64,000 bases of DNA from a virus. The stretch is from positions 1 to 64,000 of IMG/VR virus record IMGVR_UViG_3300036782_000015; one strand, given 5' to 3'. Under the pieces are notes generated by a model that saw only the letters and a list, made by a program, of their open reading frames with translations, did no database searches and was not told the DNA's origin. Numbering within the stretch: position 1 is the first letter of the stretch; each line of letters starts with the position of its first letter. The translations under genes were made by a program, and so were the position numbers. Of this stretch, positions 1 through 64,000 are shown in pieces.

Positions 1-1
1 A

Positions 2-2467
2 GCCACTAAATATGACAGTAATGCTACTCGTGGTTTGCGTTTACTGACTTTGAGTAGGGCAAACCTAGCAACAATAGAGGACATTAACTATGATGTATAT
101 GCAAGTGATGCTCAACAGATTGCCCTATCTGATAAGCTGAAATCCTTAGGTAATAACGTCTTGGTCACTCTTACATCTTATGATGCGATTAACATGACTA
201 CTAATACTGGGTTGCTGGATACCCTAGCTGACTTTGGAGGTTCTGGTCAAGAGCTACGAGGTAGATTCCCATTTGCATTTGTAGGTCTTAAGGGTCTTGG
301 TAAAGGATCTGGTATTGAGGTGTCAACTGGTCTAGACCAGACTAAAACTCCTGTAGCAGAGGTGTTTACTAAGGTGTCTTCTGGAGTACCACAAGGCTTC
401 AACACATCCTCTAAGGTACTAAACGATACAGTAAATACTATCACTACTAGAGTAACTACTGCCGAATCTGTTATTAGTCAGCACTCTAAGAGTATTGAGT
501 TAAAAGTAAATGTTGATGGGGTCATTGCAGCTATCAACTTATCTCCAGAGATTGGAAAAGGTGTACTAATCCAAGGGGAGAACATCATGCTTGATGGTAA
601 GGTAAAGGCTAGACACCTTGCAGTGACGGATTTAGCCAACATCGTTATGAACAGTGATTTGAAGGATGGTTTAAGTGGATACTCAGCGGGTACCCTCATT
701 AAGAAAGCCAATGCAAATAGAGCCAATGAGGTACCAACAGACTACGTAATTGAGCATAATGGCAGAGACCTGTATTATGGTGACCCATTCCCTATTAATA
801 GACTAGAGGTGTTCTCTTGCTCACTCCTAGCTAAGCAGATTGTAGGTACAGCTTTATGTAGCATAGGTCTATGCTTCACTAATGTAAACTCTGCTGGGGT
901 CATAACACAGACTGATTGGAGAAAGGCTACAACATTCCCTAATGATACTGATATCCCTAACACGCCTTGGAAGACTCAACAAGGTCTAGTAACCGCTCCA
1001 GACTGGGCAACTCATGCAAGAGTGTGGATACAGATTGAGCAACCAACAGGCACAACCACTACTAAGTGGCAGGTGACCCTAGCAACGGTTAGACGTACTG
1101 GTTTACTAACGTTTGACCAAGCTAAAGGGGGTACACTTGAGTTAGGTGAAGGTGGACGTGGATTACTTCGTGTGTATGCAACTGTCAATGGTAACCAAGA
1201 TACAGTAGGTCAGATTGATGAGAATGGAGCCAGCTTTACTAAGGTTAGAACTAACATCCTAGAAGTTTCTGGTAATATTAGTGCTCCTAATATAGTGGGT
1301 AGTAACAGGGTTTGGACGGAACTGTATGTAGACCCAGCTAACAACGGTAACTATACTGCTGATGGTTCTCAAGCCCGACCATACAAAACAATTAAGGAAG
1401 CCCTAAACAATGTGCCTAAATACCTAGAAGGTGACGTGGAAATCAAGATTCAGAATGATGTATACGAACAGTGGATAGATATTAAAGGCTTTGTAGGTGC
1501 TGGTGGCATAGGTGGAGCTGGAGTATTCTTTAGACCTGGAACTAATGGCAGAAAAACTATATGGGGTGGAATTAGAGCTTGGTATTGTTCTGCTCCAGTA
1601 TTCTTCAATGACCTTAACATAATTAGTAATACTGATGGTGCTAATGGCGTGCTAGAAGCCTATGGGTGTACTAAAGTAAGTTTATGGAGATGTAACCTTA
1701 CAGGTAACAACAAAGCTAAGACAGGGGCTTATTCTGAAGCTAGTAATGTGTGGCTAAATGACTGTGAAATCTACAGTGCTTGGGATATGTTTAAAGTATA
1801 CCGAGGATACATGTGGGTGTATAACTGTCGTGGAGGTGACTGTGCTACTGTTTTCTCTAGTGTTGCTGGTACTATTCAAGGTGCAGGTACTAGACCTGGA
1901 TTTAGAAATGGTGGTGCTGAGAGATATGTAGAGCAGGGTGGGTATATCAGTGGTAACTGGACAGAGAACACTGGTTCATGGGCTAAACCACAACCTCCAG
2001 TAAACCCAGTACAGGAAGCATATGTGGAACCTAATGGTGCTAAGTCATGGCGTGATAACTTTGGTGGTCAATGGTATCGTGATGAAGTCCTACAAGGTAC
2101 ATGGGATGGCTATGGTAACTACAGAGGGTGCTGGTTCTTTGGTAACAAGTTTGACTTCCTGAAAGGTAAGACTATCTTGGATATGACAATATACATCAAA
2201 CGCTTAAATAGTGGTGGAGCTAGTGCTGCACAACAGGTTAGCATACGTACTCATGACCTACTTAGCCAACCAGCAGGTGTACCTCCGTTATCTAACCCTG
2301 TAACAGGTAACTTCTTTGCATGGGGTGAAGGAAAGTGGATTAACGTTAAGGCTCTTGCTGGTAGCTTCCAGACAGGGAATGCTAAAGGATTTGGTATATA
2401 TGCTGATGCAGGCTCTCCTTATATGATATTTGATGCTTGGTGTCAGGTTTGGGTTAAATATCAATAA
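2..2467 (+). CDS. Tail fibre / receptor-binding protein, 5' partial
   Basis: The reading frame is open to the left edge, so the true start lies outside; 821 residues are visible. Residues about 20-110 (LKSLGNNVLVTLTSYDA through LRGRFPFAFVGLKG) resemble the ILEI/PANDER-like domain found in some phage tail fibres. The middle (SKSIELKV, GKGVLIQGENIMLDGKVKA) has the repetitive beta character of tail-fibre linkers. About residues 440-650 start with LYVDPANNGNYTADGS and continue with short beta repeats typical of right-handed beta-helix (pectin-lyase fold) adhesins. The C-terminus, rich in W, G and Y, may be a receptor-binding head. It lies directly before small tail genes and the lysis cassette, the usual place for a host-recognition protein. 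The adhesin role is inferred; no catalytic residues were assigned. Confidence 0.75.
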   Translation, partial: ATKYDSNATRGLRLLTLSRANLATIEDINYDVYASDAQQIALSDKLKSLGNNVLVTLTSYDAINMTTNTGLLDTLADFGGSGQELRGRFPFAFVGLKGLGKGSGIEVSTGLDQTKTPVAEVFTKVSSGVPQGFNTSSKVLNDTVNTITTRVTTAESVISQHSKSIELKVNVDGVIAAINLSPEIGKGVLIQGENIMLDGKVKARHLAVTDLANIVMNSDLKDGLSGYSAGTLIKKANANRANEVPTDYVIEHNGRDLYYGDPFPINRLEVFSCSLLAKQIVGTALCSIGLCFTNVNSAGVITQTDWRKATTFPNDTDIPNTPWKTQQGLVTAPDWATHARVWIQIEQPTGTTTTKWQVTLATVRRTGLLTFDQAKGGTLELGEGGRGLLRVYATVNGNQDTVGQIDENGASFTKVRTNILEVSGNISAPNIVGSNRVWTELYVDPANNGNYTADGSQARPYKTIKEALNNVPKYLEGDVEIKIQNDVYEQWIDIKGFVGAGGIGGAGVFFRPGTNGRKTIWGGIRAWYCSAPVFFNDLNIISNTDGANGVLEAYGCTKVSLWRCNLTGNNKAKTGAYSEASNVWLNDCEIYSAWDMFKVYRGYMWVYNCRGGDCATVFSSVAGTIQGAGTRPGFRNGGAERYVEQGGYISGNWTENTGSWAKPQPPVNPVQEAYVEPNGAKSWRDNFGGQWYRDEVLQGTWDGYGNYRGCWFFGNKFDFLKGKTILDMTIYIKRLNSGGASAAQQVSIRTHDLLSQPAGVPPLSNPVTGNFFAWGEGKWINVKALAGSFQTGNAKGFGIYADAGSPYMIFDAWCQVWVKYQ

Positions 2468-2528
2468 GTTGATTTTTATAATGGAGGGGTTATTACAACC
2501 CTCCATCTACATATAGGAAGGAGTGGTA

Positions 2529-2990
2529 ATGGTGAAAGTACTAATCTATCATGTAGAAAACGGTGAACCAGTTAAGGGTATGAGATTAGAAGGTCTTCAA
2601 AACATTAGAGTATCTGATGATGAAAAGACCATCTACCACTCTACAGGCTCTTGTGAGGGTATTAAGGGAAGTCTCCTTATCCTACCAGACGATGTAGACT
2701 TTGACTCTTCTTTCTTAGACTTGAGACGTAGAGCTTACTCTACATCTTTATTCAAAGGGGATAACCCTATGAATAACTTCAAGCAAATGCTTGAGATGGT
2801 ACAGGGTATGAATGACTTTCAAGTGCAGCAGACTATGGAAACAGATGCTAAAACAGAGGTTTTACAGGCTGTTTGTGACTTTGTTATGTCTGCTATTGAA
2901 GATATGCAACTGACTATGGATACTCAAGCTAAGAGGATTGAAGTACTAGAACAAGGCAAACCTATCACAGCAGTAGGAAAAGGAGTGTAA
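2529..2990 (+). CDS. Hypothetical protein downstream of tail fibre
   Basis: 153 aa, not recognised. ATG 2529 is chosen over GTG 2523 because AGGAAGGAG at 2515-2523 is then well spaced. The N-terminal third looks like a small beta domain (VLIYHVENGEPVKGM). The C-terminal half is helical, with repeated M and Q and a coiled-coil-like end (TMDTQAKRIEVLEQGK). It lies between the fibre gene and an 88-aa gene, so a tail accessory or fibre chaperone role is possible but unproven. Confidence 0.7.
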   Translation: MVKVLIYHVENGEPVKGMRLEGLQNIRVSDDEKTIYHSTGSCEGIKGSLLILPDDVDFDSSFLDLRRRAYSTSLFKGDNPMNNFKQMLEMVQGMNDFQVQQTMETDAKTEVLQAVCDFVMSAIEDMQLTMDTQAKRIEVLEQGKPITAVGKGV

Positions 2991-2993
2991 GCA

Positions 2994-3260
2994 ATGGCTG
3001 AAGTAACTAATAGCACAAATGGTATGGGCGGAAAACTAGTCGGTGATGAATGGTATCCTTACTATGAGCCAGGCTGGACTGCTAAAGACCAAGCATGGTG
3101 TTGTAACCTAGTGAATCGATATAAAGTACCTATCTCAGTGATAACTCCATTATATCGTACTCTCATTGAGCAAGGCAAGTGTAATACTTTTGAAGCTGAA
3201 CACCAACGATATAAAGAGTTCCTAGCAGAGCATGGTATCGACCCATGGAATCCTAGATAA
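2994..3260 (+). CDS. Hypothetical protein, last gene of tail operon
   Basis: 88 aa, unrecognised. Follows the previous stop by 3 nt and is preceded by AAAAGGAGTG. Aromatic-rich, with a pattern ending in HQRYKEFLAEHGIDPWNPR. The terminator at 3277-3310 closes the operon just behind it. Confidence 0.65.
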   Translation: MAEVTNSTNGMGGKLVGDEWYPYYEPGWTAKDQAWCCNLVNRYKVPISVITPLYRTLIEQGKCNTFEAEHQRYKEFLAEHGIDPWNPR

Positions 3261-3276
3261 CTCCTACTAAAGAGCT

Positions 3277-3310
3277 AGACACTCCTGCATAGGGGTGTCT
3301 TTTCTTTTTT
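3277..3310 (+). terminator. Rho-independent terminator after tail operon
   Basis: AGACACTCC (3277-3285) pairs with GGGGTGTCT (3292-3300), followed by TTTCTTTTTT. It separates the tail genes from the lysis cassette. Confidence 0.85.
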
Positions 3311-3349
3311 ACAATTTTATTAGTGTACTCTTTCTATGGAGGGGTAAAT

Positions 3350-3841
3350 ATGCATCTTAGCTATCAGGAAGTTAAGAGGAAGGAGGGCACAATGGGACAC
3401 TATGTGATGAAGGCATTCGAAGATTTTGAATGGAAAATCCTAGCAAGCGTATTCGGAACGGTTGTTGCATATATAGAAGGGTTTTATACTGAATTGCTTT
3501 GGTCATTTTTAGCATTGTTTGTACTAGACCTTATCACTGGAATAATGAAATCTAAAAGGAATGGTATCCCTATTAGTAGTAAAAGGTTAAGAGACTCAGT
3601 CAGTAAGCTGGGAGCTTACATTATTCTTATTACTGCCCTAATCATAGCTAGTAAGATGGAAAAGCAGTTTGTTCCAGTAGTGACTCTAGCTTACTACTAT
3701 TTTATCTTTACCGAGTTTAAGTCTATTATTGAAAATGTGGAAGAAATGGGTCTGAAAGTACCAGGATTTTTAAAGTCCAAGGTAGATGAACAGATACCAC
3801 AAGACTCTACAGAGGAAGAAAAAGAAAGGGGAGATAAATAA
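3350..3841 (+). CDS. Phage holin (phi29/Cph1 type) with two possible starts
   Basis: 163 aa from ATG 3350, 149 aa from ATG 3392. Membrane segments can be seen around LLWSFLALFVLDLITGIM and LGAYIILITALIIAS, followed by a third hydrophobic stretch (VVTLAYYYFIF) and a charged C-terminus. The DLITGIMKSKR block is typical of the holin_4 family. Holins permeabilise the membrane so that the endolysin can reach the wall. Both in-frame ATGs have their own Shine-Dalgarno (GGAGGGG at 3338-3344; AGGAAGGAGG at 3377-3386), and the longer form adds basic residues (EVKRKEG), recalling dual-start holin/antiholin genes. The stop overlaps the endolysin start by 1 nt. Confidence 0.85.
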   Translation: MHLSYQEVKRKEGTMGHYVMKAFEDFEWKILASVFGTVVAYIEGFYTELLWSFLALFVLDLITGIMKSKRNGIPISSKRLRDSVSKLGAYIILITALIIASKMEKQFVPVVTLAYYYFIFTEFKSIIENVEEMGLKVPGFLKSKVDEQIPQDSTEEEKERGDK

Positions 3842-4878
3842 TGGTAGCATGGAGAGATGACTTTATCCGTATCAATGAGCACTCTAGACCAGGTTCTAGC
3901 TTAACTGCTGTACGTAAGATTATCTTACATTACACTGCTAATCCAGGTGCTAGTGCTTCTAACCATCAACGTTATTTCAATAACCTTACTGACCGTTATG
4001 CATCAGCACATTTATTCGTAGACAGAATTGAGGCAATCTGTATTATTCCATTAAATGAGGTATCTTACCAAGCTAATGATGGATCATACAGAGGAGTAGC
4101 GGCATTACAACCAAATGCTAACTTCCTATCTGTTGGTGTAGAAATGTGTCAAGAGCCAGACGGTAGCTTCCACCCTGACACAGTTACACGTGCAGTAAAC
4201 GTGTGTGCAGATTTATGTCGTAAGTTCGGTTTATCTGCTGGAGACATCGTACGACATTATGATGTAACTCATAAGTACTGTCCTGGTCCATATGTAGATA
4301 ATGCAGCATTATTTACTGCTTTCAAGAATCGTGTAGGTGATGTATTAGGTGGAGGTTCTGGTGGTGGAACAGGTGGAACTACTCCTCCAACTACACCTCC
4401 TACAGGTGGTGGAGGGAACGGTATCGGTACTGCTTACATTACTGGTACTGGTGTAAACCTACGTTCTGGTCCAGGTACTAGCTACAGTGTAATCCGTCAG
4501 CTTAATGCTCCAGAGAGCTATATTGTCTGGGAAGAACGTGATGGGTGGTTAAACGTTGGTAACTCTTGGATTAAGAATGATTCTTCATTTGTACGTTTCG
4601 AGCGTACTAGTGGCGGAGGTTCTACAGGTGGTTCTACTGGCGGTGGCGTTGGCGATACTAATGCTGGCAAACGAGTAGTATCAAAAGTGGATGGCTTAAA
4701 CTTCTACAGCCGACCTACATGGGATAAAACTTATGTTGTTGGTCAATGTAACGCAGGTGAAGGCTTCACTATTGTTACTAAAGTCCCTGTAGATGACGCT
4801 TATCAGTACAAGGTACAGAACTCCAAGGGTGCGACTTATTATATCACTGCTAGTCCTACTTATGTGGAGATTAGATAG
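3841..4878 (+). CDS. Endolysin: N-acetylmuramoyl-L-alanine amidase with SH3b repeats
   Basis: 345 aa. Residues 1-170 form an amidase_2/PGRP-type zinc amidase that cuts the bond between MurNAc and L-alanine. Likely zinc ligands are H30 (ILHYTANP), H139 (RHYDVTH) and C147 (KYCPGP). A Gly/Thr/Pro-rich linker (about 170-195) leads to an SH3b domain (VNLRSGPGTSYSVI) and, after a second Gly/Ser/Thr linker, a second SH3-like segment (LNFYSRPTWDKTYVVGQC). These probably bind the cell wall. There is no signal peptide, so export should depend on the holin immediately upstream. Confidence 0.95.
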   Translation: MVAWRDDFIRINEHSRPGSSLTAVRKIILHYTANPGASASNHQRYFNNLTDRYASAHLFVDRIEAICIIPLNEVSYQANDGSYRGVAALQPNANFLSVGVEMCQEPDGSFHPDTVTRAVNVCADLCRKFGLSAGDIVRHYDVTHKYCPGPYVDNAALFTAFKNRVGDVLGGGSGGGTGGTTPPTTPPTGGGGNGIGTAYITGTGVNLRSGPGTSYSVIRQLNAPESYIVWEERDGWLNVGNSWIKNDSSFVRFERTSGGGSTGGSTGGGVGDTNAGKRVVSKVDGLNFYSRPTWDKTYVVGQCNAGEGFTIVTKVPVDDAYQYKVQNSKGATYYITASPTYVEIR

Positions 4879-4889
4879 GAGGGCTTTAA

Positions 4890-5246
4890 ATGAATTTGTT
4901 AGACGTAGTAACACAAATTGGTGCTGAGGTAGTCACCATTCTGGTGGGTGCCTTAGTAGCATTAGTATTAGATCAAGGTAGACGTTTATTGAAACGTGCT
5001 AAGCAGAAGGATGAACTTGGTATCATTGATTCTATCACTGACCAAGTGGTGCAGTATGCTGAAGCCGAGCTAAAAGGTAAGAAAGGTATTGAGAAACGTG
5101 ATTGGGCGGTTGACCAAGCCTTACACATTTTAGCGACTAAAGGTATACACTTGAGTCAGGAAGAAGTTATTGCAGGAATTGAGAATGGTGTACGGAAGTT
5201 GAAAGGTGAAACTATCGTTTCAATAGACGGTTTGCGCCAACGATAA
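4890..5246 (+). CDS. LLH-family holin / membrane lysis accessory protein
   Basis: 118 aa. One N-terminal membrane helix (VVTILVGALVALVL), then a basic helix (DQGRRLLKRAKQKDE) and a helical domain with AVDQALHILATKGIHLSQEEV. This layout matches LLH-type phage holins. As last gene of the lysis cassette with AGGAGGG upstream, it may be a second holin or antiholin, or an anchor that positions the endolysin. A strong terminator follows. Confidence 0.8.
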   Translation: MNLLDVVTQIGAEVVTILVGALVALVLDQGRRLLKRAKQKDELGIIDSITDQVVQYAEAELKGKKGIEKRDWAVDQALHILATKGIHLSQEEVIAGIENGVRKLKGETIVSIDGLRQR

Positions 5247-5253
5247 TCTAGCA

Positions 5254-5287
5254 AAAAACCCTTGAATTAGACGATTCAAGGGTTTTT
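5254..5287. terminator. Strong terminator after lysis cassette
   Basis: A perfect 14-bp stem: AAAAACCCTTGAAT (5254-5267), loop TAGACG, ATTCAAGGGTTTTT (5274-5287). With A-tract and T-tract arms it could work in both directions. Confidence 0.9.
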
Positions 5288-5339
5288 CTATGTCCGAAAT
5301 TTGAGGGAAATTCACCTAGAACATTACTAGGAGTCTATT

Positions 5340-5369
5340 TTGTCAAAGTCACCGCTATGGCTCTATATG
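5340..5369 (+). promoter_or_regulatory. Possible promoter before helicase gene
   Basis: TTGTCA (5340-5345) and TATATG (5364-5369) are 18 bp apart, just after the lysis terminator and upstream of the replication genes. Match to vegetative promoters only; weak. Confidence 0.35.
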
Positions 5370-5465
5370 AAAAACCTCTGAAGAAAAAAAGAAATGAGGA
5401 AAGAAGGTGAAAACTCTATTTGGGGTGGTTATTTTAAATAGGAAATAAATTCGGAGGTGTTACAT

Positions 5466-6932
5466 ATGGCGGTTATCGAAATAGGTAATTTACACTCAAC
5501 GGTCATTGATGCTAGTGCAAAGAGTTTAAAATTGGTTGATACTACACTATCGGTAGAAACTCCAGGATACCAGTTCACCCCATTGTATAGAAATGGAACA
5601 TGGGATGGACAGACGAGGTTCTTCAGCATGAAGACTAAGAAGTTTCCTAGCGGTTTATTATCCAAAGTTGTGTGGGCACTTGAAAAAGCAGGTGAAACGG
5701 TAGAGGTAGTTGACAAACGAAAATCGATAGAAGTCTCTATCCCAGATGAAATACAGCTAAGAGATGAGAAGATTGGTCACATTACTTTACGTAATTACCA
5801 GTATGATGCTGTAAAAGCTGCATTCAAGGCTACTAGAGGTATTGTAAACGTTGCAACTAATGGAGGAAAGACTGAGATAGCAGCAGGTATCATCAAGCAT
5901 GTTGTGCCTAGTCTTAAATCAGACCAACGAGTATTATTCTTCACCCACTCTAAAGAGATATTCTCACAGTCTCATAAGAGACTAGAAGAGAGACTAGGCA
6001 TGAAAGTTGGTAGAATTGGTACTGGTGTGTGGGATGTTCAGCAGGTCAATGTTGTAATGATACCAACTGTATCTAAGTATCTGAATCCTAAAAAGATTCC
6101 AAAGAATATGAACAAGGAGAAATACCTAGATACATGTAAAGCAACTGCTGAGTTACTTAAATCTTGCTACTGCTTCCTAGGAGATGAGGCACATCACTCA
6201 TCATCTGATACTTGGTATAAACTGTTCATGAAACTGACTAACGCATACTTCAGATTTGGTTTAACTGGTACTGTAGATGAGTCTAACCAGATTAATGTGA
6301 AGAGACTGTTAGGATGTACTGGAAGGATAGTCATCAAGATATCTAATGATTTCTTAATCCAACAAGGGTTCTCTGCTAAACCAACAATCTATATGTTACC
6401 AGTAGATACTGATGTGATTGAGGATGAAACGTATTCTGACTCTCGTAAGCTGGGTATCATCTCTAATGTAGACAGAAACACGGTGTTAGCTGATAAGGTC
6501 AGTGAGAGGGTGGATTTCGGGAAACAATGTTTAATTATTGTGAACGAAACCGAACATGGAGATATTGTATCTGAACTGTTGGAACAGTATGAAATAGACC
6601 ACAGATTTGTTCATGGAGACAGAACTACTAAGTTTAGAGAGTCTGCTTTAGAGGACTTTAAGAATGGAGAGTTCCCTGTAATGATAGCTACATCCATACT
6701 GGATGAAGGTGTTGATATCTCTGGCATCAACTGTCTATTCCTAGCTGCTGGTGGGAAGTCAATGAGACAACTGTTACAAAGGATTGGTAGAGGTCTAAGA
6801 AAGAAAGCTGATGGTTCAGGTATTGAAGTCTATGACTTCTTGGATTACCATAATGAATACTTAGCTGAACACACTCTAGACCGCTACGAAACATACAAAA
6901 ATGAAGCGTTCCATATAGTGAAGCTGGGCTGA
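5466..6932 (+). CDS. SF2 DNA helicase, UvsW-like
   Basis: 488 aa from ATG 5466 (GGAGG at 5453-5457). After an N-terminal domain of about 100 residues (WDGQTRFF) come the RecA-like domains: motif I TNGGKTE (131-137), a DEAHH box around residue 233, motif III LTGT, and motif VI QRIGRGLRKK. Domain order and size match T4 UvsW, an ATP-dependent branch-migrating helicase that processes recombination intermediates and stalled forks. It opens the replication region and is followed by the replicative helicase and exonuclease genes. Specificity is inferred from similarity. Confidence 0.88.
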   Translation: MAVIEIGNLHSTVIDASAKSLKLVDTTLSVETPGYQFTPLYRNGTWDGQTRFFSMKTKKFPSGLLSKVVWALEKAGETVEVVDKRKSIEVSIPDEIQLRDEKIGHITLRNYQYDAVKAAFKATRGIVNVATNGGKTEIAAGIIKHVVPSLKSDQRVLFFTHSKEIFSQSHKRLEERLGMKVGRIGTGVWDVQQVNVVMIPTVSKYLNPKKIPKNMNKEKYLDTCKATAELLKSCYCFLGDEAHHSSSDTWYKLFMKLTNAYFRFGLTGTVDESNQINVKRLLGCTGRIVIKISNDFLIQQGFSAKPTIYMLPVDTDVIEDETYSDSRKLGIISNVDRNTVLADKVSERVDFGKQCLIIVNETEHGDIVSELLEQYEIDHRFVHGDRTTKFRESALEDFKNGEFPVMIATSILDEGVDISGINCLFLAAGGKSMRQLLQRIGRGLRKKADGSGIEVYDFLDYHNEYLAEHTLDRYETYKNEAFHIVKLG

Positions 6933-7193
6933 GAAGTCCAGTTTTCTGTATGAAAAGGACACTGCTGGTACTGGTTCTCCTATGTGGTGGAATTTAATTT
7001 TTAGTTACTAACGTAACTAAAAATTATAAAAAGTATATTTATTTATAAAGAAGTCTTAAAAGTAGAGAAAAGTTTAAAGGTTTACTTTTAAAAATTAAAA
7101 AATTTAAAGAAAAAAGGGAGGCAAAAGCCCTATGCTCCGTAGTCCGAGAGGGCGTTCAATGGACAGCTTTTATATGAGAGGACAGTGTTTAGT
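6933..7193. other. Intergenic AT-rich tract, possible unwinding element
   Basis: 261 bp without a convincing gene. Positions 7000-7110 are almost pure A/T, with ACTTTTAAAAATT-like runs and an inverted TTAGTTACTAACGTAACTAA near 7002-7020. No clear terminator or promoter was assigned. Its place between two helicase genes would suit an origin or unwinding element, but this is inference. Confidence 0.35.
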
Positions 7194-7973
7194 ATGGCAA
7201 AAAGGAAACCAAAGATTATAAAGAGGGTACCTATCATACGGAAAGCTATAATCCTACCGCAAGAAGTAAAAGCATACTTGAAACTGTTACAATTGCAGGA
7301 GGAAACTAGGGAGGATGATATCTTAGAGATTGTCAGACATTATGAGATGTTGGCACGAAAGGTAATAGGAAAGGCTGGCTATTGTGTAGTATCTCCCAAA
7401 GAGCCTACTAAAAGCAAGAGATGGATACACTTTGAAAGAGTGTACGAGGTATGTAGAATGCAACACTGGGATGGGAAATTATATATTGAATCCCAGTTTA
7501 AGAGGTTAGGCGGAGTGCCAATGGCTCATATGATGTACTCTGTTGCAGCTATGAGATACTTCACGAACTATCTGGCGAACATAAAGCGTATGTCAGAGAA
7601 GGACGTGGGGGGCAAGAAAAAAGAAAAAGGAAGACGAACTCTCAGCGGTAGAGAAGAAGTGATTGAGGGTGTAATCACCTCTGCGGAGGTTCTTAACACC
7701 TACATCAGTAAATCTATTATGGATGACAAGGCTCAGTACAAGGCTATTAAGATATACCAAGCTTGGAGAGAACTGTCACCATACTACTTATGGTCAGTGC
7801 CTTGGTTCCATGACGTGGTATCCACAATGACAGGCGAATCCAATAGGGAGAAGCTGGTTATGAAGGAGTTTAACATGATTCACGAAACCAAGAGCTTACA
7901 AGAACTTATAAGAAAGACTGTGACAGAGGTAGAGTCCCACTTTAATATTCCTCCTAACATCGCACTGGGATAG
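7194..7973 (+). CDS. Hypothetical protein between two helicase genes
   Basis: 259 aa, not recognised. ATG 7194 has GAGAGGA upstream. The N-terminus is strongly basic (MAKRKPKIIKRVPIIRK), suggesting nucleic acid binding. A middle Lys-rich loop (GGKKKEKGRR) separates two helical parts with many aromatic residues. Its position just before the DnaB-like helicase makes a helicase loader or primosome accessory one possibility; no diagnostic motif was seen. Confidence 0.7.
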   Translation: MAKRKPKIIKRVPIIRKAIILPQEVKAYLKLLQLQEETREDDILEIVRHYEMLARKVIGKAGYCVVSPKEPTKSKRWIHFERVYEVCRMQHWDGKLYIESQFKRLGGVPMAHMMYSVAAMRYFTNYLANIKRMSEKDVGGKKKEKGRRTLSGREEVIEGVITSAEVLNTYISKSIMDDKAQYKAIKIYQAWRELSPYYLWSVPWFHDVVSTMTGESNREKLVMKEFNMIHETKSLQELIRKTVTEVESHFNIPPNIALG

Positions 7974-8043
7974 GCAAGAGAGGACTTTTGTGGTCTTCTC
8001 TTTTATTAAGTCGGAGGACAGTTTGAAGGGGGTAGCGTATTGC

Positions 8044-9375
8044 ATGCCTGAAACATATGAATTTTCAGAATCGTTCCAGTCGAAGATACTGGCACTAATG
8101 GCACGTGACAAAGTTTTTTACATCACATTTAGAGAGGTACTTAAACCTAAGTTCCTCAGAAAAGACATCCATATTGACATGGCTCGTATCATTCAGGAAC
8201 ACTATGAACGAGAGGCAGACCGTTCTACTAAGAAAGGCACTGAGGTTAACCCTCCAACTACAGAGGTGCTTTGGGAAGAGGTAAGGAAACTTACCAGCAA
8301 TAACAAACTTAAAGCCAAGATTAAAGACCAATATGAAGATTGTATATTTGATATATATGAAGCTGACTTGTCAGATGCAGAATATATAAAGGATAATGTC
8401 ATTGCCTTTGGTAGGCGTTCCGCAATAGAACAGGCTATCTGGGACTCTGTAGGTTTACTAGAGAAAGGCTCACCAGAGGACTTCAATAAGATAGAAGACC
8501 TTGTGGGTAAGGCTCTTAGGATAGGAGAAGACATTGGTGACCTTGGTACGGATTACTATTCAAATGCTCAAGAACGTATTGAGAACTACCGTGAAGGTAC
8601 AGATGGTGTTCGTAGGATTCCGACAGGAATAGGTGGAGTAGATAAGATTCTGCATGGTGGTCTTGGTGGTGGAGAGCTAGGGGTAGTTATAGCACCTCCT
8701 AACCGTGGTAAATCTATTGCATTAATTAACATTGGTGCAGGAGCAATACTGGAAGGTTACAACGTAGTACACTTCACACTAGAGATGCCAGAGAAACAGG
8801 TAACTAAGCGTTATGACCAACGCTTAATGGGTAAATCATTCGAGTATATGAAAGAGAACCCAGATAAGATACTTAAAGCTATCATGAATATGCAGAAGAC
8901 TAAGAGAGGTCAACTGTTCGTTAAGAAGTACAAGACCAACGACTGTACAGTACACACAATGCGTTCATACCTTACTAGGTTATGGATGGAGAAAGGCATT
9001 AAGCCTGACGTTATTATTGTCGATTATGGTGACCTTGTACAACCACGTAGAACATACTCTGACAAGCGTTTCGAGTTAGAGTCTGTGTACCTAGATTTAC
9101 GTGACTTAGCAGCGGAGTATGACTGTCCAGTGTGGACTGCATCACAGGCTAACCGTGGAGCACTAGACAAGAAGGTTATCACAATTGGTGACTTAGCAGA
9201 GGCATTCAATAAGGCTAACATTGCAGACTTTATGATGGCTCTATGTCAGACTACGGAAGAAAAAGAAGATGGCGAAATGCGTATATACATCTCCAAGCAT
9301 AGGGATGGTGAAGCCAACCTTACAATTAATAATGAGATTGACTACGCTACGATGACCTTGAGTTCATACGAATAG
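8044..9375 (+). CDS. DnaB-like replicative DNA helicase
   Basis: 443 aa from ATG 8044 (GAAGGGGG upstream; an earlier GTG at 7990 lacks a good site). An N-terminal helical domain of about 170 residues is followed by a RecA-type ATPase: Walker A APPNRGKS (about 215-225), the FTLEMPEKQV block (motif H1a region), Walker B VIIVDYGDL, and the arginine-finger region ISKHRDGE. It should be the hexameric 5'-3' helicase that unwinds the phage fork and recruits the primase encoded at 15495-16529. A terminator-free run of small zinc proteins follows. Confidence 0.9.
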   Translation: MPETYEFSESFQSKILALMARDKVFYITFREVLKPKFLRKDIHIDMARIIQEHYEREADRSTKKGTEVNPPTTEVLWEEVRKLTSNNKLKAKIKDQYEDCIFDIYEADLSDAEYIKDNVIAFGRRSAIEQAIWDSVGLLEKGSPEDFNKIEDLVGKALRIGEDIGDLGTDYYSNAQERIENYREGTDGVRRIPTGIGGVDKILHGGLGGGELGVVIAPPNRGKSIALINIGAGAILEGYNVVHFTLEMPEKQVTKRYDQRLMGKSFEYMKENPDKILKAIMNMQKTKRGQLFVKKYKTNDCTVHTMRSYLTRLWMEKGIKPDVIIVDYGDLVQPRRTYSDKRFELESVYLDLRDLAAEYDCPVWTASQANRGALDKKVITIGDLAEAFNKANIADFMMALCQTTEEKEDGEMRIYISKHRDGEANLTINNEIDYATMTLSSYE

Positions 9376-9386
9376 GGAGGATTAAT

Positions 9387-9686
9387 ATGGGAATAGTGAC
9401 GGAGAAGAGACCACCTATAAATCTACAGGGAATTATGCCTTCAGTTGAGGCTACTAGATGGAAACATATGGGTTCCTGCACCCAAAGGGTAATACCAGCT
9501 ATAGTTTGTCCTAAGTGTTTCGGAGATTCTATACAGGTGGCTCTGTCTAGTGATATAAGTGAACCAAAGGTAGGTAACTTTATGGTGAATGCCACGGTGG
9601 TTAGGGTGGATGAGCAGCTATACTACGCAGGTAAATGTGGGGCTTGTAACCATGTATACTGGGGAGAGTGGGTTAAGGAATGCTAG
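9387..9686 (+). CDS. Small zinc-ribbon protein
   Basis: 99 aa with two Cys pairs (VCPKC and KCGACNHVYWG) that could bind one zinc ion. No known enzyme motif. GGGAGG precedes ATG 9387. It sits in the helicase/exonuclease operon and overlaps the next gene by 7 nt. Confidence 0.65.
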   Translation: MGIVTEKRPPINLQGIMPSVEATRWKHMGSCTQRVIPAIVCPKCFGDSIQVALSSDISEPKVGNFMVNATVVRVDEQLYYAGKCGACNHVYWGEWVKEC

Positions 9687-9895
9687 AACACGGGTATACT
9701 TTGAAGGAACATTTCGGAGCTATTGTAGGAATGCTTAGAGAGAAGACAGTAGAAAGCTATGATATTGCTATGAGAAGCGAGACTGCTCACTTTGAGGACT
9801 ACTTAAAGAAGGAACGTATCAAGTATAGCAAAACCGTTAGCTACGGTAAAGGCATTGGGGAACCCCCTATTAACACCTTTAGACTGGAGGAATAA
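9680..9895 (+). CDS. Hypothetical small protein
   Basis: 71 aa, charged and mostly helical, unrecognised. The start lies within the last codons of the preceding zinc-ribbon gene, suggesting translational coupling. Confidence 0.55.
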   Translation: MLEHGYTLKEHFGAIVGMLREKTVESYDIAMRSETAHFEDYLKKERIKYSKTVSYGKGIGEPPINTFRLEE

Positions 9896-9898
9896 ATA

Positions 9899-10450
9899 AT
9901 GAATTGTCCAAGTTGTAAAAAGCGTGGACACAACGTAGAGGTTATCAACAGTGGTAACCTCTATCGTTGTTTAAGATGCTTAAAAGATACCACGGAGAAG
10001 GAATTCAAAGATTCCCTTTCTTTAAAGGGAAGGGGCAAGGTTCTGTTGTGTACCATACATGGGAGAACGGTTGTACCTGAAGCTGACATACAATTATTAG
10101 CGGTAGGGAAACCTAAAGGACGAACATACTTCCAGTGGTGGGAACATAAGCCAGGTCTAGCTCCTACTAGGGAACTTGTCACCTTCACAAAGGAACACAA
10201 TAGAAAAGGTAGACTTGATGGGTGGTTTGAACGCTACACTGAAAGCTTACTAGAAGAATGGGAAGAGCGTGGAGACTTCTTTAGTCAGTTTAGTGAACTA
10301 ATTAATTGGCTGACAGAAGGTAAGACAGTGGCGATAGCTTGTTACTGTGATCATCATAAGCGACCTGTGTGTCACTTGAGCATTTTGAGAGGTTTAATAG
10401 AGGACTTTGGTTTTACTGTAGAAGAGGCAGAACCAATAGAATATAAATAG
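9899..10450 (+). CDS. Zinc-finger protein with DUF488-like C-terminus
   Basis: 183 aa. The N-terminus has a zinc-ribbon (NCPSCKKRGH, RCLRCLKDT). The C-terminal half ends with VAIACYCDHHKRPVCHLSIL, which resembles the Cys/His signature of DUF488 proteins. Lies in the same operon as the SbcD gene. Function unknown; the DUF488 link is by pattern only. Confidence 0.6.
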   Translation: MNCPSCKKRGHNVEVINSGNLYRCLRCLKDTTEKEFKDSLSLKGRGKVLLCTIHGRTVVPEADIQLLAVGKPKGRTYFQWWEHKPGLAPTRELVTFTKEHNRKGRLDGWFERYTESLLEEWEERGDFFSQFSELINWLTEGKTVAIACYCDHHKRPVCHLSILRGLIEDFGFTVEEAEPIEYK

Positions 10451-10461
10451 GAGGGTACAAA

Positions 10462-10827
10462 ATGGATGGTATTCATGTAGAACTGAATGATAAACGTAAG
10501 AGCTATATTAGAGGCTGTCTAAAGAGATGGGAAGACGTAGAAGATAGAGATGCAGAAGACTGGGGTATAAAAGCTGGTCTGGGGTGGGTGCTGCACAAAT
10601 TAAATCTGCATGAGTTCCTTAATGACTATAGAGTAGTCGCTATATTCATCCCTAATAAGGTAATAGATGAATGTAGAAAAGAGTGGAAAGATAATGCTAT
10701 TGAAGCACACTGGAATCTAGGATATTCGAGAGCTATATTTTCTGTACTTAAAGCTTTGGATATCAAGGTTGAACCAGACCCAATAGAGACACCTATTGAA
10801 TATATAACCAATTACTACAATAAATAG
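10462..10827 (+). CDS. Hypothetical protein
   Basis: 121 aa, no recognised family. Trp-rich helical sequence, good AGGAGGG site, 11 nt after the previous stop and 11 nt before the SbcD-like gene. Probably co-transcribed with the recombination genes. Confidence 0.65.
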   Translation: MDGIHVELNDKRKSYIRGCLKRWEDVEDRDAEDWGIKAGLGWVLHKLNLHEFLNDYRVVAIFIPNKVIDECRKEWKDNAIEAHWNLGYSRAIFSVLKALDIKVEPDPIETPIEYITNYYNK

Positions 10828-10838
10828 GAGATGATATT

Positions 10839-11897
10839 ATGTTATACGCAGTATCAGCAGATATCCATGGACACATTTATCCAGAACACAATAAGCCTTC
10901 AGACTTTACAGGGTCTACAAGGCTTGATAATATAGTTCTCTCATTGAGATACAAGAAACAGTACTGTTTGGACAACAATATTAAACATATAATGATTGCT
11001 GGAGACTTATATCACCAAAGAGCAAGAGTACATACAGTGGTTTACAACAGTCTACGTGATGAAATTAAAGCTATTGGTGAATCAGGTATTGAAGTACTGA
11101 TGATACCAGGTAACCATGACCAGATAGATAACAGTGACTTACCACAACACTCTCTACACTCATTTAAGGAACTAGATAACGTTACCGTTATTGATGACTT
11201 CCGTGTAGTAAGGTTTGGTGATTCTGATGTAGTGTGTGCTCCGTATAGCAAGAACGCACAGATGGTTAAGGACTTTATTATGTCTGTACCAGATGACTTG
11301 CAGAATCCTATCTTATTAGCACATTTAGGTGTTAGTGGAGGATTCGTAGGTAATGGTAACTTCCCTATGGCTGATGCCTTTAAGGTAGAGGACTTGAGAC
11401 CTGACTTCTTTAAATATGTATTCTTGGGTCACTTCCACAAGTACCAATTACTAGGAGGTCATCCTCATGTAATGTATGTAGGGTCTCCACTAGAGCATAG
11501 TCACGGAGATGAGGGTGAGGATAAAGGGTTTGTAGTAGCGGATACTAGTAAACGCTTTGATGCTAAACTAATGCCAATCCCTAACCCTAAGTTCATAACT
11601 CTAGAGGCTGATGCTATCCATGATGGAGATGAGTTAAAGAGACACGCTGAACTAGGTAACTACCTACGCTTTGAGCTTAATGCTGAAGATGCAGGACACT
11701 TATCATCCATAGCCCCTTCTAACTTGCTGTATAAGGTTATCCTAAAGAAAGAATACCAAGCAGAGGTAAGAGTCCCTGTTAAAATAGGGATGAGCTTTGA
11801 GGATATTATAACTAAGTACTCTGAGGAATATAACCCAGATGCACTGGACGTAGGGTTAGGGATACTTCAGAAGGTACAGCAAGCGAAAGGGGTGTAA
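10839..11897 (+). CDS. sbcD: SbcD / T4 gp47-like DNA exonuclease subunit
   Basis: 352 aa calcineurin-like metallophosphoesterase. Visible metal motifs: SADIHGH (N-terminus), AGDLYHQR, PGNHDQ, LAHLGVSGG and GHFHKYQ, in the order of Mre11/SbcD nucleases. With the SbcC-like ATPase at 12693 it should form a Mre11-Rad50-type complex that processes DNA ends and hairpins in recombination-dependent replication. The two genes are separated by three small genes and a terminator, so they are not strictly one operon. Confidence 0.92.
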   Translation: MLYAVSADIHGHIYPEHNKPSDFTGSTRLDNIVLSLRYKKQYCLDNNIKHIMIAGDLYHQRARVHTVVYNSLRDEIKAIGESGIEVLMIPGNHDQIDNSDLPQHSLHSFKELDNVTVIDDFRVVRFGDSDVVCAPYSKNAQMVKDFIMSVPDDLQNPILLAHLGVSGGFVGNGNFPMADAFKVEDLRPDFFKYVFLGHFHKYQLLGGHPHVMYVGSPLEHSHGDEGEDKGFVVADTSKRFDAKLMPIPNPKFITLEADAIHDGDELKRHAELGNYLRFELNAEDAGHLSSIAPSNLLYKVILKKEYQAEVRVPVKIGMSFEDIITKYSEEYNPDALDVGLGILQKVQQAKGV

Positions 11898-11900
11898 ACG

Positions 11901-12281
11901 ATGTGTACTACTTGTGTACGTCAACCTGTCAAAGTTAAGCGTAAGGCTATTACCTACTTCACAGAGAGAGGAATAGGGAATGGTAAGTGGTTCGCCTTTC
12001 CTATTCCAGAGGATGAGAGACCTCCTAGGCTATCTAGGAAATTAAAGAATAATGAGAAACATATATGGTGTCCTTGGTGTGCTGACTTCACAATATATAA
12101 GAAGGGTCGTTCGGACACTAACTATAATTGTACTGGTTGGTGCGGTTGGGGTAACACTGGAGAGTTTTATGTAAACAAGTATAATGACCTTTGGTTTGAT
12201 GATGTACCTACAGCAGACCTTAAAAAAGTAACAATGCCAGCTCCAGCTAAACCTAGAGGTGGTAAGAAGCGGAGGGGTTAA
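11901..12281 (+). CDS. Zinc-ribbon protein of unknown function
   Basis: 126 aa. Cys pairs CTTC, WCPWC and CTGWCGWG suggest one or two zinc sites. The C-terminus is basic (KPRGGKKRRG). Three nt after sbcD. Possibly nucleic-acid binding; no family recognised. Confidence 0.65.
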   Translation: MCTTCVRQPVKVKRKAITYFTERGIGNGKWFAFPIPEDERPPRLSRKLKNNEKHIWCPWCADFTIYKKGRSDTNYNCTGWCGWGNTGEFYVNKYNDLWFDDVPTADLKKVTMPAPAKPRGGKKRRG

Positions 12282-12282
12282 G

Positions 12283-12525
12283 TTGAAGATAGTTAAACAG
12301 GAAAAAGATAAAGTCATCGTGGAACTAGACCCTATGGAAGCAGAAATGTTCCAAAAGAGTATGGTAAGACATAGCAAGATGCTTAATAACAAGTGGGACT
12401 CACTTGAAACTAAATATCCCGAAGAGATGTTATATCATGCTGCTAGAAAGGACAGAGCCGATGGCTTGAAGCGTAAGTTCGGTCTAGTAGTTAATAGGTT
12501 TAGGGAATGGGGAGTCCTAAAGTAG
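12283..12525 (+). CDS. Hypothetical small protein, TTG start
   Basis: 80 aa from TTG 12283, chosen because GGAGGGG sits at 12270-12276; an in-frame upstream GTG would overlap the previous gene. Basic, helical, unrecognised. The terminator stem begins inside its stop codon. Confidence 0.6.
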   Translation: MKIVKQEKDKVIVELDPMEAEMFQKSMVRHSKMLNNKWDSLETKYPEEMLYHAARKDRADGLKRKFGLVVNRFREWGVLK

Positions 12526-12556
12526 CGGTTGAGAAAATTCTCAACCGCTTTCTTTT
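12524..12556 (+). terminator. Terminator after sbcD operon
   Basis: AGCGGTTGAG (12524-12533) pairs with CTCAACCGCT (12540-12549), then TTCTTTTTT. Confidence 0.88.
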
Positions 12557-12597
12557 TTATTTGTGAAGGGCGATTGACATACGAGAAGGTGGGAGAC

Positions 12598-12696
12598 ATG
12601 GGTATTGTAGAGTTTATACTAGAACTGATTGGGTGTATCCTGGATTTATTAGGTGCAATATTTGAAGGTAGTAAAAAGGAGGAAGAAGACGAATGA
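12598..12696 (+). CDS. 32-aa membrane microprotein coupled to SbcC gene
   Basis: A complete reading frame beginning MGIVEFILELIGCILDLLGA and ending in KKEEEDE: one short hydrophobic helix plus an acidic tail. GGTGGGA precedes ATG 12598. The stop overlaps the SbcC start in an ATGA arrangement, indicating translational coupling. It may be a leader peptide that tunes sbcC translation or a real membrane microprotein; function unknown. Confidence 0.5.
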   Translation: MGIVEFILELIGCILDLLGAIFEGSKKEEEDE

Positions 12697-14606
12697 GATT
12701 AGGTGAAATGACAGTACAGAATTTCTTATCTATTCAAGACGCAGAAATGGACTTCTCTAACAAAGGGTTAGTCTTAGTACAAGGGTCTAACGAGGACTCC
12801 ACAGCTTTTGATAGCAACGGGGCAGGGAAGTCTACCTTAGTATCTGAGTCCCCAACATGGTGTATATATGGTAAGACAATTCGTGGTTTTAAGCCTGACA
12901 AGGTAGTTAATCGTATTGCTGAAAAGAATACTAGAGTATCATTGAAAGTCTATGATGATATGGGAGATGAGTATGAGATTATACGTCACCGTAAACATAA
13001 AGAGCATAAGAACCACGTCCTGCTATACAGGAATGGTGAGAATATTACAGGCAAGAGTGATACGGATACAGACAAGATGATTGAGGACATTATTGGTATG
13101 GACTTTGTAACCTTCTCTAACTCTATCATGTTCGGACAAGGTGCAGGTACTATGTTTGCCTTAGCAACTGATGCCACTCAAAAGCAGGTGCTTGAGAGAA
13201 TGCTACAAATTGAGCTATTTAAGGACATGCAGGAGCAAGCTAAGAAAAGCCTAGCTGAAGAGGAAAAGAAAATATCTGACGTAACTGCTAATATTCAGTC
13301 TAACCAAACAGGTCTGGCTACTATCAAGACAACTATTGAGGACTTACAGACTAAGGAAGCAGCACTAGAGAAGACAGTAGATGTCCGTATTAATCAGCTT
13401 AATAAAGAGTATGAAGAAGCTGAAGACCAGTTATCACTACAACCTAGTACAGAGGACTTAGAATCGGATAAAGCTGAGGTAGAAGGCTTAATAGCAGACG
13501 TGAAGAAAGGTCTAGAGTCCTACGAGTCAACTGAGAAGCAGAAGACAGAATTACTAGGCACTATTAACTCCTTAGAGAAGGAGATTGATAAGTATGACAA
13601 GCATATTAAGAAGACAGAAAAACAGCTAGATGATGTCAAGAACAAAAGGGACATACCAGAAAACTGTTCTGCATGCGGTCAATCGCTTCCTTTGGAAGAC
13701 ACAACTGCAATCGAAAATCACCTACAAAGTGATATAGACAAAAACAAGAAGGAACGTGAAGAAGCGGTTGAAGATTTGGAAGAGATGAAGGGCTATTTGA
13801 AGAAGACTAACAAGAAGCTAGAGAACAAGAAACCTTTAGAAGAGAATCTAAATGACCTACGTACGGAGTTAGCAGAAACAAATAGTGAGATTAAGTCTAT
13901 TGGTGATAAGAAAGCTTCTATCAAGAAAACAATGTCTGGTATCGAGAGACAGATAAAAGAGCAGGAAGAGTTAAAGAACTCTACGTTCACTGAGATTATT
14001 GAGAAGAATATAGAGGATGCTAAGACTCTGGAAGCTACAATAAAAGAGCTTACTGAAACAATGAGCACTCACATGGCTTTAGCTGATAAGTACACGTTCT
14101 GGGTTAATGGATTTGGTAACCAAGGTATCAAGTCAGTACTACTGGACAGTGTGACTCCTTTCCTTAATGAACGTGCTAACTATTATCTATCAAAGCTAAC
14201 GGAATCGACTATTGAGGTTGAATTTACTACACAAGAGAAGCTTAAAAATGGTAATATGAAAGACAAGTTCTCTGTAAAAGTAACCAACATTCATGGGGAT
14301 GACGAGTACAAAGGTAACAGTAATGGTGAGAAACGTAGGGTTGACGTTGCTATTAACATGGCTCTGCAAGACCTTGTATCATCTAGGTCTAATAAGAAAT
14401 TGGACATCATCGTATATGATGAGGTATTCGATGGTCTAGATGAAATCGGCTGTAACACCGTTATTGAACTTCTACAGGAGAAAGCAAGAATGTTTGGTAC
14501 GGTTATTGTTATCACTCATAATGAACATCTTAAACAGATGTTTACTAAGTTCCTCACTGTTAAGAAAGAGGATGGTAGAACGGTGGTGCTTGAATTTGCA
14601 GCGTAA
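12693..14606 (+). CDS. sbcC: SbcC / Rad50 / T4 gp46-like ATPase
   Basis: 637 aa. Walker A GAGKS at 43-47, then a long coiled coil broken by a zinc hook (CSAC around 325-328), a return coiled coil, and the C-terminal half with the signature region SNGEKRRVDVA and Walker B IIVYDEVFDG followed by ITHNEH. This is the SMC-like partner of the SbcD nuclease: ATP binding brings the heads together and controls DNA-end processing. Shorter than bacterial SbcC but typical for phage gp46. Confidence 0.93.
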   Translation: MRLGEMTVQNFLSIQDAEMDFSNKGLVLVQGSNEDSTAFDSNGAGKSTLVSESPTWCIYGKTIRGFKPDKVVNRIAEKNTRVSLKVYDDMGDEYEIIRHRKHKEHKNHVLLYRNGENITGKSDTDTDKMIEDIIGMDFVTFSNSIMFGQGAGTMFALATDATQKQVLERMLQIELFKDMQEQAKKSLAEEEKKISDVTANIQSNQTGLATIKTTIEDLQTKEAALEKTVDVRINQLNKEYEEAEDQLSLQPSTEDLESDKAEVEGLIADVKKGLESYESTEKQKTELLGTINSLEKEIDKYDKHIKKTEKQLDDVKNKRDIPENCSACGQSLPLEDTTAIENHLQSDIDKNKKEREEAVEDLEEMKGYLKKTNKKLENKKPLEENLNDLRTELAETNSEIKSIGDKKASIKKTMSGIERQIKEQEELKNSTFTEIIEKNIEDAKTLEATIKELTETMSTHMALADKYTFWVNGFGNQGIKSVLLDSVTPFLNERANYYLSKLTESTIEVEFTTQEKLKNGNMKDKFSVKVTNIHGDDEYKGNSNGEKRRVDVAINMALQDLVSSRSNKKLDIIVYDEVFDGLDEIGCNTVIELLQEKARMFGTVIVITHNEHLKQMFTKFLTVKKEDGRTVVLEFAA

Positions 14607-14640
14607 AGACAGAAGTAAACATGCTCTAAGCTTACCTAGT

Positions 14641-14952
14641 ATGAATACGCCTATAACTAGGGAAATCTTTGATAACCTAGATGTGAGGGCTAAGGCTAGA
14701 CTCCACTTAAATGAAATGGAACGTGACATACGTATGAAGATGATTGAGTTCCAAAAGGTTACAGGTAAGAAGCCAAGGTATATAATAATGGATGAGAACA
14801 CTAAGATAAAGCTTAATCAGTTGTCTAGATGGGCTTCCATCTTACCTCCAGCAGAGTTACCTAATCCTGATTTTCCTGAGTGTCTGATGTTTGATAACCT
14901 ACACATAGTTGTGGTGCATGGAAGAGGGGAGGGAATAACAATTGGATGCTAA
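14641..14952 (+). CDS. Hypothetical protein, first copy of tandem paralogues
   Basis: 103 aa from ATG 14641; the ribosome site is weak and an upstream TTG inside the sbcC end is an alternative start. The core KKPRYIIMDENT ... LMFDNLHIVVVHGRGEGITIG aligns with the next gene (KPAYIILDNET ... YMGLTIVRTYLAGRGIAIG), so the two arose by duplication. A similar pattern occurs in small phage proteins of unknown role. Confidence 0.6.
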   Translation: MNTPITREIFDNLDVRAKARLHLNEMERDIRMKMIEFQKVTGKKPRYIIMDENTKIKLNQLSRWASILPPAELPNPDFPECLMFDNLHIVVVHGRGEGITIGC

Positions 14953-15205
14953 AGAGTATGATATTGAAAAAAGCATTATGAAGGAGATACATGAATTCAG
15001 AACAAAAAGATATACTAAGCCTGCTTATATTATTCTAGATAATGAAACTTACAAGGAGCTACACGAGCAGTGTGAGAGGACTCATAGTAGGATAGACAAA
15101 GAACTAAAGCCTATGCCAGAGATAACTCAATACATGGGTCTAACTATAGTTAGGACTTACCTAGCAGGAAGAGGAATAGCTATAGGGGAGGTTGCTAGAC
15201 CATGA
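14942..15205 (+). CDS. Hypothetical protein, second copy of tandem paralogues
   Basis: 87 aa from TTG 14942 with GGAGGGA upstream; overlaps the first copy by 11 nt. Shares the YIIxDxxT segment and a GRGxxIG end with it. No function assigned. Confidence 0.6.
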   Translation: MDAKEYDIEKSIMKEIHEFRTKRYTKPAYIILDNETYKELHEQCERTHSRIDKELKPMPEITQYMGLTIVRTYLAGRGIAIGEVARP

Positions 15206-15414
15206 TTAATATGCAATTAGATGATGAAGTGAGTTTCATGTACACTAATTGGCGTGGAGAGAAAGCAAGAAGATACGTACAGGTAGTAGGGTTCTGCTGG
15301 GGTAAGAATGAGTGGCACCCTGAATACCAGATGTTGCTCTTCGCTTATGATGTAGATAAGAAAGACCATAGATACTTTGCAGTCAAGGATATAAGTGACG
15401 TTGCACCGATGTAA
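15202..15414 (+). CDS. Hypothetical small protein
   Basis: 70 aa, beta-rich, with aromatic residues and FAVKDISDVAPM at the end, suggesting a small SH3-like or barrel fold. GGGGAGG lies 9 nt before ATG 15202. Unrecognised. Confidence 0.6.
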   Translation: MINMQLDDEVSFMYTNWRGEKARRYVQVVGFCWGKNEWHPEYQMLLFAYDVDKKDHRYFAVKDISDVAPM

Positions 15415-15442
15415 CAATTTTAATACTTAGGAGACGATTTCC

Positions 15443-15480
15443 AGACCTTCCCCTTTAATTAGGTGGAAGGTCTTTTCTTT
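15443..15480 (+). terminator. Terminator before primase gene
   Basis: AGACCTTCC (15443-15451) pairs with GGAAGGTCT (15465-15473), followed by TTTCTTT. Confidence 0.82.
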
Positions 15481-15494
15481 GAGAGGTGATAGAA

Positions 15495-16529
15495 ATGATA
15501 ACGGACTATCTAGATGGATCACTAGGAGAGGGTAATTACCATAAGACACAGAAGGGTGACCAGTATAGCTATCAGTGTCCTTTCTGCAAAGACCATAGAG
15601 ACAGGATGTTTGTCAATGTGGATAGGAAGGTATACTTTTGTCATAACTGTGATGCGACTGGTACGCTAATCTCACTCATAGCTGACTATACACAGATTTC
15701 ATATAAAGAAGCGTTGGATATATTCAGGGAATATGATGGGTATGAGCAGGAGCTACCAGATGACCTAGAAGAGGAAATATACAAGAGATTGTATAAGGCA
15801 CCAGAGATTGAGATAGTTAAGACTATTCATCCTTTACCTGAGGAGTTTGTCCCAATAGAAGAAGCTAGAGGCAAGTTAGGAAAAGAGATGGTTAAATACA
15901 TTAAGAGCAGGGGACTGACTCTTAGTATGGCAGAGCGTTATTCAATGGGTTACTGTAATGGAGGAAAGTATGATAGACGTATCATTATGCCAGATTTTGA
16001 AGACTATGAACTCATATACTGGCAGGCAAGGACAATAGACCCACCACCTAAGCTAAAGCTTCTGAAGAAGCATTATAGAAAGGTACTGAATCCTTCTTTA
16101 ACTGAAGAAGAGATAGACAGGGGTATGATGGCTGTAGATAAGTCAGAGATTGTGTCTAACATTGACTTAATACTGGACAATGGTGTTGCAGTTATTTGTG
16201 AGGGTAAGATGGACGCATACACAATAGGGGACAGTGGAGCTGCTATTCATGGGAAGGTTATGTCTGATACTCAATTTATGAAACTGGTCTCAAACAAAGA
16301 CAAGATAGACGTTATATACGTTATGCTGGATGGTGATGCTTTCGAGTACGCAATAAGAATTGCAAAGCGACTATATAAGCACTTTGACGATGTGTACATT
16401 TGTAGAATGCCTCATAAGGAAGCAGACCCGAATGGTATTGGTGCTAGGGGTTGCTTGCAGGTAATAGAGGAAGCAGTGAGATATTCCCCTCTATTTGAGG
16501 TTAAAGCTCGCATCAGAGGATGGATGTAG
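15495..16529 (+). CDS. DnaG-type DNA primase
   Basis: 344 aa from ATG 15495 (GAGGTGAT upstream). N-terminal zinc-binding domain with CPFC and FCHNCDATG; the FVNVDRKVYFC context is typical of primase zinc domains. The C-terminal half has the TOPRIM fold: VICEGKMDAYT (glutamate) and VMLDGDAF (DxD). It should make RNA primers on lagging-strand templates together with the DnaB-like helicase. Shorter than bacterial DnaG because the helicase-binding domain is missing or reduced, as in many phage primases. Confidence 0.9.
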   Translation: MITDYLDGSLGEGNYHKTQKGDQYSYQCPFCKDHRDRMFVNVDRKVYFCHNCDATGTLISLIADYTQISYKEALDIFREYDGYEQELPDDLEEEIYKRLYKAPEIEIVKTIHPLPEEFVPIEEARGKLGKEMVKYIKSRGLTLSMAERYSMGYCNGGKYDRRIIMPDFEDYELIYWQARTIDPPPKLKLLKKHYRKVLNPSLTEEEIDRGMMAVDKSEIVSNIDLILDNGVAVICEGKMDAYTIGDSGAAIHGKVMSDTQFMKLVSNKDKIDVIYVMLDGDAFEYAIRIAKRLYKHFDDVYICRMPHKEADPNGIGARGCLQVIEEAVRYSPLFEVKARIRGWM

Positions 16530-16594
16530 CAGGGGGACGAGTTTTCGTGGAGGGGTTTTTTTAAGTCGAACAAGCATTCAAGGAGGACGAGGAC

Positions 16595-17188
16595 ATGGAC
16601 AGACTATTAACTTTAGAGAAAACGGTGTTAGATTTAGAAGATGCTCTACACCAGACACAACGAGAATTCAAACTATTTAAAGACCTTATGTTAGGTCAAC
16701 CAGAATTACCATACTTCTCTGATATCCCAGGATACCAGTTACAGTATCATCACAATGGAGATGCAGGTATTGATCTACCTATCTTTGATGAGCGCTTACT
16801 TGATGGTGAATTCGGTACTGAAGGGTTTGTAGACATCCTCCCAGGATGTAGCTATACTCTTAAAACAGGAATTCATATGGCAATCCCACAAAGTCACTAT
16901 GGTATGCTGGACACACGTTCAAGCACATCTAAGCTGAAAATGACATTATTGTGTCGCACTATTGATGAGCCATTCCGTGGTAACATTCGTTTAGCACTAC
17001 ACAACGTTGGTACTGAAACAGTTCGTGTAGCTAACTATGATGAACTAGCACAAATGGTTATCAAACGTTACACTAAAGTTGCACCTAAAGGCTTTGCTAC
17101 ATACGGTGAGTTCCTTGAATATGCAGGTAATACTGCACGTGGTCAGGAAGGTTTTGGTAGTAAAGAACGTAATGTAGGAGGGAAATAA
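16595..17188 (+). CDS. dut: dUTPase (dUTP diphosphatase)
   Basis: 197 aa trimeric-type dUTPase. Conserved motifs: DAGIDLP (56-62), LDTRSSTSK (105-113), RTIDEPFRGNI, and the C-terminal ARGQEGFGS (181-189). Residues 1-35 are an unusual N-terminal helix (LEKTVLDLEDALHQTQ) that could form a coiled coil. It converts dUTP to dUMP, lowering uracil incorporation and supplying dUMP to the thymidylate-synthase-like enzyme at 31107. AAGGAGGA precedes the start. It heads the operon that also carries the sponge-like genes. Confidence 0.93.
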   Translation: MDRLLTLEKTVLDLEDALHQTQREFKLFKDLMLGQPELPYFSDIPGYQLQYHHNGDAGIDLPIFDERLLDGEFGTEGFVDILPGCSYTLKTGIHMAIPQSHYGMLDTRSSTSKLKMTLLCRTIDEPFRGNIRLALHNVGTETVRVANYDELAQMVIKRYTKVAPKGFATYGEFLEYAGNTARGQEGFGSKERNVGGK

Positions 17189-17637
17189 TGAAAACTAGTA
17201 CTGCACTAGATGTCATTGAACAGGGTAGAGCAGTTAGACGTAGAGGTTGGGTAAAAGGTATTTTGGTAGTTAAGTCTGAGAGTGGTGTTATTGTGAAGGA
17301 CTACTCTAGAGTAGAGGTTGAGGAACTAAGGGGTATGTCAACGGATTGTTGGTTGCCTAAGCCTGAAGACCTTACTGCTACTGACTGGGTAGACCTAGGA
17401 GTGATTAGTAAGGATAAGGAGATTAACTGGGAAACTGGTTGGTCTAAGTATGATGAGCGCTTACAGGAGTTTGCAGTAAAGGCAGATGCAGTTAGGCTTG
17501 CGGTTAATGACCACATAGACCTAGCTAGTTATGCAAGAAACTCGTTCCGCATGCATATGGATACCACTATGTTGTGGGGCAAACAAGCAATAGAAGATGC
17601 TATTGCACGTGAAGAGCTTATAAAGGAGGGCAAGTAA
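17188..17637 (+). CDS. Tad2-like (DUF2829) protein fused to Acb2-like helical domain
   Basis: 149 aa. Residues 1-70 fit the DUF2829/Tad2 pattern: ALDVIEQGRAVRRRGW at the start and PEDLTATDWVDLG at the end. Tad2 proteins bind cyclic ADP-ribose-type signals and block Thoeris immunity (family knowledge). Residues 85-149 are helical; SFRMHMDTTMLWGKQAIEDA resembles the last helix of Acb2/Tad1-type hairpin proteins. If correct, one polypeptide joins two kinds of nucleotide sponge. The start overlaps the dut stop by 1 nt. The Tad2 half is moderately sure; the Acb2 half is inference. Confidence 0.6.
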   Translation: MKTSTALDVIEQGRAVRRRGWVKGILVVKSESGVIVKDYSRVEVEELRGMSTDCWLPKPEDLTATDWVDLGVISKDKEINWETGWSKYDERLQEFAVKADAVRLAVNDHIDLASYARNSFRMHMDTTMLWGKQAIEDAIAREELIKEGK

Positions 17638-17638
17638 T

Positions 17639-17812
17639 ATGAGTAGACCTACAGAGATTCAGGCAGGGGAGTTAGCTAAGAGATTTACGTCCCTTAGGAG
17701 CCTTATTGATATTACTATACCTGATAGTCGTGAGAAGTCAGTGGCTCTCACTAATCTAGATACTGGGTATCTATGGGCAAAAGAAGCCCTAGATAAGAGA
17801 GGGGACAAGTAA
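17639..17812 (+). CDS. Acb2/Tad1-like small helical protein (putative cyclic-nucleotide sponge)
   Basis: 57 aa, ATG 17639 with AAAGGAGG at 17622-17629. The segment IPDSREKSVALTNLDTGYLW followed by AKEAL closely matches the C-terminal helix-loop-helix signature of Acb2/Tad1 hairpin proteins (PDSREKSxALTNL-xxx-MWANAAI). Acb2 sequesters cyclic di- and trinucleotides made by CBASS systems (established for the family). The N-terminal part is shorter than usual. Located between two Tad2-like genes. Confidence 0.65.
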   Translation: MSRPTEIQAGELAKRFTSLRSLIDITIPDSREKSVALTNLDTGYLWAKEALDKRGDK

Positions 17813-17813
17813 T

Positions 17814-18026
17814 ATGGGTTATGGAACTGCATTTGAAGAAGTTAAAACAGGTAAGGGTATGCGCCTGCCACACTGGTCACCAGAGGTAGTTATCCGAGCA
17901 CAGTATCCTGATGAGTTCAGTAAGATGACAGCACCTTATCTATTTGTAGAATCTCGCTTTGGTAGAGTACCTTGGAAAGAGACTGCTATTGAACAGTTCT
18001 CTGACGAGTGGGTAGTAGTAGACTAA
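17814..18026 (+). CDS. Tad2-like (DUF2829) protein, putative anti-Thoeris sponge
   Basis: 70 aa, the full length of a DUF2829 domain. Pattern: GTAFEEVKTGKGMRLPHW at the N-terminus, MTAPYLFVESRFGRVPW in the middle and FSDEWVVVD at the end, as in Tad2-family proteins that bind TIR-produced signal nucleotides. Follows the Acb2-like gene by 1 nt. Ligand specificity cannot be read from the sequence. Confidence 0.7.
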   Translation: MGYGTAFEEVKTGKGMRLPHWSPEVVIRAQYPDEFSKMTAPYLFVESRFGRVPWKETAIEQFSDEWVVVD

Positions 18027-18188
18027 GTGAGAAACTGGTGGGATGTGTACACCATTGATTACTGGAAAGCGTTTTGGTTTAGGGTCTACATCCGTAAGTA
18101 TCATATGGATGTAGCCCGTTTCCATAAAGAAGTAGCTAAAAAATATAAGAATGGAGCTGAACAAGATGTCAGTAGTAAACAAAGGTAA
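18027..18188 (+). CDS. Hypothetical small protein, GTG start
   Basis: 53 aa from GTG 18027 directly after the Tad2-like stop, overlapping the next gene by 23 nt. Rich in Trp, Tyr and Lys (VRNWWDVYTIDYWKAFWFR). The ribosome site is weak, so its reality is uncertain. Unrecognised. Confidence 0.4.
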   Translation: MRNWWDVYTIDYWKAFWFRVYIRKYHMDVARFHKEVAKKYKNGAEQDVSSKQR

Positions 18189-18543
18189 GAATATCAAGCA
18201 GGTAGATGAGAAGAAGCAGAAACAACAGGAGATTAAGCGTAAGGAGAAAGAGGTACAACGTCAAAAGGCTTACTGGAATGCTATGATTACACGTGAAGAA
18301 GCACGTGATATGGTTATCAAGTCACAAGAGCCTTTAATGGAGCAAATGCGTACTATGTTTATTCAAGTGAAAACACTTACAGAATTTGTGTTACAGAATG
18401 GTATTGCTACAGAAGAACAGCTTAATGAGATTGGAGTGCCTATCTACAATGAAATGTACGGTATCCCAAGTAAGCAAGAAGTAGAGAATCCAGAGGAGGT
18501 GACTAAGGATGCCGATAAACCTGTCCAAGGGTCAAACAATTAA
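18166..18543 (+). CDS. Hypothetical helical protein
   Basis: 125 aa from ATG 18166 (GGAGCTGAACAAG upstream). A Lys/Gln/Glu-rich N-terminal coiled coil (KKQKQQEIKRKEKEVQRQK) is followed by a second helical part. Its 3' end overlaps the TerD gene by 35 nt. Unrecognised. Confidence 0.6.
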   Translation: MSVVNKGKNIKQVDEKKQKQQEIKRKEKEVQRQKAYWNAMITREEARDMVIKSQEPLMEQMRTMFIQVKTLTEFVLQNGIATEEQLNEIGVPIYNEMYGIPSKQEVENPEEVTKDADKPVQGSNN

Positions 18544-19174
18544 TCTGTCTAAAGAAGGTACTAACGGTCTAAAGAACGTAACAATTGGTCTTAGCTGGGG
18601 TGCAAAGGTATTAAAGGCAAGCCCTACTAAGGAAGAGGCAAAAGGGTTTATGGAAAAGTTCTCTTCCTTTTTTAAAGGCGGAGAGACGAAAATCACTACC
18701 CCTACTAGTGTTCCTAAAATGGACATCGACTCTTCAGTATTCCTGATTAAGGATACTAACCAACGCCTGACAACAGTATACTATGGTAACTTACGTGCTC
18801 CTGGTGTACGACATGCTGGAGATGACCTTACAGGTAACGATAAGAAGGGTAAGCACGACAATGAGGAGATTCATGTGGACTTTGACAAGATACCTCGTAA
18901 TGTGCACAAACTGTTTGTAGTTGCTAATGTATTCTCTCCTATAACTGGTCACTTTGGGTGGGTACCTGGATCATACATCCGTATTAAGGATGAAAAAGGT
19001 AATGAAGTAGTACGTTACGAACTAGGTGCAGACTTCAAGGATATGAAGGGTATCGTTGTAGCGGAACTATACCGTGATGGTAATGGAGACTGGAATTTCC
19101 GTGCCATTGGTAAAGCTACAAAAGGTAATTCTATGAGGAATCTAGAAGGCTTATGCATACAGGGGGACTTCTAA
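18509..19174 (+). CDS. TerD-family protein
   Basis: 221 aa. Starts PINLSKGQTINLSKEG, the TerD-domain opening, then a central Ser/Lys-rich insertion (about 40-75), DSSVFLIK, and the acidic Ca-binding region RHAGDDLTGNDKKGKHDNEE followed by IHVDF. Ter proteins are linked to tellurite resistance, phage inhibition and membrane stress; their biochemistry is poorly known. Here it overlaps the upstream helical gene and is followed 3 nt later by TerC, so the pair is probably one functional unit. Confidence 0.88.
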   Translation: MPINLSKGQTINLSKEGTNGLKNVTIGLSWGAKVLKASPTKEEAKGFMEKFSSFFKGGETKITTPTSVPKMDIDSSVFLIKDTNQRLTTVYYGNLRAPGVRHAGDDLTGNDKKGKHDNEEIHVDFDKIPRNVHKLFVVANVFSPITGHFGWVPGSYIRIKDEKGNEVVRYELGADFKDMKGIVVAELYRDGNGDWNFRAIGKATKGNSMRNLEGLCIQGDF

Positions 19175-19177
19175 TAT

Positions 19178-19930
19178 ATGGAAATCTTACAACATATACT
19201 TGATACCTACGCACAGTTCTTTGACTGGAGCATGTGGGGAGAAGTACTTACTAGTAAATCAGCTTGGGGCTTAATCCTAAGTTTAGTAATCCTTGAGGGC
19301 TTGTTATCAGCAGATAACGCCCTCGTACTTGCCATAATGGTAAAGCACCTACCAGAGGAACAACGTAAGAAAGCTTTATTCTATGGACTACTAGGTGCAT
19401 ACTTCTTCCGATTCCTATTCATTGGAGTGGGAACTTTACTAATCAAGCTGTGGTACGTTAAACTAATTGGTGCGGCATACCTACTGTGGATTGTAATTGA
19501 CCACTACCGTAAGAAGAATGTAGAGCAAGAAGAGGGCAAAGAGTTCAATACAGGTGGAGTACTTGTAAAATGGTTCGGTGTATTCTGGGCTACTGTTATC
19601 TCTGTTGAGATAATGGACATAGCGTTCTCTGTGGACAGTATCCTAGCAGCGCTTGGTGTATCAGAGCAGGTTTGGGTACTACTACTTGGTGGAATGTTAG
19701 GAATTCTAATGATGCGTGGAGTGGCTCAACTATTCCTATGGTTACTAGACAGAATTCCTGAACTAGAGAATACTGCATACTTCTTGATACTAGCGATTGC
19801 AGTTAAGATGGGTGGAAGCGTGTTTGGTCTAGAAATTAGCCATGAAGTGTTCGTTATCACTCTAGTGAGTGCATTTGCCATCACATTTGCGTTGCATTAT
19901 CTTAAAAAATACCTACCCCGTAAGGGTTAA
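19178..19930 (+). CDS. terC: TerC-family integral membrane protein
   Basis: 250 aa with about seven membrane helices. Family landmarks include LEGLLSADNALVLAIMV and the matching half VEIMDIAFSVDSILAALGV, both with conserved acidic residues in the membrane. TerC proteins are associated with metal-ion (Mn) export and tellurite resistance. The gene follows terD closely and is the last before a terminator. A phage copy could change host membrane or metal state during infection (inference). Confidence 0.92.
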   Translation: MEILQHILDTYAQFFDWSMWGEVLTSKSAWGLILSLVILEGLLSADNALVLAIMVKHLPEEQRKKALFYGLLGAYFFRFLFIGVGTLLIKLWYVKLIGAAYLLWIVIDHYRKKNVEQEEGKEFNTGGVLVKWFGVFWATVISVEIMDIAFSVDSILAALGVSEQVWVLLLGGMLGILMMRGVAQLFLWLLDRIPELENTAYFLILAIAVKMGGSVFGLEISHEVFVITLVSAFAITFALHYLKKYLPRKG

Positions 19931-19937
19931 CATAGAT

Positions 19938-19968
19938 TAGAGAGAGGATATCCTCTCTCTATTTTCTT
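19938..19968 (+). terminator. Terminator after terD-terC
   Basis: TAGAGAGAGGA (19938-19948) pairs perfectly with TCCTCTCTCTA (19951-19961), followed by TTTTCTTTG. The 2-nt loop is tight; the outer loop may be larger in practice. Confidence 0.8.
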
Positions 19969-20004
19969 TGTTTAAGAAGGGTATAATTTAAGGGGGTTTT
20001 GAAA

Positions 20005-20529
20005 ATGGCTAAGACAGGTGGCAAGGGTATTAATAGTAAAAACAAGGGTGCAGAGTATGAGCGTAAGATTGCTAAGGCTCTAGGCTCTTGGTGGGGTGAA
20101 CAGTTCCAACGTACACCTGCTAGTGGCGGATTACAGTGGAAAAAGGATAACCGAGTTACAGGTGACATAGTTACACCTCCAGAGTCTGTATTCCCATTTA
20201 CTATTGAGTGTAAGAAGAGAGAGGGCTGGTCTTTAGAGCAGTTCTTAAAGAATACTGGTGAAATGGAAGAATGGTGGACACAATGTATTAGAGACGCTAA
20301 GAAGATAGACAAGAAGCCAATGGTTATCTTCAGTAAGAATTTTGATACTGACTATGTAATGATGTCTAGGGCTGATTTTGATGCTGTTACAGAGGGCATA
20401 CTTGAACTTAATGCGTTTAATAACTTTGGGGTACACAAAGAAGGTTTAGAAGCAAGAGTTATCTGTGAGTTGGATAAGTTAATTGCTAATGTTTCTAAGG
20501 AAGACGTCATCAAGGCTTACAGACTGTAA
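20005..20529 (+). CDS. PD-(D/E)XK nuclease, Holliday-junction-resolvase-like
   Basis: 174 aa from ATG 20005 (AAGGGGG upstream). Active-site pattern: EYERKIAKAL (first acid), GDIVTPPESVF (D) and ECKKREGWSLEQF (ExK), as in PD-(D/E)XK nucleases including archaeal Hjc-type resolvases. The C-terminus resembles proteins annotated as phage resolvases. Probable role: resolving branched recombination intermediates before packaging. The precise substrate is inferred. Confidence 0.75.
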   Translation: MAKTGGKGINSKNKGAEYERKIAKALGSWWGEQFQRTPASGGLQWKKDNRVTGDIVTPPESVFPFTIECKKREGWSLEQFLKNTGEMEEWWTQCIRDAKKIDKKPMVIFSKNFDTDYVMMSRADFDAVTEGILELNAFNNFGVHKEGLEARVICELDKLIANVSKEDVIKAYRL

Positions 20530-20542
20530 GCTATTTGATAAG

Positions 20543-20606
20543 AAGAGACAAGCTTGATAGGGAAAATGAGTTACTTTTCCTACTGGCTTGTCTCTTTATT
20601 TTTTCT
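20543..20606 (+). terminator. Long two-tier terminator hairpin
   Basis: AAGAGACAAGC (20543-20553) pairs with GCTTGTCTCTT (20586-20596); an inner TAGGGAAAA/TTTTCCTA stem extends it. Followed by TATTTTTTC. Confidence 0.88.
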
Positions 20607-20621
20607 GAGAGGACGGGAAAA

Positions 20622-20690
20622 ATGAATTCAAGAGTTGAGCAATCAACCAAAACCAAATTGAGTATAAAGGAGATGTTGAGGAATGAGTAA
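20622..20690 (+). CDS. Possible 22-aa leader peptide
   Basis: MNSRVEQSTKTKLSIKEMLR plus NE, with AGGACGGG just upstream. Its stop overlaps the first codons of the next gene, so ribosomes leaving it could re-initiate at 20683. May equally be chance. Confidence 0.3.
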   Translation: MNSRVEQSTKTKLSIKEMLRNE

Positions 20691-21375
20691 CCAACAAATG
20701 TATGAGGTAGAAGGACAATACGTGGCTGATTTGAAAGCAGTAGCAACTGTGTTAAATGTACCTAAGGTGTTAAAACGTGATATTCAGGAGGGTGGAGCAC
20801 TAGAAGGTAAGGTAAAATTAGTGAATGCAGATCAGGTAGGTGAAGGTATTAAAACTGAAGGTGAAGCAGAAGAGTGGGATAACTTTAAAGCTAAGACAGA
20901 TGAAGCGATTGCTAAAGAAGTATCAGAGGAAGTAGAAACAGTAGAAGAAGATGATGAAGAGCCACAAATGATAAGCTACGTAAGAGATGAAGATATCATG
21001 AACACTAAAGAGGAAATCCTAGAACAGCTACCTGAATTTAAGACACTGAAGGAGTTTAAGGACTGGTATAAAGACATTGATACACAAACTGTTGAGTACT
21101 TTGCTAAGGCGATTGGTCTAACATGGACAGCAACAGAGCATGCTAATATCCACCGTATGAGAATCTCAATGGCTATGCAACGCTTCTTCTTCCCAGAGAT
21201 GTTTAAACCTAAAGAGGGTAAGAAGAAGAAAGCTAAATACGGTGACCTTTCTACGGACGACTTATTCAAAATGGTAACTGCTAATAAGCTAGATGTGAAG
21301 AAGACTAACAATGTTCCAATCGACCGTATGAATGCAATAATGGCTCTAAAGAAAGCAGGTAAATTACCAAAGTAG
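20683..21375 (+). CDS. Modular acidic-linker protein, full-length family member
   Basis: 230 aa. N-terminal domain (about 1-50: EGQYVADLKAVATVLNVPKV), acidic linker (EEVETVEEDDEEP), then two copies of a short helical module: VEYFAKAIGLTWTATEHANI with HRMRISMAMQRFFFP, and FKMVTANKLDVKKTNNVPID with RMNAIMALKKAG. The same N-domain and module recur in the gene at 63362, and the module alone at the end of 22572-23042. The module resembles SAP/HeH-like DNA-binding helices by pattern only. Function unknown. Confidence 0.75.
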   Translation: MSNQQMYEVEGQYVADLKAVATVLNVPKVLKRDIQEGGALEGKVKLVNADQVGEGIKTEGEAEEWDNFKAKTDEAIAKEVSEEVETVEEDDEEPQMISYVRDEDIMNTKEEILEQLPEFKTLKEFKDWYKDIDTQTVEYFAKAIGLTWTATEHANIHRMRISMAMQRFFFPEMFKPKEGKKKKAKYGDLSTDDLFKMVTANKLDVKKTNNVPIDRMNAIMALKKAGKLPK

Positions 21376-21381
21376 GGCAGG

Positions 21382-21412
21382 AGAGGGGAGGGTTTTCCCC
21401 TCTTCTTTTTTA
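21382..21412 (+). terminator. Terminator
   Basis: AGAGGGGA (21382-21389) pairs with TCCCCTCT (21396-21403), followed by TCTTTTTTATT. Confidence 0.8.
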
Positions 21413-21463
21413 TTACTTGAGAGCTAGAGAAATCGGGTCTCCCCCACCCCTAGGAAAGAGAGA

Positions 21464-21492
21464 TTGACAAAAGGAGCCAATTTTGCAAAAAT
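21464..21492 (+). promoter_or_regulatory. Predicted promoter of the AAAAAT family
   Basis: TTGACA (21464-21469), 17-bp spacer ending in TTTTGC, then AAAAAT (21487-21492): an extended -10 of the TGn type. Upstream of the PC4-like gene. Confidence 0.55.
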
Positions 21493-21546
21493 GAATTCAT
21501 CGCCACCATGAGTGGCAGTGAGCCAGAGCCAAAAGGAGAGGGTATT

Positions 21547-21825
21547 ATGGAAAACAACAAGAAAGTACATGATTACAAACCTGAGTTAAAGGCTGAGATT
21601 TTAGAGGACTGTCTGTCAATCCCTATCTCCAGCACCCAGAAGTTGCGAGTACTATTGGTTAGAGATGAGAATTTAGGCATCCGAGTATCAGCACAGAAGT
21701 GGTGGAGAGAGAATAGGGATGGGGAATGGGTACCTGGTAAGGGGTTTATGATGACAGGTCGCCAAGCCCTAATGATGGGTAAAGCTTTACAAGAGGTTGG
21801 CAAGCGTACTATTAACGTGAAGTAA
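21547..21825 (+). CDS. PC4/p15-like putative ssDNA-binding protein
   Basis: 92 aa from ATG 21547, AAAGGAGAGGG upstream. The sequence KLRVLLVRDENLGIRVS ... WWRENRDGEWVPGKGF ... TGRQALMMGKALQEV follows the beta-sheet plus helix pattern of PC4-type single-strand-binding coactivators, including the DGEWxPGKGF turn. Such proteins bind melted DNA and can affect transcription. Similarity is by pattern, moderate. Confidence 0.5.
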   Translation: MENNKKVHDYKPELKAEILEDCLSIPISSTQKLRVLLVRDENLGIRVSAQKWWRENRDGEWVPGKGFMMTGRQALMMGKALQEVGKRTINVK

Positions 21826-21852
21826 CTATATCTAATTGGGGGAAAATTGAAT

Positions 21853-22491
21853 ATGTCTAATCTATGTAGAAACGGTGAAGCACTTAAATTATCTTGGGAC
21901 GCAGTAGTTAAGCAGTTTAACAACTTAGTGAAGTATGCAGCTAGACAAAAAGCACAGAACAGTACATTAGACGGCATGTTGTCGGCAGAAGACCTATATC
22001 AAGAGGGCATGATTAAGTTGTATGACTGCTGGGATAAGTGGTGTATGGGAGAGAACAAAGATATGGATGAATTTGCTCCTATCTTCCGTAAGTCTTTATA
22101 CAGACAAATGGACAACAAAGGTGGAGGGAGCAAGTTTACCTACATAGACCTAGAAGATGCGTTTACAAACATAGAAGACAGCCAAGGCTATGATGTAGTA
22201 GAAAGAATGTACCGAGATAATGGAATCACTAAGCTGAAAGATATGCTGAGTGAGATATCTAGGGACTTCCTAGAAGAGCTTATCGAACCAAGCGAGGCTA
22301 CATTATTCCAGGTATGGGCTGATACTGCTCGTAAGAACATGCTTAAATCACAAGGGAAACGCATTAACATCCCTAAGGACACAACAGTAAGAATGAAGCA
22401 CATACAGAGAGCCTTAGGGTTAACAGGTAAGCAGTATGACAACGTAATGCAAGAGATTAGAGAGAAAGCACCGTTAGCATTACAGTACTAG
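21853..22491 (+). CDS. RNA polymerase sigma-like factor 1
   Basis: 212 aa from ATG 21853. Residues 15-75 resemble sigma-70 region 2: SWDAVVKQFNNLVKYAARQK, then SAEDLYQEGMIKLYDCWDKW. The C-terminus (VRMKHIQRALGLTGKQYDNV) may be a region-4-like HTH. It could redirect host RNA polymerase to phage promoters. A second sigma-like gene lies at 43969-44532. Which promoters it reads is unknown. Confidence 0.65.
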   Translation: MSNLCRNGEALKLSWDAVVKQFNNLVKYAARQKAQNSTLDGMLSAEDLYQEGMIKLYDCWDKWCMGENKDMDEFAPIFRKSLYRQMDNKGGGSKFTYIDLEDAFTNIEDSQGYDVVERMYRDNGITKLKDMLSEISRDFLEELIEPSEATLFQVWADTARKNMLKSQGKRINIPKDTTVRMKHIQRALGLTGKQYDNVMQEIREKAPLALQY

Positions 22492-22523
22492 GGAGATAGC
22501 AGTTTAGGAGAAAAAATCAAATA

Positions 22524-22546
22524 AATCACTTCTTTTATAAGTGATT
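22524..22546 (+). other. Small hairpin in leader of next gene
   Basis: AATCACTT (22524-22531) and AAGTGATT (22539-22546) form a perfect 8-bp stem without a T-tract; possible mRNA stabiliser or operator. Confidence 0.35.
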
Positions 22547-22571
22547 ACATCTGAATGGGGGAAATGTAGTT

Positions 22572-23042
22572 ATGAGTTTCTTTGGAAATATTGATTCTAA
22601 ATTATTAGACGCATTACAAGAGAGTACGTGTTTTGGTATCGCACACGATGAAAGTGTACCTGAATGTCAGAAGTGTGATGTACGAGGGCAGTGTAAAGCA
22701 CGCATGGAGGGGGCTAATATCCCAACCCCACGTAAGAAAGAGAAGAAGGTTGTAGAAACTCCTAAGGAGACTAAACCAGCAACTAAGACCGCACCAAAGT
22801 CGGACAAGCCTTCTACTGGTAGCACAGGGACAGTTAAGAAAACTACTCCTGCTAAACCTAAAGCTGAAGCTAAGAAGAAAGACCCTGTTCAATATTCGTC
22901 TGATATGCCAGACTTCAAGCCTATGAGTTTTGAGGCACTGAAGGAATTAGCTACAGAGCGTAACGTTGAATGGAAAGACTACAGTAATGATTCTATCACA
23001 CGTATGCGTTTGATTATGAATCTAAAGAAATCATACCAGTAA
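22572..23042 (+). CDS. Cys-cluster protein with basic linker and helical module
   Basis: 156 aa. N-terminal CFGIAHDESVPECQKCDVRG plus QCK suggests a metal site. Residues 50-110 are a Lys/Pro/Thr-rich disordered linker. The C-terminus (FEALKELATERNVEWKDYSN, then SITRMRLIMNLKKSY) is the same helical module as in the genes at 20683 and 63362. Unknown function; likely nucleic-acid associated. Confidence 0.65.
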   Translation: MSFFGNIDSKLLDALQESTCFGIAHDESVPECQKCDVRGQCKARMEGANIPTPRKKEKKVVETPKETKPATKTAPKSDKPSTGSTGTVKKTTPAKPKAEAKKKDPVQYSSDMPDFKPMSFEALKELATERNVEWKDYSNDSITRMRLIMNLKKSYQ

Positions 23043-23046
23043 TACA

Positions 23047-23076
23047 AAAGGGTGTGCCAAGCAGGGTACACCCTTT
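23047..23076 (+). terminator. Terminator-like hairpin
   Basis: AAAGGGTGTGCC (23047-23058) pairs with GGTACACCCTTT (23065-23076) with one G-U; the T-tract is short. Confidence 0.65.
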
Positions 23077-23101
23077 CATTAAGTTTCAGGAGGTAAGACA
23101 T

Positions 23102-23950
23102 ATGAATAGTGAGAACATTGTAAGGACTCCTATTGTCGTAAATAGAAGTCCTATATCTGTATCTTTTTGTCACTGCTATAATCAAAAAATCGTTAAGCAC
23201 AATGACCACGCATATGCGGTGATGGGGGATAGCATGAGCTTAGGTGACCTTAAAGACTACCTAATGTTAGAGTTACCAAATCCTATATACTTCACTCACC
23301 TAATAAGCAACTGGGAAGAGAAGATTAACCTAGTGCTGGATAACAATACACCAGTGATTCTAAAGACAGGAAAGGTGATACCTATCTATCTTGTTAAGAA
23401 GATGGGGGAACAGAACCGCTCGACTTTGAGGGTTGTTATTAACTCTCTAGATGACTCTGCACGAAAGTTGGTACAGCAGGAGTCCTCCGAGATGAAAGAC
23501 ATCAGGGAGATGATGTTTGTAGCAAAAGCATGGAAAGTTTTCGTGTCGTGTCACGTAGACTACTTCCCTCACATAATGAAGCCATTAGACCTATTGCAAC
23601 TGGTGGAAATGAATAAAAGCTTGGTATCCTCTATTACGATAGACTTCCCAGCCTTTACAACGGAATTCCTAGAAGCAATGGTAGACCGATGGCAGATGAT
23701 TAACCCACACTTTATGGAGCATATCCAAAAGTACTATTTAAAAGATGAACACGGTATCTATCAGCCTAGATGTAAGGCTGAGACACTGTCTAAACTAGAT
23801 AACTTTGTCAAGGGTAGACGTGTTAATATTATAGACCTTCCAGATCACAACGTTACAGAGTATCATACTGAAGAACCACCATTTGGTATATCTTATGATA
23901 ATCATGAACCAGTTACTTGTGGTAAATGTGGGAGACTTTTATATGCATAA
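23102..23950 (+). CDS. Hypothetical protein, possibly radical-SAM/SPL-like barrel
   Basis: 282 aa from ATG 23102 (AGGAGGT). The middle (TPVILKTGKVIPIYLVKK, VVINSLDDSARKLVQQESSE, then KAWKVFVSCHVDYFP) resembles strands of a radical-SAM or spore-photoproduct-lyase-like TIM barrel. However, no CxxxCxxC cluster motif is present; only FCHC near residue 24 and a C-terminal CGKCG are visible. It could be a degenerate family member or unrelated. Ends in a terminator shared with the opposing operon. Confidence 0.4.
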   Translation: MNSENIVRTPIVVNRSPISVSFCHCYNQKIVKHNDHAYAVMGDSMSLGDLKDYLMLELPNPIYFTHLISNWEEKINLVLDNNTPVILKTGKVIPIYLVKKMGEQNRSTLRVVINSLDDSARKLVQQESSEMKDIREMMFVAKAWKVFVSCHVDYFPHIMKPLDLLQLVEMNKSLVSSITIDFPAFTTEFLEAMVDRWQMINPHFMEHIQKYYLKDEHGIYQPRCKAETLSKLDNFVKGRRVNIIDLPDHNVTEYHTEEPPFGISYDNHEPVTCGKCGRLLYA

Positions 23951-23952
23951 CA

Positions 23953-23981
23953 AAAAGGTAGCCCATTACAGGCTACCTTTT
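23953..23981. terminator. Bidirectional terminator between convergent operons
   Basis: AAAAGGTAGCC (23953-23963) pairs perfectly with GGCTACCTTTT (23971-23981). It stops the + strand gene ending at 23950 and the - strand operon ending at 23966. Confidence 0.88.
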
Positions 23982-24790
23982 AATATTGAATTTATTATGC
24001 TTGTGAAGTCCTCATGTGTACCGCTCAAGAATCTAACCATCGAGCCATGTGTATAGTGCCTCATCTCATTTACCCTTTTAGTAAATCCATTCTTAGTTAG
24101 CAGTAGAACACGTGGAAACGTAGGATTCTTGAACACCCTTGCCCATTCCTTTTTAGCCCACTGTTTGGACACATAGTAATCTTTGTAATTGTCAATCTTG
24201 TTCTTGATAACTGGTAACCTCTCCGTACCCATGTCGACCTCAATGCAGAATCCATATCCTTTACCCTTACACTTAAATATGCAAACAATGTCGGGCTTAA
24301 TGTAACTGTCATTAAAGTGGCACTTCTCTTCCGTCTCATAATATATCATCTCTCCCTCTAGTTCTCTAAGAACTTCCTGTATCAAGCATTCACATTCATT
24401 AATGGCAACTCTGTGGTGAAACCCATCTACTAGTGTTCGCTGACCAGAAGAGTCATACTTGATTGGCTTGCTATATCGTTCTATATCCAGCAAGATTATT
24501 CCTGCCCTATCGATACATATGTGCTGTTGAGCACTCCCTTGCCCTAAAGGTACAGGGGGAACTATTCTATCTATCACGTGCTTGTTGAACAATACCTTCA
24601 GCCTACTATTAAGCCTTTCAGTGCTAGCAAACTCTGGATAAAGGCGTTGTATCTGGTCTCTCTTTAGCACCCTCTTATCAGCCAGTAATCTTAACAACCC
24701 CATATCCCTCTCTGTAATGTTGTTGCAGTTATTGTAAACCCACTCTTTGGTAATCTGCTTTACCTCTGGACGCTTATAAATACCTTTCAT
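23966..24790 (-). CDS. Replication-relaxation family protein
   Basis: 274 aa from the ATG at 24790, which directly follows the upstream stop (TGATATG) and has GGAGG 9 nt before it; an earlier ATG triplet would overlap that gene. N-terminal winged-helix part (TERDMGLLRLLADKRVLKRD), then a PD-(D/E)XK-like half with IKPDIVCIF and FCIEVDMGTE. This is the replic_relax family, found on Gram-positive plasmids and ICEs and often next to conjugation ATPases. It probably binds DNA. Last gene of the minus-strand operon. Confidence 0.75.
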   Translation of the reverse strand: MKGIYKRPEVKQITKEWVYNNCNNITERDMGLLRLLADKRVLKRDQIQRLYPEFASTERLNSRLKVLFNKHVIDRIVPPVPLGQGSAQQHICIDRAGIILLDIERYSKPIKYDSSGQRTLVDGFHHRVAINECECLIQEVLRELEGEMIYYETEEKCHFNDSYIKPDIVCIFKCKGKGYGFCIEVDMGTERLPVIKNKIDNYKDYYVSKQWAKKEWARVFKNPTFPRVLLLTKNGFTKRVNEMRHYTHGSMVRFLSGTHEDFTSIINSILKGSL

Positions 24791-24791
24791 A

Positions 24792-27527
24792 TCAGCCTTC
24801 CTCCAGTCCATCATCATTTAATACTTCCTCTAGTAATTCCATTATTTCTTCTGCACCTTCTTCATCTCCATCCTCTAGTAGCTTAGTGACCAGTGCACCA
24901 GCATCCTTTTCTAGTGTACGCAGTTCCTCTTCATGTTGTTCTCTACGCTCATCTTCATCAATCTCTATAGGGGTGTTTTTTGGTGGGGTTTTGCCCTTCT
25001 TGATGTCTTCCTCTACTAACTCGACACCGAACTCCGCATTGTTCTTGTATCGGAACAACTCATTCAGCACTTCCTGTTTCGGTCTTCCCATAAGCTTTGC
25101 ATTCTCATCGTATAAGTCATTATTGTTATACCTCTTGTATCTCTTTTCAGGCTCATTAATAGCCTTAACCATAAATGGAGGAGTAGCTTCACCCTTCTTA
25201 TTGTACATCTTTAGCTTAACGATTGCATGATGCTTAGGCATACCCTTTGCTATTTGGTCTGCACTAAATTCTGGTTGAATAACGGACTCCAGTTCTTTTA
25301 AGTTATCCCTATCTGTCTGGAATACTACATAGTGTGGACCAGCCTTACGTATCATCTTAGGCAAGGACTTATCCATAGCCTTTAACTGCTCCCATCCATG
25401 GAACATAAATGTTAGACCACAACGGTACTTTCTGTAACGAGTTAACATATTTCTCCAACGCTCACTACCTTTGATATAGTGGTCTGGCTCATCTAGTATG
25501 ATGAAGCATGGCTTACGGTCATCCTCTTCCTCAATATCCTCCCTGCTGATAATAGCAAGGTTGAATTTAGATATCAAGAAGGATACTAATGCGGTCTGGT
25601 TCTCTTCACCTAGGGTTTCATTAGCCTTGACTAATACTAGGCAACCCTCATCCATCCACTTTCTGAAGTCTACTATATATTCACCATTCTCATCCTTTTT
25701 AGGCTTCTGAAGTATGAAACTCTTTAGAGCCTTCTTACGCATTACAACCGCTAAACGTCTGAATGCTTGTTCATATATAGCTTTTCTGTCCTCTTTAGAC
25801 ATCTTCTCATGGAAGTACTCCCAATCACTACGCAACTCTGGGTCATCAATATGAGGAATAATGCTGGCACGGTACTCCGCATTACTCAGCATATTCTCTA
25901 TATCCTGCAACGTTGCATCTGGAGTAGTGTATACTGCACGTACAGCATTCTCAACCCAGATTCTAGATGTCATGCTTAACTCCGTACCTGCAACTAACTC
26001 AACATATGACAGAATCTCTTCAGTAATTAAATCCTCAATAACATCAGCATTTCTACCCCTGAATATTTCATTCCATCCTAACCCTACTGGGTTCTCTGAA
26101 TTTAAGAAATCTATTATCTTTACCTTATGTCTCTTCTCTGGTGGAACTAGATTCAGTATCCTCTGTGCTAATTTACCATCTGCCGCATCTACTACCATAG
26201 ACCCATAACCTTTCTCCAGTGCATCTAGAGCAAAGCTAGCTGCAAAGGTAGACTTACCGCTACCTGGCTCTCCTATAACTACACGTGACATACACAGTAG
26301 GTTAGGGTTATCTCCTGCGAAGTATACTGTCTTAGTTTCACCATCTGTGTCCTCATATGTCGCAAACGGTATACCCTTACCATCATCTTCAAATATTTCT
26401 TTAGGTATATCTGCTGAACTCCTATGCTGAACGGTATCCAGCTCATTTTGGTGCTCCATTTGTAGTACTTGGTCTGGTACCTGTATGATCTTGGATAGCT
26501 CTAGGGAACATAACTCATCCCCATTCATCTTAACAACCATCTTACGGTCTCTAATATTCTTGAGGGCTTTAACTTTGTCTCTACCCTCTACTTCTTTAGA
26601 CACTAGTTTGTTATCTCCTTCCAGTGGGTGAAACCCTGCTGTAAGGCTTCTCGTGATGGCTCTACGTCTATCTTCATCATCAGATACAGCTATTGCATTA
26701 AAGTTAATCTTGAACCCTTCGCTATACTTCTTACGTAGTGAGGATTTAGAACGTCCCTCATGTGCCTTTCGCTTTAGCGACTCTCTAAATTCAGTATTCA
26801 TCTCCCATCCAGGTATGAGGAAATCTCCTACTATGTTCATAAGTTCCTCAAGAACAAGACCCATGACGTTAGCCAAGCCCACCAAGACGTTTTTTGATGT
26901 AAACATCGTACCTTTTTTCTTAGGGATGACGTTCTTCTCCTTGATATTTTCACCAATCCCAACCATAGTCTCATTCCAAGACTCACCAAGCGGTCTCATC
27001 CCTAGTTGTAGTATCGCATAATCCTCATCCTTAAGATAGTTTGTAGTCGTCAGGATAGAGTCAAGTGGGGTATACTTGGGGTTCTCCATGTCCAAGGCTA
27101 GTGCTGGGTGATTCTGCAAGGACATCTTAGTGACACTAGTATTGTCCATGTGAAGGTTAGGCAGAGGGTCTTTCACCTCCCTTACTGTAGAACGTTTCCA
27201 GCATCTTCTTATCTGTCTAGTAAGTGCATCCTTTAAATGGTCTTTATCAGGTATAACCAAATAGAACTTTACCTGACCTTTGTGTATAACCACTTCCCAC
27301 CATATGTTCATCTCTGGAGTGTATATTAATCTACCGCCTCCAAAGTTTATACGCTTGTTTAGTGGAGTAAACAATGTTGCAAACTCTGTTATAAGCCATC
27401 TAACTCCTGCATTGGACGTCATCTTACTAGGAATAACCTCCAGTGTCACATACTGTATTTCCTCTTTTTCTACTAAACGTATCTTCTCCTTAGTAGTTGG
27501 ATTAACAATATTAACCTCTGGTTGCAT
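24792..27527 (-). CDS. VirB4/TraG-type secretion or DNA-transfer ATPase
   Basis: 911 aa. N-terminal domain of about 380 residues (includes FGGGRLIYTPEMNIWWEVV), then a RecA/FtsK-like ATPase: Walker A GEPGSGKST at 419-427, Walker B CFIILDEPDHY at 674-684, and FMFHGWEQLK (sensor-like). The last 50 residues are an acidic helical tail (EEEL, EEIMELLEEVL). The layout fits HerA/VirB4/TraG ATPases of type IV secretion and conjugation. FtsK-type pumps also share the motor, but no gamma domain or four-helix N-terminus is seen. Between three small membrane proteins and a replication-relaxation gene, it is probably the motor of a transfer or secretion-like machine. Confidence 0.78.
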   Translation of the reverse strand: MQPEVNIVNPTTKEKIRLVEKEEIQYVTLEVIPSKMTSNAGVRWLITEFATLFTPLNKRINFGGGRLIYTPEMNIWWEVVIHKGQVKFYLVIPDKDHLKDALTRQIRRCWKRSTVREVKDPLPNLHMDNTSVTKMSLQNHPALALDMENPKYTPLDSILTTTNYLKDEDYAILQLGMRPLGESWNETMVGIGENIKEKNVIPKKKGTMFTSKNVLVGLANVMGLVLEELMNIVGDFLIPGWEMNTEFRESLKRKAHEGRSKSSLRKKYSEGFKINFNAIAVSDDEDRRRAITRSLTAGFHPLEGDNKLVSKEVEGRDKVKALKNIRDRKMVVKMNGDELCSLELSKIIQVPDQVLQMEHQNELDTVQHRSSADIPKEIFEDDGKGIPFATYEDTDGETKTVYFAGDNPNLLCMSRVVIGEPGSGKSTFAASFALDALEKGYGSMVVDAADGKLAQRILNLVPPEKRHKVKIIDFLNSENPVGLGWNEIFRGRNADVIEDLITEEILSYVELVAGTELSMTSRIWVENAVRAVYTTPDATLQDIENMLSNAEYRASIIPHIDDPELRSDWEYFHEKMSKEDRKAIYEQAFRRLAVVMRKKALKSFILQKPKKDENGEYIVDFRKWMDEGCLVLVKANETLGEENQTALVSFLISKFNLAIISREDIEEEDDRKPCFIILDEPDHYIKGSERWRNMLTRYRKYRCGLTFMFHGWEQLKAMDKSLPKMIRKAGPHYVVFQTDRDNLKELESVIQPEFSADQIAKGMPKHHAIVKLKMYNKKGEATPPFMVKAINEPEKRYKRYNNNDLYDENAKLMGRPKQEVLNELFRYKNNAEFGVELVEEDIKKGKTPPKNTPIEIDEDERREQHEEELRTLEKDAGALVTKLLEDGDEEGAEEIMELLEEVLNDDGLEEG

Positions 27528-27538
27528 CTTAACCCCTC

Positions 27539-27739
27539 CTATTTAAACCATCCTTGCATAAATTCTGGTAACACATACATCATCTCTTCCCTAGCCTTCT
27601 CACCTATAGATTCAAACGTTGCATCAAAGATACCACCCATTATACCACCAATGAACTTTAGACCATTACCAGATAGCTCTGGTACTGCTAATGTTACTAC
27701 TACATATATGCAAGAATATGCCAGCTTTCTAATCTCCAT
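27539..27739 (-). CDS. Small membrane protein 3 of the minus-strand operon
   Basis: 66 aa with hydrophobic stretches YSCIYVVVTLAVPEL and LKFIGGIMGGIF. Starts at ATG 27739, 1 nt after the stop of the 47-aa gene and preceded by GGGAGG. 11 nt upstream of the ATPase gene. No family recognised; a membrane component is likely. Confidence 0.65.
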   Translation of the reverse strand: MEIRKLAYSCIYVVVTLAVPELSGNGLKFIGGIMGGIFDATFESIGEKAREEMMYVLPEFMQGWFK

Positions 27740-27740
27740 A

Positions 27741-27884
27741 CTAGTGACCTCCCATCCACATGCCCATCAGCACTTTGACAGTCTTGTATGCCACTTGATA
27801 TGAGAATCCAGGAGCTATATATTCAATAGCTCCCATTATCAAGAGCGTCTTAGCTATACTCCCAACCAGCCTAACCCAAAACAT
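27741..27884 (-). CDS. Small membrane protein 2 of the minus-strand operon
   Basis: 47 aa starting MFWVRLVGSIAKTLLIMGAI, with two short hydrophobic stretches. GGAGGT precedes the start. Starts 1 nt after the 44-aa gene's stop. Unrecognised. Confidence 0.6.
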   Translation of the reverse strand: MFWVRLVGSIAKTLLIMGAIEYIAPGFSYQVAYKTVKVLMGMWMGGH

Positions 27885-27885
27885 G

Positions 27886-28020
27886 TTATTGTACCTCCAG
27901 TAATACTTCTACTGCCTTGTTTACTGACCACGTTAATACCTTGATAGTCACCATACCTGCCGTAACTAATCCTGCACCAACAACGTATAACACTTTATTG
28001 CTTACTGGTTTCTTCTCCAT
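27886..28020 (-). CDS. Small membrane protein 1 of the minus-strand operon
   Basis: 44 aa; LYVVGAGLVTAGMVTIKVL is a probable membrane helix after a short basic N-terminus (MEKKPVSNK). AGGAGGGG precedes ATG 28020. Unrecognised. Confidence 0.6.
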   Translation of the reverse strand: MEKKPVSNKVLYVVGAGLVTAGMVTIKVLTWSVNKAVEVLLEVQ

Positions 28021-28031
28021 TTGAACCCCTC

Positions 28032-28412
28032 CTATTGAAATTGTTTAGCATTCATGCTTAAAGCTTTGTCTAGGTCTATCTCCTTGTCTTGCTGTACAAG
28101 TATCTTTGGCTTGGATTCTTTTATCTGAGGTGCAGGCTTCTTATCTGACACTGGGAGCTGAGGTTTCTGATGGGATACTTTTTTCTTGGGTTTACTAGGG
28201 TTCTCTGTTCTCTGATGTGATTTGATAGTAGTCTGTGACATTATCTCCGATGTGATGTTATCATATAACCTCTGTGCCAGTTTTGGGTCATGCTCTACTG
28301 CGAATAATACACACTCCCTGATAAAACCGCTTCTATCCTTCATATCATTTAGATGGTCTTCCATCCATTCTGTAGACTTAGTTGTTCTGAAGGTATACTG
28401 TTTATCAGCCAT
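28032..28412 (-). CDS. Ribbon-helix-helix protein, ParR-like adaptor
   Basis: 126 aa from ATG 28412. Residues 4-45 have an RHH pattern: strand YTFRTTK, helix EWMEDHLNDMKDRSG, helix FIRECVLFAVEHDP. The rest is a long Lys/Pro/Gln-rich linker ending in LDKALSMNAKQFQ, a short amphipathic helix that could contact an actin filament. An RHH gene directly after a ParM-like gene is the standard ParMR order, so this is probably the centromere-binding adaptor (inference). Confidence 0.65.
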   Translation of the reverse strand: MADKQYTFRTTKSTEWMEDHLNDMKDRSGFIRECVLFAVEHDPKLAQRLYDNITSEIMSQTTIKSHQRTENPSKPKKKVSHQKPQLPVSDKKPAPQIKESKPKILVQQDKEIDLDKALSMNAKQFQ

Positions 28413-28413
28413 A

Positions 28414-29451
28414 TCACACACCCCTAATCAGGTTTCTAATACCCCATTTATTATAACCTCTAGCCACTGCAAATTGTCCACTCTGTGATAGCTCTGGGTT
28501 TGGGAAGTGGTCTTTCATATGAGGATACAGTGAAGCACCTCCACCACCAGCAAATATTATCTTATCTAGGAAGTTAATCTCATCCTTCCAGAAGTTATGC
28601 AGTCTATTAGTGATGTCGTAAGCTACGTTTTCGTAAGCCCAATCTATTGTTGGAGCCATGTCGTACACCTTAGTTCCAGACTTCAATACTCTGCTCTGTA
28701 CTACGTGCTCTGCTTTGTACAGTGGGAAGTTTACTCCTGTGTGGTCTAATATGTTATCAGAGACGACTTGGTTTACAGAGTTCATAGCAACGCTGAAGCT
28801 AGTAGTTAGATGCTCAATGTTATTGAAGACCTCACACACGTAGATGTCTGTAGTTCCAAATCCTATATCGACTACTGCTACTCTTGACTTAGCTAAGTTT
28901 GTGTCTGCTATCTCACCTTTGTCATCCAGTATTCTATCCATTAAAGCCCCAAATGGTTGTGGTACAAATAAGCCCTTTCTACCTCTAACTGACCCATTCA
29001 CTCTTATCCCAGAGGACTCTATGTTGTACTCATGCTTATTGTCCATGAACAGGCTCTTGATAGCTTCCTTATATTGGTCGAAGTGACTGACTGGTAGACC
29101 TGATACAAAGTTAGTTTCCTTTGCCCCACCATTCATCCCTAGACCGAGGATAGTTCCTAGTAATATCTTTGTAACCTCACTATCAAAGCGGTCACTCGTC
29201 AGAGAGTGCTTAACAATTCTAGATTGAGTTATTGCCAAGTCTGATACAAAGTGTACACCTTGAGCGTCTCTGTACTCTATGTCATCATGCTTATTGTCTA
29301 CTGCAAACGAGTCTGCTACGCTTTTGTTGAATTCCTTTAGCTTTCTATCCTTCCCTACACCCACAACCGACTTAATTATGATTGGTTTGCCATTGATGAT
29401 ACCTTTTGTATACATATAACCCAAGTCAACTGATGTAATCGCTTTACTCAT
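28414..29451 (-). CDS. parM: ParM/Alp-like actin
   Basis: 345 aa from ATG 29451 (AAGGAGG upstream). Actin-fold motifs: phosphate 1 SVDLGYMYTK, the PVSHFDQY segment, phosphate 2 VAVVDIGFGTTDIYV, adenosine IIFAGGGGASLYP. ParM-type actins form ATP-driven filaments that separate plasmids; some phages use actins to move genomes. With the RHH protein it should form a type II partition system. It is one nt from the RHH gene and 13 nt downstream of the VirB2-like gene, so partition and transfer-like genes share one transcript. Confidence 0.88.
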   Translation of the reverse strand: MSKAITSVDLGYMYTKGIINGKPIIIKSVVGVGKDRKLKEFNKSVADSFAVDNKHDDIEYRDAQGVHFVSDLAITQSRIVKHSLTSDRFDSEVTKILLGTILGLGMNGGAKETNFVSGLPVSHFDQYKEAIKSLFMDNKHEYNIESSGIRVNGSVRGRKGLFVPQPFGALMDRILDDKGEIADTNLAKSRVAVVDIGFGTTDIYVCEVFNNIEHLTTSFSVAMNSVNQVVSDNILDHTGVNFPLYKAEHVVQSRVLKSGTKVYDMAPTIDWAYENVAYDITNRLHNFWKDEINFLDKIIFAGGGGASLYPHMKDHFPNPELSQSGQFAVARGYNKWGIRNLIRGV

Positions 29452-29464
29452 ATCTGATTCCTCC

Positions 29465-29941
29465 TTAGAAAGATATAGATGAACGGATGATATTCGAAAT
29501 CCAACGTAGCATCTGGAACATTGTAGGTAACATTGAGATTCCAATGTAAGCATACCCTACGTTCTTAATTCTGTTCCATCCAGCATCCTTACTCTTACCT
29601 GTTGCCATCATGATAAACCCTATCAGAGCGTAGAACCAAAGTATTGGCTCTGCTATTGCAGTGAATATATCAACTATATCCATGAACCCTCTGCGTAGGT
29701 CATTGGCATTTTGAGTAGCTGCAAATGCATGTGTAGCTCTCATCCCTAGTCTAGTAACGATTGCTGTAGGTAGAATCATCTCTCCGAACCATCTAACCAA
29801 GGACTTTCTACCCTGCTCTAACTCTCCAGTATGACGTGATTTATTTTCATACTGAGGTTCCACGAAATCCCACTTAATTACTTCAGACTTCTTAACGTTG
29901 CTCACCTGAATACCTTTACTCGTAGTTACCAATTGCGTCAT
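29465..29941 (-). CDS. Two-TM membrane protein, VirB2/TrbC-pilin-like
   Basis: 158 aa, ATG 29941 with GGAGGAG in front. Residues 50-75 look like a late signal-like segment ending HAFAATQ. Two hydrophobic helices follow at about 98-115 (EPILWFYALIGFIMMATG) and 127-146, split by a short basic loop (KSKDAGWNRIK). This is the organisation of VirB2/TrbC pilin precursors, but the N-terminal 50 residues are polar and unusual. First gene of the operon. The pilin assignment is inference. Confidence 0.55.
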   Translation of the reverse strand: MTQLVTTSKGIQVSNVKKSEVIKWDFVEPQYENKSRHTGELEQGRKSLVRWFGEMILPTAIVTRLGMRATHAFAATQNANDLRRGFMDIVDIFTAIAEPILWFYALIGFIMMATGKSKDAGWNRIKNVGYAYIGISMLPTMFQMLRWISNIIRSSISF

Positions 29942-30008
29942 CATAATCTCCTCCATACTCATTGATTTCCGCAACCCAGACCGGAGACACCCCAGAGTAA
30001 GAAAAAAT

Positions 30009-30116
30009 GTTTCGGTTTTGCTGAAGAGTGGGACACCTAGAGAATCAAAGAGTGTACTAGCATTGCCCCCTCATTACCAAAAAGTGACGGTGGGTCGTTT
30101 CGGGGGGTCGTTTCGG
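30009..30116. repeat. GTTTCGG repeats upstream of the ParM operon
   Basis: GGGTCGTTTCGG occurs twice in tandem at 30092-30103 and 30105-30116 (13-bp period). A related TTTCGGTTTTGCT lies at 30010-30022 and TTTCGGGTTTGCT at 30112-30124. They are directly upstream of a ParM/RHH operon, where centromere (parC) iterons usually lie. Confidence 0.45.
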
Positions 30117-30248
30117 GTTTGCTTTAACTTTACGTTGGTCTAGCTTGTCACATTACTAGGGACGAGTTCAATGCCATTGCTTCCTGCTAATACGGAAGAA
30201 TATTCCTGTCGTGGATTGGGGAAACCTAAGTTCAGGGGGTGGCTATCA

Positions 30249-30350
30249 ATGGAAGAGAAGAAAGCACTAGGTGAACGCATCTTTGACTTTTCAATAAGAG
30301 GGCTTATAGTACTCTATTTCATAAAAGCGGCAGTGGAAGTATTTGGCTAG
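30249..30350 (+). CDS. 33-aa small membrane protein
   Basis: A complete frame with RGLIVLYFIKAAVEVFG as one membrane helix after a charged N-terminus. GGGGGTGG is 8 nt before the ATG. It lies alone on the + strand between the divergent operons. Confidence 0.45.
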   Translation: MEEKKALGERIFDFSIRGLIVLYFIKAAVEVFG

Positions 30351-30394
30351 AACACCGAGGAATCCCCACGGAGGGGAGGGAAAAAAGAAAAAGG

Positions 30395-30511
30395 AAGAGA
30401 GAGCAACGCACTACGAACTGGCATAGTGAATAGTATAGGGAAGTGAAGATACCTCGCTTTCATGACCCTATAGCTGATTCCCTAGTTTCGTAGCTACCTT
30501 GTGTCTCTCTT
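30395..30511. other. 117-bp interrupted inverted repeat
   Basis: Arms AAGAGAGA (30395-30402) with TCTCTCTT (30504-30511), CAA with TTG, CTACGAA (30411-30417) with TTCGTAG (30487-30493), and an inner TATAGGG (30434-30440) with CCCTATA (30466-30472). It could be a structured RNA, an oriT-like element or a protein-binding cruciform. Its right arm overlaps the -35 box of the following promoter. Confidence 0.5.
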
Positions 30512-30528
30512 TTACTGTGTATTATACT
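30499..30528 (+). promoter_or_regulatory. Predicted promoter of the 103-aa gene
   Basis: TTGTGT (30499-30504), 18-bp spacer, TATACT (30523-30528). It overlaps the inverted repeat, so binding there could control it. Confidence 0.45.
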
Positions 30529-30581
30529 ATAGTCTCCTCCATGATAATTTATTATAGACAAGTTATTTTGGAGGTGTAGGA

Positions 30582-30893
30582 ATGGCTATTAACAAATATA
30601 TCCATGATGTAAATGCTTATGTGGAGCAACAAAAACGCTACGGAACTGACAGTGTTAAGGTTGAGCTGGACGACACTAATAACAAGGTTACTATTGCATT
30701 GATTGATGCATACAACAACCCTGTTGCAGGTGCACCACTATTGGTAGATGAGAAATTACCTGATGCACGTAAAGCTGTCAAGTTCTATGAAGAGATGATT
30801 CACCAGTTAGAGCAAGGTGATATCATCCGTAACCTACAGACTACTGGGAAACCAACATCTGGTGGATACAACGATAACAACAGTCGCTACTAA
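30582..30893 (+). CDS. Hypothetical protein, single-gene unit
   Basis: 103 aa, GGAGGT upstream. Amphipathic helices around two short strands (KVELDDTNNKVTIALID), and a disordered Gly/Asn-rich end. It has its own promoter and terminator, suggesting it is strongly or separately expressed. Unrecognised. Confidence 0.7.
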   Translation: MAINKYIHDVNAYVEQQKRYGTDSVKVELDDTNNKVTIALIDAYNNPVAGAPLLVDEKLPDARKAVKFYEEMIHQLEQGDIIRNLQTTGKPTSGGYNDNNSRY

Positions 30894-30902
30894 GCAACGC
30901 TT

Positions 30903-30935
30903 AAAAGAGTACCCTTTGGGTACTCTTTTTATTTT
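30903..30935 (+). terminator. Terminator
   Basis: AAAAGAGTACCC (30903-30914) pairs perfectly with GGGTACTCTTTT (30918-30929), followed by TATTTTTG. Confidence 0.9.
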
Positions 30936-31106
30936 TGTCTTTTTTATTAAAAGGAGTATTTAAAAATTTTCTTTAAATTTTTAAGAATTTTAAGTATACT
31001 TTTAAAATTTTTAGTAAGTAAGGGACTAGGTTAGCCATACGGACGGAGACAACTTTGGGTTTGGAGGCTTTTATTAAGCGAACTCAACCAAAAGGAGGAA
31101 TTTAAT
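30936..31106. other. Second AT-rich intergenic tract
   Basis: 171 bp; 30950-31016 is almost pure A/T with TTTAAAAATTTT-type palindromic runs, similar in kind to 7040-7105. The last 15 bp carry AAAGGAGG for the next gene. Possible unwinding element or UP-rich promoter; no firm call. Confidence 0.3.
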
Positions 31107-32276
31107 ATGGCTGAAATATTTACAGGTAGTAACCCATCCCAAATGTATATGGATGCACTGTTTACATTATGTTTAGAGGGGGATATTGTAAAGCCACGTG
31201 GCAAAGCGGTAAAGGAGATTCGTCCAGTAATCCTAGAGTTTACTGAACCTGCTAACCGTCTAACATTTCTGTTAGGACGTGTGGTAAATCCATTCTTCCA
31301 ACTAGCTGAATCCACACTGTGGATTCCAGGTGGTAGAAGTGACGTAGCATGGTTGCTAGACTACAATGCTAGCATGGAACAGTTTTCTGATGATGGAGTA
31401 TACTTCAATGCCCCATATGGTGAGCGTTTACGACACTGGAACAAGAGTGATGCGAATAACTTTATCCTGAATCCTTTTGACCAGTTATACGATGTGTATG
31501 AGAAGCTTAAAGCTGACCCTGACACACGCCAAGCAGTAGCAGTAATTTATAACCCTATCTTCGACCATGCACGCAATGAGACGAAAGATAGACCATGTAA
31601 CCTTCTCTTGACTTTCAAGATACGTAAGGGTAAACTAGACTTAACAGTCATGAACCGTAGTAATGACTTGCATTGGGGTACATTTGGTGCTAACCTTTGT
31701 CAATTTGCTACTATTCTAGAGTGTATGGCAAGCTGGCTAGGGATTCCAATGGGAACATACAACCAGATTACTGACTCTCTTCATATCTATCTTGAAGACT
31801 ATGGTGCAAAAGAGACTGAGAAGGTATTAGGTGCATACGGTTTAACTGCTAGTACTTTGGTGGGACGTGAAGTACCACAGGTACAACAGTTTACATTCAT
31901 GAGTGAGCCTAGGATGTCTAGTAATTTCGATGAGTTCCACGATATTCTAGAGTATTTCTTTGAAGAAATTGACCCTCTGTTTAGCCTACCTGGAACTTAT
32001 GTGAATGGTAATTGGAGTGACGTACTAGACAGCATTCATGGTATCGAGGATGACTATTTAAGAATGGCATTCTTTGCAATGTTTGCATACCGAGCACACA
32101 AGCGTGGTAGCTGGAACGTGATGGTGGATGCTCTAGATAGTATGGTTCCTTGCTCTTGGAAACTGTCTTGCCTACGATTCTTGTATCCTAAGTATAAGGA
32201 CTTGTTAGATTTCCAAGCTCTATATGAAGGCTGGGATTACGACAGAGTTCTTTACATCGAACGCACAAACGGATAA
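31107..32276 (+). CDS. Thymidylate synthase-like enzyme (dTMP synthase or dUMP hydroxymethylase)
   Basis: 389 aa with the ThyA fold. Catalytic Cys164 lies in DRPCNLL, where ThyA has PCH. The stretch TVMNRSNDLHWGTFGANLCQF corresponds to the folate and nucleotide site; Asn196 matches the Asn that recognises uracil, so dUMP rather than dCMP is the likely substrate. The C-terminal 130 residues lack close similarity to ThyA, making it longer than usual (about 264 aa). Phages with hydroxymethyluracil DNA use related enzymes, so methylation and hydroxymethylation cannot be separated by reading. Confidence 0.8.
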   Translation: MAEIFTGSNPSQMYMDALFTLCLEGDIVKPRGKAVKEIRPVILEFTEPANRLTFLLGRVVNPFFQLAESTLWIPGGRSDVAWLLDYNASMEQFSDDGVYFNAPYGERLRHWNKSDANNFILNPFDQLYDVYEKLKADPDTRQAVAVIYNPIFDHARNETKDRPCNLLLTFKIRKGKLDLTVMNRSNDLHWGTFGANLCQFATILECMASWLGIPMGTYNQITDSLHIYLEDYGAKETEKVLGAYGLTASTLVGREVPQVQQFTFMSEPRMSSNFDEFHDILEYFFEEIDPLFSLPGTYVNGNWSDVLDSIHGIEDDYLRMAFFAMFAYRAHKRGSWNVMVDALDSMVPCSWKLSCLRFLYPKYKDLLDFQALYEGWDYDRVLYIERTNG

Positions 32277-32315
32277 CACAGGGGAGAGAATTCAGGACAC
32301 TTCCTCTTTTTTCAA

Positions 32316-32350
32316 AGCGAACGGACGATTGGTCTGTTCGCTATATTTTT
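32316..32350 (+). terminator. Terminator after TS-like gene
   Basis: AGCGAACGGAC (32316-32326) pairs with GTCTGTTCGCT (32332-32342) with one G-U, followed by ATATTTTT. Confidence 0.8.
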
Positions 32351-32368
32351 GGAGAGGGAGTGGCTTTA

Positions 32369-32749
32369 ATGGGAAAGGCACTATTAGACGGAGAGATTAT
32401 ATTAGCAGTAGATTTTGATGGAACGATTAGTACAGAGCCTGATATGGGGCATGCACTGGTATTACAACCAAATTGTAAACAAGTACTGGAAAGATTCTAT
32501 GAGGATGGTGTTCGTTTAATCCTATGGACTTGTCGTACTGGAGCACCTTTAGATGAAGCTTTAGCGTTCCTAGAAGCAAATGAGTTAGGTCATATCTGGT
32601 GTGCTATCAATGACCAACTACCTGAAGTTAATGCAAAGTATGAACCAAATGTAGCTAGAAAAGTTGGTGCTGATATTTATATTGACGATAAGTCAATTGG
32701 GTATAAAGTCGATTGGTTAGCAATCGAAAAACACATATATGGAGAGTGA
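32369..32749 (+). CDS. HAD-superfamily hydrolase
   Basis: 126 aa from ATG 32369 (GGAGAGGG). Motif I DFDGT (15-19), motif II LWTCRTGA, and motif III/IV IYIDDKSIG: a minimal HAD phosphatase without a large cap. It probably removes phosphate from a nucleotide or small metabolite. Its location between the TS-like gene and the Nmad1-like gene suggests nucleotide metabolism, but the substrate is unknown. Confidence 0.8.
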   Translation: MGKALLDGEIILAVDFDGTISTEPDMGHALVLQPNCKQVLERFYEDGVRLILWTCRTGAPLDEALAFLEANELGHIWCAINDQLPEVNAKYEPNVARKVGADIYIDDKSIGYKVDWLAIEKHIYGE

Positions 32750-32753
32750 TTAG

Positions 32754-33458
32754 ATGTCTTATTCAATCCCTGCAATTGGAGACAAGGTAACGGTAATAGG
32801 TAGTAGCCACAAGGAACACACGGTGTTAGATGTAAGCATGTTTGATGCAGATGGCGACCCTATAGCCCTTAGCTCAGGTGGTAAACTTAGAGTACAAGTC
32901 ACTGATGGATTGAGCGTAGGTAAGTGGGTTGGTCTAGACTCTGTATATCCTGTATCTGAGATTGAACGTCTAACATCACCTGGAGGTATCCCACCTGCTA
33001 GTATGGATATTGAAGCCATTGCACAGAAGATGACTAGGTGGATGGAGGGCTTACCAAGTCAACCAGATAACAGTAAGCTACCTGAAGTTGTAACACTGTT
33101 AATGGCAATCCAGTATGACAAGGAAAAGTACTATGGCTCATCATGGAAAGGTAAAGGTGAAATTCGTGGTATTATGGCAAACCTTGACCGCAAATATGAC
33201 CGCCTAGATAAGATGACCAACGATGAGATAGCTGGTTTAATGCAAGGTCTAGCAACGCTAGAGGAACTACTAGTTAATGGTACCATCAAAGCTGAGTTAG
33301 TAGGGGAGAGCAAGATAGACGCTATCGCAGACCTTACAAATTATGGAATTCTGTATATGACGTATGTTCAGGACAACTTCCCTAGTCTATTCAAAATATG
33401 GGTGGACAAAAATGTTCCAGATTACTTGAAAGATAAAATGCTTTTCCTACAGCAATAG
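32754..33458 (+). CDS. DUF1599/Nmad1-like protein (possible nucleotide-modification role)
   Basis: 234 aa. The N-terminus (about 1-85) is a small beta domain. The C-terminal half (YGSSWKGKGEIRGIMANLDR, KYDRLDKM, then DAIADLTNYGILYM) fits the DUF1599/nucleotide-modification-associated domain 1 pattern, an all-helical MazG-like fold. Nmad proteins are linked to hypermodified phage thymidines. It follows the HAD gene by 4 nt. The assignment is by pattern and moderate. Confidence 0.5.
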   Translation: MSYSIPAIGDKVTVIGSSHKEHTVLDVSMFDADGDPIALSSGGKLRVQVTDGLSVGKWVGLDSVYPVSEIERLTSPGGIPPASMDIEAIAQKMTRWMEGLPSQPDNSKLPEVVTLLMAIQYDKEKYYGSSWKGKGEIRGIMANLDRKYDRLDKMTNDEIAGLMQGLATLEELLVNGTIKAELVGESKIDAIADLTNYGILYMTYVQDNFPSLFKIWVDKNVPDYLKDKMLFLQQ

Positions 33459-33483
33459 TACTGGGGAGATAATGATAAACACT

Positions 33484-33500
33484 CTCCCCTATCAGGGGAG
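33484..33500 (+). terminator. Weak terminator-like hairpin
   Basis: CTCCCCT (33484-33490), loop ATC, AGGGGAG (33494-33500), then AAAAGATTTT. A T-run appears only at 33520-33526. Confidence 0.4.
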
Positions 33501-33627
33501 AAAAGATTTTGTGAGACGGTTTTTTTAAGTCAGAAGGGTCACAAGGGGAGAAGCTCACTGGCGGTTACCATGAGACTTTCAATACTTTGACTTTTACTAT
33601 AACAAGTATCCTTAGGAGGAATTTAAA

Positions 33628-33936
33628 ATGAATAAACAAGAAACTGTAAAAGCTATCTCTGTACGTACTGGATTAACACAAGTGGATGTAAACAAAGTGT
33701 TTACTGCACTTAAAGAAATCACTGTAGAAACTCTACAAAAAGGTGAAAAGCTACAATTAACTGGTTTCTGGGGAGTAGAGCCTGCATACCGTGCACCACG
33801 TAAAGGTTTCGACCCTATTAAGAAAGAGCCAATGGAAATCGCTGCTACTGTAGGTGTTCGTATCAAAGCTGGTGAAGATTTAAAGAAAGCTGTAAAAGGC
33901 TTAAAAGTAGAAGACTTTGCTCCTAAAGCAGAGTAG
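33628..33936 (+). CDS. HU/IHF-like histone-like protein
   Basis: 102 aa. Typical HU layout: N-terminal helices (MNKQETVKAISVRTGLTQ), then GFWGVEPAYRAPRKGFDP matching the GFGxFxVRxRAAR-type arm region, and a C-terminal helix. HU bends and compacts DNA and is used in phage replication and late transcription. It has its own leader and terminator, pointing to high expression. Confidence 0.92.
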   Translation: MNKQETVKAISVRTGLTQVDVNKVFTALKEITVETLQKGEKLQLTGFWGVEPAYRAPRKGFDPIKKEPMEIAATVGVRIKAGEDLKKAVKGLKVEDFAPKAE

Positions 33937-34000
33937 TCTATAACGATCATAGCTGCATATATCTGAACGGTATCGTTCACACATACTTCTGAAAGTGTTC

Positions 34001-34038
34001 AAAAGACTCTAGGATTCGCTCCCTAGAGTCTTTTTTCA
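34001..34038 (+). terminator. Terminator after HU gene
   Basis: AAAAGACTCTAGG (34001-34013) pairs with CCTAGAGTCTTTT (34022-34034), followed by TT. Confidence 0.88.
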
Positions 34039-34095
34039 TTGTAAGAGAGAGGTTCTGCAATCCCTCTTTTTATTAGTTTTGAAGGAGTTGATTCG

Positions 34096-36873
34096 ATGAA
34101 GTGTACTGCATGTAGGCTTTCTGAGACCTGTCCAAAGGTACTACAAATGGGGCATGGTAAGAAAAAAGCTAGGGTTATGGTTATACAGGAGAATCCATAT
34201 GAACATGAAAATAAGAAGGGTAAATACTTTAGTGGTAAAGCAGGTAAGCTACTCCAGTCAGCCTTTGAAGAGGTAGGAATAGATGCAGATGATGTGTACT
34301 ATACTGCTGTAGTTAAATGTTCAACACCAGAGGATAGACTACCTCTAAAGGATGAAGTTAAGGCATGCGAAGACTACCTATGGGCAGAGATTGATGCAGT
34401 AGAACCAGAGATTATCATACCGACAGGTAATATGTCTCTATGGGCTCTAACAGGTCGTACTGCAATAACTAAGCAACGTGGGAGACTTATTGAGAAGGAC
34501 GGTTACAAGTTCTTCCCTATGATACATCCTAATATGGTTCTAAAGCAACCAAAGTATATGGAGTTCTTTTCTAAGGACATCATTAATTTACACTCAATAT
34601 TAGAGGGTGTGCTTCCTGCTGACATATTGGCATATGACCAGGAGAGATTATATTGTGAGGACTATGACACTGCCATCAACGAGTTAAAGAGATTAATGTC
34701 TCTACCAGATGGTCACTTGGTAACAGTCGATTTAGAGACCGTTAAGTCCAATCCATACTTGGACAAGACGGTTATGTCAAAGACTAAGAGAAGCTTATTC
34801 CCTGAGAGTGAGATAGTTAAGATATCCGCAATAGGATTCTCTGATAGAGCTGGGTATGGTAATGCCATTCCGTTATATCATAGAGAAACCCCTTTTACAG
34901 GTAACCAGATTGGAACAATAGTGAAGTTTATACGTTTTCTAATTGAGGACTCTAAGCTGGAGTTCGTAGCACATAATAGTAAGTTCGAGATGAAGTGGCT
35001 ACTACAACAGCTAGATATATACCTAGCCGACCTCAAGTGGGACACTATGTTAATGCACTATCTTGCAGTTACAGAGGAAAAGGGTACACATGACTTGAAG
35101 CAGTTGGCATGGTTAGAGACTGATATGGGTGGATATGATGATGAGTTAGACCCATACCTACCTAAGGGTGACGATGAAGGTAACTATGACATGATACCTT
35201 GGGATACACTCAAAGTCTACCTAGCAGCCGATGTTGATGTAACATACCGATTACTAGACAAGTATAAACCTCTTATTGAAGAGGATAAAGAGAAGAAATG
35301 GCTATGGGATAACCTCATGGTACCTGGTCTGTATGCACTGATGGACATTGAACACACTGGTGCTAAGGTAGATGGGGACTTGCTTGGAATCTATAGAGGG
35401 CGTTATGAGGAAGAGATTGACCGCATAGAAGCCAAGCTAAGAGAGTATCCAGAAATTGTTAGCCTAGAGCGTGAAAGGCATGAACTTTGGTTAGAGCGTG
35501 TTGCGATAGGTGGAATTAAGAAGGCTAACCGTACTGAAGAACAACAGACCAAGTTTGAGAAGAATAAGAAGTATGACCCTAAGAAGGGTGGAGATAAGCT
35601 AAACTTTGGTTCCTCTACCCAACTACAGGTACTCTTCTTTGAGATAATGGGCTTAGAAACGGTTGTCCTTACTGATAAAGGTCATCCAAGTACTAATGAT
35701 GACTCATTGAAATATATGAGAAATCAGCATCCTATGATTGCTCTATTAATGGAGTACCGCAAGGTTGCCCATTTATACAGTAACTTCATTGATAAGATGT
35801 CAATGCACGTAGATGCAAGAGGTCTTATACATGGTAACTACAATCTGCATGGAACAGTTACAGGGCGTTTAAGTAGTAATGAACCGAATATGCAACAGTT
35901 ACCTCGTAAGGTGAATGACCCATTCCTATTCCAGTACTGGAATGAGATTAAAGCACTGTTTGTATCTAGGTTTGGTGACGATGGCGTTATTATCCAGTTT
36001 GACTATTCTCAGTTAGAGTTACGTATCCTAGCTGTTATGACTGGTGACCCAGAGCTTATCCGACTGTATCGTTCAGGAGCTGACTTACATAAAGAGGTAG
36101 CATCTGGTGCATTCGGAGTACCTGTGTCTGAGGTTACTAAAGACCAACGTACTGCATCTAAGAAGATTCAGTTCGGTATCGTATACCAAGAGTCTGCTAA
36201 AGGTCTGTCAGAAGACTTACGTGCAGAGGGTATTAATATGTCTGTAGAAGAGTGTCAAAGCTTTATTGATAGTTACTTCAAACGATTCCCAGTAGTAGAA
36301 CGCTGGATTAAGCGTATTAAGAAGTTTGCTAAAAAGAATAAGCACGTTAGAACAATGACTAACCGTATCCGTCACCTAGATGCTATTGACTCTACTGACC
36401 GTTCAGTAGCGAACGAGGCAGAGCGTCAAGCAGTAAACGCACCTATCCAGTCTACAGGTTCAGACTGTACATTAATGGCACTTATCATTATTAATGACTG
36501 GTTACAAAATTCTGACCTGAAGAGTAGAATAGTAATCACTGTACATGATAGTATCGTGTTTGACTGTCCTAAGGATGAGGTAGTGGAAGTATCTGAGAAA
36601 GTTAAGCATGTTATGGAGAACCTAGCAGAGTACAACGAGTTCTATAAATTCTTAGGTGATGTACCAATTCTGTCTGAGATGGAGATTGGATACAATTATG
36701 GTCACTCATTCGAGTGTAGTATTGAGGACATAAAGGAGCAGGGTGTAGATGGGTTCCTACAGAAAGAGTTGGCAGATAAACATACTAAAGAGCAAGAAAA
36801 GTATGCTAAAGCAGAAAAAGAAGGTACTCCTATACCGAAGCATGTTACAGGTTATTGGGAGAATATAGCATAG
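34096..36873 (+). CDS. Family A DNA polymerase with N-terminal UDG-like domain
   Basis: 925 aa. Residues 1-180 resemble family 4-type uracil-DNA glycosylases: CTACRLSETCP, FSGKAGKLLQSAFEEVG, PTGNMSLWALTG and MIHPNM. A 3'-5' exonuclease domain begins at VTVDLETVKS (about 210). Polymerase motifs follow: A DYSQLELRIL (D636), B RTASKKIQFGIVYQES (about 684-699) and C VHDSIVFD (about 817). It is the phage replicase. The N-terminal domain may detect uracil in template or act as a structural part; catalytic activity is unproven. This fusion is known from some large Bacillus phages, including the SPO1 type. Confidence 0.93.
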   Translation: MKCTACRLSETCPKVLQMGHGKKKARVMVIQENPYEHENKKGKYFSGKAGKLLQSAFEEVGIDADDVYYTAVVKCSTPEDRLPLKDEVKACEDYLWAEIDAVEPEIIIPTGNMSLWALTGRTAITKQRGRLIEKDGYKFFPMIHPNMVLKQPKYMEFFSKDIINLHSILEGVLPADILAYDQERLYCEDYDTAINELKRLMSLPDGHLVTVDLETVKSNPYLDKTVMSKTKRSLFPESEIVKISAIGFSDRAGYGNAIPLYHRETPFTGNQIGTIVKFIRFLIEDSKLEFVAHNSKFEMKWLLQQLDIYLADLKWDTMLMHYLAVTEEKGTHDLKQLAWLETDMGGYDDELDPYLPKGDDEGNYDMIPWDTLKVYLAADVDVTYRLLDKYKPLIEEDKEKKWLWDNLMVPGLYALMDIEHTGAKVDGDLLGIYRGRYEEEIDRIEAKLREYPEIVSLERERHELWLERVAIGGIKKANRTEEQQTKFEKNKKYDPKKGGDKLNFGSSTQLQVLFFEIMGLETVVLTDKGHPSTNDDSLKYMRNQHPMIALLMEYRKVAHLYSNFIDKMSMHVDARGLIHGNYNLHGTVTGRLSSNEPNMQQLPRKVNDPFLFQYWNEIKALFVSRFGDDGVIIQFDYSQLELRILAVMTGDPELIRLYRSGADLHKEVASGAFGVPVSEVTKDQRTASKKIQFGIVYQESAKGLSEDLRAEGINMSVEECQSFIDSYFKRFPVVERWIKRIKKFAKKNKHVRTMTNRIRHLDAIDSTDRSVANEAERQAVNAPIQSTGSDCTLMALIIINDWLQNSDLKSRIVITVHDSIVFDCPKDEVVEVSEKVKHVMENLAEYNEFYKFLGDVPILSEMEIGYNYGHSFECSIEDIKEQGVDGFLQKELADKHTKEQEKYAKAEKEGTPIPKHVTGYWENIA

Positions 36874-36877
36874 TATT

Positions 36878-36911
36878 AAAGAGGATTCCGTCTAGGAGTC
36901 CTCTTTTTCTT
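36878..36911 (+). terminator. Terminator after polymerase gene
   Basis: AAAGAGGA (36878-36885) pairs with TCCTCTTT (36899-36906), with an inner TCC/GGA, then TTCTTT. Confidence 0.8.
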
Positions 36912-36949
36912 TATATCCCTCGTAGTTCTGTAGCCCACGGAGGAATTTT

Positions 36950-36964
36950 CCTGTGGAAAACAGG
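36950..36964. promoter_or_regulatory. Possible operator palindrome
   Basis: CCTGT (36950-36954), GGAAA, ACAGG (36960-36964) with T/A-rich flanks (TTTT and ATAAAA). In the leader of the gene at 37004; role unknown. Confidence 0.3.
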
Positions 36965-37003
36965 ATAAAACTTTGAAAAACTCAATTTGAGGGAGGAATC
37001 AAT

Positions 37004-37147
37004 ATGACCAAGGATAAAACTTACGAAATGGTGAATAAATCTAATGGTGCAACAATCACATGTACAGAGAAGTTCGTTCTAGACTGGATTAGCAGGGGCT
37101 TTGTAGTAGATAAAATCTTACTAAAAGGAGAGAAAAAGACATGCTAG
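37004..37147 (+). CDS. 47-aa hypothetical protein
   Basis: Complete frame beginning MTKDKTYEMVNKSNGATITC, GGGAGGAATC upstream. Ends as ATGCTAG, overlapping the next start by 7 nt (coupled). Unrecognised. Confidence 0.55.
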   Translation: MTKDKTYEMVNKSNGATITCTEKFVLDWISRGFVVDKILLKGEKKTC

Positions 37148-37443
37148 AACAAATACCTAATAATGTAGATTTTGATAAGGTGGACTGGGTTGTCTTAGCT
37201 AGACAACTAGGACTAAAACTATCTGACGAGCCTATAGAAATTACCAGACTTGGCACCCCTTACAGACAGTACTTAGCATCGGTCACGATGGCATCTAGAA
37301 TGGTTGACTGTAACCTTAGACTAGAGCAGATAAATGATGAACTAGATGAGATGATGGATGAACGACAGATAACCTCCTTTGACAAGGCGTGTATCAAGTT
37401 GTATTTAAATAGAATAGTAGAAAACGAGAAGCTCCCTCATTGA
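37141..37443 (+). CDS. Hypothetical protein
   Basis: 100 aa, helical, acidic middle (LEQINDELDEMMDERQ). Coupled to the 47-aa gene. Unrecognised. Confidence 0.6.
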   Translation: MLEQIPNNVDFDKVDWVVLARQLGLKLSDEPIEITRLGTPYRQYLASVTMASRMVDCNLRLEQINDELDEMMDERQITSFDKACIKLYLNRIVENEKLPH

Positions 37444-37505
37444 TAGGGGGCTTTTCATTTTTGTTATAGGTCAGGAGACGATTCCCGTTTCCCGACCTTT
37501 TTTTA
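37429..37505 (+). terminator. Two consecutive terminators
   Basis: AAGCTCCCT (37429-37437) with AGGGGGCTT (37445-37453) then TTCATTTTT; and AGGTCAGG (37468-37475) with CCCGACCT (37491-37498, one mismatch) then TTTTTTTAT. The double arrangement isolates the next unit. Confidence 0.75.
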
Positions 37506-37604
37506 TGTCGAACAGGTTGTTGAACCCCACGATACTAAGAGATGGTGGAGAAAAAATTGTGTGCCTTGCTTTAATAATTGTGAAGGCGTTCAGGACAGAA
37601 AGGT

Positions 37605-37976
37605 ATGATGAGTATGTCTCGTAAGATTATAAGAATCGCCTTACCAAAAGGTAAGATGTACCAAGCGGATTTACAGAAGGAGTTATCCATAGATGGCTCT
37701 AATGTCCTTCGGGAAGTCCTAAACCACTCTAGTAAGTATGCGTGGTGGAAGACCCTGTATGATGTAGCTGAGAATCACGTACAGTACTTAGAAGACCTTA
37801 ATATTGGTGGTGAACGTTATGAGAGAGCAGTAGAGCACAGAGATACTCTACAGTCTACTCTTGAAGCGTTTAATCATAGAGAATCAACATTGAAGCTATT
37901 GTTACGTAGTGATAATAAGCGTAAAGTGTTGAAAAGTTACAACAAAAATATCACACATTTAATGGGCGTAATTTAG
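37605..37976 (+). CDS. Hypothetical protein before SSB gene
   Basis: 123 aa. Start ambiguous: ATGs at 37605, 37608 and 37614 after GAAAGG. Basic and helical, with ALPKGKMYQADLQKEL near the N-terminus. It lies directly before the SSB gene, so a replication role is possible. Unrecognised. Confidence 0.6.
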   Translation: MMSMSRKIIRIALPKGKMYQADLQKELSIDGSNVLREVLNHSSKYAWWKTLYDVAENHVQYLEDLNIGGERYERAVEHRDTLQSTLEAFNHRESTLKLLLRSDNKRKVLKSYNKNITHLMGVI

Positions 37977-38012
37977 GTCATTGACCATACTAGCCCTAAG
38001 GAGGAATTATTA

Positions 38013-38948
38013 ATGGGTAAATTAGACGTATCAGCACTAGCAGCAAGATTAACGGAGTTAAACAGTAATAGCGGAGGTAATGGTTCTGGCGGTGGCATTA
38101 GCTGGCTTAACCTTAAAGATGGACGTAATGTTATCCGTATCTTGCCACCTAAAGGTGATGGAGTATTCGCTAAAGAGGTATTCGTACACTTTGGTGTGAA
38201 TAAGACTGAGGAAAACAAAAGAGGTACAATGGTTGTATGCCCTAAGACACATGGCGACAACAAGCCTTGCCCAGTATGTGACGTGGTTGCTGAAATGCGT
38301 AAGCTATCTAAGAAGAAAGATGACAAGTACGACAAGATGGCTAGAGAGCTGAATAAGAAGACACGTGTATACTACAACGTTATTGACCGTGCTGACGATT
38401 TATCTACATTTGAGAAGAAAGAAGTAGATGGTAAGGAAAAATGGTTCAACGCTGATGATGAAGAGGAAACACCTATCAAAGTGTTTGGTTCTGGTATCGG
38501 TATTTATAAGGCGTTACTAGCACTTATCATTGATCCAGAGTATGGAGATATCACTGATGAAGAAGAAGGTCTAGATATTATTATCACTAAATCTGGTACA
38601 GGCTATAACACTAAATATGAAGTTAAATCTGTACGTAAAGAGTCTGTTATCGGTTTCGATAACTGGGAAGAAGAGTCTCACGACTTAAACCCACTAGCTA
38701 AAGCTAAGAGTTATGATGAAATCGACGCTATCCTTAATGGTGAAGAGCCTGAGGATAAGGACGATGACGATGAGGAAGAAGAGGAAAAGGAAGAAAAGCC
38801 TAAAAAATCCTCTAACAAGTCTAAGCCTGAAAAAGAAGAGAAGGAAGAGGAAAAGTCTGAATCTGAAGACTCTAGTGAGGGCGATGGAGACGACCTACAG
38901 TCAGAAATTGCAGCAAAATTAGCAGCACGTAAGAAACGCAGAGGTTAA
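38013..38948 (+). CDS. Single-stranded DNA-binding protein, T4 gp32-like
   Basis: 311 aa. N-terminal basic/hydrophobic segment (LDVSALAARLTELN) for cooperative binding, a core with a zinc site in CPKTHGDNKPCPVC, and a long acidic C-terminal tail (DKDDDDEEEEEKEEKPK) that in gp32 recruits replication partners. The final IAAKLAARKKRRG is basic. It should coat ssDNA at the fork and during recombination. Followed by a terminator. Confidence 0.9.
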   Translation: MGKLDVSALAARLTELNSNSGGNGSGGGISWLNLKDGRNVIRILPPKGDGVFAKEVFVHFGVNKTEENKRGTMVVCPKTHGDNKPCPVCDVVAEMRKLSKKKDDKYDKMARELNKKTRVYYNVIDRADDLSTFEKKEVDGKEKWFNADDEEETPIKVFGSGIGIYKALLALIIDPEYGDITDEEEGLDIIITKSGTGYNTKYEVKSVRKESVIGFDNWEEESHDLNPLAKAKSYDEIDAILNGEEPEDKDDDDEEEEEKEEKPKKSSNKSKPEKEEKEEEKSESEDSSEGDGDDLQSEIAAKLAARKKRRG

Positions 38949-38963
38949 TACTTGGGACTACAG

Positions 38964-38990
38964 GCAGGTGGGCAACCACCTGCTAATACT
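38964..38990 (+). terminator. Hairpin after SSB gene
   Basis: GCAGGTGG (38964-38971), loop GCAA, CCACCTGC (38976-38983). The T-tract (ACTTTT) is poor, so it may be a partial terminator or mRNA protector. Confidence 0.6.
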
Positions 38991-39013
38991 TTTGAAAAGG
39001 GGATATATACCAT

Positions 39014-39859
39014 ATGAAAAATATTACACAAGAATTAGACGTTGCTCATGAGTTTAAGTATGAATTAGGCTGTATCGAAGATGGTATTTGTAAGAATATC
39101 GCTATAAATGGTTTAAAGAATGCTCCTGATTACTTCTGGTACGTACCTGCATCAGCTAGTGGTAAATACCATCCAAAGAGTAGCTTAGGTCTAGCAGGTC
39201 TTATTAGACATGTTAAAGCAGTATTCCTTATCTCTGAAGAGTTGTTAAATCACAAACTATATTCTCCGTTTACTCCTGTGGAGAAGGATATGATTCGTGT
39301 TGCCGTACTATTACATGACTGCTTAAAGCAAGGTATAGAGGGGACTCATACTGTAGCTGAACATCCATTATTAGTACGTGAAGCGTTACATCCAGTTAAG
39401 GGTAAAGTATTTACTGATGATATGAATTCTACTCTTATGGTTAAGGATATGGAAGAGAAGTGGAACTTAATCTGTACTATGATTGAGACCCACATGGGCA
39501 TCTGGAATACAGATAAAGAAGGTAATGAAATCATGGACATTCCTAAAACTAAAGCCCAACTACATGTCCACATGTGTGACTATTTAGCTAGTAGAAAGTG
39601 CATTGAGGTGGATGTAACACCTAGAGAAGCACAGTCTAACTACGCTAAGAAGGATGAAGGTAGTGCTCCCGCATGGTTAAGTGATAAGGCTACCCAAGGT
39701 CAGGTGGGCTTTATCAAGAAACTGTTAGTTACTGCTATGATTAAAGGAGTGTCTCATCCCTACGATGGACTGACTTTAGTAAATAGCGATGGTATTGCTA
39801 TTACGAAAGGTAAAGCAAGTGAGATTATCCAAGCTTTACAACGTTTGACAGGGCAATAA
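39014..39859 (+). CDS. HD-domain metal-dependent phosphohydrolase
   Basis: 281 aa. Metal motifs: GLIRHVKAVFLIS (H), LLHDCLKQG (HD), THTVAEHPLLV, MIETHMGIW and HMCDYLASRK (final D), in the order of HD hydrolases. Likely substrates are nucleotides or cyclic nucleotides. It could alter dNTP pools or degrade signal nucleotides, but the substrate cannot be read. Single gene between hairpins. Confidence 0.82.
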   Translation: MKNITQELDVAHEFKYELGCIEDGICKNIAINGLKNAPDYFWYVPASASGKYHPKSSLGLAGLIRHVKAVFLISEELLNHKLYSPFTPVEKDMIRVAVLLHDCLKQGIEGTHTVAEHPLLVREALHPVKGKVFTDDMNSTLMVKDMEEKWNLICTMIETHMGIWNTDKEGNEIMDIPKTKAQLHVHMCDYLASRKCIEVDVTPREAQSNYAKKDEGSAPAWLSDKATQGQVGFIKKLLVTAMIKGVSHPYDGLTLVNSDGIAITKGKASEIIQALQRLTGQ

Positions 39860-39864
39860 ACCCT

Positions 39865-39900
39865 AAGGAGTCGATTTCCGACTCCTTTCTTTTATTTTTT
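39865..39900 (+). terminator. Terminator
   Basis: AAGGAGTCG (39865-39873), loop ATTTC, CGACTCCTT (39879-39887), then TCTTTTATTTTTT. Confidence 0.88.
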
Positions 39901-39914
39901 GTGAGGTGATTGAG

Positions 39915-40397
39915 ATGGCAGAAGCAGGAAGAAAAAGATTGTGGCAACCACATTGGAATAACGAAATCCTTAAAGCCCTTGAGGAGACAGGTGAATACGA
40001 CTATACTTCTATAATTGAGAAGGGTCTACGTGTGGTATGGGTGAGAGATAAAATTAGAGCACTGTGTAAGCAGGCACATGATGGTAGTGTATCACTTAGA
40101 TGGGATAAGAATTCTCATGTAGTGTATATACGTAAAACTTATGTTAGACCCAAGCCTGTAATACCTAAGGGTACACCTGCAATTGAGAAATATGCAGAAC
40201 AGGCTAAGGCTATCAGAAGTAATAGAGATAAATTTATTGCTCTCTGTGAGAAGGATGGGGATAAATATCCTATCAATTTATACGCTGTAACTGAAAGACA
40301 TGCTAGGATGGACTTGGCAGAGAACTACAAGGTAGATAAGATTATAGACATCCTACCTGCAAAAGAATACCGTAAGAAGTATATAAGACCACTTTAA
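39915..40397 (+). CDS. Hypothetical basic protein
   Basis: 160 aa from ATG 39915 (GAGGTGATT). Basic, with an HTH-like first half and a Lys-rich end (KEYRKKYIRPL). Possibly DNA-binding; unrecognised. Confidence 0.6.
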   Translation: MAEAGRKRLWQPHWNNEILKALEETGEYDYTSIIEKGLRVVWVRDKIRALCKQAHDGSVSLRWDKNSHVVYIRKTYVRPKPVIPKGTPAIEKYAEQAKAIRSNRDKFIALCEKDGDKYPINLYAVTERHARMDLAENYKVDKIIDILPAKEYRKKYIRPL

Positions 40398-40409
40398 GGA
40401 GGAATTAAT

Positions 40410-40691
40410 ATGTTAGGAATACGCATGCTCAAAGTACCTGTAACCACTTACCACGAGGTAGAAATCACTAATAAGCACTTAATTGAGTTGTTAGATAAGG
40501 AAAAGAAGAGCCTACTACCTAGTGGATGGGATTGTCTAGTGTTCTACAAAGATAAAATAACTATCTACAAAGCTGGTTATGGTAGTCATGATATAGGGGA
40601 AGATGAGAAGGAGTTTACAGACGAAAAGATTATTCACAACTATTCTGTTATTGATGCTACTATAAAATATCTTAAAGGAGAGAATAAATAA
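40410..40691 (+). CDS. Hypothetical protein
   Basis: 93 aa, AAGGAGG upstream; stop overlaps the exonuclease start by 1 nt. Unrecognised; co-translated with the flap exonuclease. Confidence 0.6.
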   Translation: MLGIRMLKVPVTTYHEVEITNKHLIELLDKEKKSLLPSGWDCLVFYKDKITIYKAGYGSHDIGEDEKEFTDEKIIHNYSVIDATIKYLKGENK

Positions 40692-41623
40692 TGCTACTAC
40701 TAATTGATGGAAATAATATAGGTTACCGTGCCTTTCATACTCCACAAGGACAACTAGAGACAAAGGATGGCAAGCCTACAGGTGTAATGCAAGGTGTCCT
40801 TAAATCCATTAAGTTATATCTGGAACGCTTCCCAGAGACTACTAAATGTTTGGTGTGTTTCGATGGTGGGAAAGCAGAATGGCGTAAGGAATTATATCCC
40901 GAATATAAGGCAAATCGTAGTTATGGTGATGACCCTGAAGAGAAAGAGCGATTTGAAGGACTATTTAATCAGCTAAATGAACTTAATGAGATGTTACCTA
41001 AAATTAATGTTCGCAGTATTAAGCTAGATGGACATGAAGCGGACGATTTAATATATGCATTCTGTGAGCTTACTCAAGATAACGTTATGATTGTCTCAAG
41101 TGATAAGGATATGCTACAGCTCATCAATGAGCGTGTGTCAGTGTATACTCCTTATAAAGACCGAGTAATTGGTATCAGTGACTTCTATGATGAAACTGGG
41201 GTAACTATGAAAGCCTATCTTGGTTACCGAGCACTAGTGGGGGATAAATCAGATAATATTATTGGTGTCCACGGTATCGGTGAGAAGAAAGCTAAGGCTC
41301 TGATGGACAAATATGGTCATATTGACCACATCCTAGGTGCTACTGGTGATGTGAAGAAAGCCTTAATGAAGTCTAAGGTTAATGCACGTATCTTTGAACC
41401 AGAGAATCTACAACGTCTGGGTATCAATAACAAGATTATGAATCTTAAATTCTTTGATTACACAGGAATCCGTAATGACCTAGACAAAGCCCTAAATGAT
41501 CCTATTGAGTTCGATAGCAACTACTTCAAGAACTGGCTGATGCGTAACCAGTTTGCTGCTATCTTAGCAGAGTACCTAGCGTTCTCTATGGTATTCCGAG
41601 CACTAGAGGAGGATGATGAGTAA
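40691..41623 (+). CDS. 5'-3' exonuclease / flap endonuclease
   Basis: 310 aa of the PIN-like FEN family. Motifs: LLIDGNNIGYRAF, CFDGGKAEWRKELYPEYKAN, GHEADDLIYA, SSDKDMLQL, and the helix-hairpin-helix GVHGIGEKKAKALM. It removes RNA primers and flaps from Okazaki fragments, since the phage polymerase has no 5'-3' domain. ATP-dependent ligase is nearby at 42370. Confidence 0.93.
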   Translation: MLLLIDGNNIGYRAFHTPQGQLETKDGKPTGVMQGVLKSIKLYLERFPETTKCLVCFDGGKAEWRKELYPEYKANRSYGDDPEEKERFEGLFNQLNELNEMLPKINVRSIKLDGHEADDLIYAFCELTQDNVMIVSSDKDMLQLINERVSVYTPYKDRVIGISDFYDETGVTMKAYLGYRALVGDKSDNIIGVHGIGEKKAKALMDKYGHIDHILGATGDVKKALMKSKVNARIFEPENLQRLGINNKIMNLKFFDYTGIRNDLDKALNDPIEFDSNYFKNWLMRNQFAAILAEYLAFSMVFRALEEDDE

Positions 41624-42044
41624 TATGTGGCACGATAGAGCCAAAGGTGATATGTGGAGACAGCTAGAAAGGTCAGAATTTAGGACAGTAACTCTACAGT
41701 GTATTAGGGAGACTGTTACTCATCATGTAAACTATGACCCCTGTATGGGTAACTTTGAGGTCTTTATGGAAGAGGCAATCAATGGTCTAGCTAGTGGGTA
41801 TGTGATGGGTATCTCAAGAAGAGTGCCTGCTAAAGAGTTTGAGAAGACAGTTACCTTCCAAGTACCTGCCACATGGTGGCAACACTTTAAGCAATCCCAC
41901 TTCCCTGCATGGGCGCTAAAGAAATTTCCAGTTAAGTATGAAACCTTAGCTGAGACTATTGGATTTAAGGCTTTATATGACCACATTATACCTGGTCACA
42001 ATCCCCATATCCAAGTACATGTGGCAGAACATAAATGGGAGTAA
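41613..42044 (+). CDS. Hypothetical protein
   Basis: 143 aa. Starts possible at 41613, 41616 and 41625; AGGAGG lies at 41607-41612 inside the exonuclease end, so 41616 or 41625 would be better spaced. Sequence resembles WWQHFKQSHFPAWALKKFP-type phage proteins of unknown function. Overlaps both neighbours, so coupled. Confidence 0.6.
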   Translation: MMSNMWHDRAKGDMWRQLERSEFRTVTLQCIRETVTHHVNYDPCMGNFEVFMEEAINGLASGYVMGISRRVPAKEFEKTVTFQVPATWWQHFKQSHFPAWALKKFPVKYETLAETIGFKALYDHIIPGHNPHIQVHVAEHKWE

Positions 42045-42271
42045 GAGTATGGAACACCTTAGAAAAAGTATGGTGGTGCTGGCTGTTCAGCTACTTATTC
42101 CAGTTGGCAGGACTTATTCTAGTAGGAGTAGTGTGGTGGGGTATCCTAGACTTGGATGACTACTACGCTACCTACCCTCCAAACTTGACTATTTGGAGTA
42201 TAAAGGTTCTAAGTTGGGTAACCAGTTTCATTCTGGTATATCGTCTAGCTAAAAAGGAGGGGTCTCTGTAG
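42035..42271 (+). CDS. Small membrane protein
   Basis: 78 aa with two hydrophobic helices (FSYLFQLAGLILVGVVWW and IKVLSWVTSFILVY) and a basic end. Overlaps the previous gene by 10 nt. Unrecognised. Confidence 0.6.
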   Translation: MGVRVWNTLEKVWWCWLFSYLFQLAGLILVGVVWWGILDLDDYYATYPPNLTIWSIKVLSWVTSFILVYRLAKKEGSL

Positions 42272-42339
42272 AGAGACCTCTTATTTTGTGTTATATGACA
42301 AATAAAGGGAAAACTCTGAGAACTTCCCTTCTTTTATTT
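42258..42339 (+). terminator. Two consecutive terminators
   Basis: AGGGGTCTCT (42258-42267) with AGAGACCTCT (42272-42281) then TATTTTG; and AAGGGAA (42305-42311) with TTCCCTT (42324-42330) then CTTTTATTTC. Confidence 0.78.
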
Positions 42340-42369
42340 CAGAGACCTTGAAAGGAGAGATTTATCTAA

Positions 42370-43656
42370 ATGACTAATCAGATTATAGAAGCATTCCAAT
42401 TGTTGGCAGAGATAGGTGGAACTACATCAAGAACAGCTAAAGAAGATTACCTGAGAGCAGGTGAGGGTAACCTGATATTTAAGGAGATTCTAAGGAGAAC
42501 ATACCATCCAGACTTAATATTTGGGATTAAGAAGAAGTCCAAAACTAAACCCCTTGGTATTGAATTCAATGATGACCTTCAATACAACTATGATAAATAT
42601 ATGCTCCTTACTAACTTACTAGTTAGCAGAGACCTGACAGGTAACGCTGCACTAGAAGCACTAGATGGATTAATATCTACATGTGGCTTTATAGAAGCTG
42701 AGTGGTATATGAAGTCTATCCAAAAAGACTTTAAAATTGGCATTACTGCTAAGAGTATAAATAAAGTGTTCCCTGGATTTATACACCAGCATTCCTGTGC
42801 TTTGGCTATGCCACTGAAAACTTATCCTAAACGTTACATGGCTGATAAGAAACTAGATGGTTACAGATGTAATGCTGTAAACTACGGTGGGGGAAGAGTT
42901 CTTCTTAAATCTAGGAATGGTAAGATAATCTCTGGTTATACTGGCATTGAACAAGATATTGCTCAACTACCTGCTGGGTATGTATATGACGGTGAGATTA
43001 TGGCACCCTCTGGTAAGTTTGCCGATGTACAGAAATCTGCCTTTAAGAAAGCAGATGACAAAATTGGTATTCTCCATATCTTTGATGCTGTTCCTATAGA
43101 GGAATTTGAAGTAGGAGAAAGTACTGCAATCCTTGAAGAGCGTATTGTCTTCATGGAATCAATAGATGCTGAGTATATTCAAGAACTTCCTTTATGGAAC
43201 TTGGAATACGTAGTACCTGATGGAATCTTCTATGAAGACACTGAAGAGACTCAAGCAGAGGTATTCAGTATTTATAGGAAGAATAGAGCCTTGGGATATG
43301 AGGGTACTATGGTTAAGGACTTGGATGCTACCTATAAGTGTAAGCGTAGTCGTGACATCCAAAAAGTGGTAGACGTAGAAAGAGTTGACCTTGAAGTAGT
43401 AGGATTTGAAGAGGGCAAAGAAGGAACTAAAAATGAAGGGGTACTAGGAGCTTTAGTCGTTGAGTACAAAGGCAATGAGGTATCTATTGGTGGCGGTTAC
43501 ACTGATGAGATGCGTGTAGACCTTTGGGCTAGACGTAATGAACTGATTAACAAGGTGATAGAGATTGAATACCGAGAAGAGTCTACTAATAGTAAGACTG
43601 GTAAGAAGTCTCTACGTTTCCCTGAGTTCATAAGATTCCGTCCTGACAAAGAATAG
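42370..43656 (+). CDS. ATP-dependent DNA ligase
   Basis: 428 aa. Nucleotidyltransferase motif I is KLDG with nucleophile K161 (ADKKLDGYR); motif IV/V region GYEGTMVKDLDATYKCKRS; an OB domain follows (VVGFEEGKEGTKNEGVLGAL, then SLRFPEFIRFRP). N-terminal 150 residues form the DNA-binding helical domain. It seals Okazaki nicks in replication and repair. Adjacent to the flap exonuclease gene. Confidence 0.92.
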   Translation: MTNQIIEAFQLLAEIGGTTSRTAKEDYLRAGEGNLIFKEILRRTYHPDLIFGIKKKSKTKPLGIEFNDDLQYNYDKYMLLTNLLVSRDLTGNAALEALDGLISTCGFIEAEWYMKSIQKDFKIGITAKSINKVFPGFIHQHSCALAMPLKTYPKRYMADKKLDGYRCNAVNYGGGRVLLKSRNGKIISGYTGIEQDIAQLPAGYVYDGEIMAPSGKFADVQKSAFKKADDKIGILHIFDAVPIEEFEVGESTAILEERIVFMESIDAEYIQELPLWNLEYVVPDGIFYEDTEETQAEVFSIYRKNRALGYEGTMVKDLDATYKCKRSRDIQKVVDVERVDLEVVGFEEGKEGTKNEGVLGALVVEYKGNEVSIGGGYTDEMRVDLWARRNELINKVIEIEYREESTNSKTGKKSLRFPEFIRFRPDKE

Positions 43657-43669
43657 GAGTGGTTAATGT

Positions 43670-43972
43670 ATGAAGGAATTTCTCAAAGCACTACAATATC
43701 GATCTATGATAGATAGCTCTCCTGTAGCTGGTGCTGTAGACGAGCAACACAAAAAGTTAAGAGAAGAGTATAAGGCTCTTGAAGGTAGACGTGCACTGTT
43801 TAGTAGTGGCTCTACCAAGGAAGTTCGTGTTATCAGAATAGTGGAAGCTCACGAGAGATACCTACGAGTTAGTTATGAGTGCTTTGGGATGGACTATACG
43901 GTTGAAGTCTTTACCTGCATATGCTGGAATGGTATCTTCAGTGGGGAAGAAAGGATTAGTGACGTAGAATGA
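43670..43972 (+). CDS. Hypothetical protein
   Basis: 100 aa; helical first half, then a beta segment (VRVIRIVEAHERYLRVSYEC). Overlaps the sigma-like gene by 4 nt (ATGA type). Unrecognised. Confidence 0.6.
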   Translation: MKEFLKALQYRSMIDSSPVAGAVDEQHKKLREEYKALEGRRALFSSGSTKEVRVIRIVEAHERYLRVSYECFGMDYTVEVFTCICWNGIFSGEERISDVE

Positions 43973-44532
43973 ACGATATGACACCTCCTACTCACTTTGA
44001 GCCTGTATATCTCTTTAATAAGTATGAGCCACTTAGAAGAAAGATATACAACAAGTTCAAAGACCAGATGGCTAACTACACAGATAAGGAAGAGTTGTCT
44101 GCTGAAATAGACCGTACATTCCTAAGTTTAGTAACGGAATACAACCCCCATCGTGGGGTTGACTTTCCATACTATATTAAGAAGATGCTTGATTTACGTA
44201 TCTTCCATTGGGTTAACAAGTACCACAAGAACATAAACCGTGAGACGTATAGCAATGATGATAATGGTATTGTGGTGGAGGATACCCAGTATGCAGAGTT
44301 GCTTCAGCGTATAGTTGACCTTCATAGTATTGACCCAGACATCCAACTAGGAGAGAAACACAGAAATCTCATGATTGGGCTTCTAGTAGAGCAGAAGACT
44401 ATCCAGCAGTTAGCAGAGGAAGAAGGGGTACCTGCTAATAGGCTTCATGCTAGATTGTACTTCTTAATACAGAAATTTGACAAAGAGTATGCAAGACTAA
44501 TTGAGTGGTGGGGAGAGGACTTATATGACTAA
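43969..44532 (+). CDS. RNA polymerase sigma-like factor 2
   Basis: 187 aa. Region-2-like segment YNPHRGVDFPYYIKKMLDLR followed by IFHWVNKYHKN; region-4-like HTH EQKTIQQLAEEEGVPANRLH plus ARL. It probably acts as a middle or late transcription factor with host RNA polymerase. Together with the factor at 21853 this gives two sigma-like genes in the window. Confidence 0.72.
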   Translation: MNDMTPPTHFEPVYLFNKYEPLRRKIYNKFKDQMANYTDKEELSAEIDRTFLSLVTEYNPHRGVDFPYYIKKMLDLRIFHWVNKYHKNINRETYSNDDNGIVVEDTQYAELLQRIVDLHSIDPDIQLGEKHRNLMIGLLVEQKTIQQLAEEEGVPANRLHARLYFLIQKFDKEYARLIEWWGEDLYD

Positions 44533-44920
44533 TGAATACCAAATGAAGAAGCATGAGGAAGCTATGGCAACCAGGGTTAGTGATATTTTAAAAGCTATAG
44601 CCAGCTTTGAGAAATTTCACCGTAACCTTGACAAGATAGACAGTCCTATACAGCTTATGACTATCGTAGAAGACTGTCTAGTTTCTTGTGGTTCTGAACC
44701 TAAGCCACACTTCCTAGAAGTCAGTACCAATTTTGTACAAGTATATACATTAGTTAAGATGAATGCTAACCTGTACCCATTCTTTGCGGATGACCACCCA
44801 CAAAATGATAGATTTCATAAGGTTGTAACACAGACCCTCCTTGGGACGGATTTAATAGAGTCCGTTAAGTGGCTACCCAAAGAGAATGGCTCAATTTTAT
44901 TGGTGACAAGGAGGGTATAA
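44525..44920 (+). CDS. Hypothetical protein
   Basis: 131 aa from ATG 44525 (GGAGAGGAC), overlapping the sigma-like gene by 8 nt. Unrecognised. Confidence 0.55.
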   Translation: MTNEYQMKKHEEAMATRVSDILKAIASFEKFHRNLDKIDSPIQLMTIVEDCLVSCGSEPKPHFLEVSTNFVQVYTLVKMNANLYPFFADDHPQNDRFHKVVTQTLLGTDLIESVKWLPKENGSILLVTRRV

Positions 44921-44921
44921 G

Positions 44922-45296
44922 ATGATAGCAGTTATTATCGAGGGGTGGTCAGACCATAATGCTATTCGCAGAGTCTACAGCCCAAAAGACGTTCAAACCA
45001 TAGTAACTAATGGTACTAAAATGAATAACCGTATCAGTGAGCAGATTCAGGAAGCCTTAGACATGGGGCTTCCTACTTTCATATTATCTGACCCTGATAA
45101 GGCTGGAGATGACCTTGCTAGTATGGTTAAGAGTAACTTTAATATCTCTAGGCTCACGGTAGACCCTGCTAAGGCAAAGCAAGAGCGTATGTTTAGAACG
45201 AAATATGGCATTGAGTATTGCACCGATGAATATTTAAAAGAGTTACTGGAGGGAGCGGTTCAGTATGGAAGGCACAAAAATATGCATCGCCTGTGA
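44922..45296 (+). CDS. TOPRIM protein, ribonuclease-M5-like
   Basis: 124 aa: a single TOPRIM domain. VIIEGWSDHNAI carries the Glu and FILSDPDKAGDD the DxD, as in RnmV/M5 and small primase-like proteins. M5 matures 5S rRNA; a phage version may process a structured RNA. The enzymatic target is unknown. Confidence 0.75.
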   Translation: MIAVIIEGWSDHNAIRRVYSPKDVQTIVTNGTKMNNRISEQIQEALDMGLPTFILSDPDKAGDDLASMVKSNFNISRLTVDPAKAKQERMFRTKYGIEYCTDEYLKELLEGAVQYGRHKNMHRL

Positions 45297-45558
45297 TTTA
45301 GAGCTATCTGTGGATGAGTTCCATAGAGACAAGAAGTCTCCTGATGGAAGAGTACGCAAATGTAAATTGTGTACTAAGATGAACAGAGGAGCAAAGAAGC
45401 CTATCACTAAAAGCAGAAGTGTATCCCTTACGGCTATCAGGCTGTCTAGAGCAATAAATACCCTTGCTAAACGCATGAAGATTCCAGTAAGTCTTCAAGT
45501 GAACAATGACACGTCCATTACTGTTACTATCAAGGGGGAGACATCAGATGAAGAATAA
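45265..45558 (+). CDS. Zinc-finger protein
   Basis: 97 aa. CIACDLELSVDEFHRDKKSP followed by CKLC forms a treble-clef-like site common in small phage proteins. The C-terminal part is basic, then beta-rich. Overlaps both neighbours. Confidence 0.65.
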   Translation: MEGTKICIACDLELSVDEFHRDKKSPDGRVRKCKLCTKMNRGAKKPITKSRSVSLTAIRLSRAINTLAKRMKIPVSLQVNNDTSITVTIKGETSDEE

Positions 45559-46174
45559 GGGTAAGGGAATTGTAATACAAGGTAGTGTTGGAGCAGGGAA
45601 GAGTACTCTAGCTGAGATGTTGGCAGCACATACAGGTATTACTTTATTCAGAGAACCAGTTAAGAGCAACCCTTACTTAACTGATTACTATAAAGATCCA
45701 CATAAACATGGGTATGCAATGCAGGTATTCCTACTACATGAACGCTTCAAGCAAGCCCTACATGCAACTCGATTAGACGAACACATTATGGATATGAGCA
45801 TGTATGGAAACTTAATATTTGCTTCTATTATGACTCAAGAGGGCATTATATCTGAGCGTAATATGAATGACTATGTTAATATGTTCCATCAATTCCGTAA
45901 GCTAACTGAACCACCAGCACTTATGGTCTACTTAAAGTGCTCCACTGATGAATGTATCAACCGAATTCAAAAAAGAAATAGGAAATCGGAGTTGGACGTA
46001 GAGCGTTCGTATTGGGAGAAGCTAAACCAAGCGTATGAAGTGTGGTACAGAACATACTCCTACAGTCCTAAGGTTGAAATTGACGTTACAAATATCAACA
46101 TAGTTGATAGCAAGGAATCAGCTCACTATGTAATGGAGACTATTATGAAAGAACACGTCAAGGCTACCCTTTAG
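45548..46174 (+). CDS. Deoxynucleoside kinase
   Basis: 208 aa from ATG 45548. P-loop GSVGAGKST (12-20), substrate motif FREPVKSNPYL, the MDMSMYGNLIFA segment (DRS-like region) and a lid with RIQKRNRKSE. Resembles Gram-positive deoxyadenosine/deoxyguanosine kinases. It should salvage deoxynucleosides from degraded host DNA. A terminator overlaps its stop. Confidence 0.85.
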   Translation: MKNKGKGIVIQGSVGAGKSTLAEMLAAHTGITLFREPVKSNPYLTDYYKDPHKHGYAMQVFLLHERFKQALHATRLDEHIMDMSMYGNLIFASIMTQEGIISERNMNDYVNMFHQFRKLTEPPALMVYLKCSTDECINRIQKRNRKSELDVERSYWEKLNQAYEVWYRTYSYSPKVEIDVTNINIVDSKESAHYVMETIMKEHVKATL

Positions 46175-46190
46175 GGTAGTCTTTTCTTTT
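46160..46190 (+). terminator. Terminator overlapping kinase stop
   Basis: AAGGCTACCC (46160-46169), loop TTTA, GGGTAGTCTT (46174-46183, one G-U), then TTCTTTT. Confidence 0.85.
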
Positions 46191-46204
46191 ATAGGTCTAC
46201 TGGT

Positions 46205-46233
46205 TTGACTTTTTTCAAGGATTCGGAAAAAAT
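46205..46233 (+). promoter_or_regulatory. Predicted promoter of the AAAAAT family
   Basis: TTGACT (46205-46210), 17-bp spacer, AAAAAT (46228-46233). Directly after the kinase terminator, it starts the run of small genes to 48011. Confidence 0.5.
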
Positions 46234-46281
46234 AAGGATGTGGTCGAGGGACACACCAAGCATAAAGGAGAGGTGATATTC

Positions 46282-46503
46282 GTGAGGATACAACGAATAA
46301 CAGATGACTGTAGTTGTAACAACTGTTTGGACAGAGGTTTGAAAGAAGCCTACAAGATATATGTGGGTAGAACTTCCACGACGACTGTAATAACTCTATG
46401 TGTAGGGTGTCTAGTTAGATTAGACGCTGATATTCACAGAGAGGTTAGGAAGCTAGCCATGAGTGATATAGTTGTTTCTCTTCAAAAGGGTAGGGAGGAA
46501 TAG
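46282..46503 (+). CDS. Small zinc-binding protein
   Basis: 73 aa from GTG 46282, chosen because AAGGAGAGGTGA is at 46264-46275. Cys motif DCSCNNC plus CVGC. Unrecognised. Confidence 0.55.
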   Translation: MRIQRITDDCSCNNCLDRGLKEAYKIYVGRTSTTTVITLCVGCLVRLDADIHREVRKLAMSDIVVSLQKGREE

Positions 46504-46506
46504 TAC

Positions 46507-46731
46507 ATGTCAAATGACCTAGAAGAACTTAAACGTAGAGCACTCCTAGCACGAAACAGTAAGAAACAACCTAAAGGAGCTTCAGCCCTTACACAAGAGG
46601 ATATGATGCTGGTACTTCATCCAGATGAGGCACAACTGATACTAGATTTCATGTATGGAGCTATTCAGTGTAAAGAACTAAAGGCTGACCACAAGTTGGC
46701 GCTTACTATAATTGACCATATGGAGGGGTAG
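46507..46731 (+). CDS. Hypothetical small protein
   Basis: 74 aa, helical, LEELKRRALLARNSKKQ at the start. GGGAGG upstream. Unrecognised. Confidence 0.55.
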   Translation: MSNDLEELKRRALLARNSKKQPKGASALTQEDMMLVLHPDEAQLILDFMYGAIQCKELKADHKLALTIIDHMEG

Positions 46732-46734
46732 ATA

Positions 46735-47046
46735 ATGATGACAAATGGTGAAGTAAGGGATGAAGCAGTAAAGGTATTGGAAGAGTGGGCACAAGAGAAG
46801 CCAGAAATGTTTGTATCTGGTGGAGAGCCTAGTTTCTGTTGGGAGATGAGACATTCAGCTATCAGAAAGGTGCTAGAGGATAATGACATTACTGAGTACA
46901 TGGATGATATCGAACAGATTGATGGTTTCTTACACTACAGTCATCTAGCAACAGCAAGAAAGTATGTAGAAGAGTACCTAGCAGAGGAACACGGTAAGTT
47001 TAGTAAGGTGGCTGAAGTAGGTCACAGACAATCAGACTTTATGTAG
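46735..47046 (+). CDS. Hypothetical protein
   Basis: 103 aa, acidic helical; two adjacent ATGs (46735, 46738). Unrecognised. Confidence 0.6.
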   Translation: MMTNGEVRDEAVKVLEEWAQEKPEMFVSGGEPSFCWEMRHSAIRKVLEDNDITEYMDDIEQIDGFLHYSHLATARKYVEEYLAEEHGKFSKVAEVGHRQSDFM

Positions 47047-47058
47047 GAGGAATGGAAA

Positions 47059-47397
47059 ATGAATGAATTTAATATGGATATTGAGTTGTTCCTGGATATA
47101 GACAAGTTTCTATTACCAGGGGTAAAGGTTGGTAGCCTTAATATAGATGTATCTGTTCATGCTGGTAAGCCAGAAGGCACAGTAATCTTATCTCATCTAG
47201 TGGTGTACCCTGATGGAGTGAGCCATGTATTCATAGTGGATCATGGTAGTAAAGGTATTACAATGGCACTATTTGATGAAGCAAGATGTGGTGCCGCACC
47301 TATACCTGATGGTGAGGAAAGATTGTCTAAGCAAGTCCTACAAATGATGATGGCTATTGCCAGTGGGGAGGATGTTAAGAATGGAACAGTACATTAA
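47059..47397 (+). CDS. Hypothetical protein
   Basis: 112 aa, beta-rich first half (VKVGSLNIDVSVHAG), AGGAGGAA upstream. Overlaps the next gene by 17 nt. Unrecognised. Confidence 0.6.
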   Translation: MNEFNMDIELFLDIDKFLLPGVKVGSLNIDVSVHAGKPEGTVILSHLVVYPDGVSHVFIVDHGSKGITMALFDEARCGAAPIPDGEERLSKQVLQMMMAIASGEDVKNGTVH

Positions 47398-47737
47398 TCT
47401 ACAAGGGACTGTAACAGGTCGCTTTACTTCAGAAGCAGAGAATGAGGTAGCAGTACCACAGATGAGTTTTGTAGGTGTAGTAGAGGTTAGTGATTTCATG
47501 CCAACCTTCAGCATCTATGATATAATGGGTATCAAGCCTGAGACTGAGGTTGCTCATAGAGAGAAAGAGTTAGCATTTTGGGAGCGTAAATATAGGGCTA
47601 CTAACAAGGCTAGTCAGAAGAAGCGTATCAAACGTAAGGTAAACTTTAAGCAACATATGCTAGCCAAGGCTAAAGAAGACATGGAAAACTATTACACAAG
47701 TAAGGAGAAAGCTAATGAAGACAGAAATAGCAAATAA
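47381..47737 (+). CDS. Hypothetical protein with basic C-terminus
   Basis: 118 aa from ATG 47381 (GGGAGG). Second half strongly basic and helical (NKASQKKRIKRKVNFKQ), suggesting nucleic-acid binding. Unrecognised. Confidence 0.6.
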   Translation: MEQYINLQGTVTGRFTSEAENEVAVPQMSFVGVVEVSDFMPTFSIYDIMGIKPETEVAHREKELAFWERKYRATNKASQKKRIKRKVNFKQHMLAKAKEDMENYYTSKEKANEDRNSK

Positions 47738-48011
47738 GATTACAGAAGCACCAGAGGGGGTAAAGGAAGAGAGCCAAGCGGTAGAGAGGGTTATGAACCG
47801 CTTGCCTTTACACCAAGCACCTCATGATAAGATGTTCCCTAAAGTTAATGGTTTACGTACCTTTAATGGGGAAGCATGGATTGACTTTGGTATAGAGAGG
47901 TACGAACGATTAATACCTCTCACTAATAAGAGTCGGATTAAAAGGCGTATGCAGAAGGACATCATCTTCATGAGGAAGTACCGAGAAGACAGACTAAGGA
48001 GACAACTTTAA
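47715..48011 (+). CDS. Hypothetical protein
   Basis: 98 aa; basic C-terminus (KSRIKRRMQKDI, KYREDRLRRQL). Overlaps the previous gene by 23 nt; a terminator begins inside its 3' end. Confidence 0.6.
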   Translation: MKTEIANKITEAPEGVKEESQAVERVMNRLPLHQAPHDKMFPKVNGLRTFNGEAWIDFGIERYERLIPLTNKSRIKRRMQKDIIFMRKYREDRLRRQL

Positions 48012-48030
48012 TGTTGTCTCCTTTTTTATT
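47996..48030 (+). terminator. Terminator
   Basis: AAGGAGACAAC (47996-48006), loop TTTAAT, GTTGTCTCCTT (48013-48023), then TTTTATT. Confidence 0.9.
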
Positions 48031-48048
48031 TACTGTAAGAGGATTGAT

Positions 48049-48077
48049 TTGCTTTTCTCTCTGTTTCGTGTGAAAAT
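48049..48077 (+). promoter_or_regulatory. Predicted promoter of the AAAAAT family
   Basis: TTGCTT (48049-48054), 17-bp spacer containing GTTTCGTGT, GAAAAT (48072-48077) with TGt before it. Confidence 0.45.
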
Positions 48078-48128
48078 TGACTCATGGAAGTCAGAAGTAC
48101 ATTGAGTCTAAAAGGAGAGGTGTATAAA

Positions 48129-48800
48129 ATGGATAGCTTAACAGTTGGTGAATGGAGAATACTTTTGCTTAGCAAGTGCGTAGAGGAAGACGCTGATCTG
48201 TACATGTACACTGATGTGTTACGCAGAGAAGGTAAGAGAGCGATTCTGTCAATCACTAGGGGAGATGCTAAGATTCTGAATGAGTACCTTGCAGATGGGC
48301 AGGGTGAACACTTTAGAGAACAATTTAGAAAAGAGTGGATATTCACTGGTAAGGTAAAAGACAACGGTAGAGGTAATAAAACAACATGTGAATACTGCCA
48401 ACATCAGCAGATTAGATATAGATACTTATGCAAGAATACTAAAACTGGTGTCTATCTGGAACTTGGAAGCGTGTGCGTAGGTTATATTGTACATGGGGAA
48501 GCTAAGATGAGGGATAAAGAGTTTAGTAAGAATTTTGTAGAAGGCTTAGATAGTCTTAGAAAGAAACCTTATACTCCAGACCCACAAGATGTGGAGCATA
48601 GACGTAACCACCAAATGGACGCAATTAGATATGCAGCAGGAATTATACATAGCGCTGGGCATGGGGACAATAGTTTCTTCCAAAGCCTACAGAAGCAATG
48701 GAACGAGGGTAATGCTCTATCTGATAAGCAGTTTGATGCTTTAAAGAATATGGCAATCAGAATACGTGAAGCACGTAAACGTAAGGAGGTAGCACAATAA
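48129..48800 (+). CDS. Protein with Cys4 domain
   Basis: 223 aa from ATG 48129 (AAAAGGAGAGG). Central CEYCQHQQIRYRYLCKNT ... LGSVCVGY is a small Cys-rich domain common in phage hypothetical proteins. The C-terminal half is helical and basic. No function known. Confidence 0.65.
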   Translation: MDSLTVGEWRILLLSKCVEEDADLYMYTDVLRREGKRAILSITRGDAKILNEYLADGQGEHFREQFRKEWIFTGKVKDNGRGNKTTCEYCQHQQIRYRYLCKNTKTGVYLELGSVCVGYIVHGEAKMRDKEFSKNFVEGLDSLRKKPYTPDPQDVEHRRNHQMDAIRYAAGIIHSAGHGDNSFFQSLQKQWNEGNALSDKQFDALKNMAIRIREARKRKEVAQ

Positions 48801-49237
48801 TGGGATTAGTACACAGAAACATACATGCAGATATGGATAAGGATTTAGACCCAGGAGAGAAGTTACTAAAGCTAACAACTAATAAGGCTTTTGGTAAGCT
48901 AATGGAAGGTAGGGAGGTCTTTGCTAAATTTGAGACTATTGAGCACCAACATGTTAAAGGGTGTAGAAAGTGTAATATCTCAAGAAAAGGTAAATTCTGT
49001 CATGAGTGTGGTTCACAAATAACAGATAAACTACCAATAGGGGTTGTCAAGGATACTAGGTGGATAGGACTTTCAATGGAGTGGAAAGAGAATTGCAGTA
49101 GTGACTTTAGGGATGATGAAAGAGAGCTAATGGAGTGTAGTAACCATCCACACTCTGGTGGTCGCCATTGGAAGAAGGCTAGTATGCAGTTAGGTTACTT
49201 TGTTGATACTAAAATTTGGTACTGGAGGGGTTATTAA
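48800..49237 (+). CDS. Zinc-ribbon protein
   Basis: 145 aa; CRKCNISRKGKFCHECG is a classic zinc ribbon. Overlaps neighbours by 1 nt at each end. Unrecognised beyond that. Confidence 0.65.
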   Translation: MGLVHRNIHADMDKDLDPGEKLLKLTTNKAFGKLMEGREVFAKFETIEHQHVKGCRKCNISRKGKFCHECGSQITDKLPIGVVKDTRWIGLSMEWKENCSSDFRDDERELMECSNHPHSGGRHWKKASMQLGYFVDTKIWYWRGY

Positions 49238-49611
49238 TGGCATTCGATAAAGCTAAGAAGGAAGAAGTACGAGAAATAGGTAAAAGACCTTGGAATATAT
49301 CTGTAACACCAGAGGTTGAGCCTATCTATACAATGAAGTGCATCCTAATTATTGGTACAGGAGTTACTGTCAGCAAGAGCCACTACCTAGATGACCAAGG
49401 TTCAGAGTTAAGAGAAGGTACTAAAGGGGTAATTCAGGAAGTTAGGATAACAAAGGATAAGATTTTATACTCTATACTGTTCGAAGAAGTACACTGGATA
49501 TTTGAAGATATGGGTGGGGCATATGGTAGTGTTGAAGCTAGTACTTTATGGTACACTGTGGAGAAGATGGATGAGCTAGGTATTAAAGTAGATGGGAGAG
49601 ATGTAAAGTGA
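49237..49611 (+). CDS. Hypothetical protein
   Basis: 124 aa from ATG 49237 (GGAGGGG). Beta-rich with IQEVRITKDKILYSILFEE, perhaps an SH3-like barrel. Unrecognised. Confidence 0.6.
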   Translation: MAFDKAKKEEVREIGKRPWNISVTPEVEPIYTMKCILIIGTGVTVSKSHYLDDQGSELREGTKGVIQEVRITKDKILYSILFEEVHWIFEDMGGAYGSVEASTLWYTVEKMDELGIKVDGRDVK

Positions 49612-50204
49612 AGAGCACATTAGAAGAAGTAATAGGTGGTAAGCTTCAAAACAAGCCTAGACAGGCTGTACTTAAAGCTAGCGGTAAACTTGAGCCTATT
49701 GAGTATAACGACCAGATAGTGGAAGTTATTCGTTGTAATGAGTGTAACATCGAACACCTAGTACATGAGAATAGCTACCTGGAGATAATAGGAAACCTCC
49801 ATGTTGGGGGTGAGGGCAGAGGTGGTCTTCTAGGTAATGGGGACTGGAAGAATATTGGTGTCCCTGTATATCACTTCTGTATAAACAATCATTGCCTGTC
49901 TGATTATGTGCGTAAAATAGAGTTGAAAGAGCTATCGGATGCAGGTCAGATACCGAGCATACATTATAAGTCAAGATTCTATACTACTGTGCCTTTAGCC
50001 GTGTCTAATGACAGCCACATAAAGGATCATACTACGGTAGAGGTAGTGAACATCCGTGAGGATGGCATCAGGATTAGAACTGATGTTCATACAGAAGGTG
50101 AAGGCAGAAAGTGTAGAGAGTTGTCAGTACAAGAATTTGTACTTCAAAAGTGGTTAGAAGAGGGTAAGCTAGAGGTACTTCCTGACACTAAGGAGGGAGA
50201 GTAG
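49608..50204 (+). CDS. Tandem paralogue A, zinc-site protein
   Basis: 198 aa from GTG 49608. Pattern TLEEVIGGKLQ, RCNECNIEHL, YLEIIGNLHVGGEGRGGLLG and HFCINNHCL is shared with the following gene. The two Cys pairs could bind zinc. Function unknown. Confidence 0.65.
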   Translation: MKSTLEEVIGGKLQNKPRQAVLKASGKLEPIEYNDQIVEVIRCNECNIEHLVHENSYLEIIGNLHVGGEGRGGLLGNGDWKNIGVPVYHFCINNHCLSDYVRKIELKELSDAGQIPSIHYKSRFYTTVPLAVSNDSHIKDHTTVEVVNIREDGIRIRTDVHTEGEGRKCRELSVQEFVLQKWLEEGKLEVLPDTKEGE

Positions 50205-50205
50205 T

Positions 50206-50772
50206 ATGACTAAAACTCTAGAGGATGTAGTAGGAATGAAGGTTAACAAGCAGCTTAGAAAAGGTGTAGTTAAGCGTACGGGGGTTATTCAAGAAGTACC
50301 AGAAGGGGAACAGGTAGATTATGTTACCTGTTCTTACTGTCAAGCACGACACTTGTATGAATCAAGCACCTATGTGGAGCTTGTAGGAAACCTACATTCA
50401 GGTGAGGGTGGGGGTCTCCTAGGCAACCCAGACTGGAAAGAGCATGGCGTACCTGCATCTTACTACTGTGTGGATAAACATTGTCTGTCTAAACATGTAC
50501 AAAAATGTGAGCATGAAGTAATAGACAGTAATAATAACGTTTATCTACGTGAGGGTGAGACTTTAGATATTGTCTATGGAGTAGAAACAGAAAAGAGACT
50601 CATATTATCAGGTACGGTGGTGCATATCTTAGAGCGGAAACATGATGTCATTACCCTAGACGTACCAAGAGGGCTTCCTCTTGATAGCGTAACCGTGTCA
50701 GTCCCAAGAGAAACCATTAGGCAATGGTTTAAGGACGACAAAGTAAAGCGTAGCAGTAGCAAACGTCCTTGA
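50206..50772 (+). CDS. Tandem paralogue B, zinc-site protein
   Basis: 188 aa. TLEDVVGMKVN, TCSYCQARHL, YVELVGNLHSGEGGGLLGN and YYCVDKHCL align with paralogue A; the C-terminal halves have diverged. Ends where the next promoter begins. Confidence 0.65.
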   Translation: MTKTLEDVVGMKVNKQLRKGVVKRTGVIQEVPEGEQVDYVTCSYCQARHLYESSTYVELVGNLHSGEGGGLLGNPDWKEHGVPASYYCVDKHCLSKHVQKCEHEVIDSNNNVYLREGETLDIVYGVETEKRLILSGTVVHILERKHDVITLDVPRGLPLDSVTVSVPRETIRQWFKDDKVKRSSSKRP

Positions 50773-50797
50773 TTTCTGTTTCCAGTCGTGAGAAAAT
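50769..50797 (+). promoter_or_regulatory. Predicted promoter of the AAAAAT family
   Basis: TTGATT (50769-50774), 17-bp spacer, GAAAAT (50792-50797) with TGa before it. The -35 box overlaps the stop codon of paralogue B. Confidence 0.5.
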
Positions 50798-50857
50798 GGT
50801 CTTGTGAGAGGGAGGGAGTCCTCCCCTACAGACCAGAGCTAAAAGGAGAGGGTATTA

Positions 50858-52891
50858 GTGAGTAAATTTATTGAAGGTCTTAATGTTAGTCAAGAGAAAG
50901 CAGTATTAGCAATAGAGGGTCGTATCCAAATCAATGCAGTAGCAGGTTCAGGTAAGACTCGTGTCCTAACACACCGTACAGCACATATGATTACTGACCT
51001 TAAAATCAAGCCTAAGAATATCATGTTAACAACATTTACTAAGAAGGCTAGTGAAGAGATGACTGAGCGTCTTAGCAAACTGTTACCACAGATGAAGCTT
51101 ATGCAGTTAACAATTGGTACTACACATTCTATCGGTTACCGTATTCTGAAGAAGGAATATGAGGCTCTAGGCAATCCCTTATTACAAGCGTTTAAGAAGA
51201 AGGATGGGGTACTAATGGGTGCATCTCAAAAGTACTTTGCTGAGAGTGTTATCAAGTCTATCATGATGGATAGAACAGTTGAGTTTAGTATCAAGGAAGA
51301 GCTAAGAGATATGCCAGTTCCAGGATTACTAAAAGTAGCAGGTTTAACTAAGAATGAGGGTAAAGACTACAAAGAGTTTGAGGAAGAGAATGCAGGTAAG
51401 GGTACTAGAATGGACTGCTATATTGAGTTCTTCAGACGTTATGAGCTTGCTAAAGCTAGTCAGAATAAGATTGACGGTGACGACATGCTTTACCTTACAT
51501 GGAAGCTATTCAAAGAGCATCCAGATATCCTTAAAAAATACCAAGACATCTACAAATACATACTAGTGGATGAAGCACAAGATAGTAACTCATTACAATA
51601 TGAGCTAATGGCTATGCTTGCTTATCCAGAGAATAACTTATTTATCGTAGGTGATGATGACCAGTCTATGTATGGTTTCCGTGGTGCAAGACCAGAACAG
51701 TTTATCGAATTTAGCTCTGCATTTGGTGGCGTACAGTCTATTGCACTAGAGGATAACTACCGTAGTAACCCAGCAATCCTAGAGATTGCTAACAACCTTA
51801 TCAAACATAATACTAAGCGTATCAAGAAGACGCTTAAAGCACATAAGCAAGATGATAGTGATTGCGTAGCATTATCTGTATTCAAGGATGAGACAGAGGA
51901 AGCTAAACAGGTAGTGGAGGATATCAAGATTCAGGTAGAGAAGAAAGGTAGAAACCACAAGGATATTGCAGTGCTTTACCGTACTAATGTCCAATCTCGT
52001 GCTATTGAAGATGAATTAATCATGGCAGGTCTACCATATGTTATTCATGGAGGTATCTCTTTCTACGAACGTAAAGAGGTTAAAGACCTTGTATCCTACC
52101 TGCAATTAGCGGTTAACCCAGACAATAACCAAGCATTCAAACGTGTATACAATGTACCTAGTCGTTACTTAGGTAAAGAGTTCTATGCTAAGGTAAGTGC
52201 TTTTGATGGCTCACATTGGGAAGCTATTCTGTCTGGTAAGCTGAAGCTACAAAACTATCAAGTTAAAGGCTCTCTAGAGTTTGCAGGGGTTATTAAAGAC
52301 CTACAAGAGATGTTACAAGAGGGTGCAACTCCTACAGACTTAGTTAATCATCTGTTAGATAACGTTGGTTATAAAGACTACATCTTAGGTGAGGAAGAAG
52401 AGGAAGAGAGTAGCCGTATGGAGAATATTGCAACTCTTCAATACGTTCTAGACCGATATGAGAATATTGAAGACTTCCTAGGCTACATTGAGTTAATGAC
52501 TTCCCAAGCTAAGCATAGTATTGATGGGGTTCAGTTAATGACTATCCATAAGAGTAAGGGTCTTGAGTTCCCTGTAGCATTCTGTGTGGGTGTGTCTGAA
52601 GGAGTATTACCTCACTTTAGAGCAGTAGAAGCAGCAGAGAATGGTAAGCCTTTAGCGGTAGAGGAAGAGCGTAGATTACTATACGTTGGTATTACTAGAG
52701 CAGAGAGTGAAGTGTATGTATCTTGTCTACAAGGCTTCAATGGTAGACGTTGTAAGGTAAGTCGCTTTGCTAGAGAGTTAGGTATTGGTGCCTTCAATGC
52801 TAAGAAAATAAATGAAGAGTATCAAGGCAGAGTGCTAGACCCTATTCTTAGAGAACAGCAAGAGATTATGAGAGATGCAGTGGGGGAGTAA
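50858..52891 (+). CDS. UvrD/PcrA-like SF1 DNA helicase
   Basis: 677 aa from GTG 50858 (AAAGGAGAGGG). Motifs in order: NVSQEKAVLA (Q), AVAGSGKTRVLTHR (I), TFTKKASEEM (Ia), ILVDEAQDSN (II), GDDDQSMYGFRGA (III), LEDNYRSN (IV), MTIHKSKGLEFP (V) and LLYVGITRAESEVY (VI). A 3'-5' helicase for repair, recombination or clearing of fork obstacles. It is slightly shorter than host PcrA (about 730 aa), with a reduced C-terminus. Confidence 0.93.
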   Translation: MSKFIEGLNVSQEKAVLAIEGRIQINAVAGSGKTRVLTHRTAHMITDLKIKPKNIMLTTFTKKASEEMTERLSKLLPQMKLMQLTIGTTHSIGYRILKKEYEALGNPLLQAFKKKDGVLMGASQKYFAESVIKSIMMDRTVEFSIKEELRDMPVPGLLKVAGLTKNEGKDYKEFEEENAGKGTRMDCYIEFFRRYELAKASQNKIDGDDMLYLTWKLFKEHPDILKKYQDIYKYILVDEAQDSNSLQYELMAMLAYPENNLFIVGDDDQSMYGFRGARPEQFIEFSSAFGGVQSIALEDNYRSNPAILEIANNLIKHNTKRIKKTLKAHKQDDSDCVALSVFKDETEEAKQVVEDIKIQVEKKGRNHKDIAVLYRTNVQSRAIEDELIMAGLPYVIHGGISFYERKEVKDLVSYLQLAVNPDNNQAFKRVYNVPSRYLGKEFYAKVSAFDGSHWEAILSGKLKLQNYQVKGSLEFAGVIKDLQEMLQEGATPTDLVNHLLDNVGYKDYILGEEEEEESSRMENIATLQYVLDRYENIEDFLGYIELMTSQAKHSIDGVQLMTIHKSKGLEFPVAFCVGVSEGVLPHFRAVEAAENGKPLAVEEERRLLYVGITRAESEVYVSCLQGFNGRRCKVSRFARELGIGAFNAKKINEEYQGRVLDPILREQQEIMRDAVGE

Positions 52892-52940
52892 TCCCCCTTT
52901 AGCTTTGTAAAAATACAACCGAGAAAAAGGAGAGGTTCAG

Positions 52941-53696
52941 ATGAACACAACATATAATGAGACTATCAAAAAGGTTAGTGAGTTGCTAAAGGAATCGAAA
53001 AAGACGGTGGTTCTCTCTGGTGCAGGGCTTTCGACTGAATGTGGTCTACAAGACTTTAGAAGCACTAATGGTCTGTACAGAGATAGCAATATTCAAGAGC
53101 TAGCAACAACTAGAGGGTTGTGGAATAACACGCATAAGTTTACCCAGTATTACAGGGAGCGTATTGGTCAAGTATTAGCTAATGAGCCTGATGAGTCTTA
53201 TATGTGTATTAATGACTGGGCTGAACAGGGCTTAGTCCACCATATTATCACTCAGAATGTAGATGGTTATCATGGACAGGTTAATACTGCTGATATTCCG
53301 ATCCATATGTTACATGGGGACTTAGCTAATTGCTTCTGTGCTGAGTGTAAGAAAACTGTTGCTAGTTCCTATTATATGCATAATATTAGATGTCCCCACT
53401 GTGGTAGTGGGTTGATGAGACCTAATGTTATCTTATTCAACGAGCAGTTATCCCAGAGAACTCTAGCCTTATCATTATCTGCTGTACAGACTGCTGAACT
53501 AACTATTGTAATGGGTTCTTCCCTACAGGTAACCCCAGCAGCTATTCTACCTGCCTACACTAAGAAGAATGGTGGAAAGCTAGTAATCATTAACAATGAA
53601 GAGACACCATTAGACCATATAGCTGATGTTATTATAAACTCCCCCTTGGGAGAAACAATAAGTGCAATCAATAAGGAACTAGGTACTTCAGCCTAG
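52941..53696 (+). CDS. SIR2-family NAD-dependent protein deacylase
   Basis: 251 aa. Sirtuin motifs: VLSGAGLSTECGLQDFR (NAD binding), TQNVDGYH, catalytic His in MLHGDL, zinc cysteines CAEC and CPHC, MGSSLQVTPAA and INNEETP. The zinc module and catalytic His suggest a true deacylase rather than a stand-alone NADase. Role in infection unknown: host protein deacylation or NAD consumption are both possible. Confidence 0.92.
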   Translation: MNTTYNETIKKVSELLKESKKTVVLSGAGLSTECGLQDFRSTNGLYRDSNIQELATTRGLWNNTHKFTQYYRERIGQVLANEPDESYMCINDWAEQGLVHHIITQNVDGYHGQVNTADIPIHMLHGDLANCFCAECKKTVASSYYMHNIRCPHCGSGLMRPNVILFNEQLSQRTLALSLSAVQTAELTIVMGSSLQVTPAAILPAYTKKNGGKLVIINNEETPLDHIADVIINSPLGETISAINKELGTSA

Positions 53697-53710
53697 TTCC
53701 TTTTCATTTG
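53673..53710 (+). terminator. Terminator overlapping sirtuin end
   Basis: AAGGAACTAGG (53673-53683) pairs with CCTAGTTCCTT (53692-53702), then TTCATTTG. Confidence 0.85.
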
Positions 53711-53721
53711 TTCTCTGTTCC

Positions 53722-53750
53722 TTGACTTCTTTCCTCTTTCGTGCAAAAAT
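53722..53750 (+). promoter_or_regulatory. Predicted promoter of the AAAAAT family
   Basis: TTGACT (53722-53727), 17-bp spacer ending TTTCGTGC, AAAAAT (53745-53750). Starts the small-gene run to 57769. The following leader is about 110 nt. Confidence 0.55.
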
Positions 53751-53863
53751 GAGTCATCGAGTTGAGTTGGTTGGTTCACTCTACTGAGTAGATAAGGATG
53801 GAGATTCCGTTCTTCGGGCAAACTAACTTCAAAAGATACCAAAGATAAAAGGAGCTGGTTATA

Positions 53864-54268
53864 ATGGCAGTAAAACAACGTATTATCACTAAACAAATGC
53901 AGGCACATGTAGATGACTATTTAAAGGTGTATGAGGCTTCTAAGAAGCTAGAGAAGGAGCTAAAAAGATTACGTGGTCTTATTGAAGAGGAAATGGAAGC
54001 ACGTCAGGTATACGCAATATCTGGAACTAAGGGTGGAGGTGTAGAGGTAATAGAGAGTGAGAGAGTAACATCGTCGTCATTGTATACTACTTATGACCCT
54101 TCTCTACTGACTTGTATCCCTGCTGGGTTAGCACGTCAATGTAAAGAAGTAGTAGTCAACAAGGATATGGTAGAGGGCTTCATCAAGGAGAAGAAGCTTT
54201 CTAAGAAGATGTGTGAAGAGTTTAAGATGAAGAAGCCTTCCGTAACATTCAAGACTACAGTACTATAA
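53864..54268 (+). CDS. Hypothetical helical protein
   Basis: 134 aa, Lys-rich coiled coil (YEASKKLEKELKRLRGL). AAAGGAGC upstream. Unrecognised. Confidence 0.6.
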   Translation: MAVKQRIITKQMQAHVDDYLKVYEASKKLEKELKRLRGLIEEEMEARQVYAISGTKGGGVEVIESERVTSSSLYTTYDPSLLTCIPAGLARQCKEVVVNKDMVEGFIKEKKLSKKMCEEFKMKKPSVTFKTTVL

Positions 54269-54287
54269 TAACAGGAGGTGGGTGTCT

Positions 54288-54668
54288 ATGGGTCTCTTTG
54301 GAGATATCTTTAGACGGTTGGGTGGGAAAGCTTATGAGCGAGATTTGCGTAAGCAATATGATCACCGTAGGCGCAAGTGGACGGAATACGGGTACTGGAA
54401 GAACATCGGTACCCCTATCCATGATAACTGGGAATGGGTTGACCTTAAACCTGGAGAATATAAAGCCCCTAAGTGGCTTAACGTTATAGAGATGCCTGAA
54501 GGTCATTACCTTATAAAGCTAACTGATGAAGCACTTCCTGATACAGAAGAGGTTGTCAAATGTGGATGTATAAGGGACGTAGAAATTAGCGTAGGGCTAT
54601 TGAAAAGTTATTATGAGTGTCTAGGTGAAGTAATAGTTGACGTTAATACCGAGAAGAGAACAATTTAA
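54288..54668 (+). CDS. Hypothetical protein
   Basis: 126 aa from ATG 54288 (AGGAGGTG). N-terminus MGLFGDIFRRLGGKA is amphipathic, possibly membrane-associated. Unrecognised. Confidence 0.6.
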   Translation: MGLFGDIFRRLGGKAYERDLRKQYDHRRRKWTEYGYWKNIGTPIHDNWEWVDLKPGEYKAPKWLNVIEMPEGHYLIKLTDEALPDTEEVVKCGCIRDVEISVGLLKSYYECLGEVIVDVNTEKRTI

Positions 54669-54704
54669 CCGTCCTCGTTTTATTAATCAAAGGAGAGTGT
54701 CCAT

Positions 54705-54935
54705 ATGACAAACGTGATTGAGTTTACAGCTAAGAGTAATCGTAAGGGAGTAGCATCAGTGCCAATACAAGGTGACCTTTTCGACCAGATGTTAGCTAAA
54801 GAGATTGCAAATGTATTAAAGGCTACAGGTCTTCCAACTGAGGAGTCAGCACTAAAGTTCGTTAGTGACTTCTATAGAAAGTATCCAGCATTAGTGGAGC
54901 TTGCTCGTAGCCAAGAAAACTTACTAAGGAGGTAA
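54705..54935 (+). CDS. Hypothetical small protein
   Basis: 76 aa, helical; AAGGAGAG upstream. Unrecognised. Confidence 0.6.
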   Translation: MTNVIEFTAKSNRKGVASVPIQGDLFDQMLAKEIANVLKATGLPTEESALKFVSDFYRKYPALVELARSQENLLRR

Positions 54936-54940
54936 TTATT

Positions 54941-55141
54941 ATGGGCAGACTATTTATGCACATGGATTACGAGAACCAAACAGTTACATTTAGTAAAGAG
55001 GGTATAGATGAGAATGGCTCTGATAAAGGGTTTCATGATGACATACCTGAGGAGTGTAAGTATTGTGGGGAAGAGATAGATAACCCAGGTAAGATTGCAT
55101 GTAACAAATGCATAGATAAACGTAAAGATACAGTCGAGTAG
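54941..55141 (+). CDS. Small zinc-finger protein
   Basis: 66 aa; CKYCGEEIDNPGKIACNKC is a compact zinc ribbon. AAGGAGG upstream. Confidence 0.6.
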   Translation: MGRLFMHMDYENQTVTFSKEGIDENGSDKGFHDDIPEECKYCGEEIDNPGKIACNKCIDKRKDTVE

Positions 55142-55152
55142 GAGGAACTTAA

Positions 55153-55275
55153 ATGGATAACAATACTATGGGTGGATTAGCTAGAGCATTGCGTAACTAT
55201 CATTACTACGAGAAATCAGGACGTAACCCTGTCCTGTCACCTTTCTCACTAATTCGTAGACTATTCGTTAGCTAA
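55153..55275 (+). CDS. 40-aa hypothetical protein
   Basis: Starts MDNNTMGGLARALRNYHYYE, basic; GGAGGAAC upstream of ATG 55153. Unrecognised. Confidence 0.5.
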   Translation: MDNNTMGGLARALRNYHYYEKSGRNPVLSPFSLIRRLFVS

Positions 55276-55297
55276 TCCCCTAAAGGGGGTGAGACCT

Positions 55298-55489
55298 GTG
55301 GGGAAACGTAAGGACACTTTACGAGCCTTTCAGCTAGAGGTAAGTGAAGCCATGAGGAAGAATAAGCATGGTTATAAGACCCTGCTGAAGCGAGTACAGA
55401 ACAAGGTGTTCCGTAACATTACTAGGTCAGAGCATGAGAGTACGTTGGAGAGTTTAGTAGTCAAGAAGTGGAGCAGTAAGGATGTTTGA
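55298..55489 (+). CDS. Hypothetical small basic protein
   Basis: 63 aa from GTG 55298 (AAGGGGG about 9 nt before). Strongly basic, helical, possibly DNA- or RNA-binding. Unrecognised. Confidence 0.5.
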   Translation: MGKRKDTLRAFQLEVSEAMRKNKHGYKTLLKRVQNKVFRNITRSEHESTLESLVVKKWSSKDV

Positions 55490-55566
55490 CAACTGGGGAT
55501 GATACACAATATTTGGTTCTAACATCAGGGGATAACATAAGTCCAATATAAAAAGGAGTGTGTCCA

Positions 55567-55743
55567 ATGAAAGGGAGAAGAGAAGCTGTAGTAAAGTTGA
55601 ATGTGATTAAGTTAGATATTGATTACCAGTTACAAACTTTATTCGATGCTATGAAGTCTAATGATGACCAAGCTAAACAACAAGCTAAGGCTAAGCTCTA
55701 TACCCTTCGCAACCAGTTGAATAACCATAAATTGGGGGTATAG
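55567..55743 (+). CDS. Hypothetical small helical protein
   Basis: 58 aa from ATG 55567 (AAAAGGAG). Single long amphipathic helix pair. Unrecognised. Confidence 0.55.
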   Translation: MKGRREAVVKLNVIKLDIDYQLQTLFDAMKSNDDQAKQQAKAKLYTLRNQLNNHKLGV

Positions 55744-55745
55744 TT

Positions 55746-56006
55746 ATGAAAAGAGTCATCAAGTATATTCCGTTGGCAATACGGATATCATCACTACTAA
55801 TGTTGTTTATATACTTGGGTAATGTTAAGGACATGATAGATATCTACAACACTAGAGTAGGAGATGCACAGTCTGCTATGCAGGCTACCCAACTGTCAAG
55901 TGAGTCTATTATGCAGATGATAAGACATGTAGCAGTAGTGGTAACTTTTGGTTTGTTGTGGATAGCACTAGAAATTAATGTGTTGCGTAACCTAGAGAAG
56001 AAGTAG
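55746..56006 (+). CDS. Small membrane protein
   Basis: 86 aa with two membrane helices (ISSLLMLFIYLGNV and HVAVVVTFGLLWIALEI). Unrecognised. Confidence 0.6.
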   Translation: MKRVIKYIPLAIRISSLLMLFIYLGNVKDMIDIYNTRVGDAQSAMQATQLSSESIMQMIRHVAVVVTFGLLWIALEINVLRNLEKK

Positions 56007-56087
56007 ACTTTGTTACATGCTTACCCCTTAGGGGGTGAGTATTATAGAGGGTCTAAGGCTCTAAGTATTGAAGGGGGAGAGGATTAG

Positions 56088-56390
56088 ATGAAACTAGAAA
56101 ATAGTAAGGAAGACTTAATTGTATGTATCCGTTCAGCAATGATAGAAGGAGCAGAATGGATGGCTCTATTAGTAGTAATGCCAGAACACCCAGCACCACA
56201 ACTTATTATTGACCCTAAGGAGAACTTTACTGCAAGACTTAACTTTCTCCGTAATACATACAACGATGAATTAGAACACGCACATAATCCAGCAGTAAGA
56301 ATCGTAGGATTCTCTAGTGGGTCTAGTATCTCTAAGGTATCTAAGATTTACAAATTATACATGAAAAAACTACAAGAGGGAGAGAAATAA
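56088..56390 (+). CDS. Hypothetical protein
   Basis: 100 aa; AAGGGGGAGAGG upstream. Overall mixed alpha/beta. Unrecognised. Confidence 0.6.
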   Translation: MKLENSKEDLIVCIRSAMIEGAEWMALLVVMPEHPAPQLIIDPKENFTARLNFLRNTYNDELEHAHNPAVRIVGFSSGSSISKVSKIYKLYMKKLQEGEK

Positions 56391-56391
56391 T

Positions 56392-56817
56392 ATGAAACTA
56401 ATTATTGGTAAGGTAGCGTCAGGTAAGAGCCAGAAGGTTATTGATATAGCTAAAGAGCATGCTTCTAATGGGGAAGAGACATTAATTGTAACAAGCCTAG
56501 GAGAGGAACTAGGTGAGCGCTTTGGAGCAGCTAAGCGGGAACTAGGAGATGAGCATAAGGGTAACTTTATGGTGACTTCTATCAAGCCCCACTCATCGGA
56601 TAACCCAGACTTTGCAGTAATAAAAGGTATGATTCCTGTATTCGGTGCTACCCCTGACGTTATCATAGTGCATGCTGAGGTCTTCTCTAGAGACTTGGTA
56701 CTAGCTATCATGAATCTAGAGTCTGTAATGAAAGCCAAGGTTTATATGGTGGTACAAGCCAATAGCGACTTCGCACAAGGTGTACAAGTAGTAGACGTGG
56801 AAGAGGTGATTAACTAA
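56392..56817 (+). CDS. P-loop protein of unknown function
   Basis: 141 aa. IIGKVASGKS at residues 4-13 is a Walker A; VIIVHAEVF could be a Walker B. A minimal RecA-like or kinase-like fold. Overlaps the next start by 1 nt. No substrate can be assigned. Confidence 0.6.
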   Translation: MKLIIGKVASGKSQKVIDIAKEHASNGEETLIVTSLGEELGERFGAAKRELGDEHKGNFMVTSIKPHSSDNPDFAVIKGMIPVFGATPDVIIVHAEVFSRDLVLAIMNLESVMKAKVYMVVQANSDFAQGVQVVDVEEVIN

Positions 56818-57080
56818 TGGTAGCAAATACTACTCAATTTCTGTCTCTCCTAAAACTTGCTCAAGGTCATAGATTAAAGGATGCATCTGTTGTTAAACAT
56901 GATGACGCTAGTGGAGACTATGAGAGCATAGTACTGGAGTTCCAAGGGGACAATGGTGATGCAGTTAGACTTACCTTTACTTCCAATTACCAAATAGCTA
57001 GTAAAGATAGAGATATTATAGATACCAGTATTGATGTAGAATCTGCTCGTATGGTTGTAGATTTACTAGAGAAAAAATAA
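56817..57080 (+). CDS. Hypothetical protein
   Basis: 87 aa; beta-rich centre (YESIVLEFQGDNGDAVRLTF). Coupled to the P-loop gene. Unrecognised. Confidence 0.6.
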   Translation: MVANTTQFLSLLKLAQGHRLKDASVVKHDDASGDYESIVLEFQGDNGDAVRLTFTSNYQIASKDRDIIDTSIDVESARMVVDLLEKK

Positions 57081-57096
57081 AAGGGGGACAAGCACT

Positions 57097-57378
57097 ATGG
57101 GCAATATTAAAGATGCTAAATTAAAGAGGGTATTAACACTACGACACACTATTGAAGAGACTAATAAGAACCTATCAGAGATGAGTGCAGAGTTAACAAC
57201 ACTAGAGAAGGAGTTATATATGGAGTGTGAACATGAACGTATGACTCGTGTTTCTGAGTGGACTAAGGTGGATAGCGCTACTACTCTAGTATTTATGCAG
57301 GCTAACTATAAATGTGATGAGTGCGGTCACATAGAATCCATTATGGGGAGAGCTGATAACAATGTTGTCAACCAATAA
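57097..57378 (+). CDS. Coiled-coil zinc protein
   Basis: 93 aa. Residues 10-40 form a coiled coil; CEHERM and CDECGH make a C/H-type zinc site. Overlaps the next gene by 17 nt. Confidence 0.6.
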   Translation: MGNIKDAKLKRVLTLRHTIEETNKNLSEMSAELTTLEKELYMECEHERMTRVSEWTKVDSATTLVFMQANYKCDECGHIESIMGRADNNVVNQ

Positions 57379-57769
57379 TGATAAAGCTATACAGGACATG
57401 CTTAACAATAATTGTGAGGTTCGGTTCATTCGTATAGTTAACGGTGAGGTAAGGGAGCTATGCATGGAACGGTTTGGTAAAGCATTCGTTATACGCTTCA
57501 CACCATTCGGTCAGCCTATGGTAATGAAGCCAGAGTATTCTGTATACAAAATAGGTGGCAATGGTAGAGAAATTAGAGTAGCAGCCTTTTTTGCAGAGGA
57601 ACTAGAAGACAATATGAAAAACTTTGGTTTCCGTGAAGGAATGATAGAGGAATGGTATAATGAACTAGTAAGAAACCCTAAGGAGAGGTTCTATAACTCT
57701 AACCACACCTTCTACTTTACTAGAACCCCTGACGATGAACGTGGATTTAAGAGCAATATACTATCATGA
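57362..57769 (+). CDS. Hypothetical protein, last early-type gene
   Basis: 135 aa, mixed alpha/beta. A terminator follows immediately. Unrecognised. Confidence 0.6.
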   Translation: MLSTNNDKAIQDMLNNNCEVRFIRIVNGEVRELCMERFGKAFVIRFTPFGQPMVMKPEYSVYKIGGNGREIRVAAFFAEELEDNMKNFGFREGMIEEWYNELVRNPKERFYNSNHTFYFTRTPDDERGFKSNILS

Positions 57770-57770
57770 T

Positions 57771-57799
57771 AGGACTCCTACGGGAGTCCTTTTCTTTTT
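57771..57799 (+). terminator. Terminator
   Basis: AGGACTCC (57771-57778), loop TACG, GGAGTCCT (57783-57790), then TTTCTTTTT. The stable UNCG-like loop fits a strong terminator. Confidence 0.9.
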
Positions 57800-57991
57800 G
57801 CCCTCCGTTGGTTTCCTCCCCTCTACAGAACTTTCTAATGAAGTTTCCAATCATCCTCCTATTTGAAACTTCCCCCGAATCCGTTTGCCTTTCAGAAAAC
57901 TTCCCTACCAGACTTGATAAGGGTTTCTCCTGTTTGAATCAGTACCCATTTCCGCATATATTTCTTTGTAGTTGGTAACATTAGGAGGTGC
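57800..57991. other. Pyrimidine-rich intergenic region
   Basis: 192 bp with no convincing gene. The + strand is C/T-rich and has repeated ACTTCC/GTTTCC words and an inverted GAAGTTTC (57839-57846) with GAAACTTC (57864-57871). It lies between the early-type genes and the surface/structural genes. It could carry a promoter of a different class or a protein-binding site; no function assigned. Confidence 0.4.
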
Positions 57992-58141
57992 ATGATGGAA
58001 GGACTAAAGAAAATAGTAGAAGCTATAGTAGACGGAGTACGGATCACAGGAGTCCTAGTTGCCAGTGAGAATGGCAAGTATGTAATACAGCTTGAGGATG
58101 GTAGCAGAGTAGTATCTGATAATATCAAGGAGGTAGAATAG
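57992..58141 (+). CDS. 49-aa hypothetical protein before structural genes
   Basis: Starts MMEGLKKIVEAIVDGVRITG; AGGAGGTG upstream; ATG at 57992 or 57995. Short beta-hairpin pattern at the end (YVIQLEDGSRVVS). First gene of the structural-type operon, 1 nt before the next. Confidence 0.6.
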   Translation: MMEGLKKIVEAIVDGVRITGVLVASENGKYVIQLEDGSRVVSDNIKEVE

Positions 58142-58142
58142 A

Positions 58143-58823
58143 ATGGCTAACTTTTTCTATATTACTGTTGATACTGTTGGTCCAGCTAACCCTACAGCTA
58201 GCATAGAGAGTGGAGCACAATACACTACTAAACAACTTGTAAACATCGCTATAGGAACAACAGATGCTAGTACGGTTGGATACCAGATGAAGATTTGGGG
58301 AGATGTAGACAAGGCTTATGATTCTGATATTCAGGATATAGAGGCATCGTCTAACTGGATTTCTTACACAACTACGAAACAGATTAAGCTAACAGCAGGT
58401 GACGCAGATAAGAACATTAGTATCAAGATTAGAGATGATGTATTGAATGAATCAGCAGTAGCTACCGATGGTATCAAGCTTAGTGCAACGTTACCAAACG
58501 TTACTTCAGTTGCTTCTGATGTACGTGTGTCTAAGAAGGCTACTAAAGATGGATACACATTCACATTCTCTGCTGATAAGCCATTTGTGGAGTACGCAGT
58601 TAAGGTAGTAGCTAATGCATCATCAGCACAGAACACAGGTACTACTATCCCAACTACTAATGGTTCTATTAACACAGCTGGTACAGCAGGTAACTACGAT
58701 ACTTCTACTGTTCCTATCAATGTTACTATTAAGACGAATGACTTACTAGTAGCTAGCTCTGGTGATGGACAGAAAGGTATCAAAGTATTTGTTAAGGATG
58801 CCGCAGGGAACTGGAGTGCATAA
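58143..58823 (+). CDS. Ig-like surface/structural protein
   Basis: 226 aa. Begins MANFFYITVDTVGPANPTAS, a pattern shared with the next gene (MGNFFTITVDTTPPTIEITH), and ends with VFVKDAAGNWS, a hallmark of bacterial Ig-like beta-sandwich repeats. Two Ig-like units are likely. Probably a decoration or tail/baseplate surface protein; location in the virion is unknown. Confidence 0.65.
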   Translation: MANFFYITVDTVGPANPTASIESGAQYTTKQLVNIAIGTTDASTVGYQMKIWGDVDKAYDSDIQDIEASSNWISYTTTKQIKLTAGDADKNISIKIRDDVLNESAVATDGIKLSATLPNVTSVASDVRVSKKATKDGYTFTFSADKPFVEYAVKVVANASSAQNTGTTIPTTNGSINTAGTAGNYDTSTVPINVTIKTNDLLVASSGDGQKGIKVFVKDAAGNWSA

Positions 58824-58825
58824 TT

Positions 58826-59278
58826 ATGGGTAACTTTTTCACTATAACCGTAGATACTACACCTCCAACTATTGAGATTACACATCCTAGACAACCTATC
58901 TATGGGGCTAATACAGAGATTATAGTGAAAGCTAACGAAGAATTGGCAGAGTACCAGGGTCTGTACATTGTTGACAGTCTTGGTACTCGTCATTCTCTTA
59001 TAGGTACGTTAGACTATGACACTATTACTTACAAGACTAACTTCATCGGTATAGCTCTGGGTACTTGCAGAATCTATTGTACGGTAAAGGATGTTGTGGA
59101 CAATATGTCAGAGGAATATGTATCAGTAATCAACCTAAGAACGTCAGCACTAGCTAATAAACAAGACTTAGAGTTAGGCAACTACTCACTGATAACCATG
59201 GAAGTATGGGAGACACCAATTGTAGACATGGAAGTAGGTGTGATGCCTAGAGTCATCATAGAGGAAGGAGAGTGGTAG
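58826..59278 (+). CDS. Ig-like surface/structural protein
   Basis: 150 aa. One Ig-like domain (VDTTPPTIEITHP ... CRIYCTVKDVVDNMS), then a C-terminal beta segment. 2 nt after the previous gene; related N-terminus suggests duplication. Confidence 0.6.
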   Translation: MGNFFTITVDTTPPTIEITHPRQPIYGANTEIIVKANEELAEYQGLYIVDSLGTRHSLIGTLDYDTITYKTNFIGIALGTCRIYCTVKDVVDNMSEEYVSVINLRTSALANKQDLELGNYSLITMEVWETPIVDMEVGVMPRVIIEEGEW

Positions 59279-59279
59279 T

Positions 59280-59594
59280 ATGTTACAGAAGAACCAAGGA
59301 GCTATAGTATACCAGACAGGTAATACTCAACGTTTCTGGTGTATGTTTAGAGACCACAATAACAAGATTATAGAGCCAGACATGGTTAAGTTCCGTATCA
59401 TGGATACAAAGACAGAGAAGCCAATAGAAGAGTTCGATGTACCTAAGACACAGAGAATAGAAGGTGCATACTATTACGACTTCATATTGCCAGAGAAAGC
59501 TCAAGTAATCACATACGAATGGTATAGCGAAACAGGAGGGTATCCAAACTTAAAGCGTAAGCAGTTCGACACTAAGTTCCTAGGACGTTGGTGA
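59280..59594 (+). CDS. Hypothetical structural-type protein
   Basis: 104 aa, beta-rich (YDFILPEKAQVITYEWYSET). Resembles small beta-sandwich virion proteins by composition only. 1 nt from the previous gene. Confidence 0.6.
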   Translation: MLQKNQGAIVYQTGNTQRFWCMFRDHNNKIIEPDMVKFRIMDTKTEKPIEEFDVPKTQRIEGAYYYDFILPEKAQVITYEWYSETGGYPNLKRKQFDTKFLGRW

Positions 59595-59598
59595 GTAT

Positions 59599-60534
59599 AT
59601 GGGCATAATAACAGATGGATTAATTGGATACTGGAATGCACAGAAGGATTGTACACCTACTTTGTGGAAGAATATTGCTCCTGCTACTGTAGGAACACTA
59701 GATGCGATTCCACAAGGAGGTAACCTAGTCATCGAGGGGGATGGCGTGGTTAACATAGCACCAAGATATTTAACAGTACCAGGTATTAACCTGTCCACAG
59801 GTCAGTCTACTATGGAGGTAGTATTTTCTCTTAGGAGACCAGAGGATGCTACTAAGATGACAATGATTATGTTCGGTGTAGGGTTTGAGATGTTAGCCTT
59901 AGCTAAGACAGGTACTCAATTAAATGCACTAGGTGCTATCACTAGACCTGTTCAGTTTAATACAGATGTAGTGATGGATGGTAAGACTCAGTTAGCAGTA
60001 GTTAACACTGGTGGTGTTGGTGACGTCTATATGAACGGTGTTAAGATTGGTAGCATGCCTGGTCTAGGTAACTACACTAAGAACAACTATAATCTGTATA
60101 TAGGTGCATCATTCCTTAGTGGTACCGCCGGACAACAGTTCGATGGTAAGCTACATGTAGCTAGGATGTACAACAAGGCACTGACTCCTGCACAAATATT
60201 AGAGAACTATAACAGTTCCTCTGATATAGGACTCACCAATCCTGCACCATTAGTGACTATCACTAACATAACAAGGACTACTGTTAGTAAGAAGCTAGGG
60301 GTAGACAAAGCTACTGTTACATTCAAGTTCGATAAGGATGTACAGAAGTATGAGTTTAGAGCTGGTGGTATGGGGCAAGGACTTGGTGTACTATTGGGTG
60401 CAGGTACAAGTAAGACTGCTAACACACTCATTACCACTGACCTATACTATTCTGACCAGCTATTAGAAGGTCTCAACAAGATAAATATCTATGGACAAGA
60501 TATGGCAGGCAACTGGACACCTTACGAATCCTAA
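59599..60534 (+). CDS. LamG-like plus Ig-like surface protein
   Basis: 311 aa. Residues 1-210 follow the LamG/concanavalin-like pattern (GLIGYWNAQ at the start, DGKLHVARMYNKALTPAQIL at the end), a sugar- or protein-binding jelly roll. Residues 215-311 are an Ig-like domain ending IYGQDMAGNWTPYES. Likely displayed on the virion for binding host surface. Last gene before a terminator. Confidence 0.75.
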   Translation: MGIITDGLIGYWNAQKDCTPTLWKNIAPATVGTLDAIPQGGNLVIEGDGVVNIAPRYLTVPGINLSTGQSTMEVVFSLRRPEDATKMTMIMFGVGFEMLALAKTGTQLNALGAITRPVQFNTDVVMDGKTQLAVVNTGGVGDVYMNGVKIGSMPGLGNYTKNNYNLYIGASFLSGTAGQQFDGKLHVARMYNKALTPAQILENYNSSSDIGLTNPAPLVTITNITRTTVSKKLGVDKATVTFKFDKDVQKYEFRAGGMGQGLGVLLGAGTSKTANTLITTDLYYSDQLLEGLNKINIYGQDMAGNWTPYES

Positions 60535-60535
60535 G

Positions 60536-60575
60536 GGCAGGGCTACTCTTTCTAGAGTGTTCCTGCCTTTTCTTT
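60536..60575 (+). terminator. Terminator after structural operon
   Basis: GGCAGG (60536-60541) pairs with CCTGCC (60562-60567) with an inner ACTCT/AGAGT, then TTTTCTTT. Confidence 0.82.
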
Positions 60576-60665
60576 ATGTATAGAAATCATAGACATACGA
60601 AAATGTAATTCGATGTAAAAGTTCAGGTGTCCAGAATCGTTTTATTTAGTATGACTTTCAACCAT

Positions 60666-60693
60666 TTGAATAATGTATCGAAATGCCTATAGT
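60666..60693 (+). promoter_or_regulatory. Predicted promoter of structured RNA
   Basis: TTGAAT (60666-60671), 16-bp spacer, TATAGT (60688-60693). No gene follows before the terminator at 60882-60917. Confidence 0.5.
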
Positions 60694-60698
60694 TTATA

Positions 60699-60917
60699 AC
60701 TGTAACCGTCAGTTAGGAAGCAGTTATTAAAAGTAAAGTTTAGTTCAGTACTTACTGACACACACTTTACTGTGATAGCAAGCATCCAGAACGGAGCTAG
60801 AAAACCTACGTTTAACTAGTGTTTTCTTACATGGAGAGCTTGCTATCAAGCGTACATCTCCTTTATAGTTGCTAGACAATGAAGAGAGTCCTTATATAAA
60901 GGAACTCTCTTTTTTGT
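60699..60917 (+). ncRNA. Predicted four-hairpin non-coding RNA (about 215 nt)
   Basis: Between the promoter at 60666-60693 and a terminator there is no credible reading frame, but four consecutive stem-loops: ATAACTG (60696-60702)/CAGTTAT (60721-60727); AGTAAAGT/ACTTTACT (60732-60771) with an inner CAGTA/TACTG; GATAGCAAGC (60774-60783)/GCTTGCTATC (60838-60847) with an inner AGAAAAC/GTTTTCT; and the terminator. All stems are perfect 7-10 bp. It lies about 940 nt upstream of the small-terminase-like gene. Function unknown; structure is from reading only, and the 5' end is inferred. Confidence 0.6.
60882..60917 (+). terminator. Terminator of the predicted RNA
   Basis: AAGAGAGT-CCTT (from 60882) pairs with AAGG-AACTCTCTT (to about 60911), then TTTTTG. 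Confidence 0.85.
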
Positions 60918-61542
60918 ATGCCTTTATATCGTTACAACTCTATACATTCTCAATCTCCTATTTCTAAATCAATAAACTAAGGAGATGAATCCTATAGGAT
61001 TTATGAGAATCATTTGAGTAACAACGATATTTAGGGCATGTGCCCCAAAGGGGTGCTGAGGTACTTGCTACCTCGACACAACTGGCAACAGGGGCTACCG
61101 AGCATGTACACGGAGCATAGCGGAGGTGTCAGCGGAGCCATACGGATGCATAGCGGAGTATGGAGGTATCCAGCGGATTACCTGTAGCGTACCCTAGTTG
61201 ACACTTGGGACAGGATAGTGTGGGTGGGAAACTATGCCTAAAAGTATAGGAATAGTTACTGAGTATATGGATGTACTCACACACAGACATGAAGTTGTAC
61301 TGTGTGGAGAATAGATATAGAATCCCAGTTCTATTAATGTAGATGCGGATGTACAGTAGGAAACAGAGTAGGTATTGGCGGAGAACACCCGTTTGGGGTG
61401 CCCGTACCGCCCCCTATAGGCACACCATAGCTAATTTTTCTACTCCAACTCACTTCTCTTATCTTACAAATTGCTACCTACACACAGCCAAGATATGGCA
61501 TTGCACACTCATAAAACTAATAAAGGAGAGTGCCACACTATT
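60918..61542. other. Non-coding region upstream of small terminase gene
   Basis: About 625 bp without a gene I can support. It contains CCCC-AAA-GGGG (61043-61053), GAGGTA-CTTGC-TACCTC (61058-61074), phased CGGA repeats (61111-61177), and a hairpin of GGCGG (61377-61381) with CCGCC (61407-61411) and an inner CACCC/GGGTG. These could be a packaging site (pac/cos) or replication signal. The site just upstream of a terminase gene fits, but this is inference. Confidence 0.45.
61111..61177. repeat. CGGA repeats with near-helical spacing
   Basis: CGGA occurs at 61111, 61121, 61133, 61143, 61154 and 61174, with GGAG at 61162: spacings of about 10-12 bp. Four copies are AGCGGA (61119, 61131, 61152, 61172). 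Such phasing suggests a multimeric protein binding one face of the helix. Confidence 0.5.
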
Positions 61543-61848
61543 ATGTCAGAGAATAACTTCATTACTAGTAAGCCTCACCTAGGTACTGACTCCTCATACG
61601 GAGCAGACAGAGACCATATAGATAAACAATTCAATAGTATACAACAGGGCACTGCCCCTACGTGCATTGTATGCACGAATATGGCAAGCTACAAACTAAT
61701 ACCCAAACACTCACACAACAATACAGCGGAGATACAGGATAGAGGATATGTGTGTGAACACTGTCTTAAGCAACAGTATTTTAAACCAGAAGAGTATGGT
61801 ATTAGAGCAATACCTACTACTAACAACACTGGAGGTAGCCTACTATGA
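61543..61848 (+). CDS. Zinc-site hypothetical protein
   Basis: 101 aa from ATG 61543 (AAAGGAGAG about 12 nt before). CIVC plus CEHC pairs. Overlaps the terminase-like gene by 4 nt (ATGA type). Unrecognised. Confidence 0.6.
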   Translation: MSENNFITSKPHLGTDSSYGADRDHIDKQFNSIQQGTAPTCIVCTNMASYKLIPKHSHNNTAEIQDRGYVCEHCLKQQYFKPEEYGIRAIPTTNNTGGSLL

Positions 61849-62558
61849 CTCACAGAAAGAAGCTAAGTATTGAGGAGTTATCCACAGAAATGCTAGAAAC
61901 AAGACACCATAAGCTAGAACGCCTAGTAAAGTGGGAACATGGGGAAGAGGTTAATGAGATGCTGCTTACAGGGGTATCTCCCCATAAGGTATCCGACTGG
62001 TGTAAGGAGCGTGGCTTCAACATATCACACCCTAAGCTATATGAATACAAAGACATGTTGCAGGAAGCTATAACAAAGCAGATAACAGTAGAACGTATGT
62101 TAGGTATAGGGATGCCAAAACGTAAACCTATAGTACTTAATACCATAGCACTGCAAAACACTAAGCACATGGTAAAGAACGAGTTAGAGTTCTTAGATGG
62201 ACTAGTACAGATTGGTATGAATGCTCTATATACTTCACCTACGGTTAAATTCCAAGATGCTATGAAGGCTATAGAGCTAAAGCATAAATTAACTGGAGGT
62301 AATCATGGTGGACTCACTAGCTACGGTCTAGACCAGCTGAGAGCAGTAGAGCAGGCTAAGTTCCAAGCTATTATAGAAGTGGTTATGAAGTACTTACCAG
62401 AGGATAAACATCTAGAGCTAGAGCAGGCAATACTAGATGCAGAACGTAGTTACTATGAGAACTATGCACCAGAGCTATTAGAAGAGTATGAGAAGACTGT
62501 AGATGAGCAGTACGGTGATGATAAGGATACAATAGTAGTATCAGATAGCCAATTCTAA
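61845..62558 (+). CDS. Terminase small subunit-like protein
   Basis: 237 aa. An N-terminal helix-turn-helix-like part (TGVSPHKVSDWCKERGFNIS), a long helical middle (KNELEFLDGLVQIGMNALYT), and an acidic, flexible C-terminus. This matches the layout of phage small terminase proteins: DNA-binding HTH, oligomerisation helices, tail for the large subunit. It would recognise the packaging site. No large subunit lies in this window, so the call is tentative. Confidence 0.5.
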   Translation: MTHRKKLSIEELSTEMLETRHHKLERLVKWEHGEEVNEMLLTGVSPHKVSDWCKERGFNISHPKLYEYKDMLQEAITKQITVERMLGIGMPKRKPIVLNTIALQNTKHMVKNELEFLDGLVQIGMNALYTSPTVKFQDAMKAIELKHKLTGGNHGGLTSYGLDQLRAVEQAKFQAIIEVVMKYLPEDKHLELEQAILDAERSYYENYAPELLEEYEKTVDEQYGDDKDTIVVSDSQF

Positions 62559-62572
62559 GGAGGCACTTACAC

Positions 62573-62743
62573 ATGCATAGAATGACTGATGAACAGATAG
62601 CAGAGATGAATAAACGAGTAGAGTCTGATAAAGCTAAGGAAGAGATGCGTAAGGCTTTAGCTAAGCTAGATGCTGATAGTATACAGAAGCTAGACAGACC
62701 AGAACCACTAGGTAAGAAGATGGATATGGATCTATATAAGTAG
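62573..62743 (+). CDS. 56-aa hypothetical protein
   Basis: Starts MHRMTDEQIAEMNKRVESDK, charged helical; AAGGAGGC upstream of ATG 62573. Unrecognised. Confidence 0.6.
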   Translation: MHRMTDEQIAEMNKRVESDKAKEEMRKALAKLDADSIQKLDRPEPLGKKMDMDLYK

Positions 62744-62750
62744 TATGACT

Positions 62751-62790
62751 AGAGTATGGTACAAGAATGACAAGCCATACTCTATTTTTA
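62751..62790 (+). terminator. Terminator
   Basis: AGAGTATGG (62751-62759) pairs with CCATACTCT (62775-62783), then ATTTTTATTTC. Confidence 0.88.
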
Positions 62791-62820
62791 TTTCTGTTAG
62801 TATATTAAGGAGGGATAACA

Positions 62821-63075
62821 ATGAATAGCGTTAATGATATACAAAAGTCTATCAACCAGATTGGTATGGAAGGTGTAGTAAGGTATCTACCAAAGGGTAT
62901 GAAGCTACATCCATGTGACCTACATGGGATGTTCCTATCTCATTATAAGGCAGAGAACCCTGTATGTCCTCTGTGTGTACAGACTGGTACAGGGGAAGGC
63001 ACTACTGCTACTGATGTAGAGCATTATATCAACATTAGAGATATGGTAGCCCCACCTCATAACCCCCACGAGTAG
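62821..63075 (+). CDS. Zinc-site hypothetical protein
   Basis: 84 aa. CDLHGMFL and CPLC may form a zinc site. AAGGAGGG upstream. Unrecognised; terminators lie on both sides. Confidence 0.6.
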   Translation: MNSVNDIQKSINQIGMEGVVRYLPKGMKLHPCDLHGMFLSHYKAENPVCPLCVQTGTGEGTTATDVEHYINIRDMVAPPHNPHE

Positions 63076-63128
63076 GGTTTCTATGAGGGTTAGCTAGAAA
63101 ATCAGTTCCAATAAAGGAAAAGAACTAG

Positions 63129-63172
63129 GGAAGAGATAGCGAAACCGCATCTCTTCCTTTTTTATTTTTTCT
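63129..63172 (+). terminator. Terminator
   Basis: GGAAGAGAT (63129-63137) pairs with ATCTCTTCC (63149-63157), inner GCG/CGC, then TTTTTTATTTTTTC. Confidence 0.9.
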
Positions 63173-63256
63173 TTGCGTCCTACGTAGGTTACATCAGTAG
63201 CACATCAAAACCGTATAGGGTCAGCCAGTAGAGTAGGCTAGAGTAACAAAACGTCC

Positions 63257-63285
63257 TTGACTTCCTCACCTCACCATGACATAAT
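63257..63285 (+). promoter_or_regulatory. Strong predicted promoter
   Basis: TTGACT (63257-63262), 17-bp spacer, CATAAT (63280-63285) with TGa before it (extended -10). The upstream word CGTCCTTGACTTCCT is shared in part with the promoter at 50769. Confidence 0.6.
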
Positions 63286-63361
63286 TGCTTCAAGCGAGAG
63301 GGGCACACCCCACAAGGGAATCCCACTCAACAAATATTCGAGAATAAAGGAGACGATAATT

Positions 63362-64000
63362 ATGGCATATCTAGTAAACGGTGAGGAAACAGTAGTAACA
63401 GTTAAAGAGGTAGGAGCTATCCTTGGTATGAAGGTAACTAAGAAGGGTATCCTAGCTGGCGAGTATCCAGAGGTAGAGGTTGTAGAAGCAGAAGATACTA
63501 AGGAGGATGTTAATATGGAAGAGACTACTTTAGTAGAGGAGCAGGTAGTAGAGGAAACAGTGGTAGAAGAGGAAGTAGTTACTCCAGTAGAGGAAGAGCA
63601 GGAGGAACTAGCTCTAGAAGAGGAGCCTATTGAGGAAGAGGTACATACTGAAGAGGAAGTACCTGCTCCTGTAGAAGAGGTTAAGGAAGCTCTAACTACT
63701 GAAGAGCCTGTAGCAGACTGGAGAGCTATGGCTAAGAAACTTAAACAGCCAGAAGCTAAGGCTAAGGCTCCTAAGGTTAAGGAAGACCTAGCAGGTCAGG
63801 AAGTAGAGTATCCTGAAGTAGGACACTTTGACTCTATCGACGATATCAAGAAGTTCTACAAGCGCCTATCTATGGAGCAGGTTATGGAGTGGGCTGATAT
63901 TGAAGGCTTAGAGTGGAAGGCTAACGATAACCCTGGTATCAATCGTATGAGAGTGTGCATGGCTATCAGTAACCACCACTTCCCTAAGAAGACTAGTGGT
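63362..64000 (+). CDS. Modular acidic-linker protein, 3' partial
   Basis: 213 codons open to the right edge. N-domain VTVKEVGAILGMKVTKKGIL matches that of the 20683 protein. A long Glu/Val-rich repetitive linker follows (EEEVVTPVEEEQEEL), then the helical module VMEWADIEGLEWKANDNPGI with NRMRVCMAI. It is a paralogue of 20683-21375. Strong promoter upstream. Function unknown. Confidence 0.7.
   Translation, partial: MAYLVNGEETVVTVKEVGAILGMKVTKKGILAGEYPEVEVVEAEDTKEDVNMEETTLVEEQVVEETVVEEEVVTPVEEEQEELALEEEPIEEEVHTEEEVPAPVEEVKEALTTEEPVADWRAMAKKLKQPEAKAKAPKVKEDLAGQEVEYPEVGHFDSIDDIKKFYKRLSMEQVMEWADIEGLEWKANDNPGINRMRVCMAISNHHFPKKTSG

Follow-up and report, generated by a model that had tools for sequence, protein, structure and literature searches.

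A conserved operon of SPO1-like phages that may encode a reduced DNA translocon derived from type IV secretion

Why would a phage carry, in one inverted operon, genes resembling those of plasmid partition beside genes resembling those of conjugation? In the window, a stretch of 64 kb out of a 70,702-base virus record, a block at 23966-29941 on the minus strand encodes, from 5' to 3', a pilin, a ParM-like actin, a ribbon-helix-helix (RHH) protein, three small proteins, an ATPase of 911 aa and a member of the Replic_Relax family:

29465..29941, minus strand: VirB2/TrbC-like pilin, 158 aa; homologue of SPO1 gp29.1
28414..29451, minus strand: ParM-like actin, 345 aa; homologue of SPO1 gp27.9; ALP_N, MreB-like_C, PHROG 691
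28032..28412, minus strand: ribbon-helix-helix DNA-binding protein by sequence pattern, 126 aa; homologue of SPO1 gp27.8
27886..28020, minus strand: 44-aa protein with one hydrophobic helix; homologue of SPO1 gp27.7
27741..27884, minus strand: 47-aa protein with one hydrophobic helix; homologue of SPO1 gp27.6
27539..27739, minus strand: 66-aa protein, weakly hydrophobic; homologue of SPO1 gp27.5
24792..27527, minus strand: VirB4/VirD4/HerA-class DNA-translocase ATPase by profile and fold, 911 aa; Walker A 418-IGEPGSGKS
23966..24817, minus strand: Replic_Relax protein, 283 aa (274 aa from 24790); PF13814; homologue of SPO1 gp27.3

All eight ORFs lie where the original prediction had placed them. 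It had given the spacing between genes as 1-13 nt, which holds for six junctions (13, 1, 11, 1, 1 and 11 nt, in order); at the last, the ATPase and Replic_Relax genes overlap by 26 nt or are separated by 1 nt, depending on the start codon. A Shine-Dalgarno-like sequence precedes each of the eight genes and is weakest at the RHH gene, a search for promoters and terminators near the operon gave nothing convincing, and no tRNAs or RNA families were found across the window. The block had also been described as the only one on the minus strand, and it is the only multi-gene one: a greedy choice of ORFs gave 86 on the plus strand and 8 on the minus strand, of which four fall in this block and the other four, 64-122 aa long, stand alone. 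At 33612-33980, a minus-strand 122-aa ORF overlaps a plus-strand 102-aa ORF.

The phage is SPO1-like, with near-identical contigs of ~139 kb, and the block matches 19 Bacillus subtilis SPO1-type phage records at 68-69% at the DNA level. The complete gene order was found again in SPO1, SP8 and IMG/VR relatives, and its core recurs in dozens of unrelated phages, so the block is not a chance assembly; its genes stay linked in other phages rather than being scattered, the outcome that would have spoken against the original prediction. SPO1 itself (Okubovirus, Herelleviridae) has the counterparts 29.1, 27.9, 27.8, 27.7, 27.6, 27.5, 27.4 and 27.3, identically ordered and likewise inverted, labelled in its record as 'partition protein', 'replication initiation by nicking' or simply gpN.N, with no function given. 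The three small proteins are all conserved in SPO1. They had been called tiny membrane proteins, a description that suits those of 44 and 47 aa; in the 66-aa protein no transmembrane (TM) segment was found at the scan threshold.

The ATPase had been predicted to be conjugation-like, and both profile and predicted fold agree. Its profile matched HerA (4.8e-11) and also DptH, TdpA and VirB4 in the PDB, and its AlphaFold2 model (pLDDT 77.6) gave R388 TrwK/VirB4 (2.2e-15) and TrwB, a VirD4 protein (6.2e-12, target TM ~0.6), as top Foldseek matches. The full-length TM-score of the model against VirB4 is low (0.30 by query length), so that the E-value, the probability and the motor domain carry the assignment. 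The alternative of a packaging terminase or FtsK, which would have told against the original prediction, was rejected on profile and fold: neither appeared among the 50 best Foldseek matches of the model, the FtsK Pfam profile did not match, and a PHROG terminase match was weak (4e-5). Sequence and model support a place for the protein among the type IV secretion ATPases, and paralogy favours a VirD4-like rather than a VirB4 identity. Its homologues include SPO1 gp27.4 (58% identical), SPP1 gp32 and gp156 of Bacillus phage G. The whole, diverse ATPase alignment has too few conserved stretches for a degenerate search, and such searches were run with sub-alignments. We also considered a defence system and rejected it; PADLOC gave only a weak match, of mad8 to the motor core (1.6e-11), probably through a shared HerA-type core.

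In the pilin, a conserved A-x-A motif resembling a signal-cleavage site (HAFAA) stands ahead of two hydrophobic helices, as seen in the alignment and the TM scan. The window protein itself matches PF18895 (T4SS_pilin) at E 0.0011, below that family's cut-off; among 12 members of its family, 7 match PF18895 and 4 match PF04956 (TrbC). A VirB2/TrbC-type pilin is thus recognised from family-level matches, motif and helices together. The family profile also matched TP84_47 of phage TP-84 (E 7e-42), which its coordinates and the present analysis identify as the pilin of that phage. Mass spectrometry of CsCl-purified TP-84 particles detected TP84_47, and the ATPase, TP84_48, was not determined there (PMC5889276). 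The TP-84 pilin is therefore produced and gets out of the cell in one form or another; the detection would fit a pilus, a virion protein or a contaminant.

The actin matches ALP_N (6.6e-20), MreB-like_C (7.6e-19) and PHROG 691 (partition protein), and its closest solved structure is pCBH ParM (1.7e-27). With the RHH gene directly downstream after a 1-nt gap, the pair resembles type II ParMRC systems, from which it differs in sitting inside a putative translocon operon. The RHH protein had no match in Pfam and is ParR/ParG-like by pattern only, KQYTFRTTKSTEWMEDHLNDMKDRSGFIRE being common to the window protein and its SPO1 relatives. When parC-type repeats were sought near the operon, only a two-copy 13-nt tandem (CGGTGGGTCGTTT / CGGGGGGTCGTTT) was found at 30088-30113, well upstream within the 640-bp region preceding the operon; it is a possible RHH-binding site.

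The last protein of the operon belongs to the Replic_Relax family (PF13814, 7.2e-19, 69.1 bits against a curated cut-off of 25.3). Its model (pLDDT 80.9) combines a winged helix with a PD-(D/E)XK-like fold, and Foldseek matched it to FokI (8e-4), the XisH-family structure 2okf (4.8e-3, probability 1.00) and the nickase Nt.BspD6I. Residues E163, D176, E193, D195, K207 and Y211 are invariant from phage proteins to a Streptomycetaceae plasmid homologue. No known relaxase (HUH/MOB) was found within the block, where Replic_Relax, with this fold instead of HUH, is the only protein of the kind.

How widely these genes travel together was examined from the ATPase outwards. By tblastn it was found in 67 of 50,697 phage records, whose hosts are almost all Bacillus, Geobacillus, Lysinibacillus, Brevibacillus, Alicyclobacillus or Terrisporobacter, and in 22 of 72,556 plasmid records, only 3 of which had a single place covering 80% of the query. 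Iterative profile searches over all fetched loci gave 105 ATPase loci, with 59 representatives below 80% identity. Module counts refer to 48 distinct loci (<80% identity, at least 3 kb upstream); since loci were fetched by ATPase similarity, the frequencies are conditional on the ATPase. A pilin lies beside the ATPase in 43/48, an RHH protein is present in 37/48, an actin in 20/48 and an M23 wall peptidase in 15/48, where it precedes the motor; Replic_Relax follows the ATPase in 12 of the 54 loci with enough downstream sequence, being missing from most small-phage versions. The core of the module is RHH protein, pilin and motor, with actin, Replic_Relax and wall peptidase as optional parts. 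Carriers of pilin and ATPase comprise SPO1-like, SPP1/GBK2-like, Slashvirus and FADO/Kenyattavirus-type phages, TP-84, prophages and plasmids. The loci with no profile-detected pilin include that of phage G, where Pfam identifies gp150 as a pilin, and that of a Terrisporobacter phage, where inspection shows a pilin-like protein of 2-3 TM segments. The M23 proteins have a C-terminal membrane part in common with the two-TM SPP1 gp31.2; in L054, L055 and L062-L065, the peptidase encoded before the ATPase is fused to the two-TM domain that stands free in SPP1.

By these counts the ParM/RHH pair, which the original prediction joined to the ATPase, is not central to the block: the actin is optional, being absent from 28/48 distinct loci, and pilin and ATPase persist together. 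Some relatives, moreover, have two different RHH genes, of which one follows the actin and the other precedes the pilin; four representatives (L048, L052, L061 and L062) have two RHH genes. A terminal F-containing tail (GNFL, SKFI and SSFI are examples) occurs in 17/24 RHH proteins encoded directly behind an actin and in 6/24 encoded elsewhere (Fisher p 0.003, post hoc and uncorrected for kinship of the sequences), and would be compatible with ParR-like docking to actin. We infer that the core RHH protein works with the translocon and that an actin comes with an RHH partner of its own; the single RHH protein of the window may serve both.

Parts of the module have been noted in other phages. 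SPP1 gp31-gp31.1-gp31.2-gp32 (examined as locus L050, whose 44,010 bases are close to the SPP1 genome in length) forms an RHH-pilin-2TM-ATPase core homologous to that of the window, from which it differs in having neither actin nor Replic_Relax. The SPP1 study proposes a 'trans-membrane translocon' of gp32 with gp31.1/gp31.2, and in its consulted part the authors do not name the VirB2 likeness of gp31.1 (PMC6316719). In the Tyrovirus Thrax, gp11-18 bring ParM, RHH, a T4SS-type ATPase and replication-relaxation genes together in one block, as in the window; they were called plasmid-like, and capture from a conjugative plasmid was proposed (PMC9703825). In the large siphophage type, examined in FADO and BcoS-136, pilin and ATPase are separated by an M23 peptidase or by what is left of its membrane part. 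The TrbC-RHH-Replic_Relax-FtsK genes of Novomoskovsk and Bolokhovo, interpreted as a relic of plasmid segregation (PMC9658697), share the pilin and RHH families of the window, whereas they have an FtsK/SpoIIIE motor, a truncated Replic_Relax and no actin.

Gram-positive conjugative type IV secretion systems (T4SSs) are among the nearest known systems, having a VirB2-like pilin, a VirB4/VirD4-class motor and an optional wall hydrolase. VirB1-like enzymes accompany T4SSs, which parallels the M23 peptidase before the motor in some phages; the window block has no VirB1-like wall hydrolase. Of the VirB4 and/or VirD4 ATPases expected in a T4SS, it has one only. Unlike those systems, the block also encodes no VirB3/PrgI, VirB6 or VirB8 homologue and no known relaxase, and hence no complete conjugation channel. 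The likeness to T4SSs thus falls short of membership among full conjugative T4SSs, since a VirB6/TrbL polytopic channel protein, sought among the eight block proteins, and a known relaxase were not found. The archaeal Ced and Ted systems, which import DNA with a pilin, a HerA/VirB4-type ATPase and a VirB6-like channel (PMC9905601), are precedents, being small T4SS derivatives with a VirB2-like pilin, a HerA/VirB4-like ATPase and no classical relaxase. The window block has their pilin and ATPase and lacks the VirB6-like channel (CedA/TedA); they are chromosomal, whereas the block is phage-borne and has tiny membrane proteins instead.

Three variants are telling. In phage G (NC_023719.1, ~86,970-93,336), gp150-156 include a pilin above the Pfam cut-off (gp150), a TrbL/VirB6 protein (gp153; TrbL_4, 1.8e-11), a VirB4 (P-loop_TraG, 1.6e-15) and an ATPase of the window family, with a Replic_Relax gene nearby. 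By sequence they resemble a type IV secretion core that is nearly complete, VirD4-like protein included; among the phages examined this set is the nearest to a full T4SS and alone has VirB4 and VirB6. By eye, gp154 resembles VirB3/PrgI, for which Pfam gave no support. On an Embleya plasmid, PrgI, VirB4, a window-family ATPase, Replic_Relax and NlpC/P60 lie nearly side by side. In genomes that have two T4SS ATPases (phage G, with gp155/gp156, and the Embleya plasmid), the window family supplies the non-VirB4 partner. In an ATPase tree, rooted on two paralogues only, the family excludes the VirB4 paralogues and its first branch unites phage G with Embleya, an order suggestive of phage modules arising by reduction of a T4SS. 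For capture from a plasmid or integrative element, raised in the original prediction, there is no more than a hint, in where the Streptomycetaceae plasmid homologue and phage G stand in the tree. In the andromedavirus Novomoskovsk (MT422786.1, 42,119-44,644), an FtsK/SpoIIIE motor (PF01580, 4.6e-18) replaces the T4SS-type ATPase beside the window's pilin (9e-21) and RHH (3e-16) families and the truncated Replic_Relax; this pairing favours DNA as the cargo.

From these genes we predict, with a probability of about 0.5, that the operon encodes a reduced DNA translocon derived from type IV secretion. TraM-like accessory proteins present DNA to VirD4 in conjugation, and the RHH protein would similarly bind phage DNA and hand it to the ATPase. 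Replic_Relax, with its predicted winged helix and restriction-endonuclease-like fold, might nick or otherwise process the DNA, and a hexameric VirB4/VirD4-class motor would drive it through a membrane structure in which the VirB2-like pilin, once processed, is joined by the small membrane proteins. In the versions that have one, a ParM-like actin may position the DNA or the machine. Phage DNA would then probably cross the envelope of its infected host, with a neighbouring cell as the likeliest destination. Gene identities, conserved linkage and the predicted motor and nuclease folds are what we observe; assembly, cargo, direction and recipient are read from them. Against this reading stand the lack of VirB6, VirB8, VirB3/PrgI and a known relaxase in the block, the non-essential SPP1 genes 31.2 and 32 (PMC6316719) and the many small-phage versions that have no nuclease. 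The spread of compact modules through many unrelated phages of spore-formers suggests that these phages may move DNA across the envelope. That such phages, lytic ones included, pass unpackaged DNA from cell to cell by a pilus or channel is a stronger claim that we regard as unlikely, though if true it would be a second, conjugation-like route of phage spread.

Other readings have to be weighed against such a translocon. The one we take most seriously, while still thinking it improbable, is a role in the virion or in entry: the VirB2-like protein would be a particle-associated membrane protein, and the motor would help to pull or anchor phage DNA, entering or leaving, at the membrane, while none passes from cell to cell. 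The presence of TP84_47 in purified particles (PMC5889276) and the signal-cleavage-like site and two helices of the pilins would fit, but phage preparations can carry along filaments or membrane fragments, and the TP-84 ATPase is absent from the particle list. The module also lies outside structural clusters, near replication or early genes or at a prophage edge; in SPP1, 31.1-32 are described as early and 31.2 and 32 as non-essential (PMC6316719). Alternatively, a ParMRC with accessory replication genes could segregate phage DNA, pilin and ATPase being only membrane anchors. This view, preferred by the Novomoskovsk authors (PMC9658697), has in its favour a true ParM-like actin with an RHH protein directly behind it and the excess of F-containing tails at that position, and we nonetheless consider it quite doubtful. 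The optional actin disfavours a module for partition alone, and the separate RHH genes of some loci also speak against it; upstream of the operon the repeat search gave no clear iterated centromere beyond the two-copy tandem, and partition leaves VirB2, the M23 peptidase and the VirB4/VirB6 of phage G unexplained.

Ranked after these is export of a phage protein, or alteration of the envelope, by a T4SS-like machine acting in superinfection exclusion or attack on competitors. T4SSs can secrete proteins, mad8 weakly matches the motor, and in many prophage contigs the ATPase gene is at or near the contig end by lysis-side genes, where accessory genes sit. DNA-handling partners nevertheless persist (the RHH protein in most loci, and the nuclease-like Replic_Relax), the motor can be exchanged for one of the FtsK/SpoIIIE DNA-pump family, and no conserved effector-like gene was found beside the module; we consider this reading about as doubtful as partition. 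Least probable is delivery to the forespore, with actin and RHH protein segregating phage DNA and a membrane pump translocating it in sporulating hosts. Hosts in almost all records are endospore-formers, and Spo0A occurs in 24/24 carrier genomes out of 399 Bacilli; its background of 326/399 (82%) makes this weak evidence for an endospore link (~0.008 before correction for relatedness). The module also occurs in integrated prophages, which need no such help, and is missing from many phages of spore-formers.

Conjugation machines are regarded as a property of plasmids and integrative elements, and phages as spreading in virions. A pilin, DNA motor and DNA-binding protein are nevertheless conserved in the lytic model phages SPO1 and SPP1, and with the fuller T4SS set of the jumbo phage G they make conjugation-type transport by phages testable in B. 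subtilis. A translocon would give a coherent role to SPO1 27.3-29.1 and SPP1 31-32, annotated as hypothetical, and such modules would be very small T4SS derivatives for structural work. We found no unifying account of them in the literature searched and no report of DNA transfer, a pilus or a filament for them; parts were noted in the SPP1, Tyrovirus and Novomoskovsk papers, and the unified module appears undescribed there. Two records among the relatives stand apart. In Microcystis phage MaeS (MT362618.1), the ATPase is 53% identical to its homologue in phage Stahl of Bacillus megaterium; a gene for a SleB-type lytic transglycosylase lies nearby, and the cyanobacterial host on record looks doubtful. 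In phiBsKO1-1 (LC805024.1), tblastn gives five ATPase places and a split match, a pattern reflecting either rearranged modules or an assembly problem.
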